Assembly: GCA_024711325.1 (NCBI GenBank)
Contig: JANJTC010000002.1
Coordinates: forward strand, 186,001 to 250,000
Length of the DNA: 64,000 bases
Origin: Bacteriovoracaceae bacterium
Lineage (GTDB): Bacteria; Bdellovibrionota; Bacteriovoracia; Bacteriovoracales; Bacteriovoracaceae
Reading direction: 5' to 3'
Shown here piece after piece: positions 1-64,000 of the stretch; position 1 is the first letter of the stretch, and every line of letters begins with the position of its first letter. The notes beneath the pieces are model-generated. The model did no database searches. It worked only from the letters and a program-made list of their open reading frames with translations, and was not told the DNA's origin. The translations under genes were made by a program, and so were the position numbers.

Positions 1-271
1 TCAATTGATTATCAGATTCAGTGGCTTCACCCGTCCATACTTCTTGGACGATTAAATTTTCGAACTGATAGTCTTTATATGTGAATACTTTGGTGGCAAG
101 AAGCTTTTTATTAACATTCCTTACTTCTAGTTCTCCTTGGTAATGCCCATATAAAGAGCTTTTGCCTTCTATCTTTAAAATTTTATTCTGGAATGATGTG
201 GCAGATGCCGCAAAATTAAGAAATAGGCTCGATACTAGCGTTAGGGCAAGAAGGGTTGTTTTATTTTTCAT
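1..271 (-). CDS. Partial secreted protein of unknown function (3' end outside window)
   Basis: Reverse strand open from ATG at 271 to the window edge: MKNKTTLLALTLVSSLFLNFAASATSFQNKILKIEGKSSLYGHYQGELEVRN...; signal peptide-like N-terminus. Absent from the ORF track because it has no stop inside the window. Confidence 0.75.
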   Translation of the reverse strand, partial: MKNKTTLLALTLVSSLFLNFAASATSFQNKILKIEGKSSLYGHYQGELEVRNVNKKLLATKVFTYKDYQFENLIVQEVWTGEATESDNQL

Positions 272-327
272 GGCCCTTATTATCATTCACAAAAAAGGGA
301 TACTCATCATTTGTAATTTTTACCCTT

Positions 328-1446
328 CTAAAGTTTTATTAAGGTCAATTCAGTACGGGTTCCAAGTCGTATGGGTGGTCCCCAAGTACCAGTGCCTGCA
401 CTCACATAGACATGCATGTTTCCTTCCTTGGATAATCCCCAGTAATGAGGTCTATGAACATTCTTTACGATCAGAGTCCATGGAAAGAACTGGCCGGCGT
501 GAGTGTGACCAGAAAGCATAAGATTAAACCCAGCTTCTGATCCAAGTGCCGCCAGTTTAGGATTATGGGCCAGTAGAATTTTGAATCCGGCATCTCCACT
601 TTTCCCTTGATAGTGACTGACCATCGCTTCCTTGGGATTGGGCGCCGGATGTCTGGCAAGAGTGGCAGCTGGATCCGTAACCCCTGCCAAGAGTAGCTTC
701 ATTCCCTGAAAGGAAATCAGGTCATGGCTGTTTAGAAGAACCTTCATTCCCATCTTCTGAAAATAGGTGATCCACTCATCAGCTCCAGAATAATAGTCAT
801 GATTTCCCATGACAAAATAAGCTTTACCAGTACTGGCAAGTCTTCTAAGAGGTTCTACATCATTTTTCAAATGGGGTACTTTCCCATCTACAATATCACC
901 GGTCAAAACGATGAGGTCCGGATTGAGTTTCAAGGTCTTTTCAACAACTTTTTCAACATAGTTTCTTTTAAGCGTAGGTCCTACGTGTAGGTCTGTAATC
1001 TGAACTATTTTAAGACCACCCAGCGCTTGGGGTAATTCTTTCAAATCAAGCTCGATTTCCTTAACAGCTGGACCAAAGTGAGCACGGATCAAGCCTAACG
1101 CTAATGATAGAAAAGTGAGGCCCAAGACAATTGTTGTATGATATTTTTCTATGAAATTAAGCCTGGAAATAAATAAGGTAAGATCAGTTAATATTAGTGA
1201 CATGATTAAAAAATTCACCAGTCCCATGCTCACATATCCAGAGATGTGCAAAGCATGATCGAGCTTGCCGTATGAGCTACGGTCAGTGCTCCAGAACCGG
1301 ACGGGAATAAGCCAAACCAAAATAAAGGGGATGGCCAGAAGGAAACTGGAAAGGAAGTCTTGAGCTAATCTTGACCAGGCATAGAAGTAAGAGATGACCA
1401 TTAAAAAAGTAAAAGTTAAGATAAAGCCCGATAAATATTTCCTCAT
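328..1446 (-). CDS. Membrane-anchored metallophosphoesterase (YaeI-like)
   Basis: N-terminal TM segments; motifs DLHVG, GDIVDG, GNHDYY, SGHTHAGQ. Confidence 0.9.
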   Translation of the reverse strand: MRKYLSGFILTFTFLMVISYFYAWSRLAQDFLSSFLLAIPFILVWLIPVRFWSTDRSSYGKLDHALHISGYVSMGLVNFLIMSLILTDLTLFISRLNFIEKYHTTIVLGLTFLSLALGLIRAHFGPAVKEIELDLKELPQALGGLKIVQITDLHVGPTLKRNYVEKVVEKTLKLNPDLIVLTGDIVDGKVPHLKNDVEPLRRLASTGKAYFVMGNHDYYSGADEWITYFQKMGMKVLLNSHDLISFQGMKLLLAGVTDPAATLARHPAPNPKEAMVSHYQGKSGDAGFKILLAHNPKLAALGSEAGFNLMLSGHTHAGQFFPWTLIVKNVHRPHYWGLSKEGNMHVYVSAGTGTWGPPIRLGTRTELTLIKL

Positions 1447-1793
1447 TCCTTCCTTTCGTTGCCTTCTTTTACTTTTGGACGTTTAACCTGTGTATTTTCT
1501 TTAAATTCATTTAATAATTCTTTTTGCTGTTCTTCAAATTTTTCCTGTCGAGCATTGAGTTCCTGAAGTTGCTCTTCCAGCATGAAATTTTGTTCTTGAA
1601 TCTCCTCTAATTGCAGACGTTGGAGTTGAAGTTGCTGATTTCGGTATTCTTCCAATGCTTCACGTTGTTTTTTACGATCCTGCTCGATCAAGCGGGCCTT
1701 TTGATTGTAGAAACAGGCATAATCCGTTCCACAATCTTTTATTTGCGCCAAGGCGGGTAGTGAAAAGCTTATCAAGATCACTAGTATTTTCAT
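1443..1793 (-). CDS. Small secreted coiled-coil protein
   Basis: Signal peptide followed by Gln/Glu-rich coiled coil; 4-bp overlap with downstream gene. Confidence 0.65.
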   Translation of the reverse strand: MKILVILISFSLPALAQIKDCGTDYACFYNQKARLIEQDRKKQREALEEYRNQQLQLQRLQLEEIQEQNFMLEEQLQELNARQEKFEEQQKELLNEFKENTQVKRPKVKEGNERKE

Positions 1794-1947
1794 GCCTGTT
1801 ATTTTATGCCTTAAGGAAAAGCTAATCAGCTGTCACGTGAATTTTTTGGCCGAAATAAAGTTAGATTTGAATACTCTGACTTTTTTTAAGTTAGACTTAA
1901 TGCATTCTGAAGATCGCTGTTGCAGGTAAATAATTTTAATTAAACAG

Positions 1948-1979
1948 TTGCATCTATACCACAGTATAGGTTGTATACT
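1948..1979 (+). promoter_or_regulatory. MerR-type promoter/operator: TTGCAT -35, 20-bp spacer with dyad CTATAC-CACA-GTATAG, TATACT -10
   Basis: Perfect 6-bp inverted repeat 1954-1959/1964-1969 inside a 20-bp spacer (1954-1973). Confidence 0.75.
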
Positions 1980-1985
1980 TTTTGC

Positions 1986-2408
1986 ATGAAAGAAGAATTG
2001 TATCAAATAGGGACGCTTGCGGAAAGAGCTCAGGTAAGCATACAGACGATTCGTTATTACGAAAGAATTAAGTTACTTTTACCTAAATCGCGCAAAGACT
2101 CCAACAAAACTCGCCTCTATGACGATGAATCTTTAAAGATTCTCCATTTTATAAAATACGCTCAGGAACTCAGCTTTCATCTGGAAGAAATTAAAGAATT
2201 GCTCATTTTAAGATGTGAAGCTACTGGCAATTGTGAAAAGGTTAAAATGAAGGCCGTGGAAAAATTAGATAGCGTTAAATCAAAGATTGAAAAGTTCAAA
2301 GGGATCGAAAAAAGCCTCAAGAAGTTCATCAATGAATGTGAAGATAATAAGGCGAAAAAGTGCCCTATCATAAAAAAATCCGAAAATAATCCAAATAAAT
2401 ATCTATGA
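1986..2408 (+). CDS. MerR-family metal-responsive regulator
   Basis: QIGTLAERAQVSIQTIRYYERIKLL HTH; C-terminal C-x7-C-P metal-binding-type loop (CEDNKAKKCPII). The start at 1971 in the track includes the -10 box; ATG 1986 preferred. Confidence 0.88.
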   Translation: MKEELYQIGTLAERAQVSIQTIRYYERIKLLLPKSRKDSNKTRLYDDESLKILHFIKYAQELSFHLEEIKELLILRCEATGNCEKVKMKAVEKLDSVKSKIEKFKGIEKSLKKFINECEDNKAKKCPIIKKSENNPNKYL

Positions 2409-2770
2409 ATATACTTGTCTTAGATGACGACATGTGGATGTTAGAGCTGCTAGATACAGTCTTAACTGAAAATGGTTATCAAATGTCTAAGGCCCTCAAT
2501 AGCTATTCAGCTTTCAAAATGTTCCAAACTATAACTTTTGATCTTATCATCTCTGATATCCATATGCCTCACCCCAATGGTATTGAATTCGGAAAGATGA
2601 TTCGAAAAGAAAATTCTTTGATTCCCATTATCTACTTTTCAGCTGAACTCAATGGACCTGATACCTACGCCGCTGATATTCAAGCAATCACTAATGCTTT
2701 TTATGTTGAGGATAAGCAAATCGAGACGCTCTTAGAGATTATTAGACGATATAAGAATTGCATAAAATAG
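2405..2770 (+). CDS. Response regulator, receiver domain only
   Basis: MNILVLDDDMWMLELL..., DLIISDIHMPHPNGIEFGKMIR; overlaps merR stop. Confidence 0.85.
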   Translation: MNILVLDDDMWMLELLDTVLTENGYQMSKALNSYSAFKMFQTITFDLIISDIHMPHPNGIEFGKMIRKENSLIPIIYFSAELNGPDTYAADIQAITNAFYVEDKQIETLLEIIRRYKNCIK

Positions 2771-2818
2771 CTTCAAAAGAACGTTTGGATCATTGAAGTT
2801 TTAATTTATACTAAAGAG

Positions 2819-3373
2819 ATGAGATTTTTAAATCATGGATTTTGGGCACACATATTAGTCAGCGGCATTTACCTTGCGATATCTTCCATCTTTGATTCAA
2901 ATTTTTTTTGGGTAATTGTCCTCAATGATTTCTATGCCGTATTTTTATTGTGCTATCTTCCTTTCTTAAAAGATAAGAAAAGGAAAGTGGTTGAAAATGA
3001 ATTAGATTCTTTTCTTTCAGACTCCTCGGTTGTGCTCAAAATCTATCTTCTGCCCTTATATGCGGTATCTCCTATCTTAGGGGAATTTGATGATTTACAT
3101 CCTTTGCAAACTTCTTACTTGAATGCTGCAATATTTATTCCCTTGTTCTATTCTTTATTTAAGTTAGTCGTAGTGAAAGCTTCAAAAGGAAACGGTCTTA
3201 AACTGGGATTTTTAGGATTGGTGTTTATTGTGGCCATCCACGTCATTGATTACAAATTTTCTCTTCCATTTATACTTATTACCATCGCCAGCACTCTAGT
3301 TTCCGTAACAGCCGTATTAGGTGGTTTATATTTTCAGAGACAAAGAGCATCAGACGCGCAGAATAACTCTTAA
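2819..3373 (+). CDS. Multi-pass membrane protein, unknown function
   Basis: Several hydrophobic helices. Confidence 0.55.
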   Translation: MRFLNHGFWAHILVSGIYLAISSIFDSNFFWVIVLNDFYAVFLLCYLPFLKDKKRKVVENELDSFLSDSSVVLKIYLLPLYAVSPILGEFDDLHPLQTSYLNAAIFIPLFYSLFKLVVVKASKGNGLKLGFLGLVFIVAIHVIDYKFSLPFILITIASTLVSVTAVLGGLYFQRQRASDAQNNS

Positions 3374-3429
3374 AATTAATCCTTCCTTAATTATGTTCCT
3401 CCCCATACTCAATCAATGTATAGGGCCCT

Positions 3430-4755
3430 ATGCTTCCTCCTGTAAGAGAGGATGATATGGATAATTCAAGCCTTAATAATGAAATTGTGAAACGAAGCGT
3501 TCCTTTTGTAGATATGGATGATTTTAGTCCACTTATCAAGTCACTTAAAGATAAACAGGTGGTGATGCTAGGTGAATCCACTCATGGAACCAGAGAGTTT
3601 TATGAATGGAGAAGTTTAATCACTGCTGAGCTTATTCAAAACCATGGCTTTAGTTTCGTTGCAGTCGAGGGAGATTGGCCCGCCTGTGAAGCCGTCAATA
3701 AACATATTCAGGATCCTTCTGCTAAAAGTTCTTTTGAAACTCTAGGTAACTTTTCCCGATGGCCGACTTGGATGTGGGGAAATCAAGAAATGGTTAAATT
3801 AATGGACTGGTTAGAAGAATGGAATGCCAGCTTATCCAGAAAAATTGGATTTCATGGTCTTGATGTTTATTCACTTTATGAATCGATTGATGAGATCATT
3901 CACTGTTTAAAAAAAGCTGATCCTGCAATTGCCCGTAAGGCACAAGAATATTACTCCTGTTTTGATCCGTTTCGGCATGATGAGAGGGCCTATGCAAGTT
4001 CCTTGTTAAAGTTCCCTCAGGGATGTGAAAGAGAAGTGAGGATGGCGCTAGAAGAAATACTAGTTAATGGTCTTGATTCTGCTGATGAATATTTTGATAT
4101 GGCCCAAAATGCACGCATCATACAAAATGCTGAAAGATACTACCGAGCAGTCGTTTTAAACGGCAATGAAAATTCCTGGAATATCCGGGATAAACATATG
4201 CTGGAAACTTTGGAGACCCTTTTGAAACATTACGGTCCTTCTTCAAAAGGTATCGTCTGGGCCCACAATACCCACATAGGAGATTACCGGGCAACTGACA
4301 TGGCCTTAAGGGGAGAAGTAAATCTTGGCGGACTTGCACGAGAAAAATTTGGAAGGGAAAAGGTGGGCCTCGTTGGATTCACGACCTATACCGGTTCAGT
4401 TATAGCTTCCCATGCCTGGGACGGAATAATTGAAGTCATGGAAGTTCCTGTGGGGAAACCTGGCAGTATTGAAGCTCACCTCCATAATTGTATTCCAATG
4501 GTGGGACACGAAAATTATTACATTACATTCAATAATGTTGAAAAAGGATCTGCCTTATTGGATTACCGCGGTCACCGTGCAATTGGAGTTGTGTACTATC
4601 CTGAGCATGAGCGTGGGAACTATGTTCCAAGTTCAATCGCAGAACGTTATGATGCTTTAGTCTTTCTGGATGAAACAAAGGCACTGTCGCCACTTGGTTA
4701 TAGTTTTGATCGTAAGAAAATTCCTGAGACTTATCCATTTGGTAGCCGATTGTAA
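3430..4755 (+). CDS. Erythromycin esterase family protein
   Basis: VVMLGESTHGTREFYEWR, FVAVEGDWPACEAVNKH, WAHNTHIGDYRAT. Confidence 0.9.
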   Translation: MLPPVREDDMDNSSLNNEIVKRSVPFVDMDDFSPLIKSLKDKQVVMLGESTHGTREFYEWRSLITAELIQNHGFSFVAVEGDWPACEAVNKHIQDPSAKSSFETLGNFSRWPTWMWGNQEMVKLMDWLEEWNASLSRKIGFHGLDVYSLYESIDEIIHCLKKADPAIARKAQEYYSCFDPFRHDERAYASSLLKFPQGCEREVRMALEEILVNGLDSADEYFDMAQNARIIQNAERYYRAVVLNGNENSWNIRDKHMLETLETLLKHYGPSSKGIVWAHNTHIGDYRATDMALRGEVNLGGLAREKFGREKVGLVGFTTYTGSVIASHAWDGIIEVMEVPVGKPGSIEAHLHNCIPMVGHENYYITFNNVEKGSALLDYRGHRAIGVVYYPEHERGNYVPSSIAERYDALVFLDETKALSPLGYSFDRKKIPETYPFGSRL

Positions 4756-4761
4756 AAAGGA

Positions 4762-5799
4762 ATGAAGAAACTACTCATTGGAATCTCACTACTGTTTTTA
4801 CTCCCGGCAGAATCTTCATCTTCTCTCATCCTAGGTTCTTTTGTTGATACAAACTATGCCTTGGATTCAAATAATCCCTCAAGTCGTGAGAGGGCGAACT
4901 TTCAAACTCAACCAGCAAAACACAATGAGTTTAATCTCAACCTCGCTTTCATTGAAGTCTCTTTGAAGGAACCGGAGAGACGAGGACGACTGGCCTTACA
5001 GTATGGTTCGTCCGTGGACAGAAACTATGCAGCAGAAAGCAATAAAAGCTTACAAACAATTCAAGAGGCCTACGCTGGAGTAAAGCTAAATGAAAAACTC
5101 TGGCTAGATGCCGGAATATTTTTTTCTCACATTGGAATTGAATCTTTTATTTCAAAGAAAAATATTAACTATACCAGGTCTCTGAACGCCGACAATGTTC
5201 CTTATTATGCTTCGGGTGTTCGTTTTGAATATCAAAAAAATGATCAAGAAGTTTTTCAACTTCATATCTTAAACGGATGGCAAACCATTCAGGAGAATAA
5301 TACCAGTAAGGCAATCGGTATGAAGTATCAGAACTCCTCTTTTACCTATAATAATTTTTTGGGAGATGAAAAAGTCACAACTCCAAAAAGCCGGTTTCGG
5401 ACATATCATAATTTTGTATACCAGAAAAAATTGAATAGCATCTGGACCCTGCAGAGCTCCTTTGATGTAGGAACCCAGTCTCAATTAGAAAATAATGGCA
5501 TCAATAGCTGGTATGCAACAAGTCTTATCATAGGCCAGAAGTTAAATGCACTTTCTGACATGGGGTATAGAATTGAATATTATCTTGACCGACATCAATC
5601 AAATATCCTTACTGACTCAAGCCATGGATTTCAAGTTGTAAGTGCTTCAGTAAATTATGACAGGAACTTGTCTAAAGACACTAGCTGGAGAAGTGAGGTA
5701 AGAGGCTTTTATTCTAAAGATGGAATCTTTCCGGAAGGTAGGGGATCTTTGAATCGTTGGGATGGTTTACTCGTTACTTCCTTGGGGATTTCTTTCTAG
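4762..5799 (+). CDS. Outer-membrane beta-barrel porin-like protein
   Basis: Signal peptide, alternating beta-strand pattern, C-terminal aromatic (LGISF). Confidence 0.7.
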   Translation: MKKLLIGISLLFLLPAESSSSLILGSFVDTNYALDSNNPSSRERANFQTQPAKHNEFNLNLAFIEVSLKEPERRGRLALQYGSSVDRNYAAESNKSLQTIQEAYAGVKLNEKLWLDAGIFFSHIGIESFISKKNINYTRSLNADNVPYYASGVRFEYQKNDQEVFQLHILNGWQTIQENNTSKAIGMKYQNSSFTYNNFLGDEKVTTPKSRFRTYHNFVYQKKLNSIWTLQSSFDVGTQSQLENNGINSWYATSLIIGQKLNALSDMGYRIEYYLDRHQSNILTDSSHGFQVVSASVNYDRNLSKDTSWRSEVRGFYSKDGIFPEGRGSLNRWDGLLVTSLGISF

Positions 5800-5888
5800 T
5801 GGTTGATACTCTAATTTTATCTAAATATAACAGCAAAACATGACGTGCAGCATGTCTTTCTCTATGTGTTCTGGATATAAAGCTCAAC

Positions 5889-7310
5889 ATGTTAGGCCAA
5901 AACAATTACAAGAACATTCTTTTCTTTCTGATTCTTTTGATTTCTAAAAATCAATTTGCGGGCACTCTTGAACTTGCGGATTATCTTCATGAGGTCAAAG
6001 CTTCCAATCCCGTGATTCAGGCCTCAATATTAAGGGCCCTTGCTTTAAAGCATAGGATTTCACCAGCAAAGACACTGGATGATCCATTTATAGCTGCTGG
6101 TCTTGATGAAATACCTTTTGAGGGAGGTAAGGGTAAGATATGGCGTTATCAAGTAAGCCAGTCGTTTCCCTTTCCAGGAAAACTCAAGGCAAAAGGAAGT
6201 ATAGCTGAAGAGACTGCCCATATTGCCGAGGCAGATACTGAGACATTAAGTCGACAAATGCAAGTTATGGCCACGCAGTCTTTTCTTAAGGCCGTTTATA
6301 ACTTAAAGGCCATTGAACTCAATGAAAGAATTCGTAAAATTATTGAAGAGACCACAGCAAGCGCCAAGGCCCGTTATCGAACAGGTGATTCCAGCCATCA
6401 CGAATGGTTACTGGCAAAGCTTGAACTCTCAATTTTAAATATTGAAACACTACGCCTTAAGCGTACGCAAACTTCCCTCTATTCCCTGTTAAATGAATTA
6501 CGAAATCTACCACCTGATACAGAAATCAAGCTTAATCTAGATCAAGATAAGCTCGACCAATTCATTTCAAGCAGTATGAAGGAAGATATTGAAAACCAGC
6601 CAGAGGTTAAATCCTGGAAATTTCAAACTAAGGCTGCAGCTTCTGAGTTAAAGCTTGTTAAATTATCCTTCGCTCCGGACTTTGTTATTCAAGGCATGGC
6701 GATGGAACCCAGAACGAAAGAGGCCGGAATGATGGAACCATCCAATTGGGGAGTCATGGTTGGTATTACTGTTCCTATCTTTTTTTGGAGGAAACAGTCA
6801 GAGTTAGTTGCTGCTGCAGAGAATGAAAGACTTTCTAATCTGGCCGGACAAAGAAGCCTCATGAATAGGCTAAAAACCGAATTAACAGACGCTAAGCTTC
6901 AGCTGCAATCCTCCTTAGAAGTTGTAGCTCTCTATCAAAATGATGTTATTCCTTTAACTGAAATAGCTGTTAAGAACGCCCGAACTTCTTATACAGCAAA
7001 AACGATGGATCTCGGTCAGCTCCTTGTGGCCCTTCGTTCGCAGAGAAGTCAGGAGCTAGAATTATTAGGCGCTAGAATGGATGTGTTGATAGCTAAAACT
7101 CGATTGAACAATCTACTTTCAAATCCTCCTGTTCAAAAGTTTGCACCTGCGCGTCCCACTCTTTTTGGTTCAAGTATGGGACAGATGAGTGATTCCGGAA
7201 TGGATAGTCCGGCGACTATTAATATGGGTCAAGGAATGAGCGGTCCTGCTGGAAATAAAAACCCAATAGATGCATCTGGTCCTGCGCCTGATGGAATGAG
7301 AGGAATGTAA
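5889..7310 (+). CDS. TolC/CusC-like outer-membrane factor with Met-rich C-terminal tail
   Basis: OEP-type coiled coils; first gene of an overlapping operon with CusB-like and CusA-like genes. Confidence 0.85.
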   Translation: MLGQNNYKNILFFLILLISKNQFAGTLELADYLHEVKASNPVIQASILRALALKHRISPAKTLDDPFIAAGLDEIPFEGGKGKIWRYQVSQSFPFPGKLKAKGSIAEETAHIAEADTETLSRQMQVMATQSFLKAVYNLKAIELNERIRKIIEETTASAKARYRTGDSSHHEWLLAKLELSILNIETLRLKRTQTSLYSLLNELRNLPPDTEIKLNLDQDKLDQFISSSMKEDIENQPEVKSWKFQTKAAASELKLVKLSFAPDFVIQGMAMEPRTKEAGMMEPSNWGVMVGITVPIFFWRKQSELVAAAENERLSNLAGQRSLMNRLKTELTDAKLQLQSSLEVVALYQNDVIPLTEIAVKNARTSYTAKTMDLGQLLVALRSQRSQELELLGARMDVLIAKTRLNNLLSNPPVQKFAPARPTLFGSSMGQMSDSGMDSPATINMGQGMSGPAGNKNPIDASGPAPDGMRGM

Positions 7311-8398
7311 TGCAAGGCCTGTTAATTTTTTTCTGTTTCTTTTTAATTGAGGCTGCCTTCGGTCAACATATTCACTCCGAGGTTGTCAAAAAAGAGGAAC
7401 CAAGAGTGGCAATTGATGTACCACCTCAGCAGCAATCGAGAATTGGTCTAAAGACTTCAAAGACCGTAAAGAAGACTGTCGCTCACACTATCAGGACAGT
7501 CGGATCCATCGTTGCTGATGAAAGAAAAGAGGCCCATATCCATACGAAAGTAAATGGCTGGATAGAAGACATCCATGCAGATTATGTGGGAAAAGAAGTT
7601 AAAAAAGGTGGGCCTCTTTTTGATCTTTACGCTCCAGAACTGGTTACAACTCAGGAGGAATACCTGGCGGCCAGAAAACAGAAAGGGGTTGGGCAGGAAC
7701 TTGCCCAGGCGGCACTTGATCGATTACGTCTGTGGGGAGTACCAATCAAAGAAATTGATAAGCTTAAAAAGAATGGCAAATCATCCCGAACAATCACGTT
7801 TGAATCACCGCTTACTGGTTTTGTAATCAGTAAAACGGCCATACAGGGTATGTACATCACCCCTGGAATGGAGCTCTACCAAATAGCTGACTTATCATCC
7901 GTATGGATTGTGATTACCCTTTATGAATTTGATGTGGCAATTATTAAGCTGGGAGATAATGTAGAAGTCAGTTTACCATATGACCCTACGGCAAAGCTTA
8001 ATGGTAAAATTAGTTACATCTCTCCAAATATCGAATTAGAAACCAGAACAGCCAAAGGAAGAATCGAAGTCGATAATAAGAATCAAAATCTAAAGCCTGG
8101 CATGTATGTCAATGTCAGTATAAAAAAAGAACTAGGTGAATCTATCGTTGTGGCCGATGATGCTGTTATTGATACGGGAACGAGGAAAATAGTTTTCGTA
8201 AAGTCTGGAGATGCCCGGTTTGAACCCCGGGAAGTAAAAATAGGTCCAAGAGTTGAAGAGGAATTTATTATCCTTTCAGGACTTAAAGCAGGGGAGGAAG
8301 TCGTCACTAGCGCCCATTTCTTCATTGATGCCGAAAGTAAAATCAGGGCCGCAACTCAAAAAGGTTCTTCTGTTTCTCCTGCTCATGGCGGTCATTGA
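7310..8398 (+). CDS. cusB: CusB-like RND periplasmic adaptor
   Basis: HTKVNGWIEDIHADYVGKEVKKGGPLFDLYAPELVTTQEEYL; barrel-sandwich and beta-barrel pattern. Confidence 0.9.
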   Translation: MQGLLIFFCFFLIEAAFGQHIHSEVVKKEEPRVAIDVPPQQQSRIGLKTSKTVKKTVAHTIRTVGSIVADERKEAHIHTKVNGWIEDIHADYVGKEVKKGGPLFDLYAPELVTTQEEYLAARKQKGVGQELAQAALDRLRLWGVPIKEIDKLKKNGKSSRTITFESPLTGFVISKTAIQGMYITPGMELYQIADLSSVWIVITLYEFDVAIIKLGDNVEVSLPYDPTAKLNGKISYISPNIELETRTAKGRIEVDNKNQNLKPGMYVNVSIKKELGESIVVADDAVIDTGTRKIVFVKSGDARFEPREVKIGPRVEEEFIILSGLKAGEEVVTSAHFFIDAESKIRAATQKGSSVSPAHGGH

Positions 8399-11300
8399 TG
8401 ATAAGTAGAATCATTCAGTGGAGCGTCCACAATTCGAAGATTGTTTATATCTCTTTTTTGTTGCTTGGACTTTGGGGAGTTTACTGCTTAAAGAACATTA
8501 AAATTGATGCTATCCCAGATCTTTCAGAAACACAGGTTATTATCTTTACAGAATGGATGGGAAGAAGTCCTGACCTCATAGAGGATCAAATTACCTATCC
8601 TCTTGTTACTTCCATGTTATCGGCCCCCAAAGTAAAAGTTGTTCGTGGTCAATCCATGTTCGGAATGTCTTTTGTCTATGTCATCTTTGAAGATGGAACT
8701 GATTTATATTGGGCACGTTCGAGAGTTGTTGAATATCTTTCAAAACTTTCAGGTCAGTTTCCAGAGGGCGTAAACCCTAGCATCGGTCCTGACGCTTCAG
8801 GGGTTGGCTGGATTTTTCAGTATGCTTTGGTTGATCCTACCGGCCAGCACGATCTTTCACACATCAAGACCTTTCAAGACTGGTATCTTCGCTACTGGTT
8901 GACCTCTGTTCCAGGGGTGGCAGAAGTGGCGAGTGTTGGGGGGTATGAAAAACAATATCAAGTAGAAGTTGACCCTAATAAGATGACGTCACTTAAAGTT
9001 TCCCTACCTACAGTGATTAATGCCATTAAAATGAATAATAAAGATGTCGGTGGTAGAACGATAGAAGTATCAGAAAAGGAGCATTACATACGAGGGTTGG
9101 GATATGTTAAACATCCTGCTCAGATTGAAGAAATTTCTTTAGGTTTAGGCCCAAATGGAACTCCTATACGTATTGCAGATATTGCACGAGTCTCCTTGGG
9201 ACCGAATATTCGTCGGGGAGTATCTGACTTAGATGGTAAAGGTGATACGGTTGGCGGTGTCATCGTCATGAGGCAGGGCGAAGATGTTTCTACCGTTATT
9301 GCCGGAGTAAAGAAAAAAATTGAAGAAGTCAAAGGAGGATTTCCTCCTGGTCTTGAGTTGAAAATTGTTTATGACAGATCAAATCTAATTCAAGAAGCGA
9401 TAAGTACCTTGCGAAACAATCTAATCGAAGAGGTTATCCTTGTTTGCCTGGTGATGTATGTCTTTCTTCTTCATGTAAGAAGCACCTTCGTTGTCATCAT
9501 TTCCATGGTTGTTTCCATTCTGATTTCAATCATTCCTTTATACTATCTTGGTATAAGTCTTAACATCATGTCATTAGGAGGTTTCATTCTCGCTATTGGG
9601 GATATCGTTGATGGGGGGATCATACTTGTTGAAAATGCTCATAAGAAAATTTCCGAGAGTACAGGTAAAATAGACTATAAGGCAATTGCTGTTGAATCAT
9701 GTAAAGAATTGGGGCCTGGTCTTTTTAGTGCATTATTGGTTATTGCCGTTTCTTTTTTACCTATTTTTACGATGGAAGCACAGGAAGGTAAGTTATTTCA
9801 TCCTCTGGCATTTTCAAAAAACTTTGTCATGCTGGCCACAGCATTAACTACGATAACTTTAGTTCCGCCCCTTATTGCCAGTCTGGCACGTGGTAAAATT
9901 AGAAAAGAAGAAGAAAATCCTATCCACCAAAGGATAATGAATTGGTACCGGCCAATGATCAAGTGGGCACTTAAGCATGCCAGGAAAGTTCTCGCCATGG
10001 CCCTGGGATTGGTGTTTCTGGCAGGAATTGCCTTCACTCGTCTTGGCTCTGAGTTTATGCCTTCTTTATGGGAAGGGGATTTATTATATATGCCGATTAC
10101 TGTTCCTGGTATTTCTATTACTACCGCTTCCGACATCCTTACTCGACAGGGTGAAGCGATAAAAAAAATCCCTGAAGTTGAGACAGTTTTTGGCAAGGCC
10201 GGAAGATATGAGACTGCAACGGATCCTGCACCCTTATCAATGTTTGAATTTAATATTCGTTTAAAGCCTCGTCATCAATGGCGCGAAGGATTGGACCAAG
10301 AAAAATTAATCGCTCAATTGGATGAAGCTGTGGCCGTACCCGGCCTAAATCGGGCCTGGACCAAACCTATCAGAGGTAGAACGGACATGCTTTCAACTGG
10401 TATTAGGACCCCTATAGGAATAAAAATTTTTGGAAAAGATTTAGAAGTCATTGAGGAAATTGGAAAGCAGCTTGAAAAATCCCTTGCTAAAGTTGAGGGC
10501 ACTCGTAGTGTTTATGCTGAAAGAATTGGAGGAGGCCACTACGTTGATTTTGAACCTGATCATAAATCTCTTCAGAGATTTGGACTTAATGTGAGCGATA
10601 CTCAATTGATTCTAGAAACGGCTATTGGAGGAATGGATATTTCACAAACCGTTGAAGGCCGTGAACGATACACTATCAATGTTAGATATCCGCGAGAACT
10701 TAGGGATAATGTTGAAAATTTAGGTAGGGTACTCGTCACTTCACCCTTGGGAGTCCAGGTACCTTTGAGTCAATTAGGGAAAATCATCATCCGCATGGGA
10801 CCTCCCATGATCTTGGATGAAAATGGGTCAATTGCCGGATATGTCTATATTGATTTAGAGGGACGAGATCCTGGTGGATATGTAAAGGATGCTAAAAAAA
10901 TCGTTGAGAGAGACTTAAAACTACCGCCTGGATACTTCATTTCCTGGACCGGCCAATATGAATATCTGGAAAGAATGCAAGATAAGATGAAGTTGGTAAT
11001 GCCTCTAACCATTCTACTCATTTTTGGATTTCTCTATATGGCAATGCGATCCGTATCCCGGACGCTTATAACCATGCTCTCTTTGCCACTAGCTGCAGTG
11101 GGTAGTATCCTTTTCATTTGGGTGCTCGGATATAACATGAGTGTTGCTATTTGGGTGGGAATCATTGCGCTAATGGGAGTGGCCATACAGGATACTATGG
11201 TGATGGTTGTCTTTTTAGATGAAGCTTGGGCCTTGAGAAAATCAAAAGGTGAATTAAATAACCTCGATGATTGTTTTATGGCCACATCTGAAGGCGCCCT

Positions 11301-11514
11301 GAAAAGTTTGCGCTCCATTGTCATGGATCTTGTGACTGACTTTATAGGTTTACTTCCAGTAATGCTCGCAGTTGGATTGGGGGCAGATGTTATGAAACGA
11401 TTATCGGCCCCTATGTTTGGTGGGCTTATCCTTCTGATGTTTTTTATTCTGATCGTTATACCATGTGTATATTTAGTGAGAGAGCAAAGAGTCTTCATAA
11501 AACAAATAAAGTAA
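8395..11514 (+). CDS. cusA: CusA/CzcA-family heavy-metal efflux RND permease
   Basis: 1039 aa; KIDAIPDLSETQVIIFTEWMGRSPDLIEDQITYPL, QYEYLERM, LPLAAVGSILF. Confidence 0.93.
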   Translation: MMISRIIQWSVHNSKIVYISFLLLGLWGVYCLKNIKIDAIPDLSETQVIIFTEWMGRSPDLIEDQITYPLVTSMLSAPKVKVVRGQSMFGMSFVYVIFEDGTDLYWARSRVVEYLSKLSGQFPEGVNPSIGPDASGVGWIFQYALVDPTGQHDLSHIKTFQDWYLRYWLTSVPGVAEVASVGGYEKQYQVEVDPNKMTSLKVSLPTVINAIKMNNKDVGGRTIEVSEKEHYIRGLGYVKHPAQIEEISLGLGPNGTPIRIADIARVSLGPNIRRGVSDLDGKGDTVGGVIVMRQGEDVSTVIAGVKKKIEEVKGGFPPGLELKIVYDRSNLIQEAISTLRNNLIEEVILVCLVMYVFLLHVRSTFVVIISMVVSILISIIPLYYLGISLNIMSLGGFILAIGDIVDGGIILVENAHKKISESTGKIDYKAIAVESCKELGPGLFSALLVIAVSFLPIFTMEAQEGKLFHPLAFSKNFVMLATALTTITLVPPLIASLARGKIRKEEENPIHQRIMNWYRPMIKWALKHARKVLAMALGLVFLAGIAFTRLGSEFMPSLWEGDLLYMPITVPGISITTASDILTRQGEAIKKIPEVETVFGKAGRYETATDPAPLSMFEFNIRLKPRHQWREGLDQEKLIAQLDEAVAVPGLNRAWTKPIRGRTDMLSTGIRTPIGIKIFGKDLEVIEEIGKQLEKSLAKVEGTRSVYAERIGGGHYVDFEPDHKSLQRFGLNVSDTQLILETAIGGMDISQTVEGRERYTINVRYPRELRDNVENLGRVLVTSPLGVQVPLSQLGKIIIRMGPPMILDENGSIAGYVYIDLEGRDPGGYVKDAKKIVERDLKLPPGYFISWTGQYEYLERMQDKMKLVMPLTILLIFGFLYMAMRSVSRTLITMLSLPLAAVGSILFIWVLGYNMSVAIWVGIIALMGVAIQDTMVMVVFLDEAWALRKSKGELNNLDDCFMATSEGALKSLRSIVMDLVTDFIGLLPVMLAVGLGADVMKRLSAPMFGGLILLMFFILIVIPCVYLVREQRVFIKQIK

Positions 11515-11641
11515 TCCAATCAGTAATACCATCAATGCTAAAAGCCGTGACTCCATTCGAAGGACCCGTTTAAATCTTCCAAAGTCGACTTATTATCAGT
11601 GCCACCTATGGTCCAAGTCGCTTTATATCAAGGAGATTTGT

Positions 11642-12151
11642 ATGCCCAGAAGACATAGAGACAACTCAAACCGATTGAATCTTGAAAGGAATCTAGGAGT
11701 GAGCGGCCGTTACGCTCCTAACGATGATTACACTTTATGGAAAAGAGATATGGAACGCCAGGGACAAGGTCGGGGCAATAGACCTTTCGTTGATCGTGAA
11801 CTTGAGAAGGATGCAGATAAGGCCGCCAGGGCCCATGTAAGAGGAGTGCACTACGGCAAAGGCCCGAAAGGCTTTCGCCGCTCAGATGAAAGGATCAAGG
11901 AAGATGTCTGTCAGGCACTCTTTGATAGCTATGATGTCGATGCTTCAAATATAGAAGTGGAAGTTAAGGATGCCTGTGTTTATTTAAAGGGTGAAGTTGA
12001 CGACCGTATGACAAAACGTATGGCAGAAGACACAGTGGAAAATTTGAAAGGGGTAAAAGATGTTCAGAACATGCTTACTTTCAAGCGTGAACCAAAAATT
12101 GAAAGAAACATCTCCCGGCCTGAAGATGAATTAGGAACGAGATTGTCCTGA
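11642..12151 (+). CDS. BON-domain protein
   Basis: BON pattern VCQALFDSYDVDASNIEVEVKDACVYLKGEVDDRMTKRMAEDTVENLKGVKDVQNML. Confidence 0.85.
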   Translation: MPRRHRDNSNRLNLERNLGVSGRYAPNDDYTLWKRDMERQGQGRGNRPFVDRELEKDADKAARAHVRGVHYGKGPKGFRRSDERIKEDVCQALFDSYDVDASNIEVEVKDACVYLKGEVDDRMTKRMAEDTVENLKGVKDVQNMLTFKREPKIERNISRPEDELGTRLS

Positions 12152-12184
12152 GTGATAACCAACGATTTAAATAGAAGGTGAATT

Positions 12185-12619
12185 ATGTTTGAAGATATTA
12201 AGGCCATTCAAAAATCGATGGCAAGTACAGCAGAGTTCTTAAAGCCATTAATGGCCTCTGGAGAATTTAATAATAACAATGATGCTTTTGTATTACTTAA
12301 GGCCACTTTAAAGGCCATTAGGGATAGAGTCACTCCTGGCGAATCGATGCATCTTGCCGGCCAATTACCTGCTCTTTTGCGGGGATTTTATTTTGAAGGC
12401 TACGATTTCTCTAAAATGCAGGCACCGGTTAGTCAGGCAAAAGACGTGTTTGACTTCCTCAGTGATGTCCGTTTCCACTTAGGAGGACATGATTATCTTA
12501 ATCTTGAGAAAACAGTCCCTCTGGCAATGAGGATAATTTTTGATTCAATCGATCAGGGAGAGGCCAGACAAGTTAAACAACAATTACCGAAAGAAATTCA
12601 AGACTTTTCCATGCAGTGA
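12185..12619 (+). CDS. DUF2267 family protein
   Basis: LLKATLKAIRDRVTPGESMHLAGQLPALLRGFYFEGYDF. Confidence 0.85.
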   Translation: MFEDIKAIQKSMASTAEFLKPLMASGEFNNNNDAFVLLKATLKAIRDRVTPGESMHLAGQLPALLRGFYFEGYDFSKMQAPVSQAKDVFDFLSDVRFHLGGHDYLNLEKTVPLAMRIIFDSIDQGEARQVKQQLPKEIQDFSMQ

Positions 12620-12635
12620 CACCAAGGAGGTTCAA

Positions 12636-13004
12636 ATGGAAACTAGTACACAATCTGGCGGAAAATTACAAAGTGGCAATAGTATGGAGCAATGTATTCG
12701 TGATTGTATTGCTTGTTATCAAGAATGTATTTCCTGCATTCCTCATTGCCTCTCTCAAGGAGGAAAACATGTTGAACAAAAGCATATGACACTTATGATG
12801 GAGTGTGCGGAAATGTGTAATATGAGTGCAACGCTGATGCAGCTTAAAGGGGAATTTGCGTATGAGCATTGCCAACTCTGCGCTAAAGTTTGTGACGCCT
12901 GTGCAGAATCGTGCAGTGGGGTTGATCCAAATGATTCAATGATGCAGAAATGCGCTGATATGTGCCGGCGATGTGCGGATTCATGTCGAAACATGGGTCA
13001 CTAA
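12636..13004 (+). CDS. Four-helix-bundle copper-binding (Csp/DUF326-like) protein
   Basis: 17 Cys, mostly in Cxx(x)C helical spacing; RBS AAGGAGG upstream; ATG 12636 preferred over track start 12540. Confidence 0.88.
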   Translation: METSTQSGGKLQSGNSMEQCIRDCIACYQECISCIPHCLSQGGKHVEQKHMTLMMECAEMCNMSATLMQLKGEFAYEHCQLCAKVCDACAESCSGVDPNDSMMQKCADMCRRCADSCRNMGH

Positions 13005-13194
13005 GTTACTTATTGGTCTTGTCGGTTCCAAACGAGTATCCGGCAAGGCCTCTTTTACCTTAATTTTCCTTCAGAGTTTTACGTAAGTCCTTGAATAGAT
13101 TGAGCTCTTGGCCAAGTCGCTTTGTCTAACTTTCTTCTGTTCTTCCTAAAAAACCCGTAAAATGTAAAATCACTGTTAACAATTAGGTTACTGT

Positions 13195-14340
13195 ATGAAA
13201 TCAATTATAACTGGATATGTCAGCGACAACGATGAAGTTAAGGCCTGCGAGGAACTCGCGATAAAAATTAATGCAAAAGAAGCCAAGCTGAACATGATTT
13301 TTTGTTCCCGCAACTACGACAAGAATAAACTTTCGGAAGCTTTTCACCATTACTTTGGTCCTCAAACAATTGGTTGTTCAACTGCTGGGGAAATCTCTGA
13401 AGTTGGTTTTACTGACCATGGACTCGTGGGTATGTCCCTTCAGGGAGATGAGTTTGAAGTGGATTTAATCACTATTACCAATCTTAAAGACCGAGACGAG
13501 AATATCATCCTTGATATAAAGCAGCAGTTTCAGAATATTCAATTAAAACATCGCACACTTTTAAAAGAGGGAAAAACTTTCGGTATTCTCTTAATTGATG
13601 GGCTTTCGGTTAAAGAAGAAGAGTTTGTTTCATTAATTGATGGCGCACTAAAAGGTTTGCCTGTAATTGGAGGATCGGCCAGTGATCAATTGAAGTTTGA
13701 ATCAACTCTGGTCTATGCTAATGGAGAGCTCCGTGAGAATGCGGCCACTCTTGCCATTGTGACCACAACATTACCTTTTGAAATATTTAAAGTTCAACAT
13801 TTTAGGGAAACAGAAGATAAATTCGTCATCACCTCCGCAACACCTCAGACAAGAACGGTTGAAGAGATTGAAGGTATCCCTGCTGCCAGGTTTTATGCAG
13901 AAAAATTAGGCCTCAAGGTTTCTGATCTTAACCCGCAAGTCTTTTCAAATTATCCAGTGATGTTGAAAATAGGGGAAGACTATTACGTCCGAAGCATTCA
14001 AAAGATGAATCCGGATTTAAGCCTGACTTTTTATTGTGCTATTGATAATGGTCTGGTCTTACGTTTAGGGTCACTTCGTTCAATTTATGAAAGTAGTACT
14101 GAGTTGTTTGACCAACTGGAAAAAGTTTTAAAAGGTGATAAGTTTTGTCTCGGATTTGAATGCGTTTTAAGACGTCTGGAAATTATGCAACTTCCTCCGG
14201 AAGATAAAGAAAGAATCATCAATTTATATAAAAAGAATCAGATGGTAGGTTTTCATACTTTTGGTGAGCAGCTCGGAGGAGTTCACATCAATCAAACACT
14301 AACGGGAGTGGCCTTTGGCACAAAAAGAAATCAAGACTAA
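13195..14340 (+). CDS. FIST domain protein (NosP-like)
   Basis: FIST_N/FIST_C pattern: GCSTAGEISEVGFTDHGLVGMSL, GLPVIGGSASDQLKF, GFHTFGEQLGGVHINQTLTGVAFG. Confidence 0.87.
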   Translation: MKSIITGYVSDNDEVKACEELAIKINAKEAKLNMIFCSRNYDKNKLSEAFHHYFGPQTIGCSTAGEISEVGFTDHGLVGMSLQGDEFEVDLITITNLKDRDENIILDIKQQFQNIQLKHRTLLKEGKTFGILLIDGLSVKEEEFVSLIDGALKGLPVIGGSASDQLKFESTLVYANGELRENAATLAIVTTTLPFEIFKVQHFRETEDKFVITSATPQTRTVEEIEGIPAARFYAEKLGLKVSDLNPQVFSNYPVMLKIGEDYYVRSIQKMNPDLSLTFYCAIDNGLVLRLGSLRSIYESSTELFDQLEKVLKGDKFCLGFECVLRRLEIMQLPPEDKERIINLYKKNQMVGFHTFGEQLGGVHINQTLTGVAFGTKRNQD

Positions 14341-15589
14341 GGAACTCCTGGAAAAAGAAATTGAACGCCTGCTGAAGGTCAATAAGGCCCTCATGGACCG
14401 TGTGGAAAGAGATGTCGGTACCCGAAGTCCTTTTGCTTTATTTGAGAAGAATGTGCACCTGGCCTCATTGGTGAAAGAGCGAACTCTTGAATTAGAAAAA
14501 TTAACGACTGAGCTTGAAAATGAGAAAAATAAGCTTTCCAGTATTATTCAGGCACTACCTGGTGCGATTTTCTTTTTTAATCATAATTATAGAGTCGATC
14601 GGGCATTTACGACTTTTTTAGAAAAACGCTTCAATGCTCATGAAGGCTGCCACCTCGAAGAGATCATTGGAGAGGATTTTTTTAACATTGTAAAACAACA
14701 AGTAGAGCTGTTATCCCAGAATCTTGAAGTCGTTTTCTTTGATTTTTTAAATGCAAACGATGAAATGGAATATTATTATACCTGTTCTGTCTCCTGTCGA
14801 AATAAGGATCAATATGTGCTCTACATTCAAGACAATACTGAAAAGTACTTGCAAGAAAAATTGATTAAAGAGCAAGAGGCAAAGATTCTTCAATCCTCAA
14901 AATTGGCATCACTAGGTGAAATGGCCGCAGGTGTGGCCCATGAAATCAACAACCCACTGGCCATTATTAATGTCGCTGCCAATATGCTCAGTAAATTATT
15001 GAAACGAAATAATATCACCGTTCCGGCCATAGTCACATCTGTTGAAACCATTGAAGTAACTGTTGCCAGGATCTCAAAGATTATTACAGTGATGAGAACC
15101 ATTTCCAGAGAATCAATGGAGTTTCGTAAAGAAGAGGTTCCTTTTATTGAGCTGATTCAGGACGTTTTTGCTTTATGTAGTGAGAGGTTCAAGAATAATT
15201 ACGTTGATTTAAGATTAAAAATTAATAATCCCAATCAGAATATTACTATCTACTGTGACAGAATCCAACTTTCCCAGGTCTTGTTGAATCTCCTCAATAA
15301 CGCCTATGATGCCACAGAGGGAACAGAGGACCCTTGGATTGAAGTCAGGTTCTCAGGCGATGCTCAAAATGATTTTATTTGTATTGAGAATACTGGTAAA
15401 AAAATCGATAAAAGCATTATTACTAAAATTTTCAATCCATTTTTTACCACTAAAGAAGTAGGGAAAGGTACTGGTCTTGGTTTATCTATTTCTAAATCCA
15501 TCATGGATCGTCACCATGGCAGTATCGAACTTGTGCCAGAATCAGAAAATACCACTTTCATTTTAAAACTTCCGAAAAAAAGCCTGTGA
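14315..15589 (+). CDS. PAS-containing sensor histidine kinase partnered with FIST protein
   Basis: SSKLASLGEMAAGVAHEINNPLAII, NLLNNAYDA, GTGLGLSISKSIM; overlaps the FIST gene. Confidence 0.9.
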   Translation: MAQKEIKTKELLEKEIERLLKVNKALMDRVERDVGTRSPFALFEKNVHLASLVKERTLELEKLTTELENEKNKLSSIIQALPGAIFFFNHNYRVDRAFTTFLEKRFNAHEGCHLEEIIGEDFFNIVKQQVELLSQNLEVVFFDFLNANDEMEYYYTCSVSCRNKDQYVLYIQDNTEKYLQEKLIKEQEAKILQSSKLASLGEMAAGVAHEINNPLAIINVAANMLSKLLKRNNITVPAIVTSVETIEVTVARISKIITVMRTISRESMEFRKEEVPFIELIQDVFALCSERFKNNYVDLRLKINNPNQNITIYCDRIQLSQVLLNLLNNAYDATEGTEDPWIEVRFSGDAQNDFICIENTGKKIDKSIITKIFNPFFTTKEVGKGTGLGLSISKSIMDRHHGSIELVPESENTTFILKLPKKSL

Positions 15590-15629
15590 TTCCTTGTCAT
15601 AATCAGTTCAAACACCTTACTCTATTTAG

Positions 15630-16358
15630 ATGAGTACTGAATTATTGAATGACATTTTTCTTTTTAACCTTTTTGATTACATGCCTCCCATTTATTCTTA
15701 CTTCTTATGCTGTTTAGGAGCAATCTTTGCAGGAACTGTTGTAGGTAAGGAACGCGAAAAAGCCCAAAAGGCGGCAGGTCTTCGAACATTTGCCATGGTG
15801 GCATTAGGCTCCTGTGTTTTTACTCTTACGGCCCGATTGGTGATGAATCAGCATATATTTATTGATGGTGCCCGGATACCAGCACAAATTGTGAGCGGGG
15901 TAGGTTTTTTAGGAGCAGGGGCCGTTTTTCGTTCCGGCCGTATTATAAGTGGTTTAACTACTGCGGCAGGAATCTGGGCAACGGCCGCGGTCGGTTTGGT
16001 TTTTGGACTAGGTTTTTTTACGTTCGGTTTAAGTATAACCTTCATGATTTATGTACTTCTTTGGGTCCATTCTTTCATGGATAAGAGAAATCTCCATGCA
16101 AGTGTTTGGACTGATTATTTTATTCATGTGGATTCATTAGACGGTAAAGGCACTATCATCATTGGAGAGATTGTAAGAGATTGGGGACACAAAATAGATG
16201 TTATCAGCTCTCAAACAGAAGCTCAAAACGTAGAAGTATGGAAGATTAAATTGTCGTCTTTGCATAAGCCGCATCAAAGATTTTTAAGCGAGTTAGCGAT
16301 TCAATCTTACGTGATTAAACTGGAAAAAGCTGCTTTAGACAATTCAGTAAAGAATTGA
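15630..16358 (+). CDS. MgtC/SapB family membrane protein
   Basis: GTVVGKEREKAQKAAGLRTFAMVALGSCVF, GVGFLGAGAVFR, GLTTAAGIWATAAVGL. Confidence 0.92.
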   Translation: MSTELLNDIFLFNLFDYMPPIYSYFLCCLGAIFAGTVVGKEREKAQKAAGLRTFAMVALGSCVFTLTARLVMNQHIFIDGARIPAQIVSGVGFLGAGAVFRSGRIISGLTTAAGIWATAAVGLVFGLGFFTFGLSITFMIYVLLWVHSFMDKRNLHASVWTDYFIHVDSLDGKGTIIIGEIVRDWGHKIDVISSQTEAQNVEVWKIKLSSLHKPHQRFLSELAIQSYVIKLEKAALDNSVKN

Positions 16359-16395
16359 AATTGATTTTCGCTCTTTTTCCTCCTAGAATGAGAGC

Positions 16396-16710
16396 GTGAA
16401 GTTACTTCTATTAATGATTCTTATGCTCACTTCTTTTATTTCTGCCTCAGTAGCTGAGACAGGTTGTTTTTGTGAAGACGACATGAGTAGTCATATCTCT
16501 GAAGAGCATACTTCAGGCCCTACTGAGAAGAATGATGATGCCCCTGCTAATCATTGTTCTCATACCTGTAGTCAGTGCCATTTTGCTGCTCTTTCAGTGC
16601 CCATTTTTAGTATGATGAACATTACTCCGTCGTTTGTTGTTCAATTCGTTTCTACGGTTCAATCTACGCGATCGGTCCCTCAAATTCTCTATCGCCCGCC
16701 CATAGCCTAA
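16396..16710 (+). CDS. Small secreted Cys/His-rich protein (CzcI/DUF2946-like)
   Basis: GTG start; signal peptide; CFCEDD, HCSHTCSQCHFAA; C-terminal YRPPIA; directly upstream of RND gene. Confidence 0.55.
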   Translation: MKLLLLMILMLTSFISASVAETGCFCEDDMSSHISEEHTSGPTEKNDDAPANHCSHTCSQCHFAALSVPIFSMMNITPSFVVQFVSTVQSTRSVPQILYRPPIA

Positions 16711-16756
16711 AGACTTTCTTTTTCCGCATTTAATATAAATTGAAAGGACTAATAAA

Positions 16757-19700
16757 GTGCTGAATTCTATTATTAAGCTGGCCTTGCGCCAAAGGCTTGC
16801 TGTGCTTACGGCCGCCTTGATCTTACTGATTATTGGAACATGGCAAGCGATGCATCTTCCAGTTGATGTCTTTCCTGATCTTAACCGCCCGGTAGTTACC
16901 GTTATGACTGAGGCACGAGGATTCGCTCCGGAAGAAACTGAAGTTCAAGTAACATTACCCATCGAGTATGTATTAAACGGGCTGCCAGGTCTTTTGAGAC
17001 TTCGTTCATCCAGTGGCGCTGGGATTTCTATTGTGCACGCTGAGTTTGATTGGGGCACAGATGTTTTTAAAAATCGACAGATTGTTGCTGAGAGGCTTGA
17101 GCTAGCTAAAGAAAAACTACCTCCTAATATTTCGCCTATTATGACTCCTAGTTCATCCATAATGGGTGAAATCATGTTTGTGGCCTTAACTTCTCCATCT
17201 GGTGAAGTAAGTCCAATGGAGTTAAGAACATTGGCAGAATGGACGGTAAAACCCCGACTACTGGCCATACCGGGAGTCAGTCAAATTGTTACAATTGGAG
17301 GGGATCTTAAGCAATATCAGATCTTAGTTTCTGCAGAAAAGATGCAATCCAAGGGTTTGACGGTTGAGGATTTAAAACACTCTCTGTCCGAAATCGGTCT
17401 GAACACTTCAGGCGGTTTTATAGATATCGGAGAAAAAGAATACCTCATCCGAACTTTAGGGAGAATAGAGACTATCGAACATATTGAAGAATCATATGTT
17501 GGAACTCATTTGGGAAATCCCGTCAGTGTTAAGGAAATTGCTGAAGTTAAATTGGGTGCTTATTTTAAAAGAGGTAACGGTTCTATCAATGGCGAGCCAG
17601 CGGTGGTGATGACTATTCAAAAGCAACCGACTGCAGAGACCGTCTCTTTAACTGCAACAGTTGAAAGTGAGCTGAAAAAAGTTGCGCTCTCCCTGCCTGA
17701 AGGTGTGGAACTAAAATCTGATTTATTCAAACAATCGCATTTCATAGAAAATGCTGTCGGGAATGTGGGCGAAGCCTTGCGCGACGGTACAATCATGGTG
17801 GCGATTGTTCTTATGCTGTTTCTTCTTAACTGGAGGACTACTTTTATCACATTGACTGCCATTCCATTATCTTTGGTGATTACGGCAATTATCTTTAATT
17901 ATTTCGGCATTGGAGTTAACACCATGACCCTGGGAGGGTTAGCAGTTGCAATCGGTGAACTCGTGGATGATGCAATCGTGGATGTTGAAAATGTCTACCG
18001 GAGATTGAACGAGAACCGATTATTAGAAAGGCCAAGACCTGTTCTTAAAGTGATCTATGAAGCCTCAAAAGAGATAAGAAACTCAATTGTATTTTCAACT
18101 TTTATCATTGTCCTGGTTTTTATTCCTCTATTTGCCTTGAGTGGTTTGGAAGGAAAGCTCTTCTCCCCAATGGGAGAGGCCTATATCATCTCTATTCTGG
18201 CTTCACTTTTTGTCTCTCTCACTGTCACTCCAGTCCTTTGTTACTATCTTCTGGGAAGAAAGACCAACCTACTTAAATCTGAAAGCGATGGCTTTTTTGT
18301 CAAATTCCTGAAAAAAAATGCCAGTAAGATTATAGAAAAATCTTTGGCAAACTCAAAAGCTGTTCTCGTTATCGTTTCAATAGTATTTGCTTTAACTCTT
18401 TTCTCCATACCTTATATGGGACGTGACTTTTTACCTACCTTCAACGAAGGTTCTGTGACGCTTGGTCTTCAGGCAAATCCAGGGATATCACTAGAGACTT
18501 CCAATAAAAAAGGAATGGAAGTTGAAAAAGCATTACTCACTATTCCTGAAGTGAAATCAACTACTCGAAGAGTAGGGCGCGCAGAAATGGATGAACATGC
18601 CGAAGGTGTAAACTGGAATGAAATTGATGTTGACCTGAGAAAGAGTGAACGGAGTAAAGAGGAAATTTTCGCTCATATCAGGAATAAGATCAAAGAAACC
18701 TGGCCGGAAGTTTATGTTAATTTAGGTCAACCTATTTCTCATCGGCTGGATCATATGCTCTCTGGCGTAAGATCTCAAATCGCTTTAAAGGTATTTGGCC
18801 CTGATATCGTAGAATTACGAAGGATCGGTGGCGAGATTTTTCAGCGGATTAAAGACATCCCGGGACTTAAGGATTTACAAGTTGAACCATTAGTTCAAAT
18901 TCCTCAGCTTAAAATATTTATTGATAAAGAAGAAGTGAAGCGCGCTCGTATGAGTGCTGGTACCATGGCCCAGGATCTGGAAGCACTTCTCAATGGACAT
19001 GATGTTGGACAAATGGTGGAGGGCCAGCAGATTCATGGAGTGCTTTTAAGGCTGGATGAAGAATCCCGGTCTAATCCCGAAGCAATTGAAAATATCAGTT
19101 TAAAGCTTCTGCCTACCGGAGACCACGTCAAAGTGAAGGATTTGGCCAATGTCTATAAAGGCAATGGACCCAATATGATCAATCGGGAAGGACTTCAACG
19201 TCGACTAGTTGTTTCTGCCAACTCAGAGGGCGCTGACTTAAATGAACTGGTGGCAAGAATCAAAAACACGATTGATGAAATCGACTGGCCGGAAGGCTAC
19301 CATATGGAAGTGGGCGGTCAATTTGAAGGGCAACTCAGATCTTCTCAGCAAATGATCTGGTTAGGTCTGTTATCTTTTACCTTGGTCTTTCTGGTACTTT
19401 TTTTCCACTTTAACTCAACTGTCTTGGCAATTCAGATTATGCTGAATATTCCGCTGGCCCTGATTGGTAGTGTGGCCGCTATATATCTCACTTCAAGATC
19501 ATTCTCGCTGGCTTCCTTAATTGCGTTTGTCACCCTATGTGGAATTGCCTCTCGGAATGGGATTATGATGATTTCTCATTATCTTCATCTCATGATTGAG
19601 GAAAAAGAGAATTTTGGGAAGAGCATGATCATTAGAGGGACCCTGGAAAGACTTGTTCCTGTTTTGATGACGGCCTTAACAGCTGTCCTTGCACTTACTC

Positions 19701-19891
19701 CATTGTTATTTGCTAAAGGAGAACCAGGAAAAGAAATTCTTCATCCTGTTGCTGTAGTCATCGTAGGAGGACTTCTAACTTCTACCCTTCTTGATCTTAT
19801 TGTTACACCCGTTTTATTCTGGCTCTTTGGAGAAAAGGCTTCTCAAAAGGCCATTAAAAAATATCAACGACTTAAAACTGAGGAGTTTTAA
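16757..19891 (+). CDS. CzcA/CusA-family heavy-metal efflux RND permease (second system)
   Basis: GTG start; [54 protein letters not shown]; 1044 aa. Confidence 0.92.
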   Translation: [1044 protein letters not shown]

Positions 19892-20337
19892 TGAAAGTAT
19901 TAAGTTTATGTTTTCTCATGATTTTATCTTTTTCTTTATCGGCCCATGAAGGCGGGCATGGTGAGGTTGAAGAAGGCGGAAAGTTCGGTGGAATCATGTC
20001 ACCAATTGTGGAAAAAACGGAAGCCGGTAAGGGGAATAAGGCAAAGTTCCTCTATAAGGCCGAACTTGTCAGGGCAGCCTCCGGGAAATTAAGTATGTAC
20101 ATCTTTGATGAAAAGATGAATGTAATGGATTTGAAGGATTTCTCTCCTGAAGTGCTCGCTAAACTGGAAGTTAAAAAGAAGGGAAAATTTACTTACGTGG
20201 GTGAGTTTAAGCTCAAGAAAAATGGCAATCATTTTACCGGTGAACTACCTAAGATTGAGTATAAACCTTTTAACATTGATTTTTTTCTTAAGAAAGGCAA
20301 GCAAGACCTCTTTGTTGGCTTCTCAAATTTAGACTAG
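19891..20337 (+). CDS. Small periplasmic His-rich protein in RND operon, unknown
   Basis: Signal peptide then HEGGHGEVEEGG; start codon overlaps the RND stop (TAATG). Confidence 0.7.
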   Translation: MKVLSLCFLMILSFSLSAHEGGHGEVEEGGKFGGIMSPIVEKTEAGKGNKAKFLYKAELVRAASGKLSMYIFDEKMNVMDLKDFSPEVLAKLEVKKKGKFTYVGEFKLKKNGNHFTGELPKIEYKPFNIDFFLKKGKQDLFVGFSNLD

Positions 20338-20345
20338 GTGGAACT

Positions 20346-21584
20346 ATGGGTCTCTTGATTTTAACGTTTATTTTTTCCTTTGTTGCTTCAGCGTCCATTC
20401 AGGTGGATGAGGATTATTTAAAGGCCCAGATTGAATCAACTCCTGAAATAAAGAGTTTGATGGATCGATTAACAAGCACTGAAAAATTGAAAGGTTCGCT
20501 TTCAAGATCCTTTCTTCCCAAGATAAATTTGTCCTATGGAAGAGAGAGATTCACGACCGGTCCTTACCATTCATTAAATCAGCCTTTTGGCGGTATTGAG
20601 GCGGAAGTAAATGTATTTAATTCCGGACGAGACGCCCTGGAAAATGAACGAAGAAATAAAGAGGCCCGTCTGTCACAAGTTGATGCAACTATTACTAAAG
20701 CAAAAGTATTATCTGAAGGAAGGCAGGCATTAGCTCAATATGCGTTTTTAAAGGAGATCCAGCTTATTCTGGAAGAAGCTTTAAGAATGAATGAGAAGAA
20801 CTTCTCGGGGGCCCGGAAAAGAATTAATGCAGGTCTTTCAACAAAAACTGATCTTATCGATTTTAAACAACAAAAACTTGCATTAGAGCAAGAATATGAA
20901 ACGCTAAAGTATGAACAGGGAGTTGTTTCAAGATTGCTCTCTGTCTTGCTTGGTCTTCATCCAGATGAAGCTATCCATGTTGTCTCCAAAAACATTCATC
21001 CTGAACATGGGCCACTTTTTGAATCTACAACAGATTTCTCAAATTCTAATCTTTTACAAAAAGCAGCTCTTCATTCTGAAATTGCTCGTATTGAAAATAA
21101 AACGGCTTCCAGATGGTGGGCACCCAAACTGGATATTTATGGTTACGCCCTTCGTTTTACCCAGAAAGAAAGGGAGTACAGTGATATTGGGCAACGAAAT
21201 GATGTGACATTTGGTTTTAAGTTTACTCTTCCTCTATTTGATGGAGGCGAAGGTATTGCTCAATCTGCGGCCAGTGCGGCCCAGGCAAGATCACGAGAGC
21301 ATCTCTTACGAAAACAATCTTTGATGCTAGAAAATGAGACAGGGAATGCCACCAGAAAATTAGAACTTGCCCATAAACTCATTCATGGCGCGGAGGAGAG
21401 TGTTAAGCTTATGTCAGAATACCGTGAGGGTATTATGAGCGAATATTCTAAAGGAATAAAAAACTCCCCGGATGTACTCCAGGCAAATCAACGTTGGATT
21501 GAAGCAAAGACTAAATTTGCTGAAGTAAAAAGAGATTATCAAATCGCCAAGACGGAAGCTCTCTATTTGATAGGACTTAAATAA
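20346..21584 (+). CDS. TolC-family outer-membrane factor (second RND system)
   Basis: Signal peptide, OEP coiled-coil repeats, SRWWAPKLDIYGYALRF. Confidence 0.85.
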   Translation: MGLLILTFIFSFVASASIQVDEDYLKAQIESTPEIKSLMDRLTSTEKLKGSLSRSFLPKINLSYGRERFTTGPYHSLNQPFGGIEAEVNVFNSGRDALENERRNKEARLSQVDATITKAKVLSEGRQALAQYAFLKEIQLILEEALRMNEKNFSGARKRINAGLSTKTDLIDFKQQKLALEQEYETLKYEQGVVSRLLSVLLGLHPDEAIHVVSKNIHPEHGPLFESTTDFSNSNLLQKAALHSEIARIENKTASRWWAPKLDIYGYALRFTQKEREYSDIGQRNDVTFGFKFTLPLFDGGEGIAQSAASAAQARSREHLLRKQSLMLENETGNATRKLELAHKLIHGAEESVKLMSEYREGIMSEYSKGIKNSPDVLQANQRWIEAKTKFAEVKRDYQIAKTEALYLIGLK

Positions 21585-21629
21585 TGCCAATAAAGATGAG
21601 ATGGTTTATTCTGTTTTAGCAATAGAAAT

Positions 21630-22937
21630 ATGCAAAATAAGGAGCTAGTGGTGATTTCCACCAAAGAGCAATGGAAGATTTGGTCTCATGTGGCCGCTCA
21701 TAGTTTTGGTGGTCCGGCAGGTCAAATAGCTGTTATTCACAAGTTGGTTGTTGAAGATAAGAAATTAATCTCAGAAGAGCGCTTTCTGCATGCCCTAAAT
21801 TTTTGCATGCTTCTTCCGGGTCCAGAAGCTCAGCAATTGGCCACTTATATGGGGTGGTTGATGAATAAGTGGAGAGGAGGCCTGATTGCTGGAGGGCTCT
21901 TTATCCTTCCGGGGTTTCTTTCTATCCTTGCCTTGTCTTATCTCTATGTCATTTATAATGATGTTCCTTTCATTCAGGGTTTGTTTTATGGAATGAAGCC
22001 AGCCATTATTGCGATTGTCACCTCGGCCTTATACCGAATTTCGAAAAAGTCTTTAAAAAATAGCTTCTATTGGGGCATGGCAATCTTTGCATTCATCTCA
22101 TTATTTTTCTTCAATATTTCTTTTCCCATTGTGGTTGTTTTATCCGGACTCCTGGGTGTGATCTATGGAAAAGTATTTGCTCATCATGAATTAATCAGTG
22201 ACCTGGGGTCTCTACCAAGACCGGCCTTCTCTCAGACTCTTAAAACTCTTTTTGTATGGATTCTCGTTTGGATTGCTCCCATTATCCTTACTCTCATGAT
22301 CTTTGGAGAGGATTCAACTTTTCATGCCCTGAACTTATTCTTCAGTAAAATGTCGATGGTCACTTTTGGTGGCGCTTATGCGGCCTTAAGTTATGTGGCC
22401 CAAAAGACAGTGGAAGTTTACAGCTGGCTACAAGGATCAGAAATGCTGGATGGTCTTGCCATGGCCGAAACCACACCCGGTCCACTGATTCAAACAGTAC
22501 AATTTGTCGGTTTTATGGGGGCCTACCGATTTCCCGACGTAAGTTCACCATTCTTGGCAGCATTTATTGGCTCAGTGCTGACGACCTGGATGACCTTTGC
22601 GCCTTGTTTCTTATGGATATTTACCTTCGCGCCTTATGTCGAATTTATTCGAGGGCAGAAAGTTTTTACGGATGCTCTCCAGGCAATTACAGCTTCTGTG
22701 GTAGGGGTGATTTTTAATTTATCTGTCTGGTTTGTGCTTAAAGCACTTTTTTTTAAATCACAAGAAGTGAACTTTGGTCCATTGGATTTTGAGTACCCGG
22801 TTTTAACTACCATTGATTTCTTTGCGACTGGGATTTGTTTGGTGGCCTTACTGCTTCAATTTAAATTTAAGCAAGGCCTGTTTACTGTATTAGGGACATG
22901 TACAGCTTTAGGCATTATTATTCGGTATATTTTTTAG
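21630..22937 (+). CDS. chrA: Chromate transporter, two-domain ChrA
   Basis: SFGGPAGQIAVIHKLVVEDKKLISEERFLHALNFCMLLPGPEAQQLATYMGWL; second repeat TFGGAYAALSYV...TPGPLIQTVQFVGFMGAY. Confidence 0.95.
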   Translation: MQNKELVVISTKEQWKIWSHVAAHSFGGPAGQIAVIHKLVVEDKKLISEERFLHALNFCMLLPGPEAQQLATYMGWLMNKWRGGLIAGGLFILPGFLSILALSYLYVIYNDVPFIQGLFYGMKPAIIAIVTSALYRISKKSLKNSFYWGMAIFAFISLFFFNISFPIVVVLSGLLGVIYGKVFAHHELISDLGSLPRPAFSQTLKTLFVWILVWIAPIILTLMIFGEDSTFHALNLFFSKMSMVTFGGAYAALSYVAQKTVEVYSWLQGSEMLDGLAMAETTPGPLIQTVQFVGFMGAYRFPDVSSPFLAAFIGSVLTTWMTFAPCFLWIFTFAPYVEFIRGQKVFTDALQAITASVVGVIFNLSVWFVLKALFFKSQEVNFGPLDFEYPVLTTIDFFATGICLVALLLQFKFKQGLFTVLGTCTALGIIIRYIF

Positions 22938-23545
22938 GCCTTCCCCAGGAAGGCCGTTGATGCGATCACATATTGTAAGATATTACTCAGGGTAATAATC
23001 CCGGTCAGTTCCCGTTTATGGTTAATAATGGGAAGAGCGTTTATTCTTTCTTTTAGAAGAATAATAGCTATTTCATTCACGGTTGCGTGCTCTTCACACA
23101 CAATAATTTTATTGGTCATAATGTCATTACAGGATTTGTTTTCAACTTTTCCGGCCAGTTCTCGATCTGATATCATCCCAACAATCATTCCCTTATCATC
23201 AATCACTGGCAAATGACGAAACCTATACTTATTGAGTAGTGCCTGTGCTTCAAAAACCGAAGAATTATGGGAGATGACTATAACTGGATAGGTCATGATA
23301 TCTTTGGCGTGGTGGCGTTTACGTTGCTCTTCAAAAGTCTTGGTGGCCTGTTTGTAGACCTCCAGTTTTTGATAAGATTTCTTTAATCCCTCATCTTGTT
23401 TGACTTCCTCCAGCACTTCTTTAAATTCATCGACTTCATTAAGTTTACTGAGCGAATTAACTGGAGGGATTCCGGTCCTGGCAGCGGAGGATGTAGGGTG
23501 AACCAGGGGAGAGAATTGACCATTAAAAACCACTAAAAAACTCAT
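22934..23545 (-). CDS. Tandem CBS-domain protein
   Basis: KDIMTYPVIVISHNSSVFEAQALLNKYRFRHLPVIDDKGMIVGMISDRELAG; second CBS repeat. Confidence 0.9.
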   Translation of the reverse strand: MSFLVVFNGQFSPLVHPTSSAARTGIPPVNSLSKLNEVDEFKEVLEEVKQDEGLKKSYQKLEVYKQATKTFEEQRKRHHAKDIMTYPVIVISHNSSVFEAQALLNKYRFRHLPVIDDKGMIVGMISDRELAGKVENKSCNDIMTNKIIVCEEHATVNEIAIILLKERINALPIINHKRELTGIITLSNILQYVIASTAFLGKA

Positions 23546-23681
23546 AAATCCATTGTAAGTTAAAAAAGATACGGAAACATGATAAATATTAGAGTTTTTT
23601 TTTATTAAAGGAGCAAAATGGCAGGTAAATCGGTTAGGATATTATCGTAGATTCTATAAATACATATTTTAGGGGATTGAA

Positions 23682-24047
23682 ATGAACATTCAGGTAAATA
23701 CGGACCACAATATTGAAGGAAGCTCAGAACTAAATAGCTACATTGATAGCAGCTTATCCGAGCACTTTGAAAGATTTAAAAATGCTATTACTCGTATTGA
23801 AGTTCACTTATCAGATGAAAACGGCGGCAAGACATCTTCCAATGATAAGCGTTGCTTATTAGAAGCTCGCATTGCTAACCACCAGCCAGTTGTTGTCAGT
23901 CATAACGCTGATACCATTCATCAAGCAATTGAAGGTGCTTCTGACAAACTTTTGCGCTCCCTCGATACAATGGTCGGAAGATTAACTGATCGTACTAGCG
24001 CCAAAGATCTTCTCGTTGAAGAAGTTATTGTTGATGATGAGGAATAA
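23682..24047 (+). CDS. HPF/RaiA-type ribosome hibernation/sigma-54 modulation protein
   Basis: MNIQVNTDHNIEGSSELNSYIDSSLSEHFERFKNAITRIEVHLSDENG. Confidence 0.87.
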   Translation: MNIQVNTDHNIEGSSELNSYIDSSLSEHFERFKNAITRIEVHLSDENGGKTSSNDKRCLLEARIANHQPVVVSHNADTIHQAIEGASDKLLRSLDTMVGRLTDRTSAKDLLVEEVIVDDEE

Positions 24048-24053
24048 ATAGTC

Positions 24054-24085
24054 GGCAGGATTTAATCGTCCTGCCAGATTTTATA
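24054..24085 (+). terminator. Putative intrinsic terminator after hpf-like gene
   Basis: GGCAGGA-TTTAATCG-TCCTGCC followed by AGATTTTAT. Confidence 0.6.
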
Positions 24086-24094
24086 ATAGAAACA

Positions 24095-24174
24095 GGTGAT
24101 GGATTCCCACCTTATAACCGCCGTAAGTGTCGCTAAAACGACCGCTGATGATTCCTACTATTCGTAGGAGACCT
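24095..24174 (+). promoter_or_regulatory. Fluoride (crcB) riboswitch with RBS-sequestering expression platform
   Basis: GGTGATGGATTCCCACC-TTAT-AACCGCC...GCTGATGATTCCTAC matches the fluoride aptamer consensus; TCCTAC-TATTC-GTAGGA hairpin covers the SD; next gene is CLC-F-like. Confidence 0.93.
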
Positions 24175-25338
24175 ATGCCTAAAATTTTCAAAATATCCGC
24201 AATGGCCATGTTTATAGGTTTGGTCTCTGCTATTTTTTCATCTCTGTTCCTTCACCTTTTAGCTTATGCAAGCACTTTTAGATCAGAGCATCCTTATCTG
24301 ATCTGGGGATTGCCGGTCTTTGGTTTAATATTCGCTTTAATCTTAAAAAAAATACCTCATCACATTAACCAGGGTGTTCCTTACATCCTGGAGGAAATAG
24401 AAAACGATCAAGCGAAGGTCTCTACATGGATGGCCCCCTTTATTTTATTGTCCTCTCTCGGAACCCATCTTTTTGGAGGTTCGGCAGGGCGAGAAGGGGT
24501 GGGAGTAATTATGGGGGCGAGTGCTGCTCATTATCTCCCTAAATTTAATAAATCATTTTCACGGATGCGCCCTTTTCTCATTTATGGCGGAATCGCTGCT
24601 GGTTTTTCTTCCATCTTTGGAACACCCTTGACGGCCATTATTTTCGCTTTTGAGCTTAATGCTTTTAAACATTGGAAGAAACTGGAATTAATTTTTTGTG
24701 CTGTCATCTCGGCTTTTAGCGCACTGATTATTCAGAATATTCTAGGACCATCTCATCAGCACTTTCAGGTTTCTTTTGATTTCAATAAAGAGCTACTGTT
24801 TTATGGAGTCATCGTTATTTTTTCTTCTGGAATCGGGGCCAATATCTTTTATTGGGGGCTTAAAGGTTATACAAAACTCATTTCCACACTGTTTCCCGAG
24901 CTTGTGCAAAAGCTGTTTATGGGTGGTCTATTGATTAGTAGTTTAGTTTTTTTTACAGATAGCTACCAATATATCGGTATTGGCACTGACACCATCGCCA
25001 GGTCTTTTCTTTCTGAGATGAGTCACTTTGATTTTATCATGAAGTGTTTACTTACTGTCATGACTCTATCGGTTGGTTTTAAAGGTGGGGAAGTCACACC
25101 GCTACTATTTATGGGCGCGACACTTTCTAATGGAATGGCGGGCCTTTTTGGTTTAAGAAACTTTGGTCTAAGTTCTTCTCTTGGTATGGTAAGTTTATTT
25201 GGGGCCGTCACCGGGACGCCTTTTGCGTCTGCCATGATGGGAGCGGAATTATTTGGATGGCAGGTTGGCGTAGTGGCATTTTTGACTTGCTTTGGGGCAA
25301 GGCTGTTTATGGCCAAAAGATCAGTTTATAGACACTAA
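24175..25338 (+). CDS. CLC-family fluoride exporter (CLC-F/EriC-F)
   Basis: GGSAGREGVGVIMGASAAHYLPK; fluoride riboswitch in leader; ATG 24175 preferred over track start 24127, which lies in the aptamer. Confidence 0.9.
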   Translation: MPKIFKISAMAMFIGLVSAIFSSLFLHLLAYASTFRSEHPYLIWGLPVFGLIFALILKKIPHHINQGVPYILEEIENDQAKVSTWMAPFILLSSLGTHLFGGSAGREGVGVIMGASAAHYLPKFNKSFSRMRPFLIYGGIAAGFSSIFGTPLTAIIFAFELNAFKHWKKLELIFCAVISAFSALIIQNILGPSHQHFQVSFDFNKELLFYGVIVIFSSGIGANIFYWGLKGYTKLISTLFPELVQKLFMGGLLISSLVFFTDSYQYIGIGTDTIARSFLSEMSHFDFIMKCLLTVMTLSVGFKGGEVTPLLFMGATLSNGMAGLFGLRNFGLSSSLGMVSLFGAVTGTPFASAMMGAELFGWQVGVVAFLTCFGARLFMAKRSVYRH

Positions 25339-25354
25339 CTTTTGAGAGGTTATT

Positions 25355-25885
25355 ATGAATCCCTGGCACGATGTGGATCTGGAATTTAATGGAAAGAATG
25401 AACTCAATTGTATTATAGAAATTCCTGCAGGATCAAAAATCAAATACGAGATTGATAAAAAAAGTGGTCTACTTAAAGTTGACCGTATCCTCTATAGTTC
25501 AGTCCATTATCCCTGTAATTATGGGCTATTCTCCCAAACATATTGTGATGATGGGGATCCATTGGATGTTCTGGTTATTGGGCAATTACCTGTGGCACCG
25601 CTTTCTATAATGCGAGTTCGTCCCATTGGGGTGATGCGGATGCTTGACCAGGGCAAAGGTGATGACAAGGTCATTTCCGTTCACATCGATGATCCTGAGT
25701 ATCATCATATCAATTCAATTAAAGAAATTGCGGCTCATAAAATAAATGAAATCCGACGTTTTTTTGAAAGTTACAAAGAACTTGAAAAAAAGAGTGTTGA
25801 AATCCTATCAATTGATGGCGAGCTCGAAGCGATTAAAGTCATTCAAGAATCAATTGCCTTTTATAAGTCCAGTTTTAATCTCTAA
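25355..25885 (+). CDS. ppa: Family I inorganic pyrophosphatase
   Basis: HYPCNYGLFSQTYCDDGDPLDVLVIGQLPV; 16 bp downstream of the CLC gene. Confidence 0.95.
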   Translation: MNPWHDVDLEFNGKNELNCIIEIPAGSKIKYEIDKKSGLLKVDRILYSSVHYPCNYGLFSQTYCDDGDPLDVLVIGQLPVAPLSIMRVRPIGVMRMLDQGKGDDKVISVHIDDPEYHHINSIKEIAAHKINEIRRFFESYKELEKKSVEILSIDGELEAIKVIQESIAFYKSSFNL

Positions 25886-25892
25886 TAAAGAA

Positions 25893-25925
25893 GGGGCCCT
25901 TACGGGCCCCGAGGATTCGTTTTTA
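25893..25925 (+). terminator. Intrinsic terminator of the CLC-F/ppa operon
   Basis: GGGGCCC-TTAC-GGGCCCC followed by GAGGATTCGTTTTTA. Confidence 0.75.
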
Positions 25926-26528
25926 AAGTGAACAAGCGCCTAAGTAGTCATCATGATTAATGTGTGCTTTTAGAGCGGGGCAAGCAACCACAATGGTATG
26001 TGAAGAGGCATTGGCCATATGGCAGATCTTCACTTTTGATACCTTGTTAATTACTTTTCCTTTTTTCACAAATTTTTTAGTCCACAAGTACTGCGCGTCC
26101 AGGTTGCTGCACTTAGCGGCGTAAGCTTCTTCAAGCGTAGGCGCTGGAACTGATTCATCAACAGGAACGGTTGGGTCACCTGTTTCATCCACCGGATCAG
26201 TTGAACCACCTGATCCATCAGTCCCGTCATCAACAATCACTTCTCCGTTATCAGCTGGTGGATTGACCCAAAGGTCCGGATTGGCCACACACTGAGAAAA
26301 GACAGGTTCTTCTCCTTCCAGAGCTTCGGGTTCATAAGCTGGCTGACAAATATCCACCAGCTGCTGACACGAATTTAGATCCTTGGCCTCAGCACAATAA
26401 GCATCGGCCCCCTCAATCATCTCCTCCGTTGGGAAGAACTCATCTTGATTACAAGACGAGACCAGAACGGAAAAGGATAGAGCGAGAATAAGACCCACTT
26501 GTCCGTTGTTTAAACTACTGAATTTCAT
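25923..26528 (-). CDS. Lipoprotein, unknown function
   Basis: Lipobox VSSCNQ; acidic Thr/Pro/Gly-rich linker. Confidence 0.6.
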   Translation of the reverse strand: MKFSSLNNGQVGLILALSFSVLVSSCNQDEFFPTEEMIEGADAYCAEAKDLNSCQQLVDICQPAYEPEALEGEEPVFSQCVANPDLWVNPPADNGEVIVDDGTDGSGGSTDPVDETGDPTVPVDESVPAPTLEEAYAAKCSNLDAQYLWTKKFVKKGKVINKVSKVKICHMANASSHTIVVACPALKAHINHDDYLGACSL

Positions 26529-26766
26529 AAATGCTCCGTAGAGCGTAAGGTGCTGTTAAAAGTTAGTCCTTAACTTTAGGTCCAGACCTTGCGGCTTCTC
26601 TCGATTTCGTTCTTCCATAAACGTGCTGCATGAATAAACGTCCAACAACAAAATCGAGAAAAAATGTTCGTAAGAGGAGTGTATGCTTAATTTTTAAGCT
26701 TTTGAGGTATCTTTATTTTTTGTTTTAAATCACAGGTTTAGGAACATCACAATTTTTATACGACTT

Positions 26767-26794
26767 GGAATTGAGGTTTTATTGCCTCAATTCC
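26767..26794 (-). terminator. Hairpin downstream of ParB-like gene (possible terminator)
   Basis: Perfect 10-bp stem GGAATTGAGG/CCTCAATTCC, 8-nt loop; no strong U tract. Confidence 0.4.
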
Positions 26795-26815
26795 TTGGCG
26801 ACTTCCCATTAAATT

Positions 26816-27691
26816 TTATTGTAAGGAATCCATTTCAAGCTCTTGGTCTCTGTGATGTGAAGGGAAATTATCTTCATCAGAAAATTTCACCAGTTCACCA
26901 AAAAGTTCCTGGGTCTCCTCTGGAAAACTCGAAATTTCGATTCCTTCAATTTGCAGTTGTTTAAATTTTTTAATGAGTTTTTTTAAACCCATATCAATTT
27001 CCTGAAACTCTTTTTGATGAGGAAGATTAGGAGTGGCAGTGATGGCCTCATCCACCCCTTGAGTTTTCGCAATCTTTACAAATTTTTTAATTTCCCGAAC
27101 CGGTAGATCTTTCAAGTGGGAGATGACTTTTTTCTGGTCTTCCTTATTCAGTTTGACGATTTCATTGGTTTGACTAAGCGAGAGCTCGCCTTTTAAGCGG
27201 GCCTCTTTCACTACCCCTGATGCCATTTCATCCCGATTAATGGCCTCATGGATTTGTTTAGGAGAAAGACCGGTTTTTTCAGAAACCATATTGAGGAATT
27301 TTTCAGCAGGTAAAACAACTTTTTTAACTTCACTCTCTGGAGCTTCTTTTACTATATCTGACTCTGGATTTAGTTTCTGATAAATCTCTTTTGCCCGTCG
27401 AAGGTGGGATTCAATTTCTAATTTTGACAGATCTTTACGGACCAGATTCTCATCAATGGATACTAATTCTTTTTCCAAAGGATTCCGGTCGATCACCATT
27501 ACCGGGGCTTCTGTGTAACCAAGATTTAAAAGTGCTTGGTAGCGGCGAGCACCGGCCAGAATGACGTTATCAGGGGATATTACCAAAGGAGCAATGAGCC
27601 CTAAGGTTTGAATGGATTTTTCAAGTTCAGTGACATCAGTTCCTAAACGTAAATAGGGATTAGTTGCTTTAAGCTCTGAGAGCTTTCTCAT
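26816..27691 (-). CDS. ParB/Spo0J-like N-terminal domain protein, no ParA neighbour
   Basis: LGTDVTELEKSIQTLGLIAPLVISPDNVILAGARRYQALLNLGYTEAPVMVI, DENLVRKDLSKLEIESHLRRAKEIYQKL; internal ATG 27691 looks like the real start. Confidence 0.82.
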   Translation of the reverse strand: MRKLSELKATNPYLRLGTDVTELEKSIQTLGLIAPLVISPDNVILAGARRYQALLNLGYTEAPVMVIDRNPLEKELVSIDENLVRKDLSKLEIESHLRRAKEIYQKLNPESDIVKEAPESEVKKVVLPAEKFLNMVSEKTGLSPKQIHEAINRDEMASGVVKEARLKGELSLSQTNEIVKLNKEDQKKVISHLKDLPVREIKKFVKIAKTQGVDEAITATPNLPHQKEFQEIDMGLKKLIKKFKQLQIEGIEISSFPEETQELFGELVKFSDEDNFPSHHRDQELEMDSLQ

Positions 27692-27946
27692 TTCCACTTG
27701 GACTCCTCGAATAAATGATTGTTCTGTTATGTTGCTCTGGTGAAGCCTTTTTGTCAGGTAAAAGAACTTCACAAAACCTGACATCAAGTGAATAAAGTTA
27801 ATTTACCAGTATGATCTCAGGGGTATGGAGCGATACCTTCTCAATTTGTCAGCTAAAGTTGAAATTATTTATTTACTTATTTTTTGATTCTTTCTCCTTG
27901 TTTATGATTGTTAGTTGATTCCGATCTTCTTTCTAAAGGAGTTTTT

Positions 27947-28246
27947 ATGGATTCTTTAAATATTGAAATGCCTCTGGTTTCTCAATGTGCCGTTCATGAA
28001 TGTACTTACAACTTAAATAGTAGTTGCCACGCAAAGGCGATCACCATTGGGGATGGTAGTCATCCGGGTTGTGATACTTTTTTTAGTCTGGATGAACATT
28101 GTAAAGAGCAAAACCGACAGGCAGGAGTAGGGGCCTGTAAAGTGAACGATTGCATTCACAATGAGGACTTTGAATGCATGGCCAGGAATATTAATGTTGG
28201 TTTTTCAGGAGATGATATAAATTGTTTAACTTTTAAGGCCAGTTAA
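27947..28246 (+). CDS. DUF1540 domain protein
   Basis: Two repeats of C-x3-C-x2-N-x(n)-C-x-A-x-x-I/N; RBS AAAGGAG before ATG 27947. Confidence 0.8.
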   Translation: MDSLNIEMPLVSQCAVHECTYNLNSSCHAKAITIGDGSHPGCDTFFSLDEHCKEQNRQAGVGACKVNDCIHNEDFECMARNINVGFSGDDINCLTFKAS

Positions 28247-28247
28247 G

Positions 28248-28865
28248 ATGAATTTTAAAAATCGAGAGACTGCCGCCGAGGAATTATTAGATAAGTTGAT
28301 GACCTATAAAGGGACAAATCCGTTGGTAGCGGGCATACCCAGAGGGGCCATGCCAATGGCCAAAATAATTGCGGACGGCCTTAGAGGAGAACTTTCAACA
28401 GTATTGGTTCACAAAATCCCAGCACCTGGCAATCCAGAATTTGCCATTGGTTGTGTTGGACTATCGGGAAAAATTCAGTCACTTTCACATGCGAAGACTT
28501 ATGGCACTGAAGCTTACATCGAAGCAGCTGCTCAAAAACAACTTAAAGTACTGAAGGCCCGACAAGAATTATATGGTCTGGATGATCTAAATTATAAAGA
28601 TCGCGTCGTCATTATTGTGGATGACGGCATCGCTACCGGGGCAACTACCATCTGTGCTATTCAGGAGGTCCGCTCCCAATCACCCGAGAAGATAATTCTG
28701 GCCACCCCTGTTTCCTCAATTGATGCTGCTGAACAAATAAGACCTCTGGTGGAAGAGTTAGTGGTTTTAAATCTTCCGGAAATGATGTTCAGTATTGGAG
28801 AGTTTTATCAATCATTTCCTCAGGTGAGCGATCATGAAGTCATTGCAATGCTCAAGGGAGACTGA
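28248..28865 (+). CDS. Phosphoribosyltransferase family protein
   Basis: VAGIPRGAMPMAKIIADGL, VIIVDDGIATGATTICAIQEVR. Confidence 0.92.
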   Translation: MNFKNRETAAEELLDKLMTYKGTNPLVAGIPRGAMPMAKIIADGLRGELSTVLVHKIPAPGNPEFAIGCVGLSGKIQSLSHAKTYGTEAYIEAAAQKQLKVLKARQELYGLDDLNYKDRVVIIVDDGIATGATTICAIQEVRSQSPEKIILATPVSSIDAAEQIRPLVEELVVLNLPEMMFSIGEFYQSFPQVSDHEVIAMLKGD

Positions 28866-29874
28866 TCAATGGCAGGAATTAAACCGGAAAGTAGCTTTCC
28901 TTCAAAGGGCCGATTCCTATCCCGAAAAAACTTCTGAAATTAAGTCAATTCAAACGCACATGTCCTGGGTCTTTTTGACTGACGAGCATGCATACAAGCT
29001 TAAAAAACCAGTCGACCTCCACTATTTGAAATTATGTAGTCTCGAGGCAAGACGTCTCAATGCTGAAAAAGAAATTAGCTTAAACCAGGATCTTGCCCCT
29101 GGGATTTATCTTAAAACGATTCCTCTTATATTAACTAAAGAGCAAAAGCTGCAAGTTGGAGGTCCTGTAGGGGATGGCCGGATTGTGGATTGGTTGGTTC
29201 TGATGAAGCGCTTTCCACAAGATCAAACTCTGGAACAAAAGATGCTTCGGAATGACTTGAATTGGTCCCAGATCCGGGAAGCGGCCCAATTTATTAGTCA
29301 ATTTTATTTAAAAGCAGAATCGGTAAACATTTCTGGTGAAGCATATTGTTCAAGATTAGAACGATACGTTAGGGAAAATTATCAGGCCTTGTCACAGAAG
29401 CGTTATGGTTTAGATCTAGATGAAATAGATAAAATCCATAAGGCCCAGCTGGAATGCCTTTTATATGGGTCTGAAGCGTTCTACAAGAGGGTTTTAGAAG
29501 GAAGGATCATAGAGGGACATGGTGACTTAAGACCAGAACATATTTGTCTAAATTCACCGCCCATCATTGTGGACCGACTGGAGTTTAATCAAGAGTTAAG
29601 GACTTTAGATCCTGTGGATGAGCTATCTTATCTTACAATTGAATGCAGTTTTCTAGGATATCCTGAAATAGGGGAATGTTTCATGCATATTTATCGGGAA
29701 ACAACTCATGATCAAATAGATGAAAGGGTCATTGGGTTTTATCGAAGTTTTCGTTCCTCTCTCAGGGCCAAGATATCATTGTGGCATTTAGATGACGAGC
29801 GCGTACTCAATAAGGATAAGTTTAAGAAAAAAGCTGCCCTCTATCTTAACTTTGCAAAAAAGATTCTTGAGTGA
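28834..29874 (+). CDS. Aminoglycoside phosphotransferase-like kinase (COG2187-like)
   Basis: QTHMSWVFLTDEHAYKLKKPVDLHYLKLCSLEARRLNAEKEISLNQDLAPGIY; GHGDLRPEHICL. Confidence 0.85.
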   Translation: MKSLQCSRETDQWQELNRKVAFLQRADSYPEKTSEIKSIQTHMSWVFLTDEHAYKLKKPVDLHYLKLCSLEARRLNAEKEISLNQDLAPGIYLKTIPLILTKEQKLQVGGPVGDGRIVDWLVLMKRFPQDQTLEQKMLRNDLNWSQIREAAQFISQFYLKAESVNISGEAYCSRLERYVRENYQALSQKRYGLDLDEIDKIHKAQLECLLYGSEAFYKRVLEGRIIEGHGDLRPEHICLNSPPIIVDRLEFNQELRTLDPVDELSYLTIECSFLGYPEIGECFMHIYRETTHDQIDERVIGFYRSFRSSLRAKISLWHLDDERVLNKDKFKKKAALYLNFAKKILE

Positions 29875-30874
29875 TGTAGGGATAGGTCTTAATTAAATCA
29901 ACCAGAGAGTCACCCGCCTGCGCCCTTTTGATAGCTTTGGCAAAAAGAACAGACGTATCAAAAAGCAAAACCTTCTCTTTGGGTAATTCATTCTTCAAGC
30001 GAAATGGAGGAATGCTGTCTGTGATAAGGATTTTTTCAAGTTTAGGGTGACTAAGAATCTCGGAAGCCGAACCCACAAAAAGACCATGTGTGGCGCAGGC
30101 AAAAATCTTTTCGGCCCCGGCCCGGTCCAGCGCCTCTACGGCCAGCTTTATGGTCTTCCCGGAACTGATAATATCATCAAAAATAATGGCCACTTTACCT
30201 TTCACTTCTCCGATTATAACTTCATTTCCTTCAACGACTCCTTCACTTCGCCGTTTCTCCAGAAAAGCAATTCCAATTGGTCTTTTACAAAGTTCACTTA
30301 GTGTTTCGCGAAAACTTTCCGCTCTCTTCATACCTCCTGCATCAGGAGAAATAACAATGATTTCCTGAGCATTGGCCATTTGAGTAAAATAAGGCGCAAA
30401 CAAAACCTTCGCTTCCATATGTTCGGTTGGAATCCGAAATGCATTCTGGAAAGCCGAAAGGTTATGTATATCCAGTGCAATTATTTGATCGGCACCTGCA
30501 CACTCTAGAAGCCTTGCCATATATTTCATCGTTACCGGATCCCTGGGTTTGGTCTTCCTGTCTTTACGAGCATAGGCAAAGTAAGGAGTCACTACACTCA
30601 CTTTTGCTGCAGAGGCATCCTTTAAAGCACTTATAAAAAATAGTAAGCGGCATAATTTATCATTAACACTCATGGAAGAGTCGCTATAAAGAGAATTCAA
30701 AACAAAGACGTCCCGACCTCTTACATTTTCCAAGGGTCTTATTTTATGCTCGCCATCTTCAAACTCCCGCTCTTCATGAAGAGATAAGGGAATATGTAAA
30801 TGTTCTGCAACGTTCTTCCCCCAGTGCTTGGAACTACCAAGGGCAAATAATTGTGGTTCCATGAAACCTCCCAT
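29846..30874 (-). CDS. prs: Ribose-phosphate pyrophosphokinase (Prs)-like
   Basis: YFAYARKDRKTKPRDPVTMKYMARLLECAGADQIIALDIHN; VISPDAGGMKRAESF; VAIIFDDIISSGKTI. Confidence 0.88.
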   Translation of the reverse strand: MGGFMEPQLFALGSSKHWGKNVAEHLHIPLSLHEEREFEDGEHKIRPLENVRGRDVFVLNSLYSDSSMSVNDKLCRLLFFISALKDASAAKVSVVTPYFAYARKDRKTKPRDPVTMKYMARLLECAGADQIIALDIHNLSAFQNAFRIPTEHMEAKVLFAPYFTQMANAQEIIVISPDAGGMKRAESFRETLSELCKRPIGIAFLEKRRSEGVVEGNEVIIGEVKGKVAIIFDDIISSGKTIKLAVEALDRAGAEKIFACATHGLFVGSASEILSHPKLEKILITDSIPPFRLKNELPKEKVLLFDTSVLFAKAIKRAQAGDSLVDLIKTYPYITQESFLQS

Positions 30875-30962
30875 GACTCAATTAACTACCCTAGGTATCA
30901 AGATAAAGGACAGGCACAGTGTGTATTCATCTGGGGCATGGTTGATGAGAAATGTTAAAATA

Positions 30963-30978
30963 TATGACGCAAGTCATG
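30963..30978 (+). promoter_or_regulatory. CRP/FNR-like site TATGA-CGCAAG-TCATG
   Basis: Inverted repeat; centre 30970.5; -10-like CATAAT at 31000-31005 would give about -41.5 spacing. Confidence 0.55.
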
Positions 30979-31038
30979 TTGAACTGGACTTTTGGGCCCC
31001 ATAATAATGCAATTATTTTCTTGGCCGGAAGAGTTTAT

Positions 31039-32637
31039 TTGAAAATTCAAACAAAAATTTTACTCCCTTTAATCCTTATTTTTGGGCTGATGTCTGGACT
31101 GGTTATTTTACTTAACTATTCTAATCAACAAACTTTTGTAGAGCGCTTCATCGAAGAGCAAGCATTCCAAACAGCTTCACAGTATTTTGACAGTGTGAAC
31201 GCCATGATGATTACCGGCACGATGGAGAATCGTGAAATTTTACGAAATAAGCTTTTGGAAAATAAAGACATTGAAGACATTAAAATAGTACGTGGCGATA
31301 AAGTTAAGGATATGTATGGAGATGGCTTTAGTTATGAAAGCACCAGGGATGAGCTCGATGAAAGAGGACTCAAAGGAGAAGAGATAAAGATCATTCAGAG
31401 CTTCAAAGGAAAAAGAACTTTGACAGTTTTACTGCCAGTGCTTGCAAGTTCAAATTATCGAGGCACCAATTGTTTAGAGTGCCATGAAGTGCCGGAAGGA
31501 ACAGTCCTGGGAGCAACCAGAATTACATATTCATTAAATCGACTTGATCAGGAAGTGAAAGAAAATAGCATATACGTGGGCAAAATAATGATAGCTTTAT
31601 TCATTGTGGCCCTCTTAATTGTCCTGGGTGTTTTAAGGATAATTGCAGTGAGAAGAGTGAAGCTTATTCAGCAGGATATTGAGCTCATTTCCCAGAATAT
31701 GGATCTAACAAAAACCCTTCGTCGAAATAATTCTAAGGATGAAATTGCCAAAATGGCCAATGCGTTCGATGAGATGTTAAAGACGATCAGGGAGAGCCTA
31801 TTTCAAGTAAAGAATTCTACTTCAGAAATTGTCATGGGAACTGAAGAGATTTCCAACATCACCTCATTAACCGTTTCAGATATTATTCAACAAAAAGAAG
31901 AGATAAATAGTGTTGGTCAGACCATTCGCAAGATGAGCGCATCTTCTCAGAACGTGGCCGATAGTACTCATAAGTCGCAAAGCTTTACTAATAACGTAGA
32001 AGGAGAGGTCGCAGATGGTGCTAATAAGGCCTTCTCCGCTCAACAAAAGATCAATAACCTTTACCTCCAGATTGAACAAGTCTCGGCGATTGCAGAGAAA
32101 CTGGAAATTGAAACCCAGAGAATCGCTGAGTCAGTAAAAGTCGTGGATGATATCACAATGAAAACCCGCTTACTTTCATTCAATGCCTCAGTTGAGGCAG
32201 GAAGAGCAGGTCAGGCAGGACTTGGCTTCTCAGTGGTTGCCAATGAAATAGGCGAACTTGCCCAGCAGACTAAAGAATCCAATCTTGAAATTGGAGAATG
32301 TACCGACCAATTAAAAAAACTCATGCACGAAGCTGTCATCGTTATAAGAGAAACCAAGACGCTTGCCACCGAAGGTCGAAATGAAGTCAACACTTCTTAT
32401 GAAGCATTTAAGAATGTTGCCTTTGAGATGTCTAAGCTAAAAGATGTCATGATCAACATCGCCGGTAGTACCAAAGAACAAAGTGAAGCAACCCGTGAGG
32501 TCGAAGATAATATTCAGTCCATCATGAATCTATCAAATAAAACGACTGTTGCAGCACACAGAATAGGTGAGGTTAGTTCTGATTTTAGTCGCCTGGCCAA
32601 TGAGTTGGATAAGCTCATTAATCAGTTTAAAATTTGA
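31039..32637 (+). CDS. Methyl-accepting chemotaxis protein with periplasmic c-heme (CxxCH) sensor domain
   Basis: TM, NCLECHEVPEGTVLGATRITYS, HAMP, signalling tip ETQRIAESVKVVDDITMKTRLLSFNASVEAGRAGQAGLGFSVVANEI; TTG 31039 (KIQTKI) preferred start. Confidence 0.88.
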   Translation: MKIQTKILLPLILIFGLMSGLVILLNYSNQQTFVERFIEEQAFQTASQYFDSVNAMMITGTMENREILRNKLLENKDIEDIKIVRGDKVKDMYGDGFSYESTRDELDERGLKGEEIKIIQSFKGKRTLTVLLPVLASSNYRGTNCLECHEVPEGTVLGATRITYSLNRLDQEVKENSIYVGKIMIALFIVALLIVLGVLRIIAVRRVKLIQQDIELISQNMDLTKTLRRNNSKDEIAKMANAFDEMLKTIRESLFQVKNSTSEIVMGTEEISNITSLTVSDIIQQKEEINSVGQTIRKMSASSQNVADSTHKSQSFTNNVEGEVADGANKAFSAQQKINNLYLQIEQVSAIAEKLEIETQRIAESVKVVDDITMKTRLLSFNASVEAGRAGQAGLGFSVVANEIGELAQQTKESNLEIGECTDQLKKLMHEAVIVIRETKTLATEGRNEVNTSYEAFKNVAFEMSKLKDVMINIAGSTKEQSEATREVEDNIQSIMNLSNKTTVAAHRIGEVSSDFSRLANELDKLINQFKI

Positions 32638-32643
32638 ACTGAA

Positions 32644-33747
32644 TCAGCTGACCTTACGATTGAATGTTTTCAACAATTCATCAGTGGTCAGGAAGAAATC
32701 TCTCGCCTGACCTACAATATCGGCCGATTCTTTTTGTGACTTTTCGATGGAATTTATATCCAATTGACTCTCACTTCTAAGCTCTGTCATATTCTGACCA
32801 ATCTCTAGGATCTTTTTTTCCTGTTCAAGATTAGAGTTCATAATTTCATTAATCCAATGAGTTGCTTTGGAAATATTTCTTACGACTTCATCCAAAACAA
32901 TATCTGATTCTGTCGCCGTGATTTTACCAATTTCGACCTTTTCCTTTCCTGCGCTAACCAGCTCTTTAATACTTTCATTCGTTTCTTTAACGATCATGTT
33001 AACTTTCTCTATATTTTCTGCCAGCATGACTGAAATTTCCAAGGCCGAGCTTCCGCTCATGGCCGCTAGTTTCCCAATTTCCTCAGCAACAACGGAAAAA
33101 CCTTTGCCATGCTCTCCTGCGCGGGCCGCCTCAACGGACGCATTAAAAGATAATAACTTAGTTTGAAAAACAATATCGTTAATGACTTTTGTTTTGGTAT
33201 CAATTTCCGAGATGACTTGAACCACTTCAGATATGCGATGATTACTGTTCTCAATGGCGTGGACCATCTTCTCATTACTCATGTAAATCTGATTAACTGC
33301 CTCTAACATATCCAGGACGACTTCTTTTCCTTTATTGGCGGTGTAGTGACTCACTTCTACCGCCTCTGTCATTCTTTCCGATGTCTCAGAATTTTTATCA
33401 ATGGAAGTCTTCATTTGCTCAATAGTCGTTATGGTCGTATCCATCAAGTTGAATTTGCTCATCTTGGTTTCATAGACAGAATCGTTAGAGCAGTTTTTAA
33501 AATGCGAGGCATTTTTTTTAATATTATTCTCTATTTCTTCCAGATGATTAAGTACCTTCAAGACAGTTTTAAAGGTGACCACACCAATCAGGCAATAACT
33601 CCCAAGTCCCAGAGCAAGGTAGGCATAGATATAAGGATTGCCCGTCGGATAATTATAATAGTACAAAGCTCCTAAAAAACTAAGAGTAAGAAGGAACATT
33701 GAAAGGAATAAAATGGTGAATTTATTTTTTAAGCTAATGTTTTTCAT
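32644..33747 (-). CDS. Methyl-accepting chemotaxis protein, minimal periplasmic domain
   Basis: Two TM segments; IDTKTKVINDIVFQTKLLSFNASVEAARAGEHGKGFSVVAEEIGKLA. Confidence 0.92.
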   Translation of the reverse strand: MKNISLKNKFTILFLSMFLLTLSFLGALYYYNYPTGNPYIYAYLALGLGSYCLIGVVTFKTVLKVLNHLEEIENNIKKNASHFKNCSNDSVYETKMSKFNLMDTTITTIEQMKTSIDKNSETSERMTEAVEVSHYTANKGKEVVLDMLEAVNQIYMSNEKMVHAIENSNHRISEVVQVISEIDTKTKVINDIVFQTKLLSFNASVEAARAGEHGKGFSVVAEEIGKLAAMSGSSALEISVMLAENIEKVNMIVKETNESIKELVSAGKEKVEIGKITATESDIVLDEVVRNISKATHWINEIMNSNLEQEKKILEIGQNMTELRSESQLDINSIEKSQKESADIVGQARDFFLTTDELLKTFNRKVS

Positions 33748-33855
33748 GTTTTTCTCTTCGGCCAGTTTGTGGTTTCAATAAATAGTGATTTTAATATAAT
33801 TGCTATATTTAAGATATATCAATAGCTTCCGATAAGAAATATACAAGGAGTTTTT

Positions 33856-34275
33856 ATGAAAACAGATCGATATCGTAAACACCATGATGAATTATTAAAC
33901 GTTGTGGGTAACATTCAAAAGTATCTCTCAGTCGGAGAAGTGCAGTCAAACCCAGCAGCTATTCGAAAGCTTTTAACAATACTTGCCGGTGCCGTCAGAA
34001 TTCATCTGGCCTTTGAGGATAGGGCCCTTTATCCTTCGCTTCTTGCCAGCACTAACTCAACAATTAGTACAACTGCAAGAAAATTTATGGATGAGATGAG
34101 TGGGATTCAAGGTGTCCTCGAAAGATATTTAGATAAGTACCATTCAGTTAAAATCATTAAAAACAATCCGGATGAATTTATTCATGAAACCAAAGAATTA
34201 TTTAAAGTATTGGGAGAAAGAATTGGCAGAGAGAATAGGGACTTTTACCCTTTGGTGGATGCAATGAATGATTAG
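33856..34275 (+). CDS. Hemerythrin-like HHE domain protein
   Basis: RKHHDELL...[14 protein letters not shown]...[10 protein letters not shown]. Confidence 0.82.
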
Positions 34276-35033
34276 GCCTTAATTTTATGGCCTGTCTTAA
34301 AAATCATCCAGACTACAATCAGGCAAATAAAGAGGAAAAGTGCGGTCATGGCCAGACTTTGCTCCACTCCCACATCTGAGACGCCGTAAAAACTCCAGCG
34401 AAATCCACTGACTAAATAAACAACTGGATTGAAAAGAGTCACTTTCCTCCAGAAAGGGGGAAGCATGTGAATAGAATAAAAACTTCCACCAAGAAAAGTC
34501 AGCGGTGTAATGATTAATAGTGGAACCACCTGAAGTTTTTCAAAACCATCGGCCCAAACGCCGATGATGAAACCCAGTAGTGAGAAAGTCACCGAAGTCA
34601 GGACGAGAAAGGATATCATCCAAATGGGGTGCTCAATGTGATAGTCTACAAAAAGTCTTGCCGTTAAAAGGATGACTGCTCCCAAAAGAACAGACTTGGT
34701 AGCGGCAGCACCAACATAACCCAGCACGGTTTCAAAGGCCGATATGGGAGCGGAAAGTATTTCATAAATAGTCCCGGAAAAACGTGGCATATAAATGCCA
34801 AATGATGCATTTGAAATACTTTCAGTCAAAATGGAGAGCATGACCAGACCGGGAACAATGAAGGCGCCGTAAGAGATGCCCTCAATTTCACCCATCCGTG
34901 AAGCCACTGCCGAGCCAAATACAATAAAATACAGAGAGGTTGAAATAACCGGAGAGGCAATACTTTGAAAAAGTGTTCTGAAAAACCGGGCCATTTCATA
35001 AAAATAAAGTGCACGAACGCTATAGATATTCAT
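34272..35033 (-). CDS. ABC-2 type transporter permease
   Basis: Six TM pattern, [48 protein letters not shown]. Confidence 0.92.
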
Positions 35034-35950
35034 GAGTTTCTTCCCACAAGCTTAACGAAAATTTCTTCCAGAGAACTTTCTTTGGTCCTGAGATCCTTCA
35101 ATTCAATTCCTTGATCATTTAATCTTTTTAATAAAGGAGCAATCCCAGTTTCCTCGGCATTGGAATCAAAGGAATAAGTTAATTCCAGACGGTCAGCAGA
35201 GATGTTTAAGGGTGTGTCTTCCAAATCAACATGTAGGGGTTTTTTCAGAGTCAGTATGAGCTGGCGTTTTCCAAGCTTTTTCATGAGTTCGTTTTTTTCT
35301 TCTACTAAAATGAGTTTCCCTTTATTGATTACACCGATTCGATCTGCCATTTCCTGGGCTTCTTCTATGTAATGGGTGGTAAGGATAATAGTCACTCCGG
35401 TTTTCCGTAAATGCCGTACCATATTCCACATATCTCTTCTAAGCTCTACGTCCACTCCGGCAGAGGGTTCATCCAGAAAAAGAATATCTGGTTGATGAGA
35501 GAGGGCCTTGGCCATCATTACTCTGCGTTTCATGCCACCAGAGAGAGTCATGATTCGACTGTTCCGTTTATCCCAGAGTGAGAGATCTTTGAGAATTTTT
35601 TCAATCAGTGCATCATCATTTGGTTTTCCAAAAAGATTGCGACTGAACTTAACGGTATCCCAGACTTTTTCAAACATATCTGTTGTAAGTTCCTGGGGAA
35701 CTAAGCCAATTAAAGAGCGGGCAGAACGGTATTCTTTTTTTATATCATAACCGAAGGCCTTCACACTGCCTGATGTCGCATTAACGATTCCACAGATGAT
35801 ATTGATTAAGGTGGTTTTTCCCGCCCCATTTGGACCCAATAGCGCGAAGATCTCGCCCCTGTAGATATTAAGATGGATATTATCGAGTGCCCTAAACCCT
35901 GAAGCATAAGTTTTATTCAGGGACTGGGTAGAAATGACGTCTTTTTCCAT
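35030..35950 (-). CDS. ABC transporter ATP-binding protein
   Basis: [50 protein letters not shown]. Confidence 0.96.
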
Positions 35951-35960
35951 GTCATTTAAA

Positions 35961-35980
35961 AGGCCACCCTGAGGTGGCCT
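35961..35980 (-). terminator. Hairpin terminator downstream of the 35987..36457 gene
   Basis: AGGCCACC-CTGA-GGTGGCCT; U run on either strand. Confidence 0.65.
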
Positions 35981-35986
35981 GTTTTT

Positions 35987-36457
35987 CTATTTGGTTTTAA
36001 GAGTAACAATGACTTTCTTCTGGTGTGACCGACCAGAAAGACGTCCGGTAAGCTTACAGTTTCCATTTAAGTAGATAGTAGGTCTTTTGAAAATACGGCT
36101 TAAACCCATTTTCCCGCAAACCACATCACCCTCAGCTCCATGATAAATGACTTCATCATTCATGAGCATGAGACCATCAACTTTTACAGTGTCCTGAAAA
36201 ACGACCACAGGCATTTCCGTCCGATGAGGAAAATGACGACCCCACTGATCGTAGTGACCTCCACCCCAATGTGGACGATTTTCAGTGACAGTGACTCGGA
36301 CAAATCCTTCACCTGTGCTTTGATTCATTTGAAACCGGGAGTCCACCATCGTATTGAAAGACTGAAGTCTGGGAACCTCGGCTTCCAGAATAGTCACTTC
36401 TGCCGCGTGAACGATAGATACACTTAGGACCAAAAAGGCGAGAATCAGTTTTTTCAT
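35987..36457 (-). CDS. Secreted protein of unknown function
   Basis: Signal peptide MKKLILAFLVLSVSIVHA. Confidence 0.6.
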   Translation of the reverse strand: MKKLILAFLVLSVSIVHAAEVTILEAEVPRLQSFNTMVDSRFQMNQSTGEGFVRVTVTENRPHWGGGHYDQWGRHFPHRTEMPVVVFQDTVKVDGLMLMNDEVIYHGAEGDVVCGKMGLSRIFKRPTIYLNGNCKLTGRLSGRSHQKKVIVTLKTK

Positions 36458-36555
36458 AAAATACTCCTCAAGTTGATCTTCAAAGAGCATTGTCTATATC
36501 ACTGATGAATTTAGAAAGTTAAGTCCGGCTTTTTAAGGATTGAGTCGAAGACCAG

Positions 36556-36954
36556 TTAACGATTACCGTTAACTGGACCACGAGGTTTATCACTCTTTTG
36601 AACTTTAATATCGGAAGGACTTCTGGTTGCACCATGCTCTCTGCGAAACATCTTTTTGATAGATGTGTCACTTTGGGCAGTCTGGCGACAACTGTCGGCA
36701 ATTTTCAGCTGATCTGCGCACTTAACGCAAATCCATTCTGCTTCAGTGGTTGGATTATGATGATAATAGAGCTCAACGTCAGGGCGCACCTGCTGGCATT
36801 CTTCGCAGAAGTTACGTTGTTCCTGATGAATAATTGCTTCAGTTACTTGTTTCTTTTTAATCTGCTCTCTTTCATTTGGGGCCTTGGGCGTTTGAGTAGG
36901 TTTAAGGCCGGCCTGAAGCAGTTGTTCTTTTAAGCTTTTCACTGGTTTCTCCAT
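36556..36954 (-). CDS. Zinc-ribbon-like protein (DUF2058-like N-terminus)
   Basis: SLKEQLLQAGLK N-terminus; CEECQQVRPDVELYYHHNPTTEAEWICVKCAD. Confidence 0.6.
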   Translation of the reverse strand: MEKPVKSLKEQLLQAGLKPTQTPKAPNEREQIKKKQVTEAIIHQEQRNFCEECQQVRPDVELYYHHNPTTEAEWICVKCADQLKIADSCRQTAQSDTSIKKMFRREHGATRSPSDIKVQKSDKPRGPVNGNR

Positions 36955-37007
36955 TCCATTTTTTCACAGTCTAGCAAAATTAGACCATTTTCACCACCAG
37001 GGAACTT

Positions 37008-38561
37008 TTACTTAAGCATAATATCTTCAAAGGCGGCCAGCCCGGCCTTGGCACCTTCTCCCATTGCTATGATTATTTGCTTATAAGGAACGGTTGTAAC
37101 ATCACCCGCAGCATAAATTCCGGCCACATTGGTTCGGCATTTTCCATCGATGACGATTTCTCCCAACTTATTGGTTTCTACCACGTCTTTAATGAAGGCC
37201 GAATTAGGTACCAGACCGATTTGGACGAAAATTCCTTCTAGGTCCAGGTTCCTTAGTTCACCGGTGGTTCGGTCTTCGTATTCCAATGCCACTACTTTGC
37301 CATTATCCCCGATGACCCGGTTAGTGCGGGCATTTTTTACAACGGTAACATTGGGTAGGGATTCTAATTTATCAACCAGAACTTTATCGGCCTTAAGAGT
37401 TGGCATGAATTCAAATACTGTTACTGATTTAACTATTCCGGCCAGGTCAATGGCAGCTTCTACACCTGAATTTCCTCCTCCAATTACAGCGATATCTTTC
37501 CCTTTAAAATAAGGACCGTCACAATGGGGACAAAAGGCAACTCCGCGACCGAGATATTCTTTTTCTCCTGGAATTCCCATTTCTCTCCATTTGGCACCGG
37601 TTGCAACAATCAAGGATTTAGTTTCGAGGTATTCTCCACTTTCAAGCTCAATCTTTTTAAGCTCACCACTTCCGACCGACTTAACCCGGCGGTGCTCTAA
37701 AAACTTAATGGGATAATCACTTAAATGCGCAGCCAATTGGGCGGCCAGTTGGGGACCCTCGGTATATTTAACTGAAATGAGGTTTTCGATACCTTTGGTA
37801 TCCTGAACCTGACCACCAATTTTTTCTGCAATGATGGCCGTCTTTAAACCTTTCCTGGCAGAGTAGATGGCGGCCGAAGCGCCTCCGGGGCCAGCTCCAA
37901 CCACCACCACATCAAACTGTCCAAGATCAAGGTTTGTGGGTTGGGATTGGGTCGTTTCATCTATTCCGAATTCTTTTTCAAGTTTTGAAATAAGATCAAC
38001 GAGTCCGATCTTTCCTGAACTGATAAGCTTAGCTCCACTTACCACACTAGGAACCCCCTGGATGCCTAGTTCCTGGACTTCATCCTGAACTAGTCCACCG
38101 TCAATCATTGTGTGTTTGAAGTCAGGATGATGAAGGGCCATGATGTTTAGGGCCTGAACGACTTCAGGACAATTTTCACAGCTCAAAGAAATATAAGTTT
38201 TAAGTTCAATCGAACCCTTGAGTCGTTTAATACGACCCAGGATTGATTCATCTGGCAGTTTGCCTTTTCCGTCTGCATTCAAGATAGCAAGAATAAGTGA
38301 GGTAAATTCATGTCCGCCAGGAACTCCCGAAAAAGTGATACCTGTGGCCTTCCCTTTATATTCAAGAGAAAGATTCGGAATCGGTGAATGAATATCCGAC
38401 TCATAAAGCTTGATCTTTTCCGAAGTGGAAGCAATACCCCTTACCAGTTCCACGAGTTCACCTTGTTTCTCGTGATTGGACTTGGTAAGTACCAAAGTGA
38501 CTTCATTCTCAAGAGCTTTATAAACACTTTTAAGTTGTTCTAAAATATTATTGTCTAACAT
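37008..38561 (-). CDS. ahpF: Alkyl hydroperoxide reductase subunit F
   Basis: CENCPEVVQALN, VVVGAGPGGASAAIYSARKGLKT, CPHCDGP, GIYAAGDVTTVPYKQI. Confidence 0.96.
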   Translation of the reverse strand: MLDNNILEQLKSVYKALENEVTLVLTKSNHEKQGELVELVRGIASTSEKIKLYESDIHSPIPNLSLEYKGKATGITFSGVPGGHEFTSLILAILNADGKGKLPDESILGRIKRLKGSIELKTYISLSCENCPEVVQALNIMALHHPDFKHTMIDGGLVQDEVQELGIQGVPSVVSGAKLISSGKIGLVDLISKLEKEFGIDETTQSQPTNLDLGQFDVVVVGAGPGGASAAIYSARKGLKTAIIAEKIGGQVQDTKGIENLISVKYTEGPQLAAQLAAHLSDYPIKFLEHRRVKSVGSGELKKIELESGEYLETKSLIVATGAKWREMGIPGEKEYLGRGVAFCPHCDGPYFKGKDIAVIGGGNSGVEAAIDLAGIVKSVTVFEFMPTLKADKVLVDKLESLPNVTVVKNARTNRVIGDNGKVVALEYEDRTTGELRNLDLEGIFVQIGLVPNSAFIKDVVETNKLGEIVIDGKCRTNVAGIYAAGDVTTVPYKQIIIAMGEGAKAGLAAFEDIMLK

Positions 38562-38583
38562 AATTACCTCACTAGAAAGCTAC

Positions 38584-39150
38584 TTAGATTTTACCTACGA
38601 GATCCAAGCCAGGTTTAAGAGTTTCTGCTCCCGGTTTCCATTTGGCAGGACAAACTTCATTTGGGTGATTACGGATAAACTGTGCTGCCTTAACTTTTCT
38701 CATCAGTTCTTCAGCATTACGACCTATTCCATTATCCTGCACTTCTGAAAGTTTGATTAAACCATCCGGATCTACCAGGAATGTTCCGCGATAAGCTAAA
38801 CCTTCTTCTTCAATGTAAACACCCAGGGCGCGTGAAAGAGCACCTGTTGGATCTGCCAGCATTGGGTAGTTAATCTTTTTGATTGACTCAGAAGTGTCAT
38901 GCCAGGCCTTGTGGGAAAAGTGAGTATCAGTACTGACTGAATAAATTTCAACTCCCATCTTTTTAAACTCTTCGTATTTCTCTGCCATGTCTACCAATTC
39001 AGTAGGACAGACGAATGTAAAGTCGGCAGGATAAAAAAAGAAAATGGCCCATTTCCCTTCCAGATCTTTGTTGGTAACTGTTTTGAAATCGGAGTTGTGA
39101 TAAGCTTGGGCCTTAAAAGCGGGAACTTTAGTATTGATCAATGTGTTCAT
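38584..39150 (-). CDS. ahpC: Alkyl hydroperoxide reductase subunit C (peroxiredoxin)
   Basis: FFYPADFTFVCPTELVDMAEKY; VCPAKWKPG; MNTLINTK start at 39150. Confidence 0.97.
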   Translation of the reverse strand: MNTLINTKVPAFKAQAYHNSDFKTVTNKDLEGKWAIFFFYPADFTFVCPTELVDMAEKYEEFKKMGVEIYSVSTDTHFSHKAWHDTSESIKKINYPMLADPTGALSRALGVYIEEEGLAYRGTFLVDPDGLIKLSEVQDNGIGRNAEELMRKVKAAQFIRNHPNEVCPAKWKPGAETLKPGLDLVGKI

Positions 39151-39239
39151 TCGATCCTCCTTAAGATTTATTGGAAAATGTTCACTCATGCATCTTCGTG
39201 CATCTGGCGTTTTTCATCCAATATTTGATTTCGATGATC

Positions 39240-39258
39240 CGATAGAGATTATCTATCG
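39240..39258. promoter_or_regulatory. OxyR-like half operator ATAG-N7-CTAT upstream of ahpC
   Basis: CGATAGA-GATTA-TCTATCG; about 90 bp upstream of the ahpC start. Confidence 0.45.
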
Positions 39259-39259
39259 T

Positions 39260-41047
39260 TTAGAAAAACTCAGGGTAATCAAAGGTTTGAGACAGTTTAA
39301 AAGCAGCATTGATCAGACCCACATGCGTATAAGTCTGTGGAAAGTTACCCCAGGGACTTTTGGTGGCCTCATGAATATCTTCACTAAATAGACCTAAATG
39401 GTTTGAGTAATCCAGCATCTTTTCAAAAATTCTAAAAGCTTCATCAATGTATCCTGCACAGGCCAGCGCCTCCACATACCAAAAAGTACAAACGGCAAAA
39501 GTCACTTCAGGACGTCCAAAATCATCAGGACGATCATACCGGTACATGCTACCTCCTGGAGTCAGGAGGGCCTTTTCAATAAACTCAAGATGTTTTTTTG
39601 CTCGCTGGCTCCTAGGGGCCAGGAAACCCAAGGTAATCAAATGAAGCATGCTAGCATCGGCATAATGATTTCCCTGGGAGGGAAGATAGGTTCCTAATTT
39701 AGGATCATAACAGCTCTCAATATAATTACGTGAACGCGAGGACAGCGCCATGGCCGTGTAGTAGAGATCCTTATCACCTAATTTTTCTGCTATCTTGGCG
39801 GCCGCCTTACTTCCCGCCCAGTGAAAGAGATAGGTGTAACAATGTTTTTCCTGCATGTTCCGGTATTCCCAGAGAGTTGCATCAGGTTCATTCATTCTCT
39901 TATCTATATATCCTAAAGTTTTACGGACAAGATTATAAGAAGAAGGTGCCAGATGACCGGGGAATCTCTCATCAACATACAGAGGAAATTGCGCCAATAA
40001 AACTTGTCCATAAATATCGTTTTGAATTTGTCGGGAAGCCAGATTGCCGATTCTCACCGGTCCGTTGCCTCTGTAACCTTTAAGGTCCACGATGATTTCA
40101 GGTGGGACCGGGTCGCCAGAGATTGTATAGACAGGAGAGAACCGACCGACTTCCTCTTCTGCAATATTGATAATATATTGAGCAAATTTTTTCATTTCAT
40201 CAAAACGGCTCATGCGATTGAGGGCATTGAGAGTGTAGTAGGTATCTCTTAGCCAACAGTAGCGGTAATCCCATGTTCGACCGGAACCTGGTGATTCTGG
40301 TAAACTAGCGGTGGTTGATGCAATGATGGCGCCGGTGTCTTCATATTGATGGAGCTTCAGCGCCAGGGCAGACCGCAGTACAGGTTTTTGATAAAGCCGA
40401 CTGATGGAACATTGACTGGCCCATCGTTGCCAGTAAGTAATGGTCCGATAGAGGTAGGATTCTACAGTGGTTTTAATTGGATCATCAAAGGACATACCCC
40501 AGGTTAGTACCAAGTACTTTACTTCATCGAGTACGAAGAATTTTTCTTTTTCAATATAGGTGAGTGGAATATTACTGGTTAATCTTATGGGCTCACCGAT
40601 ACCGCTGTAATGAACATGATTACTTCCGAAGTGCACGGTTGGTTTGCGTTTACCATAATCTCCTCTCGGAGAGCAAATTACTTTAATTTGAGGAGTCCCT
40701 CTCAGTGGTTCAATCTTTCTCATTAGCATGAGAGGCTTATTAAAACGATCATGCTGCTCAAATCTTGGTGCAAAATCCGTGATACGAAACATGCAGTCAC
40801 CGCAGGTGACATCTGTCTGCAGGACATTTGTATTCTCTATATAGGTTTGTTCAAAATGGTTAGATTCACCTTTAGGAATGATGGAAAATTCTCCTCCTTC
40901 ATTCTCATCCAATAATGCACCAAAGATGGAATTATCATCAAAGTGAGGCCAGCACATCCAAACGATACTTGCTTCGCTGTTGATTAAGGCAGAATAGTTA
41001 CAATTACCGATAAGGCCCATATTGTAATCATTCTTTAATTTATCCAT
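39260..41047 (-). CDS. Glycoside hydrolase family 15-like protein
   Basis: IGNCNYSALINSEASIVWMCWPHFDD; GRTWDYRYCWLRDTYYTLNAL. Confidence 0.92.
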   Translation of the reverse strand: MDKLKNDYNMGLIGNCNYSALINSEASIVWMCWPHFDDNSIFGALLDENEGGEFSIIPKGESNHFEQTYIENTNVLQTDVTCGDCMFRITDFAPRFEQHDRFNKPLMLMRKIEPLRGTPQIKVICSPRGDYGKRKPTVHFGSNHVHYSGIGEPIRLTSNIPLTYIEKEKFFVLDEVKYLVLTWGMSFDDPIKTTVESYLYRTITYWQRWASQCSISRLYQKPVLRSALALKLHQYEDTGAIIASTTASLPESPGSGRTWDYRYCWLRDTYYTLNALNRMSRFDEMKKFAQYIINIAEEEVGRFSPVYTISGDPVPPEIIVDLKGYRGNGPVRIGNLASRQIQNDIYGQVLLAQFPLYVDERFPGHLAPSSYNLVRKTLGYIDKRMNEPDATLWEYRNMQEKHCYTYLFHWAGSKAAAKIAEKLGDKDLYYTAMALSSRSRNYIESCYDPKLGTYLPSQGNHYADASMLHLITLGFLAPRSQRAKKHLEFIEKALLTPGGSMYRYDRPDDFGRPEVTFAVCTFWYVEALACAGYIDEAFRIFEKMLDYSNHLGLFSEDIHEATKSPWGNFPQTYTHVGLINAAFKLSQTFDYPEFF

Positions 41048-41056
41048 TGAGTACCT

Positions 41057-41431
41057 CTAATCGGGTAGCATGCTTTCTACGGTTTTATTCAATGTTTCGA
41101 ATTCAAAAGGTTTTCCTAAATATGAATCTGCTCCAATTTCCATCGCTCTGGTTGGAGAATCATCTGCTGCCGTCATGATCACAATAGGGCACGCCCGGCC
41201 ATAAATGTCAGTGAACTTTTGGGAGAAGGCCCAACCATTCATAATAGGCATATTCATATCCAGTAGAATGAGTTGGGGAATACCTTCACGGGCGATGATA
41301 TCCAGAGCTTCCTGTCCATTGGTAGCGGTGACGACTTGATAATTTTTCTCTTCAAGTTCTTCTTTAATTAACATCGTTAGATCTATTTGATCATCAACAA
41401 TAAGGATTTTGGCTTTAGGTTGATCCATCAT
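41057..41431 (-). CDS. Response regulator receiver protein
   Basis: KILIVDDQIDLTMLI, LILLDMNMPIMNGWAF, YLGKPFEFETL; MMDQPKAK likely start. Confidence 0.92.
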   Translation of the reverse strand: MMDQPKAKILIVDDQIDLTMLIKEELEEKNYQVVTATNGQEALDIIAREGIPQLILLDMNMPIMNGWAFSQKFTDIYGRACPIVIMTAADDSPTRAMEIGADSYLGKPFEFETLNKTVESMLPD

Positions 41432-41712
41432 TTCTTTCCTCGCTACTAATAGTATTAAAGGAAGGAGAGACTTAACGCTTAAAGCTTTCTTAAGATTAAG
41501 TACTTGATTGAGAACATTCATCATAGTAGATCTCAAGTTAAGGGGCGAAGTTCAGGACTTACACTTAACTGGGGAGCACTAAACCTTTGTTAAGAACTCT
41601 GCTAATAAAGCGCGTCTTTTACAATTCGTATTCCCAAGGCGAACTTTATAAGATGAAGCTTTTTTAATTTAAGAAATCTTATAATTACTGATGAAAATCA
41701 ATGAAAGTTTGT

Positions 41713-41728
41713 TATGATGTGTTCCATA
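41713..41728. promoter_or_regulatory. Degenerate CRP/FNR-like inverted repeat TATGA-TGTGTT-CCATA
   Basis: GTTATG-N8-CATAAC dyad 41711-41730. Confidence 0.35.
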
Positions 41729-41744
41729 ACATTGGAATACGGCC

Positions 41745-42101
41745 ATGTCTTTTGCCATTAGGAAGAATCCATTCTGTAAGGAGATAACGGGGACTGTTAT
41801 GTCCTTTGTCGCTTTATTATGCATTCTGACTAGTTTCAATCTCTCTTATCAGAAAAATAGTTTTTCTCTTTCGGAGAGTGGCGTATACACGCTGGAAGAG
41901 ACTCCTGAAACAGATACTGTATATTCCATTGATGATTCTCTTGACGAGAGTTTTTTTACTGCTTTTTTTCTTTCATCAATACTCATTCATGCCAATAAAT
42001 CTGCATTAATTCTTCTTAGCTATAATTCTTTTTATATCCAAAGAATAATGCCACTTCACCTGTTAGATATACCGCCTCCCACATCTTCACGAACTGTGTA
42101 A
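41745..42101 (+). CDS. Small membrane-associated protein, unknown, upstream of DAB operon
   Basis: Hydrophobic segments; C-terminal HLLDIPPPTSS. Confidence 0.5.
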   Translation: MSFAIRKNPFCKEITGTVMSFVALLCILTSFNLSYQKNSFSLSESGVYTLEETPETDTVYSIDDSLDESFFTAFFLSSILIHANKSALILLSYNSFYIQRIMPLHLLDIPPPTSSRTV

Positions 42102-42157
42102 TTCATTCTTTATTCTAAGCACACTTTATTAGTGGAAACATTTCCATAGGAGTACCT

Positions 42158-43567
42158 ATGACGAAACCCGATTTACAATATGATCTAAAATCTTCAATAG
42201 TTGTTTTCTTAGTGGCCCTGCCTTTATGTCTAGGCATTGCGCTTGCTTCCGGCGCTCCAATGGCCTCTGGTCTTGTGGCCGGAATTTTGGGCGGTGTTGT
42301 TGTTGGTCTTTTTAGTAATTCCCAAATAAGTGTTTCAGGCCCGGCCGCTGGTCTGACGGTTATAGTCGCAAATGGTATAACCCAACTAGGTGGATTTGAG
42401 CACTTTGGGATTGCTGTTCTTCTAGCAGGAGTTTTTCAAATCCTTTTTGGATTGATGAGGGGTGGAACTATTGGCGATTATTTTCCAACGGCCGTAATAA
42501 AAGGAATGCTTGCTGCCATCGGGCTCATACTGATTATAAAACAATTACCCAATGCTTTAGGACTTGCTCCAGGTTCTTATTCCTTCAGTGGTATCCAAAA
42601 GGAAATTGTTCTCATTTCGGTTATATCATTAGGGATAATGTTAAGTTGGGATAAGCTGGCAGAATCAGGGAATAAACTTGTCAAACTAGTGCCAGGTCCC
42701 TTAGTTGCAGTTTTGATCTCAATTTTTGTAAACTCTTTCTTTCAACTAGTCGGACCAAAAGGTTTAGTCCAATTACCAGATCAAATTTTTGACAAACTGC
42801 TGGTGCCTAATTTTTCCAGCTTTAATGGAAATGTTCTGGAGATTGCTTTAACCATCGCGATTGTTGCTTCTTTAGAAACTCTTTTATGTATCGATGCAGC
42901 GGATAGAATTGATTCACTTAAACGAAAGACTAATAAAAATACTGAGTTGTTAGCCCAGGGAATAGGTAATACTCTTTCAGGAATCCTTGGAGGGTTACCA
43001 TTAACGGCGGTCATCGTAAGAACTTCCGCAAACGTGGCATCCGGTGCCAAGACAAAGTATTCAGCTATTTTTCATGGTTGTTGGATTCTACTCTGTGTTC
43101 TTTTCATTCCCAACTTTTTAAATCTTATCCCGCTGGCCACTTTGGCCTGTGTACTATTATTGGTTGGTTATAAATTAACTAAACCTGTCTTTTATATTGA
43201 GATGTTGAAAAGAGGTTGGCCACAACTTCTCATCTTCTGTGTCACCATAGGTGCAATCCTTGCTACGGATCTTTTAAAAGGTATTTTCGCCGGACTGGCT
43301 CTGGCCATCTTTTTTGAATTAAGAAAACCTGCCATTAATTGTTTGGAAGTGGATCATGAGGAAGACAAAGTGCATTTTAAATTTTTGAAGAATGTCTCTT
43401 TCCTACATAAAGCGAAAATAGCTAAAATTTTAAACGAACTGGAAGAAGGAAAAGCGATCTATTTTCATGGTATGAATCTGGTAAGGATCCATGTAGATGT
43501 CCGCGAGCTGCTTCTTGATTATCAAGAAGAGGCCAAGAAAAAGAATCTGATTGTCGTGTTTATTTAG
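42158..43567 (+). CDS. SulP-family anion/bicarbonate transporter
   Basis: SSIVVFLVALPLCLGIALASGAPMASGLVAGILGG, SVSGPAAGLTVIV. Confidence 0.92.
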   Translation: MTKPDLQYDLKSSIVVFLVALPLCLGIALASGAPMASGLVAGILGGVVVGLFSNSQISVSGPAAGLTVIVANGITQLGGFEHFGIAVLLAGVFQILFGLMRGGTIGDYFPTAVIKGMLAAIGLILIIKQLPNALGLAPGSYSFSGIQKEIVLISVISLGIMLSWDKLAESGNKLVKLVPGPLVAVLISIFVNSFFQLVGPKGLVQLPDQIFDKLLVPNFSSFNGNVLEIALTIAIVASLETLLCIDAADRIDSLKRKTNKNTELLAQGIGNTLSGILGGLPLTAVIVRTSANVASGAKTKYSAIFHGCWILLCVLFIPNFLNLIPLATLACVLLLVGYKLTKPVFYIEMLKRGWPQLLIFCVTIGAILATDLLKGIFAGLALAIFFELRKPAINCLEVDHEEDKVHFKFLKNVSFLHKAKIAKILNELEEGKAIYFHGMNLVRIHVDVRELLLDYQEEAKKKNLIVVFI

Positions 43568-43576
43568 GAGATTGCA

Positions 43577-46000
43577 ATGTTAATAGATATGGACTTTTTA
43601 AGTGAAGTCGCCCGGGATCTACCTATTATTAGACCAATTAAAGAGTTTATCCATCTTAATTTGCTGCTTCCTTATCAGCATCTACCTTTTTGGAATGCAT
43701 TAACGGAAGTAAGCGCAAAATTTGAAGCACACCCTTTTCCAGAGCTTGAACATTATAGGAGAAAGATTAAATCCGGTGAACTTCCCCTGGTACTTTTGCG
43801 GGATAAGTTAGAAAGGGTTCTGAAGGAAGATTCAGAACAGGCAATGAAACTTATCCTAGAGGGAAAATTTGAGTTTATTCATCATGATTCCAGGACTGGA
43901 AAACTGCATGACTGCTGGAACGAGTATTTAGGGATCAATATTATTCAATTAGCAGATGGCATGTTAATTAAATGGCTTTCAATGTTTTTGGATCAGGGAA
44001 TAGGCCATTGGCAAATGCCTGAATCTAGTGAAAGAAGCTTTTACGATTGCCTGAAAAATCTCATTTTTTCCAGCTACATCGTACCTGCTCCTTTCAGAAA
44101 ACTTGTTCTGAGTGACTTCTTTTTATCGACGCCGGAAGAAACGATTGAAGCCCATCTGAAATTCCTTTGCCCTGATGAAGATCTTCAAAAAACATATATT
44201 CGTGAATCCATCATGACTTTACGAGGATGGGCCGGATTGATTTATAACATCCAACAGTCTCCTCAGCTGTTACCTTTTCCCAGAAAAATAAATCTGTTGG
44301 ATTTTCTTGCCATTAAGCTGATTCTTGAACGGGCCTGGATTGAACAAGAATCCCCAATCACTGGATATCCTGTTTTTCCGAAAACACTGGAGACTCTATC
44401 GTTAACACCCGAGGCAGAGAAAAACTTTCTGGCTTTTCAGGCCTGTCAGGAATCCTTAGAAGAAGCCATTTATGATAAGTATTTGAAGACTATCATAGAG
44501 AAGCAAGATGAAAATGAAGCATCCTTAGACTATCAAGCAGTATTCTGCATGGACGACAGGGAAAGCTCGTTACGACGGTTTTTAGAAGAGACTTCAGACC
44601 GAATTGAAACTTTTGGTACTGCCGGACACTATGGCATTAATTGTCTATATCAACAACCGGAAGATGCTTTCCCCAAAAAACAGTGTCCAGCACCGGCCAC
44701 TGTCGAGGTTTATTTGAGAGATGTTCCTATAGAAAAGGTGAATAAAAAACTGCCCCGCCTATTGAAATTCAAGAGCACTCAACCATCTGGCAATTTTTTC
44801 AAAGAATGGGTCTTTTCGCACCTGAATGCTCTTTCTTCCACTATAAAGCTAACTGCTAACCTCTTTTTCCCCTTGGGATTCAAATCGTTGGATAATGTCA
44901 TTGAGATCAAAAGTCAGAATAAGCTAAAACTATTTAATGATGAATCAATGATGATAGGAGATTCTAAACTTCCTGAAGGGTATACAATTAATCAGATGGT
45001 AGATTTAGTTTATCAGCAACTTGTCTTAATAGGATTTGTTCATCATTTTTCCCCTTTGATCTTTATTATTGGCCATGGATCTAATAGTGTTAATAATCCC
45101 TATTTTGCGACTTATGGTTGTGGGGCCTGCTCCGGTCGCTCTGGTGCCGCCAATGCCAGGGCCTTTGTCGAAATGGCAAACAATGTTGAAGTCAGAGAAT
45201 TGCTCAAAGCGAACTATGGACTTTCCATCCCGACAATTACTTACTTCATAGCAGGTTTTCACGATACAACCCGTGAAGTGGTTGAACTCTATGAGTCTCA
45301 TACCATACCTCCTGTACTAAAATCTTCCTATGAAAGATTCAAAAAATATCTTTCAGTAGCCCTTTATAAAAATGCGAGGGAAAGAAGTAAGTCCTTCAAA
45401 CTTGTCACTTATCGACCGGTAAGTAAGCAAGCTCAGAAAGAAGTTCTTAGGCGTTCTTATTCATTATTTGAAACTAGACCTGAGCTAGGACATACAGGAG
45501 TTGCCTTTGCCATTGTTGGACGTAGGGATATAACAAAGGGTTTAATTCCGGATCAACCTGCATTCCTTCAATCCTATGACCCTTCAGTGGATCCGGATGG
45601 GAAATTGTTAGCAACAACCTTAGGTGCCGTCATCCCGGTTTGTTCAGGAATTAATCTAGACTACTATTTTTCACGAGTCGATAATTTGCGATTTGGTGCT
45701 GGGTCAAAATTACCGCAAAATATTGTGGGAAATTTTGGAGTCAGTCATGGAACTGAGAGCGATCTACTTTTTGGTTTACCTTTTCAAATGATTGATCAAC
45801 ATCAGCCTCTTCGATTATTCTTATTGATTGAACAAAAACCTGAGATTGCCTTGGCGGCCATTCAGAATAATCCACTGGTAAGGCAAATTGTCTATAATAG
45901 TTGGGTTCACTACGCTTGTTATGATCCATTCAGTAAAAAGATGTTTCTTTTTGAGAATGGACAGATGTTGATCAAAGAAAATTTCCAGGAGCTTGTATGA
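43577..46000 (+). CDS. dabA: DabA-like DUF2309/UPF0753 inorganic-carbon transporter subunit
   Basis: Carbonic anhydrase-like Zn motifs FCMDDRESSLRRFLEE and GHGSNSVNNPYFATYGCGACSGRSG. Confidence 0.92.
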   Translation: MLIDMDFLSEVARDLPIIRPIKEFIHLNLLLPYQHLPFWNALTEVSAKFEAHPFPELEHYRRKIKSGELPLVLLRDKLERVLKEDSEQAMKLILEGKFEFIHHDSRTGKLHDCWNEYLGINIIQLADGMLIKWLSMFLDQGIGHWQMPESSERSFYDCLKNLIFSSYIVPAPFRKLVLSDFFLSTPEETIEAHLKFLCPDEDLQKTYIRESIMTLRGWAGLIYNIQQSPQLLPFPRKINLLDFLAIKLILERAWIEQESPITGYPVFPKTLETLSLTPEAEKNFLAFQACQESLEEAIYDKYLKTIIEKQDENEASLDYQAVFCMDDRESSLRRFLEETSDRIETFGTAGHYGINCLYQQPEDAFPKKQCPAPATVEVYLRDVPIEKVNKKLPRLLKFKSTQPSGNFFKEWVFSHLNALSSTIKLTANLFFPLGFKSLDNVIEIKSQNKLKLFNDESMMIGDSKLPEGYTINQMVDLVYQQLVLIGFVHHFSPLIFIIGHGSNSVNNPYFATYGCGACSGRSGAANARAFVEMANNVEVRELLKANYGLSIPTITYFIAGFHDTTREVVELYESHTIPPVLKSSYERFKKYLSVALYKNARERSKSFKLVTYRPVSKQAQKEVLRRSYSLFETRPELGHTGVAFAIVGRRDITKGLIPDQPAFLQSYDPSVDPDGKLLATTLGAVIPVCSGINLDYYFSRVDNLRFGAGSKLPQNIVGNFGVSHGTESDLLFGLPFQMIDQHQPLRLFLLIEQKPEIALAAIQNNPLVRQIVYNSWVHYACYDPFSKKMFLFENGQMLIKENFQELV

Positions 46001-47808
46001 AAGCGCTGTTTCTCTTCTATCTTTTACCTTTGCTTTCCTCCATGTTGCTTGCAATCCCGATTAAGCATTCTGAAAAAATTATTACGAGATTAACGACACT
46101 TAGTCTTGTGATTCCTTCATTCGTAAGTATTTATCTCTTTTTGAATTCATTCCATGGTCCATTTCCATTGGAACTTAATTTGGCAGTGATCAAAGTTTCC
46201 GGGCACAATTTCCCTTTTACTGCTTGGTTGGACATAGGGACTTTCGTCATGTTGGGATTGACCCATATTCTGGGATTATTAGTTGTGAAGTATTCTCATG
46301 GTTACCTCCATTTAGAAAAAGGTTATCAGCGTTTTTTTAGTACCATCCTCTTTTTTATCTTTGGTATGGAAGTGCTTTCGCTGGCAGGGCATATGGATTT
46401 GTTTTTTGCGGGATGGGAGATTGTGGGCTTTAGCTCTTTTCTTCTCATTGCTTTTTACAGATCGCAAACCCGTTCAGTTTCCAATGCCTGGAGAATTTAT
46501 AATATCTACCGAGTTTGTGATCTGGGGCTTTTAATGGGGGCCGTAATGGGCCATATCCTTTGGCATGAGGCCACCCGTTTCTCTGCTCTTCAGGAGATGT
46601 CAGGGCAGATTTTATCAGCGACAAATCAAACTTCTTTGACTCTTTTAACTTTTTTTATCATCTTTGCTTCTTTAGGGAAATCAGCCCAATTTCCTTTTCA
46701 CAACTGGCCTTCCCGGGCGATGGAAGGACCGACTCCCTCAAGTGCCATCTTTTACGGCGCACTTTCTATTCACGCTGGTGTCTTTTTACTCATCCGTATG
46801 CAACCGCTATGGTCTCATAGTCAGATGGGTACTGTTTTAATCGGAGTGATAGGTTTACTTACCTTGTTTTTTTCCTCAGTCCAAGGCCGAATTCAAACCA
46901 ACATTAAAGGGCAAATAGCATTTGCCAGCACCTCACAGATAGGGTTGATGTTTATCGAATTAAGTCTGGGATTCACCAATTTAGTTCTGATTCATCTTTT
47001 TTGTCATGCTCTATACCGATGCTTCCAATTACTGGTTTCTCCCTCTGTGGTTGCCAGTTCCTCCAGTCTGAATAATAAGGTGGTTTTTCAGCGGATTAAA
47101 ACCCGTAAAATCTTATTGGATAAACTTCCCACAAGATTGAAGAACACCTTTTACGTCCTGGGAATGACAGATTTCTCCATGGATATATCCTGGCGTGGTT
47201 TTAGCTTTATTCCCTGGAAAACAATTTACTGGAAATTAAGGCGTGTCATTTCTCATCCAGCAATTATGACTTTTTTGGCAGCGCTGTCAGTTCTCTCCAT
47301 GTCACGGGTTGAAGGAGTGGATGGTGATCAAGTCTTTTCAGTATTATTTGCTTTAATGTCAGTATATTTCGCTTTGAAGTCTATTTTCTTTCATCATAAG
47401 CCATTTAGTGCCATGAGGGACTTCAGTCTTTCACTTATTGGCTGCATGGTCTCAGTTTATCTTTTGAATAAACAACTATTACATTCGATTGAAGCTTATT
47501 TCTTACCTGTGACTCCATTTCTGATTTTGGCACTTATAATTTGTAGGCAGTTCAGAAATCATGACTTGAGAAACTTTCATGCCCTGGGAACGAAGCATGC
47601 ATTGGCCGCCAATGTGTTCATGATCTGTTTTATGGTTCTCTCCGGTATGCCGGTAACGACGGCCTTTATTGGAGAAGATATGCTGTTAGAAGAACTTCTT
47701 AAGCATTCTTCTCTCATCACAGCTTTGATTGCCCTGTGTTTAATGATCAACGGGTTATTATTCGCTAAAATTTACAGTCGACTTTTTATGGGAAGAGAAG
47801 CTCTTTGA
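45997..47808 (+). CDS. dabB: DabB-like NuoL-family proton-conducting membrane subunit
   Basis: FFAGWEIVGFSSFLLIAFYRS, KSAQFPFHNWPSRAMEGPTPSSAIFYGALSIHAGVFLLIR; overlaps dabA. Confidence 0.9.
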   Translation: MKALFLFYLLPLLSSMLLAIPIKHSEKIITRLTTLSLVIPSFVSIYLFLNSFHGPFPLELNLAVIKVSGHNFPFTAWLDIGTFVMLGLTHILGLLVVKYSHGYLHLEKGYQRFFSTILFFIFGMEVLSLAGHMDLFFAGWEIVGFSSFLLIAFYRSQTRSVSNAWRIYNIYRVCDLGLLMGAVMGHILWHEATRFSALQEMSGQILSATNQTSLTLLTFFIIFASLGKSAQFPFHNWPSRAMEGPTPSSAIFYGALSIHAGVFLLIRMQPLWSHSQMGTVLIGVIGLLTLFFSSVQGRIQTNIKGQIAFASTSQIGLMFIELSLGFTNLVLIHLFCHALYRCFQLLVSPSVVASSSSLNNKVVFQRIKTRKILLDKLPTRLKNTFYVLGMTDFSMDISWRGFSFIPWKTIYWKLRRVISHPAIMTFLAALSVLSMSRVEGVDGDQVFSVLFALMSVYFALKSIFFHHKPFSAMRDFSLSLIGCMVSVYLLNKQLLHSIEAYFLPVTPFLILALIICRQFRNHDLRNFHALGTKHALAANVFMICFMVLSGMPVTTAFIGEDMLLEELLKHSSLITALIALCLMINGLLFAKIYSRLFMGREAL

Positions 47809-47817
47809 TTTGTTTAA

Positions 47818-47844
47818 TTAAGTGGGGATATGTTCCCCACTTAA
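47818..47844. terminator. Bidirectional terminator-like hairpin between dabB and ompW
   Basis: TTAAGTGGGGA-TATGT-TCCCCACTTAA, 11-bp stem between convergent genes. Confidence 0.65.
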
Positions 47845-47856
47845 CAAAATTTAGCA

Positions 47857-48477
47857 TTAGAATTTAAAGCCGATGCCAAGACCAACGATGAGCGGATCAA
47901 TATCAACTTCTGCGTCAACGCTTCCATTGGCGTAAGTTGAGACATGAACATCAGTTGATAAGTATAGTTTCTTTATGTCCAGATTAAGAAAAAGATTGTC
48001 ACCAATTTGATAATCTCCGCCCGCCTGAAAGGCATAACCCAGATTGTTTTCATAAGTCACGCTTTTTGCAACTCCTGAATCCGCTCCATAAAAGATTGTA
48101 TAATTAAGACCTGCTCCAACATATGGCCTGAATTTCCCGAATTGATGATGGTACTGAGCTGTTAAAGTAGGAGGCAGCAAGGATACATCACCCAGGTCAA
48201 GATTATTGAGCAAAGTATTGTTCGCTGATGCTTTGTGAGTCGTTGTAGCGAGAATAAGCTCTAAAGCAAAATTATCATTGAAGAAGTAAGAGAAATCAAT
48301 TTCAGGAACTGAAGCATTGTTAAGATTTACATCACCTCCAATAATTGTCGGAGTTCCTGATTCGTCCGGCATCACATTAATTGCTCTCATTCGAACCATC
48401 ATATCTGAACTCATGGCAGATACAGATGATACGAGAAGAGAACTCCCTACAACCAATACAGCAATCTTTGTTTTCAT
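47857..48477 (-). CDS. ompW: OmpW family outer-membrane protein
   Basis: Signal peptide; FDLxxFF-like NDNFALELILATTTHK; PPTLTAQYHHQFGKFRPYVGAGLNYTIFY; C-terminal GIGFKF. Confidence 0.9.
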   Translation of the reverse strand: MKTKIAVLVVGSSLLVSSVSAMSSDMMVRMRAINVMPDESGTPTIIGGDVNLNNASVPEIDFSYFFNDNFALELILATTTHKASANNTLLNNLDLGDVSLLPPTLTAQYHHQFGKFRPYVGAGLNYTIFYGADSGVAKSVTYENNLGYAFQAGGDYQIGDNLFLNLDIKKLYLSTDVHVSTYANGSVDAEVDIDPLIVGLGIGFKF

Positions 48478-48577
48478 AAATTCCCCTTTTATCAATTGAT
48501 AAATTATTTTATGAACTTGATTGGATTCATTTTACTCAAAGAGAAATAATAAAAATCTGATTGGAGAAAGGATGTTT

Positions 48578-48593
48578 TATGATTGTAGTCATA
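48578..48593. promoter_or_regulatory. CRP/FNR-like site TATGA-TTGTAG-TCATA upstream of ompW
   Basis: Perfect inverted repeat extended to TTATGA...TCATAA. Confidence 0.6.
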
Positions 48594-48610
48594 AGGATTT
48601 AAAATGGACT

Positions 48611-48629
48611 GGCCGGAACTAGTCCGGCC
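48611..48629 (-). terminator. Hairpin after the 48637..49353 gene
   Basis: GGCCGGA-ACTAG-TCCGGCC. Confidence 0.5.
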
Positions 48630-48636
48630 GGATGAA

Positions 48637-49353
48637 TTACTGATTGATGATGGTATTAGCAGATTTGCCTTCAATAGATCTTACATATATCAATACATTT
48701 TTATTTGATAGAGAACGTAGTTTAAATTTTACTGGGATTTGAATTTTTTCATTTCCTTCATTACAAACGGATGAAACTTTTTTCATGATAGGTAATATAG
48801 AGATAGTGTCTTTTTTGTTCGAGAGATAGTCGACTCGATCAAAAACCAGACAGTCACTGGGAACTTTAGCGTGCAATACAGCATCCCCACTTAGTCCACC
48901 AGTAAAGCCAAGTTCTATGTATTCAACGATAGGGTAAAGATGATCGTCTACGCTGGTTGAACTTGAAACTGCCACATTAAGTTTTTCTTTTTGTTCATAC
49001 GGGGATTTCTCGTTAACGATTATTTCATAATCTCCCCCCTGCAAGTTACCTACAGTAATTTCTTCTTTAAATGGAATGATCATCGGCTCACATAGATCCG
49101 ACTTTGCATCTTCTCTTTGGAGAGCTGTTACAGTAATGAGAATTTTGTCATTTTTATGGACAACATCGACCTTATTAGTGATGTAACAAGGACTCGGGAA
49201 CTGGCCGGTTACAATTACTTCCACGTTATCATTATTATCAAAGCCACTAGGTACAAACAGGTGATTGACCGGTGAAATGATCACTTTTGGTTCACTGGCG
49301 TGAACTAAAGTAGAAAAAGCAAGCACTGCGAAAACCATTGTTAAATGTTTCAT
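48637..49353 (-). CDS. Secreted protein of unknown family, paralog of 59076..59768
   Basis: Signal peptide; shared blocks HLFVPSGFDNNDNVEVIVTGQFPSPCY, IPFKEEITVGNLQGGDYEIIVN, SVDDHLY, LPIMKKVSSVC. Confidence 0.8.
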   Translation of the reverse strand: MKHLTMVFAVLAFSTLVHASEPKVIISPVNHLFVPSGFDNNDNVEVIVTGQFPSPCYITNKVDVVHKNDKILITVTALQREDAKSDLCEPMIIPFKEEITVGNLQGGDYEIIVNEKSPYEQKEKLNVAVSSSTSVDDHLYPIVEYIELGFTGGLSGDAVLHAKVPSDCLVFDRVDYLSNKKDTISILPIMKKVSSVCNEGNEKIQIPVKFKLRSLSNKNVLIYVRSIEGKSANTIINQ

Positions 49354-49430
49354 TTAATCCTCCCTGGATTTAAGTGAGTTGAATATATCCACTGGAATAT
49401 GCTAAATATCTGATTGAAGCTCTCTTAAAG

Positions 49431-49446
49431 CATGATATTTGTCATA
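49431..49446. promoter_or_regulatory. CRP/FNR-like site CATGA-TATTTG-TCATA upstream of the secreted paralog gene
   Basis: Inverted repeat about 85 bp upstream of the start codon. Confidence 0.5.
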
Positions 49447-49592
49447 AAGCATATATGATGTATTTCTGGCTGGAGTAGGAGTCGAAACAATCACTTTTAT
49501 TAAGTGTCTCCTGTGTATGCGAAGCTAGCGGATCAATGAGTTAAGCTTCCCAATAAACGGAATTACTGAGATAGTAGGCCAAAAGGATAAGT

Positions 49593-49820
49593 ATGGAAGA
49601 CGGTCAGTTTCTAGGCCCTGAAGATAAAAAGAAAATGGAAGCTCTTAAAAAAGAACTTTCGGATTTGAAGAAAGAGCATAAGGCCTTCGCTGCCCGTAAA
49701 AAAGGGCTCACACCCGAAGATAGAGAGAGTTGGCGCATCAATTCTCAAAGAACAAATCAAATCTATATTGAGATTAAAGATTTAAGATTTAAAAACGTAC
49801 TTGAGGCCGGGAAAGGATAA
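49593..49820 (+). CDS. Small charged coiled-coil protein, unknown
   Basis: KKMEALKKELSDLKKEHKAFAARKKGLTPEDRESW. Confidence 0.6.
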   Translation: MEDGQFLGPEDKKKMEALKKELSDLKKEHKAFAARKKGLTPEDRESWRINSQRTNQIYIEIKDLRFKNVLEAGKG

Positions 49821-49826
49821 TATTCT

Positions 49827-50228
49827 ATGAGTAAGATCCCATTCGTCCTTTTGTCCCTGTTAATTTCTTCATTTGCACAGGCCAATGCAGTTAGTGCTCT
49901 TAAAAGCTATATCCCTCTTTATGATCACACAGGAATTAATGACATTGGCCAGGAATGCTCCATAGATTTCTATCACCGACCAGGTGGCAAGGTATTAGTA
50001 GAACTTTTGATGCCTAAGCTCATTACGTTTTTGATTGATCCGTCCATGAGTTTTATCGCAAGAGATAGCTACTTTTCTGCTTCCCAACCGGCCTTTACAG
50101 AGAATAATGGTATGGTGACTTTGAGTCTAATCTTCGAAGGGGCAAGTGTTAAAGTTGAAAGACAATTTTGCCTTGAAGAGCGTTGCTGGTCTTCTGGAAA
50201 AGTTTGCCAGTTGGAAGACTGGAGATAA
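49827..50228 (+). CDS. Secreted protein of unknown function
   Basis: Signal peptide MSKIPFVLLSLLISSFAQANA; four Cys. Confidence 0.55.
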   Translation: MSKIPFVLLSLLISSFAQANAVSALKSYIPLYDHTGINDIGQECSIDFYHRPGGKVLVELLMPKLITFLIDPSMSFIARDSYFSASQPAFTENNGMVTLSLIFEGASVKVERQFCLEERCWSSGKVCQLEDWR

Positions 50229-50240
50229 GTAGAATCATTT

Positions 50241-51134
50241 ATGGGTGCTCATCATCATCACCATGCTCACGAAGTTAAATCACAAAGTGATTCTGCCATC
50301 CTATCTGCTTTCTTTTTAAATGCAGGATTTGCTGTTATTGAGTTTATTGGTGGTCATTACACAAATAGTACGGCCATTAAGTCTGATGCCATCCATGATC
50401 TAGGGGATAGCCTGACACTTCTTTTTTCATATTTCGCTGAAAAAATGAGTCATAAGGAAGAAGACGAAATTTTTACCTTTGGTTATCGAAGATTCTCAGT
50501 CTTGGCCGCCTTGATCAATGGCCTGGTTTTATTGGGTGGAACGACTTACGTCATCTATGAAGCCGTTCAGCGGATGTATAAACCAGAGCCGATTATGGCC
50601 TCAGGAATGATATTTTTTGCTTTATTGGGTATAGGAGTTAATGGACTTGCCGCATTTAAATTAAAGAAAAGTGGTAGTCTCAATAGCAAGATGATCACGC
50701 TCCATCTCCTGGAAGATATTTTAGGCTGGGTCGCAGTGTTAGTTGTAAGTATCGTACTGATGTTTAAACCTTGGTATATTCTTGACTCAATTCTTTCAAT
50801 TTTAATTTCGTTGATAGTTATAAGAGGCGTTTACAAGAACTTCATTAGTATCGGGTCCATTCTGCTTCAGAAGTTTCCGCTCGGGCTCGAAAAGAATCGA
50901 ATTAAAGAAAAAATACTAAGCTATGATTGCGTTCAGGACGTTCATCTGGTTCGTGGATGGTCCATTGATGAATCGAAATTTTATTTGACTCTTCATGTAC
51001 GAGTCTCGCTGGAGACTACCATGGGGCAGCTTGATTCTATCCGAAAGGAGATCGAAAAGTTTCTCAGGCAAGAGAACGTTCTTTATTCTACGATTCAATT
51101 TGAGGGGGAGGAGTGTAAGGAAGAAATACACTAA
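50241..51134 (+). CDS. Cation diffusion facilitator metal exporter
   Basis: His-rich N-terminus MGAHHHHHAHE; KSDAIHDLGDSLTLLFSYFAEK; HLLEDILGW; C-terminal cytoplasmic domain. Confidence 0.94.
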   Translation: MGAHHHHHAHEVKSQSDSAILSAFFLNAGFAVIEFIGGHYTNSTAIKSDAIHDLGDSLTLLFSYFAEKMSHKEEDEIFTFGYRRFSVLAALINGLVLLGGTTYVIYEAVQRMYKPEPIMASGMIFFALLGIGVNGLAAFKLKKSGSLNSKMITLHLLEDILGWVAVLVVSIVLMFKPWYILDSILSILISLIVIRGVYKNFISIGSILLQKFPLGLEKNRIKEKILSYDCVQDVHLVRGWSIDESKFYLTLHVRVSLETTMGQLDSIRKEIEKFLRQENVLYSTIQFEGEECKEEIH

Positions 51135-52959
51135 AGACCGAACCCCGCCCAGGTTCACTTTCAACTTTGATACTTCCGTGATGAGCTTCTACAATGAGTT
51201 GGGAAATATACAGGCCAAGACCAAAGCCGCCGAAGTTGTATTCTGAAACGGCCCTTCCGAATTTCTCAAATATACGTTCCTGATCTTTACTAAAAATACC
51301 AATCCCTTGATCTTTTATTATCAAGTTCGCTCCATTCTCCACACAGCTCACTGATAGCTCAATCGGCCGGTGTGCACCGAACTTAAGGGCATTTGTTAAG
51401 AGATTAGTGATAAGCTTTTCCAGTTTCTTGCTGTCCCAAAGACCTTGACACTTGTCTTCCAGATGCAGCTCTAATTTTGAACCACTACTTTGAATCATGC
51501 TGCCCAGGCCTTGACTTACATTTTTTACGATTTCGATTAGATCCGTGTTTTGTAACTCTAATTGAACACTCACTTTATTCTCATGGGCAATATAGAGTAA
51601 ATCTTCAATTAAAGACTGTAGTCTTTTGGCCTGGGAATCAGCGCTAAGGAAGGATTTAATTGTCTCTTCTTGGGTAGATGGTTTTTTTGTCTGACCTCGA
51701 GCCGCGCGGAGCATAATTTGAAGTTGCAATATTAAAACCGTCAGGGGGGTTCTTAATTCATGAGCCGCAAGTGCAATAAAGGTTTCACGTGCCCTTACCG
51801 CTTCTTCGGCCGCTTGGCGTGCTTTTTTCTCTTCGATTAATAGATTGTCTCTTTCGATCTCAGCTCGGTGTCTTTTCCGAATATTAATAATCAAAGCAAT
51901 ATTCAAAACAATCAGAACTAAGACAATAATCAGTGTAGATATAATTTCCGAACGATATTTGGTAAAGATGCTTTCTGGATAGTTGATCAGCTCAGCCTGA
52001 TGAGGGATCCTCTCTGTTGGGATATTAAAGCGACTTAACTGATTGTAGTCCAAAACAAAGCGTGATGGACTGACCTTAACGATTGGGGGATTTTCCCCAT
52101 TTAATGCCCTGATAGCGAGCTCTGCGGCCACTTGCCCTTGTATGCGCCCATCCAGAAGCCATCCTCCCACAATACCAAATCCAAGTTGAATTTCCCACAG
52201 GCCATAGGCCGGAACTCTTGAGTATTTGTTGATGAACCTAATGGCTTGCCGTTGACTAAATTTTTTGCCTTCACCATCAATAATGAAATTCGTATTAAGT
52301 AGGAGGTCTCCCTCTCCCAAGAGAGAAACTTCTTTTTGGACCTCTTCTATTGGAAGATTATGCAAAACTTTAAATTGCACTTTTTCTTTCCAGCGTGGGA
52401 ATAAAGCTTGGAGTTCTTTTAGAAGCTCCATACTTATTTCTGTTGAATCAAGAACCACAGCGATCCGTTTGGTTTCTGGATGCAGCTCTAACATGGAATC
52501 AATTGTGCGAACATAATCGACTGCTTCCACTACACCTGAAATTCGTGCTTGGTCGTCCACCATTGAATCTTGAAAGTTATTAACTCCGGCAAAAACCAGG
52601 TAGGATTTTGGAAAAAGTTCTTCCCGATAATTTCGGGCAAAATCGAAGGCCACGTTATCGGTTGTAATGACAATATCAAATGATCTCTTTTGATACTTAT
52701 AGCGCAGAAGAGTGAGGAAAACTTGAAGGTTTTCAGCTTCTGGATAATTTTTCCAATCCATGTACTCAACAGCTACTTCAAGGTCAGGATATTTTCTCTC
52801 AAATGTTTCCTGAATGCCTTTCATCTCTGAGGCCGTCCAGGCATATCCGTGCGAATAAGAATGCAGAACAAGGATTTCTGGTCTGATGGTTGTTTGTGCC
52901 CAGGCCCCGGAGAGCAAGCAGAATAAGAGGCCAGCAGTTACAACAAACAGTACTTTCAT
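51088..52959 (-). CDS. Hybrid sensor: ABC-type periplasmic-binding domain fused to histidine kinase
   Basis: Signal peptide, ILVLHSYSHGYAWTASEMKGIQETFE, TM, ALAAHELRTPLTVLILQLQIML, GIGIFSKDQERIFEKFGR, GLGLYISQLIVEAHHGSI. Confidence 0.9.
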   Translation of the reverse strand: MKVLFVVTAGLLFCLLSGAWAQTTIRPEILVLHSYSHGYAWTASEMKGIQETFERKYPDLEVAVEYMDWKNYPEAENLQVFLTLLRYKYQKRSFDIVITTDNVAFDFARNYREELFPKSYLVFAGVNNFQDSMVDDQARISGVVEAVDYVRTIDSMLELHPETKRIAVVLDSTEISMELLKELQALFPRWKEKVQFKVLHNLPIEEVQKEVSLLGEGDLLLNTNFIIDGEGKKFSQRQAIRFINKYSRVPAYGLWEIQLGFGIVGGWLLDGRIQGQVAAELAIRALNGENPPIVKVSPSRFVLDYNQLSRFNIPTERIPHQAELINYPESIFTKYRSEIISTLIIVLVLIVLNIALIINIRKRHRAEIERDNLLIEEKKARQAAEEAVRARETFIALAAHELRTPLTVLILQLQIMLRAARGQTKKPSTQEETIKSFLSADSQAKRLQSLIEDLLYIAHENKVSVQLELQNTDLIEIVKNVSQGLGSMIQSSGSKLELHLEDKCQGLWDSKKLEKLITNLLTNALKFGAHRPIELSVSCVENGANLIIKDQGIGIFSKDQERIFEKFGRAVSEYNFGGFGLGLYISQLIVEAHHGSIKVESEPGRGSVFSVFLPYTPPPQIES

Positions 52960-53052
52960 GAACTTGTTTCTTTACATTACAATTAGTGAACCGATTTATT
53001 CTTCTATAGTTCAGTTTGATTTGTCACGGCATATGCCCTTAATTTTTTAATT

Positions 53053-53068
53053 TGGCACTGTTCCTGCT
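53053..53068 (+). promoter_or_regulatory. Sigma-54-type promoter TGGCAC-TGTTC-CTGCT
   Basis: GG-N10-GC spacing kept; one mismatch to TGGCAC-N5-TTGCT. Confidence 0.55.
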
Positions 53069-53093
53069 GAAAATGAACTAACAGGAGGTGGAT

Positions 53094-53411
53094 ATGAGTC
53101 CTGGTTATCAAGGGCCTTTAGATGATTCTCTTAATCAAAAACACAGTCGTCAGTATGACGCACCTGCAGGGAATAGCTCGGTTTCTGACCGGAACTTAAA
53201 GCGTTATATTCTGGAGCAATTAGATAAACACGTTGAGATCGATTCATCTGACCTGGAAATCAAAGTGAAAGATTGTTTTGTTTTTTTAACTGGCTCAGTG
53301 GAGAGTGAACAAACACGCGCCACCATTAAGTCCCTGGTTGAAGGAATAGACGGTGTTGAAGATGTTGTGAGCTACATTGAAATAAAAGATCGCTTAGATA
53401 ATTCTTTTTGA
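53094..53411 (+). CDS. BON-domain protein (second copy)
   Basis: LKRYILEQLDKHVEIDSSDLEIKVKDCFVFLTGSVESEQTRATIKSLVEGIDGVEDVVSYI; RBS AGGAGG. Confidence 0.85.
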   Translation: MSPGYQGPLDDSLNQKHSRQYDAPAGNSSVSDRNLKRYILEQLDKHVEIDSSDLEIKVKDCFVFLTGSVESEQTRATIKSLVEGIDGVEDVVSYIEIKDRLDNSF

Positions 53412-53493
53412 GCACCTCGGAATAAAAATTGAGAAAGAATAGAGGACCCAAAACCATCCACTCGTAATAGAACTTTTGCGGGTGGATAAAATA

Positions 53494-54462
53494 ATGAAGC
53501 AACTTAAAGCGGAATTTCTGTTTTTGTTTCTGCTTATTTCCTGCCAGGGACCCTATTCAGCTCTTGGGCCGGCGGGGAGTGCTGCCCGAACAATCTCGGG
53601 TATGTTTTGGTGGTTATGTGGAGCAGGCTTAGCGATATGGTTGCTATTTGTGGCCTTAGAGCTTTATGCCATTTTAGTTAAACCTGGGCCTCATGATTTA
53701 AAAAAAACGAGGCTGTTTGTCATTGGTGGTGGGGTGATCTTTCCTGTAATCATCATAACCATTTCGATCTATTTTAGCCTTGCTCCCTTGCCTGATCTTG
53801 TAAAGATGGCCCCCAAAGGAAGCGTTGTAGTAAAAGTCAGCGGACTGCAATGGTGGTGGAGGGTCAAATATCCACTTGCTAATGATCAAGAAATTGAAGT
53901 CGCCAATGAAATCTGGTTGCCGGTGAATGAGCCAGTGCAGTTTCTTCTATCGAGTGAAGATGTCATTCATTCATTCTGGGTTCCGTCCTTGGCCGGCAAG
54001 ATTGACATGATTCCCGGCCAGACGAATCATCTAAGTTTCACTCCAACTAAAACCGGACATTATCTGGGATCTTGTGCAGAATTTTGCGGCACTTCACATG
54101 CCCTGATGCGACTGGATGTGAAAGTTGTCGAAAGAAACGTTTTTGATGAATGGTTAAAAAAGCAAGAACGTTCCGTGAAGAAAACTGGTTCTCCTGGTGA
54201 AACGGCCTTTGTTTCAAATGGTTGTATTTCCTGTCATACCGTAAGAGGAATTAGTTCTCTGGGCAAAATTGGACCTGATCTTACTCATGTTGGAAGCCGT
54301 AGAAGAATCGGTTCTGGCATTCTAAATAACGATGCAAATCAAATTCATCGCTGGATTGATGAGGTTGATCTGATTAAACCCGAAGCCAAAATGCCTTCCT
54401 TTAAAAGCCTTCCCATAGAAGAGCGAAAGGCCTTAGCAAAATGGCTTGAAGGATTGAAATGA
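53494..54462 (+). CDS. coxB: Cytochrome c oxidase subunit II with fused cytochrome c domain (caa3-type)
   Basis: Lipobox LISCQG; CuA site CAEFCGTSHALM; CISCH heme motif. Confidence 0.93.
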   Translation: MKQLKAEFLFLFLLISCQGPYSALGPAGSAARTISGMFWWLCGAGLAIWLLFVALELYAILVKPGPHDLKKTRLFVIGGGVIFPVIIITISIYFSLAPLPDLVKMAPKGSVVVKVSGLQWWWRVKYPLANDQEIEVANEIWLPVNEPVQFLLSSEDVIHSFWVPSLAGKIDMIPGQTNHLSFTPTKTGHYLGSCAEFCGTSHALMRLDVKVVERNVFDEWLKKQERSVKKTGSPGETAFVSNGCISCHTVRGISSLGKIGPDLTHVGSRRRIGSGILNNDANQIHRWIDEVDLIKPEAKMPSFKSLPIEERKALAKWLEGLK

Positions 54463-56972
54463 AAGAAGATGAGATCGATGAAATTCGAGAAGGACAGGAG
54501 AGAAGGCTTCTTAAGGCCTGGAAAGTACCAGAAGGTTGGAGGTATTGGTCTGAGGTCAACAATTCAGAAGTAGGTATGTGGTATACACTTACGTCTCTTG
54601 GATTTTTTTTCTTTGCAGGTGTTTTAGCGCTATTAATACGAATTCAATTAGCAGTTCCTGATAATGATTTTTTGACGGCCGATCAGTATAATCAAATCTT
54701 CACCATGCATGGAACCGTGATGATGTTCCTTTTTGCTATTCCCATTTTTGAGGCCATTTCCATCCTCTTATTACCTCAGATGCTGGGGGCAAGGGATCTT
54801 CCGTTTCCTCGCTTGTCTGCCTATGGCTATTGGTGTTTTCTTCTGGGTGGGATTTTTGTCTGTGGTTCACTTTTTTTTGGGGCAGCACCTAAAGGAGGAT
54901 GGTTTATGTATCCTCCACTCACGTCAAATTATCAACCTGGCGTGGGAGCGGATATCTGGCTTTTAGGTTTAACTTTCATTGAAATTGCATCAATTGCCGC
55001 GGCCGTTGAACTTATAGTCGGCATTTTAAAATGCCGACCACCTGGTATGAGAATTAACCTTATGCCTATTTATGCCTGGTATATTTTGGTTGTTGCCATC
55101 ATGATCTTATTTGCTTTCCCCCCCCTTATTGCAGGTGATATTTTACTTGAGATGGAGCGTGCTTTTGACTGGCCTTTTTTTGATGAAAGGCGAGGAGGCA
55201 ATCCACTCTTATGGCAGCATTTGTTCTGGATCTTCGGTCACCCGGAAGTCTACATCATCTTCCTACCATCCATCGCCCTTCTGGCCACGATTATTCCTAC
55301 TTTTTCACGGGTCCATCTAGTGGGCCATAGTTGGGTCGTTTTGTCTGCTGTAGGGACAGGCTTTTTAAGCTTTGGATTATGGGTTCACCATATGTTTACG
55401 ACAGGACTTCCTGGTGTTTCACTCGGTATTTTTTCTGCTGCCTCTCAAGCGGTTGCCATTCCAACAGGTGTCCAACTTTTTTGTTTTCTCGCGACACTTC
55501 TGACTGGGCATTTTATAAAATCAGTTCCTATGTTATTTGCACTGGGTGGCATGGCGACTTTTGTCATTGGCGGATTAACGGGAGTGATGGTGGCGATAGC
55601 TCCTTTTGATTTTCAGGCGCATGACACTTTCTTTGTAGTAGGACACCTTCATTATGTATTGATTGGTGGAAGTGTCTTTCCGATTCTGGCCGGCATTTAT
55701 TATTATGCTCCAATTGTTAGTGGCAAAAAACTTTCAGAACGTCTTGGTAGGCTTTGTTTTTGGCTCGTGATTATTGGTTTTAATGTCACCTTTTTTCCAA
55801 TGCACGCCAGTGGCCTCTTAGGAATGCCCCGGCGTGTGTATACCTATCCAGCGGAAATGGGAATAGGGGGATTAAATCTCATCTCAACTATCGGGGCCTT
55901 TATTTTGGGAGCAGGTTTTCTGGTTTTACTTTGGGATATTTTAAGGCCCAAGTCCAAGCAGCCCTATTCAGAAAGAAATCCTTGGGGAGCTGGCACGATG
56001 GAATGGGCGATGAAGATTCCTGACCGTATGTGGGGTGTTCGTTCTATCCCTCTTATTAAGACTCGTTATCCACTTTGGGACCAGCCAAATTTTATAAAAG
56101 ATATTGATCACGGAAATTTCTATCTGCCTGATGCAGAGGAAGAGATGCGGGAAACATTGATCACCAGCACACTTGATGCTCATCCCATCCAGTGCATGAG
56201 AGTTCCCGGTCCGACTTTTGTTACCCATCTGGCAGCATTATTCTCCGGAGGGTTTTTTATTTTTGCCACTTATCACTGGTGGATTCCCACTATTATCTCC
56301 GGGATTCTCGCGGTTATATTTATTGTTTACTGGTTGTGGACTGGAACGGCCTGGATCCCTGAAAAAAATGAGAAAAACGTAGGCATGGGAGTGAGCCTTC
56401 CTATTTATAAATCCGGACCGCTGGCCGCTGGATGGTGGGCCATGTTTATAACCATGCTGGCAGACATGACCGCCTTCATTTCATTAATATTTGGATATTT
56501 CTTCTATTGGACTGTTCAAGAAAACTTTCCTCCCCAAAAAATTGCCGGGCCGGAGTTTCTCTGGCCAGTGACAGGAGCTGGCCTGCTCTTATTCTCATGG
56601 ATACTGACTAAGTTATCCTGGAAGTGGAACCGGGAAAATAAAACCAAACGCTTTTATTCATCTTTACTGACTGCAAGCTTAATGTCGTTAGCGGGAGGGA
56701 TCGCTTTTCTGGCAGGACCATGGGTTCATAAGATGGATCCAACCGTACATGTTTATCAGGCCATTGTCTGGGTACTCGTTATTTGGACGGCATTACATGC
56801 TGTCCTTGGATCGCTAATGCAAGTGTATTGTCTTGCAAGGAGAATGGCAGGAAGAATGACAGCGCTCTATGATGCTGACATAACGAACGTTTCTCTCTAT
56901 GCATGCTTCATGGCCGTAACGGGAATAATCACTGCACTGGTTATTTCCGGTTTTCCGGCAATAGGAAGGTGA
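54459..56972 (+). CDS. coxA: Cytochrome c oxidase subunit I fused to subunit III
   Basis: FTMHGTVMMFLF, FGHPEVYIIFLPS, HHMFTTGLPG, FVVGHLHYVL; C-terminal subunit III-like helices. Confidence 0.93.
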   Translation: MKEDEIDEIREGQERRLLKAWKVPEGWRYWSEVNNSEVGMWYTLTSLGFFFFAGVLALLIRIQLAVPDNDFLTADQYNQIFTMHGTVMMFLFAIPIFEAISILLLPQMLGARDLPFPRLSAYGYWCFLLGGIFVCGSLFFGAAPKGGWFMYPPLTSNYQPGVGADIWLLGLTFIEIASIAAAVELIVGILKCRPPGMRINLMPIYAWYILVVAIMILFAFPPLIAGDILLEMERAFDWPFFDERRGGNPLLWQHLFWIFGHPEVYIIFLPSIALLATIIPTFSRVHLVGHSWVVLSAVGTGFLSFGLWVHHMFTTGLPGVSLGIFSAASQAVAIPTGVQLFCFLATLLTGHFIKSVPMLFALGGMATFVIGGLTGVMVAIAPFDFQAHDTFFVVGHLHYVLIGGSVFPILAGIYYYAPIVSGKKLSERLGRLCFWLVIIGFNVTFFPMHASGLLGMPRRVYTYPAEMGIGGLNLISTIGAFILGAGFLVLLWDILRPKSKQPYSERNPWGAGTMEWAMKIPDRMWGVRSIPLIKTRYPLWDQPNFIKDIDHGNFYLPDAEEEMRETLITSTLDAHPIQCMRVPGPTFVTHLAALFSGGFFIFATYHWWIPTIISGILAVIFIVYWLWTGTAWIPEKNEKNVGMGVSLPIYKSGPLAAGWWAMFITMLADMTAFISLIFGYFFYWTVQENFPPQKIAGPEFLWPVTGAGLLLFSWILTKLSWKWNRENKTKRFYSSLLTASLMSLAGGIAFLAGPWVHKMDPTVHVYQAIVWVLVIWTALHAVLGSLMQVYCLARRMAGRMTALYDADITNVSLYACFMAVTGIITALVISGFPAIGR

Positions 56973-56973
56973 G

Positions 56974-57330
56974 ATGATAACAAGACATTCATTATGGTTA
57001 TTGGCCCTCTCGCCAGTGGTATGGTCATTGCATTTTACAGCTGTTTATATTACGGCGGCAATTTGGTGTGCTAAATTTCCGGGCACAGACCTTCTCAAGG
57101 TAAGACATTTAACGGCCATTTATACTGTCATCGCTTTAGCTGTCGTTTCAATGCAAGTTTTTTATGGTTATCGCAAGCATAGAAGTAGCGATACTCACGC
57201 TCATCATAAAGATTCCCTGGAAGGAAGAGAACGTTTCTTAGGACTGACTCAGCTATTAATTTCCGGCCTCAGTTTTCTTGCCATTACTTACAATGCTTAT
57301 GCGGTTTATGTTTTCAGGAGCTGTGAATGA
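56974..57330 (+). CDS. Small membrane protein in oxidase cluster
   Basis: Three hydrophobic segments; within a tightly overlapping operon. Confidence 0.6.
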   Translation: MITRHSLWLLALSPVVWSLHFTAVYITAAIWCAKFPGTDLLKVRHLTAIYTVIALAVVSMQVFYGYRKHRSSDTHAHHKDSLEGRERFLGLTQLLISGLSFLAITYNAYAVYVFRSCE

Positions 57331-57911
57331 CACGGAACTTCAGTCTGGGCTTCGGATTTTTCTTTTTACTATTAGCATGGGCAGGCCCATTGGCCCAACT
57401 AGCGAAGTCCGCTTTTTATGGCCATATGATCATGCATATGTTGGTTGTGGCCGTGGCCGCCCCTTTACTGGCCTTCGGTATAGTTGATAGTAAGTATGAT
57501 CCTACCGGAAATTTTCCTCTTCTGTTTGCACCTATTCCTGCGGCAGTAGGGGAACTCATTATTGTTTGGGCCTGGCATGCGCCAAAACTTCATCTTTTTG
57601 CTCGTCATACTTTCTGGGGACTTTTACTGGAGCAAGGGATGTTTTTATTGGCAGGAGTTTGGGTCTGGCTTTCTTCATTTGGAAACAAGGCCGCAGGTGT
57701 GATCGGGCTACTGTTGACCTCAATGCATATGACGTTTCTAGGGGCGTTACTGAGTCTTTCATCCCGACCACTCTATATTCACCATGACCTCAATGATCAG
57801 CATATTGGTGGAGTGATCATGCTGATTGTGGGAGGCATATCATATTTAACCGGCGGACTTTGGCTCACACTGAAACTACTTAAGGAAAAAAAATATGAAG
57901 AATTGGCTTAG
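57327..57911 (+). CDS. CtaG-family (caa3-type) cytochrome oxidase assembly protein
   Basis: HMIMHMLVVAVAAPLLAFG-like block; WAWHAPKLHLFARHTFWGLLLEQGMFLLAGVWVW. Confidence 0.82.
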   Translation: MTRNFSLGFGFFFLLLAWAGPLAQLAKSAFYGHMIMHMLVVAVAAPLLAFGIVDSKYDPTGNFPLLFAPIPAAVGELIIVWAWHAPKLHLFARHTFWGLLLEQGMFLLAGVWVWLSSFGNKAAGVIGLLLTSMHMTFLGALLSLSSRPLYIHHDLNDQHIGGVIMLIVGGISYLTGGLWLTLKLLKEKKYEELA

Positions 57912-58962
57912 GCCTATTATCTTATTTCTTATAAGTTTGGGAACTCTCGGTGCGGTGGTAATGATTTCCGGTTTGATTCCTATAAGTGCCAGTTCTGGCC
58001 ATTGGCCTATCACCGCCTGGATTCTGGAATTTTCTATGAAGCGTTCGGTTTCTACTTATACTTTGACTAAAGAATCGCCTCATCTTGAAGATCAAAGGAT
58101 GATTCAAAGGGGAGCAGGACATTATGAAATAGGCTGTAAGCAATGTCATGGAGGCGTGGAAAAAACAAACATCATCGGTCTCCATACCACGCCTAAAATT
58201 CCTCATTTGCCACCGGTTATCAAAGAATGGAAGCCGGAAGAATTATTTCGTATAGTAAAACATGGAGTTAAATTTACTGGGATGCCGGCATGGCCATCTC
58301 TGCAAAGGGACGATGAAGTCTGGTCAATGGTAGCTTTTCTTTTGCAATTTCCTAAGCTCGATTGGAAAAGTTATCAGAAACTTGTACATGCTCCTGGTTC
58401 AGAAAAAATTGAACATGATGTTCTAAGAAGTTGTAGTCATTGCCATGGTCTTGATGGAAATGGCCGGCAAACCGGTGCATTTCCTCTTCTGTCAGGGCAG
58501 AATGCTGAATATCTGGAGAACTCTCTTAAGGCCTATGCTAAAGGTGAACGTCATAGCGGGACGATGAAAATTGTTACTTATAATTTGGAATCTGAGATGC
58601 TTAAAGAGCTGGCCTTGCATTACAGTAAGCAAAAAAGACGACCGCTCGTTAAGCAAAGCGTAGATCAGTCCGCAATAGAAGAAGGATCACGGCTGGCAAA
58701 AATGGGTATTCCTGAGCAGCATGTGGCCTCATGTATAGGGTGTCATGGACCAGATGAAAGTGGCTTAACTCGTAAACCATACTTCCCCGATCTTAGAGGG
58801 CAGCCAGCTGATTACATCACAACTCAGTTAGATCTATTTTTGAAGGGAAAAAGAGGGGGGTCAGAGCACGTTCAACTTATGCACAAAGCAGTTCATACAC
58901 TCACTGAGCTTCAAATAAAAAACCTGGCCCTGTATTTTGAATCCTTGGAATTTAAAAATTAG
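57895..58962 (+). CDS. Triheme c-type cytochrome, membrane anchored
   Basis: Three CxxCH motifs: CKQCH, CSHCH, CIGCH. Confidence 0.92.
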   Translation: MKNWLRPIILFLISLGTLGAVVMISGLIPISASSGHWPITAWILEFSMKRSVSTYTLTKESPHLEDQRMIQRGAGHYEIGCKQCHGGVEKTNIIGLHTTPKIPHLPPVIKEWKPEELFRIVKHGVKFTGMPAWPSLQRDDEVWSMVAFLLQFPKLDWKSYQKLVHAPGSEKIEHDVLRSCSHCHGLDGNGRQTGAFPLLSGQNAEYLENSLKAYAKGERHSGTMKIVTYNLESEMLKELALHYSKQKRRPLVKQSVDQSAIEEGSRLAKMGIPEQHVASCIGCHGPDESGLTRKPYFPDLRGQPADYITTQLDLFLKGKRGGSEHVQLMHKAVHTLTELQIKNLALYFESLEFKN

Positions 58963-58985
58963 TGAATTATCCCGCCTTGCGACAA

Positions 58986-59001
58986 TATGACAATGATCAT
59001 A
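58986..59001. promoter_or_regulatory. CRP/FNR-like site TATGA-CAATGA-TCATA upstream of the second secreted paralog
   Basis: Perfect inverted repeat about 75 bp before the start. Confidence 0.6.
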
Positions 59002-59075
59002 CTCTTAACTAAGAAGCCTCAGTTCCAGCTCTAACTGCTTATTATAAATTCTGGGCATTAACCTGGAGGTTATTT

Positions 59076-59768
59076 ATGAATAAGTACACTGTCCTGTTTT
59101 CAATGCTTCTTTCTCAAATTGCATTTGCGGCCCCAAGCATAGGTCCTGCACCAGTGAAACACTTATATGTGCCACAAGGCTTCGATAGCAATGACACTGT
59201 TGAAGTTGTCGTTACCGGGAATTTTCCTAATCCTTGTTATTCTAGAAATACAGTTGTGGTTGATGTCATTGATGATCAGATTAATGTAGAAGTCAGTGCT
59301 CTTAATTCAGAGAAGATGATTTCTTGCCCTGATATTATCGTTCCATTTAAAGAAGTTGTTTCTGTTGGGAATCTTCAGGGCGGAGATTATCAGATTACTG
59401 TGAATGGAGTGTTGAAAGATAAGTTGGTTGTAACTGAAGCCGATTCTAATTCAGTCGATGATCATCTCTATGCTGCCATTGATAATATTGAAAAGAAAGG
59501 CCCCAGCGACTATGTTCTCCATGGCTGGCGCTATAGCCCGTGTATCGAATTGGATCGAATTGATGTCCTCAGTAACGGTAAGGATACTCTTTCGGTTCTT
59601 CCTGTCATGAAACAAGTCTCTAACTTTTGTCCAATGAAAATGATTCCGGTCTCGTATCCTGTAAAATTGAATTTTGGAGATTTAAAGTCTCAAGATCCTT
59701 TGATTTATATCAGAACTATGGATGGGAAATCGTTTAACAGTATTATCCATTTGGGTGATCGTAGATGA
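59076..59768 (+). CDS. Secreted protein of unknown family, paralog of 48637..49353
   Basis: Signal peptide; HLYVPQGFDSNDTVEVVVTGNFPNPCY, VPFKEVVSVGNLQGGDYQITVN, SVDDHLY. Confidence 0.8.
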   Translation: MNKYTVLFSMLLSQIAFAAPSIGPAPVKHLYVPQGFDSNDTVEVVVTGNFPNPCYSRNTVVVDVIDDQINVEVSALNSEKMISCPDIIVPFKEVVSVGNLQGGDYQITVNGVLKDKLVVTEADSNSVDDHLYAAIDNIEKKGPSDYVLHGWRYSPCIELDRIDVLSNGKDTLSVLPVMKQVSNFCPMKMIPVSYPVKLNFGDLKSQDPLIYIRTMDGKSFNSIIHLGDRR

Positions 59769-60415
59769 ATGTCATTTTTTTAATCTTGTTGTTTATGTCA
59801 TACGGAGTTCAGGGAGCATGTCTTCCTGACTCCGATCTTACGAATAAAAAGTCATTTGCAGCAAACCTCAATATTAATATGAAGGGGATTGAGGAGGCAG
59901 CTTCTAAATTTGAATCTATCATCGTAAGAGAACTGCCAAAGGAGCAGGATTTTATTATAAAACTTGAGCCCCATAATCCTCGGGTGAATGCTGAGATAAT
60001 TAAAAATGAAAGAGATATTGTTGTTTCAGTCTGGGGAGGAATGCTTGGGCATCCTTTCATGACTTCAGATACTTTTACTCTATTGCTTTGTCATGAGATA
60101 GGACATCTGTTGGGTGGACCTCCTCTTAAATCACGCAATGGTTGGTCGTCCACAGAGGGACAGGCCGATTATTATTCAACAGGAAATTGTGCCAGATCAT
60201 TTGATCTGGATGAAGCCAGTTTTTTGGAAGCTGCTCTTAACTTAACCCGGATTTATGCAGAAGTGACCAGACAGCCTATGCCGAAACTCGAGAGCTGCGA
60301 TTCTTCTCAGGTGAATCGGACTAATTATGGCTATCCACAGGCCCAATGTCGTCTGGATACGTTACTTGCTGGCTGGCGTGGTGCTGCTAGGCCTCGTTGT
60401 TGGTTTTTTCAGTAA
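59765..60415 (+). CDS. Secreted HExxH-motif putative metallopeptidase
   Basis: Signal peptide; LLLCHEIGHLLGGPP and downstream STEGQADYYSTGNCARS; overlaps the preceding gene by 4 bp. Confidence 0.75.
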   Translation: MNVIFLILLFMSYGVQGACLPDSDLTNKKSFAANLNINMKGIEEAASKFESIIVRELPKEQDFIIKLEPHNPRVNAEIIKNERDIVVSVWGGMLGHPFMTSDTFTLLLCHEIGHLLGGPPLKSRNGWSSTEGQADYYSTGNCARSFDLDEASFLEAALNLTRIYAEVTRQPMPKLESCDSSQVNRTNYGYPQAQCRLDTLLAGWRGAARPRCWFFQ

Positions 60416-61808
60416 TTTTCCCCAGGAAAAAACCGAATAAAGATGCACTTAATCCCCATATGATAGGTACTTCCAGAGTGCCGCTGATTTCACCATAAAG
60501 AGTAACGCCCCCACCGAGAATAATGCTGATGAAACCCTGAGCAGGGGAGAGTTTTTTAAAAACCAAGGCGCCTATTACAGGAATAAATAGACCTGAGACC
60601 ATGACTCCGTAAGAGAGCAGCATAAGATTCAGGACATTGGTGAAGCGAGTGGCGAGTACCAGCGAAAATAGACCAATAACAAATGTCGCTATTTGAGAAA
60701 CTCGCACCAAATTAGGTTTTTGTTTTTTTGTGAATCTCAAATATAGATCAGACATGATACTGCCGGAAGCGGCCATGAGACAGCTATCTGCAGTTGAGAG
60801 GATGGCCGAGAAATAAGCAGCAAGAACCAGTCCCAGAAAACCGGGAAGTAAACTCTGTTTCAAGAGAAGTGGTAAGGCCATTTCTACATCGAGCCCACTC
60901 CCTGCCGGATGACCAATTGAAGTGAAAAGACCTGTATCATAGGCCACACGGGCAAGAAGACCTAAAACGGTGCCCATAAGTGCCATAATCGGCCACTCTA
61001 AAAGTCCGGCCATAAACCAGGCCTTCTTAGCAGCTTTTTCATCAGCACAAGCGTAGATCCTTTGATATAAGGTCAATCCAATGAACCAAACCGGAATAAT
61101 GGTAAAAGTCCATTGAATGAATTGATTAAATGTAATCTCACTCAGGCTAAAAAAACTTGCCGGTAGCGTTGTACTGATAACTTCCCAACCCCCAACATAG
61201 AAATATCCCAAAGGAATTCCTACAAAAATCAACCCGCACATAAGAACGATCCATTGGATAGTGTCGGTATATATGACTGCTTTTAAACCTCCAAAGGCGG
61301 TATAAATGATAGCGATAGTACCCATCAGCCATAGTGCCTGATAGAAACTAATTTCAGGGAAAGCGGCCGATGTGAGTTTTGCACCGGCCAGAAACTGAGA
61401 GGAAGTAAATCCAACATAACCTATGATTGAGATGAAGGTGGCGAGCAAGGCAACTTTTCCGCCATAAAAATGAGAAATAATATCATTGAAAGTAGAAAAC
61501 CTTTTCATCTCTTCGAGTTTTTTAATCTTAGGGATGAGAAAAACAGCAGAGAGCCAGGCACCGCAAAGTCCGGTAAATAGCATCCACGAACCTGAGAGTC
61601 CCATTGAAAAACCTAACCCTCCCAGTCCAATTGAGAAACCTCCACCAACATCTGTCGCAACTACCGATAGTCCCACGTGCCAGGGTTTGATGTTCCTTCC
61701 ACCTAAGAAATAATCATCATGATCTGTATGACGGCCGGAAAAATAAAAACCAACACAGAGAAGAATAATAAAATAAATAGCAAGTATGACGATGTCGATT
61801 AATCCCAC
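60387..61808 (-). CDS. Sodium:solute symporter family transporter
   Basis: GRHTDHDDYFLGGRNIKPWHVGLSVVATDVGGGFSIGLGGLGF; multi-TM. Confidence 0.93.
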   Translation of the reverse strand: MGLIDIVILAIYFIILLCVGFYFSGRHTDHDDYFLGGRNIKPWHVGLSVVATDVGGGFSIGLGGLGFSMGLSGSWMLFTGLCGAWLSAVFLIPKIKKLEEMKRFSTFNDIISHFYGGKVALLATFISIIGYVGFTSSQFLAGAKLTSAAFPEISFYQALWLMGTIAIIYTAFGGLKAVIYTDTIQWIVLMCGLIFVGIPLGYFYVGGWEVISTTLPASFFSLSEITFNQFIQWTFTIIPVWFIGLTLYQRIYACADEKAAKKAWFMAGLLEWPIMALMGTVLGLLARVAYDTGLFTSIGHPAGSGLDVEMALPLLLKQSLLPGFLGLVLAAYFSAILSTADSCLMAASGSIMSDLYLRFTKKQKPNLVRVSQIATFVIGLFSLVLATRFTNVLNLMLLSYGVMVSGLFIPVIGALVFKKLSPAQGFISIILGGGVTLYGEISGTLEVPIIWGLSASLFGFFLGKITEKTNNEA

Positions 61809-62881
61809 TAGAGAACCTCTTTATCAATATAGCGCGAATTGAGTAGACTTAAGGCGCCCATGTATTTTAATTGAAACTTCATAGTCGAGCCGATGGGATA
61901 TTTATGTTTTGAATCGGTAATATCCACCACAATCATGTCCGAACTGGCGCCGATAAATTTAATTTTTTTGTTTTTTGGGATCAGGAATTGAGTTTGAACA
62001 TCAAGGATACCTATATCCAGTATCGCCCTATGGCATATCTTTTTCCTGGTATTCGATTGTTTTTTGTATTTGATCCCCATAGGGTTGGCCTTCATTTCAC
62101 CGAAAGGCTCGGCGGGCTTCTCAGAAACTTCTATCACCTGTGCTTCTAGTTCAAAGGTAAATGGGTACATTCCCTTTATCGTTTTTTCCGTGAATAGGTC
62201 GGCCCCGAAGAAAAGGGCTTCTCCAACTCTGAAATGATTGACCTCCAGGGGAAAATCTTTAGACGTAAGGAGGAGAGGCAAGGTAACTGTAGTTCCCCCT
62301 GAAACATAGGTCAGTTTTTTCTTGAATTTTAGTTCAAGAATTGTTTTATACATGCAGAGTTGGAGAAGCTTATCTACTGATGGCATTACACCATGAAGAC
62401 AATTGAGATTGGCCCCAAGACCAATAACTTCAATCCCGTTGAGATTGAAGATCTTAGAGTAAAATTCGACCAAATCATCTCCGAGAATACCTTCTCTTAG
62501 ATCACCTAGTTCAATCATGACAATGATTTTGTGAATTTTGTTCTGAGATAAAGCTTCTTCGGAAATCCTTTTTATCGTCTCGTATTCTGTATTGAAGCTG
62601 ATATCTGCATACTTAACGAGATTCTTAATTACAGATTGTGCTGGCGGCTTAATATAAACCGTTTCAATATCTGGATTGATATCCTTGATGACTTTGAGGT
62701 TATGAATACGAGAATCACAAACCTGTTTAGGATGCAAGTCTAATACTTCTTTAAGATATTCCTTATTACCGCATAAAAGTTTAGTCACTACGGCCCACTC
62801 AATATTATGGGCCTTGAATTTTTTTTGTAGAAACTGAAAGTTATGGCGTAGCTTATCTCGATAGAGGTAGAGCTTTGCCAT
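61808..62881 (-). CDS. Alanine/ornithine racemase-like PLP enzyme
   Basis: N-terminal lysine motif WAVVTKLLCGN; MIELGDLREGI; GLGANLNCLHGVMPS; coupled to both neighbours. Confidence 0.85.
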   Translation of the reverse strand: MAKLYLYRDKLRHNFQFLQKKFKAHNIEWAVVTKLLCGNKEYLKEVLDLHPKQVCDSRIHNLKVIKDINPDIETVYIKPPAQSVIKNLVKYADISFNTEYETIKRISEEALSQNKIHKIIVMIELGDLREGILGDDLVEFYSKIFNLNGIEVIGLGANLNCLHGVMPSVDKLLQLCMYKTILELKFKKKLTYVSGGTTVTLPLLLTSKDFPLEVNHFRVGEALFFGADLFTEKTIKGMYPFTFELEAQVIEVSEKPAEPFGEMKANPMGIKYKKQSNTRKKICHRAILDIGILDVQTQFLIPKNKKIKFIGASSDMIVVDITDSKHKYPIGSTMKFQLKYMGALSLLNSRYIDKEVL

Positions 62882-63345
62882 TACGGATACCAGCGCATTT
62901 CTGCATATTTACTCGAGAACCCGATCCGTTCATAGAGCTTTTTTGCGGGGTTATCATATTCTACATGGAGTGCAATGGGGGCCTTGACCGAGTCTTTCAC
63001 CAACGTAATAAGTTGAAGACCAATGCCTTTGCCCCGTTCATTCTTGTCCGTGGCTATGTAAACCAGCAGATAATCAGGAACAAACGATTGCATATTCGTT
63101 CGAGTGAGGAATACTACGCCTTTTATGACTTGTTTTTCATCTAATGCTACAAAGACATATCCTCCTTTATCGGGATGGATAATATAGTCAAGGCAAGCGC
63201 GAATGTCTTCTTCTGGGTCTCTGTACTGTTCAAGAGAGTGGTAGAGAAATTTGACGAGTTGATCTTGATAAGCGGGATTGCAAAGTTCGGAACGGGATAA
63301 TTTTTTATACGTAATGTTTGTTGCCAGCAAAACATTCACCTCCAA
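62881..63345 (-). CDS. GNAT-family N-acetyltransferase
   Basis: DYLLVYIATDKNERGKGIGLQLITLVKDSV; HVEYDNPAKKLYERIGF. Confidence 0.9.
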   Translation of the reverse strand: MEVNVLLATNITYKKLSRSELCNPAYQDQLVKFLYHSLEQYRDPEEDIRACLDYIIHPDKGGYVFVALDEKQVIKGVVFLTRTNMQSFVPDYLLVYIATDKNERGKGIGLQLITLVKDSVKAPIALHVEYDNPAKKLYERIGFSSKYAEMRWYP

Positions 63346-63375
63346 TTAATTAATAGTTATAGTTACTTTTAGCGA

Positions 63376-63396
63376 CCTTGATAGAAAATATCAAGG
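63376..63396 (-). terminator. Hairpin downstream of phnA-like gene
   Basis: CCTTGATA-GAAAA-TATCAAGG; no strong U tract. Confidence 0.4.
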
Positions 63397-63418
63397 CCTT
63401 GTGCAAAAGAGTCTGTCA

Positions 63419-63997
63419 TCAGGCTTTTTTTAGGAAAGCTGAGACCAGAACAATTTGTATTCCATTCACGCGACCTTCAACGTGCTTTGGATTATTTGTT
63501 AAGCTAATGTTTTTAACGAGAGTGCCTCTTTTGGCAGTGAATCCTCCGCCTTTAACTTCAAGGTCTTTAATTAAGGTTACTGAATCACCTTCCTGAAGTT
63601 TCGTTCCATTGCTATCAAGAGTAGGGGCATCAGTATTCAATTCTTCTTCTGCCGGTAACCCCTCATTGGCCCAGCCTAAAATTGATTCATCAAGATAGAG
63701 CTGTTCTAACAATTCCTGTGCCCAGATTTCTCCCTTTAGTTGATGAAGCATTCGATAGGCCATTATTTGCACTGGTTGAAATTCACTCCACATACTTTCA
63801 TTAAGACAGCGCCAGTGATTTGTATCGATGTTTTCCGGATGTTCAATTTGATTTAAACAAGTTTCACACACAATAAGCGCTGTATTCTCATCGAGTTTCT
63901 TAACGGGTGGAATTTCGTACAATGATAAGTTATTTGTCTTTGAGCAAAGCTCGCATTTAGAATGGGCACGACTTAAAAGGGTGTCAGAAAGACTCAT
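63419..63997 (-). CDS. PhnA/YjdM-like zinc-ribbon protein
   Basis: CELCSKTNNLSLYEIPP; DSNGTKLQEGDSVTLIKDLEVKGGGFTAKRGTLVKNISL. Confidence 0.9.
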   Translation of the reverse strand: MSLSDTLLSRAHSKCELCSKTNNLSLYEIPPVKKLDENTALIVCETCLNQIEHPENIDTNHWRCLNESMWSEFQPVQIMAYRMLHQLKGEIWAQELLEQLYLDESILGWANEGLPAEEELNTDAPTLDSNGTKLQEGDSVTLIKDLEVKGGGFTAKRGTLVKNISLTNNPKHVEGRVNGIQIVLVSAFLKKA

Positions 63998-64000
63998 AAT

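Follow-up and report, generated by a model that had tools for sequence, protein, structure and literature searches.

Two perfect copies of an AT-rich palindrome, TATGA-N6-TCATA, stand in promoter position within one stretch of the genome of an uncultured, Bdellovibrio-like member of the Bacteriovoracaceae, which raises the question of whether the dyad marks a common regulon and, if so, which protein would read it. The window, as we call the whole 64,000-nucleotide stretch of DNA that was analysed, had been described in an initial annotation as carrying perfect copies at 48578-48593 and 58986-59001, one-mismatch copies at 49431 and 30963 and a weaker copy at 41713, and all five were found again in the sequence, the last of them also with one mismatch. 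Three more one-mismatch copies had not been listed, two of them intragenic (10549 and 44482) and one overlapping a start codon (13194); at up to one mismatch the window thus holds eight dyads against 3.5 expected, a count as high as that in 3 of 100 shuffles. The promoter placement proposed for three of the sites was borne out, with 48578 lying before ompW, 49431 before a gene for a secreted protein (paralog 1) and 58986 before its relative (paralog 2), at core-to-start distances of 114 bp (to the ATG), 91 bp and 88 bp, respectively. The corresponding features are as follows.

48578..48593, minus strand: predicted FNR-type operator TATGACTACAATCATA, upstream of ompW; the core also precedes the ompW orthologues L065, L066 and L067
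47857..48477, minus strand: ompW, OmpW family beta-barrel, 206 aa (PF03922, E=2.8e-43)
49431..49446, minus strand: predicted FNR-type operator TATGACAAATATCATG, in front of the gene for secreted paralog 1; -10-like hexamer given below (dyad search, ortholog comparison)
48637..49353, minus strand: secreted paralog 1, 238 aa, matching no Pfam or NCBIfam family
58986..59001, plus strand: predicted FNR-type operator TATGACAATGATCATA, in front of the gene for secreted paralog 2 (dyad search, ortholog comparison)
59076..59768, plus strand: secreted paralog 2, 230 aa, predicted all-beta, without a solved structural match

The secreted paralogs, of about 230 residues, have conserved cysteines and a GFDxNDxVE motif, and homologues occur in several families of the phylum. 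Pfam and NCBIfam searches assigned neither paralog 1 nor paralog 2 to a family. The structure predicted for the secreted paralogs (window 48637-49353, 59076-59768) is all-beta with a pLDDT of 84, and a fold search of the PDB with paralog 2 returned no significant match and no function, the weak hits being antibody-like beta-sandwiches with a TM-score below 0.2. The 98%-identical match to the paralog comes from a MAG, Bacteriovoracaceae bacterium UBA4096.

To establish which motif is at issue, we counted matches in the window's own genome (3.55 Mb in 7 contigs, examined by pattern searches and selected stretches). The claim that TATGA-N6-TCATA defines a regulon did not survive this count: the genome has 8 perfect copies, 5 of which fall in coding sequence, as compared with 6 copies for the reversed control, so the string alone is not special, and for lack of a genome-wide excess it was rejected as the motif. 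The initial annotation put chance copies at about 0.15 per 64 kb, in agreement with the 0.14 counted over the whole genome; at that rate, at least two perfect copies in one 64 kb window have a Poisson probability of 0.009, a value not corrected for their selection by eye. In each of the three good window sites a pyrimidine follows the first TGA and a purine precedes TCA, and of the eight perfect genome copies only 48578 and 58986 fit TATGAY-N4-RTCATA, with Y as the sixth base and R as the eleventh. When up to one mismatch was allowed, this refined pattern was found at 46 sites in the own genome, as compared with 24 for the reversed control. Fourteen of the 46 are intergenic and in promoter position, which is well above the window's 6.5% non-coding share (P = 8e-7), while the control had 5 of 24 intergenic sites, a difference that is not significant (Fisher p = 0.52, calculated with the first 15 control sites, 3 of them intergenic). 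The case for enrichment rests on the 6.5% baseline and on the relatives, not on the own-genome reversed control; site contexts were taken from a simple home-made gene caller, and most of the genomes compared are probably MAGs. The pattern MTGAYNNNNRTCAK showed a large excess (161 vs 33), yet 60 of 70 copies were inside genes, so this excess reflects codon usage and was rejected as proof of a regulon. Among 62 half-sites chosen by the core alone, the outer base was A in 31, C in 22, G in 7 and T in 2. The conserved element is [A/C]TGAY-N4-RTCA[T/G], that is, TGAY-N4-RTCA flanked by A or C. The window, its motif sites and both of the fnr genes described below share one 547 kb contig (G000:C7), which holds 17 of the 46 one-mismatch sites on 15% of the genome, above its share.

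Conservation at orthologous promoters, a test suggested by the initial annotation, was then examined in relatives, and the core was retained. Within the genus, TGAY-N4-RTCA was present no more than 250 bp upstream in 20 of 21 paralog and ompW orthologue promoters, which are not fully independent of one another, while the shuffles gave a mean of 0.51 and a maximum of 4 (400 shuffles) and the reversed control gave 1. In two relatives of paralog 2 with 73-74% protein identity (L023 and L024), the counterparts of the 58986 operator, TATGATCCTTATCATA and TATGATTAACATCATA, are exact matches to TATGAY-N4-RTCATA at about −88, within diverged flanks, and more distant relatives have C outside the core (CCTGAY). 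The core was not found in eight orthologue promoters from other families, but L237, which carries a paralog homologue and also belongs to a different family, has a perfect site that ends up 36 bp ahead of this gene and is one of the intergenic sites counted next. Across the relatives, with the promoters already studied left out, 20 of 37 perfect TATGAY-N4-RTCATA sites were intergenic (13/26 in the genus and 7/11 in other families) against an expected 6.5% or so (P = 1e-14).

The position of the dyads relative to the promoter elements was also constrained. In 18 orthologue promoters, −10-like hexamers clustered 49-51 bp from the dyad centre, and none of 2000 shuffles was as good. In the window, the hexamers are TAAAAT for ompW (48534-48529, 51 bp from the dyad centre), TATATT for paralog 1 (49387-49382, 51 bp) and TATAAA for paralog 2 (59043-59048, 49 bp). 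Taking the hexamer start as −12 places the dyad centre near −61.5 to −63.5, and about −61.5 is the class I position for CRP/FNR activators.

The two remaining sites of the initial proposal, before a chemoreceptor gene and the DAB operon, fared less well, and the features involved are these.

30963..30978, plus strand: probable operator TATGACGCAAGTCATG, upstream of the chemoreceptor gene, with a weaker case (dyad search, relatives)
31033..32637, plus strand: methyl-accepting chemotaxis protein whose sensor part contains a CxxCH motif (PF00015; GTG start at 31033 inferred from orthologue N-termini)
41688..41701, plus strand: candidate operator CTGATGAAAATCAA, before the 41746 ORF and the DAB operon (fits the core; replaces 41713)

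The dyad at 30963 lies within the longest ORF of the chemoreceptor gene, yet 5' of its probable start near 31033, and a CATAAT at 31000 would place it at class II (−41.5) spacing. This site held in part, being present as TATGACCAAAGTCATA in the 98%-identical twin genome (G011) and absent in two others (G008 and G009). The 41713 copy, in contrast, is not a site, because it does not follow the Y/R rule and falls on TATGAT, which looks like a −10 element; it was dropped as an operator, and CTGAT-GAAA-ATCAA, 24 bp upstream (41688), fits the core instead. The orthologous position is a perfect TATGATTCAGGTCATA in L159, and the site is absent in L160; class I spacing of the 41688 candidate was not seen from any start. 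Between this candidate and the DAB operon the window has a short open frame of about 118 codons (41746-42101), and L159 has a similar-looking open stretch in the same place. The loss of the chemoreceptor site in two relatives and of the DAB site in one, together with the spacing of the latter, leaves a substantial, slightly less than even chance that only the three sites at ompW and the paralogs are real, which would be compatible with the main explanation; the perfect DAB counterpart in L159 and the better match of the chemoreceptor site in the twin genome weigh against so narrow a set.

To identify the protein that might bind these sites, we searched the own genome for HTH_Crp_2 proteins and found only two, FnrA and FnrB, which are 65% identical to each other and are encoded on the same contig, 50-160 kb beyond the dyads. 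Both scored above the cut-off for PF00027 (cNMP-type effector domain) and PF13545 (Crp-type HTH), and both have an N-terminal CxxC-x8-C and a further cysteine (VCF/ICF) aligned to Cys122 of Escherichia coli FNR (VCE), a four-cysteine pattern that recurs in 14 sequences of the genus. With the NCBIfam Fnr model they scored 76 and 87 bits, far below its cut-off of 228, although this was still the best-scoring model. Their recognition helix, N-E-T-V/I-I-R, retains the Glu and the Arg, has Ile in place of Ser and does not match E-x-x-S-R. The specificity positions are occupied by Asn and Ile in FnrA and FnrB, by Val and Ser in FNR and by Arg and Gly in CRP, and the specificities of CRP and FNR are known to swap when these two positions of the recognition helix are exchanged. 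The helix departs from FNR and CRP at these two positions, and the operator departs from theirs at the matching base. Furthermore, 12 of the 14 four-cysteine fnr genes of the genus (twin genome counted) are themselves preceded by the core, between −60 and −71 relative to the start, which ties the FNR-like protein to the motif. Judged from sequence, FnrA, FnrB or both are almost certainly what regulates these promoters.

The motif, its conservation, promoter position and spacing, the existence of the two regulators and the sites preceding fnr genes were all computed, and the dyads are very probably operators of the FNR-type transcription factors FnrA and/or FnrB. The CRP/FNR-type regulator with an altered half-site that the initial annotation had envisaged is supported by the orthologous conservation, the promoter enrichment, the FNR-like proteins and the copies before fnr genes. 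As to DNA binding, the cluster, the oxygen signal, the sign of regulation and how FnrA and FnrB divide their labour, we infer a scheme in which the E and R conserved in the recognition helix would let an FNR dimer read TGAY-N4-RTCA, while Asn and Ile at the specificity positions would make the base flanking the core preferably A or C, in place of the T preferred by FNR and the G preferred by CRP. When oxygen is low, the four conserved cysteines would carry a [4Fe-4S] cluster that keeps the protein an active dimer, and from about −61.5 (class I) this dimer would turn on ompW and the secreted paralogs; it may act at the regulator's own promoter as well.

Other intergenic sites in the own genome lie before a hemA-like gene (an assignment by sequence reading), cox3, two usp genes, moeA and the genes for thymidine phosphorylase and a metal P-type ATPase, and also before a hemerythrin-PAS gene (L135) and the gene for a small FNR-like beta-roll protein. 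A usp orthologue and a metal P-type ATPase were found again as targets in relatives. These positions suggest that hemA, usp, cox3, the P-type ATPase, moeA and fnr are likely targets, resembling a classical FNR regulon. In two other families, NirK-like multicopper oxidase-cytochrome c fusions (L265 and L267) have a perfect TATGAY-N4-RTCATA upstream; a site at a norB-like gene (L214) lies in coding sequence and was rejected. The NirK-like fusions, as nitrogen-oxide related targets in relatives, along with the hemerythrin-PAS gene, would be in agreement with operators of another CRP/FNR-family protein, such as an NO-sensing DNR/NnrR-like or a cAMP-binding CRP-like regulator, instead of an iron-sulfur FNR, although we consider this unlikely, given that the only two HTH_Crp_2 proteins found in the own genome both have FNR-like cysteines and that the G typical of CRP is scarce among the outer bases (7/62). 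A reading in which an AT-rich palindrome recurs by chance and marks no regulon would suit the lack of over-representation of the original string (8 vs 6, with 5/8 coding) and the mostly coding MTGAYNNNNRTCAK copies, but is very improbable, being largely refuted by the orthologous promoters (20/21 vs a shuffle mean of 0.5), the intergenic bias in relatives and the motif before fnr genes, and opposed by the constant spacing to the −10 element.

Returning to FnrA and FnrB as the regulators, we compared them with known systems. They resemble E. coli FNR (24% identity) in the effector and Crp-type HTH domains, the three N-terminal cysteines, the cysteine at the Cys122 position and the E and R of the helix, and differ from it in having CxxC-x8-C instead of CxxC-x5-C and N-E-T-V/I-I-R instead of V-E-T-I-S-R. 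The FNR operator TTGAT-N4-ATCAA is not matched here, since the outer base is T in 2 of the 62 half-sites, for which the core was used to pick sites. The fold and the TGA-N6-TCA core are shared with E. coli CRP, which, unlike the FnrA/FnrB system, has Arg-Gly at the specificity positions, a TGTGA operator and no cluster cysteines; no copy of the CRP operator TGTGA-N6-TCACA was found in the window, and few half-sites have the outer G. DNR/NnrR, the heme-based NO sensor, is without the cluster cysteines that FnrA and FnrB have. In its targets the system resembles alphaproteobacterial FnrL/FNR: the FnrL regulon of Rhodobacter sphaeroides includes ompW, hemA, uspA, fnrL, cox genes and rdxBHIS (PMC2908626). 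The core TGAY-N4-RTCA is the same there, as are the targets ompW, hemA, uspA, fnrL, the cox genes and rdxBHIS, which has a P-type ATPase among its products. T almost invariably flanks the core in that regulon (TTGAC-N4-ATCAA at ompW; PMC2908626), and A or C does so here. The secreted paralogs, thymidine phosphorylase and the hemerythrin-PAS genes are targets in which the present system differs.

In most of the genus genomes looked at, the four-cysteine fnr genes are directly followed by a gene for a small relative of the FNR beta-roll, 117-123 residues long, that has no cysteine cluster, long dimer helix or HTH. The own contig has four such copies, one of them behind a TATGAC-N4-GTCAT site. 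The examples are listed below.

L031 1118-1471, minus strand: small beta-roll protein
L032 1054-1416, minus strand: small beta-roll protein
L135 1005-1373, minus strand: small beta-roll protein
G000:C7:279472-279798, minus strand: small beta-roll protein

Tentatively, and with a good deal of doubt, these neighbours might point to a Bacteriovoracaceae FNR subfamily that has a DNA specificity distinct from other FNRs and is served by a dedicated beta-roll partner, possibly an anti-FNR or a co-sensor.

A search of open-access papers returned no description of an FNR regulon for Bacteriovoracaceae and nothing relevant on the exact motif. Taken together, our comparisons point to a system of a familiar type, probable FNR control at low oxygen, in which operator and helix are both altered, in a group for which we did not find it described. 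If this is true, operator and helix would have changed in step, the discriminating base in the one and, in the other, the same two residues by which FNR and CRP are told apart, and the sites would name genes that are switched at low oxygen in the relatives of these predators.
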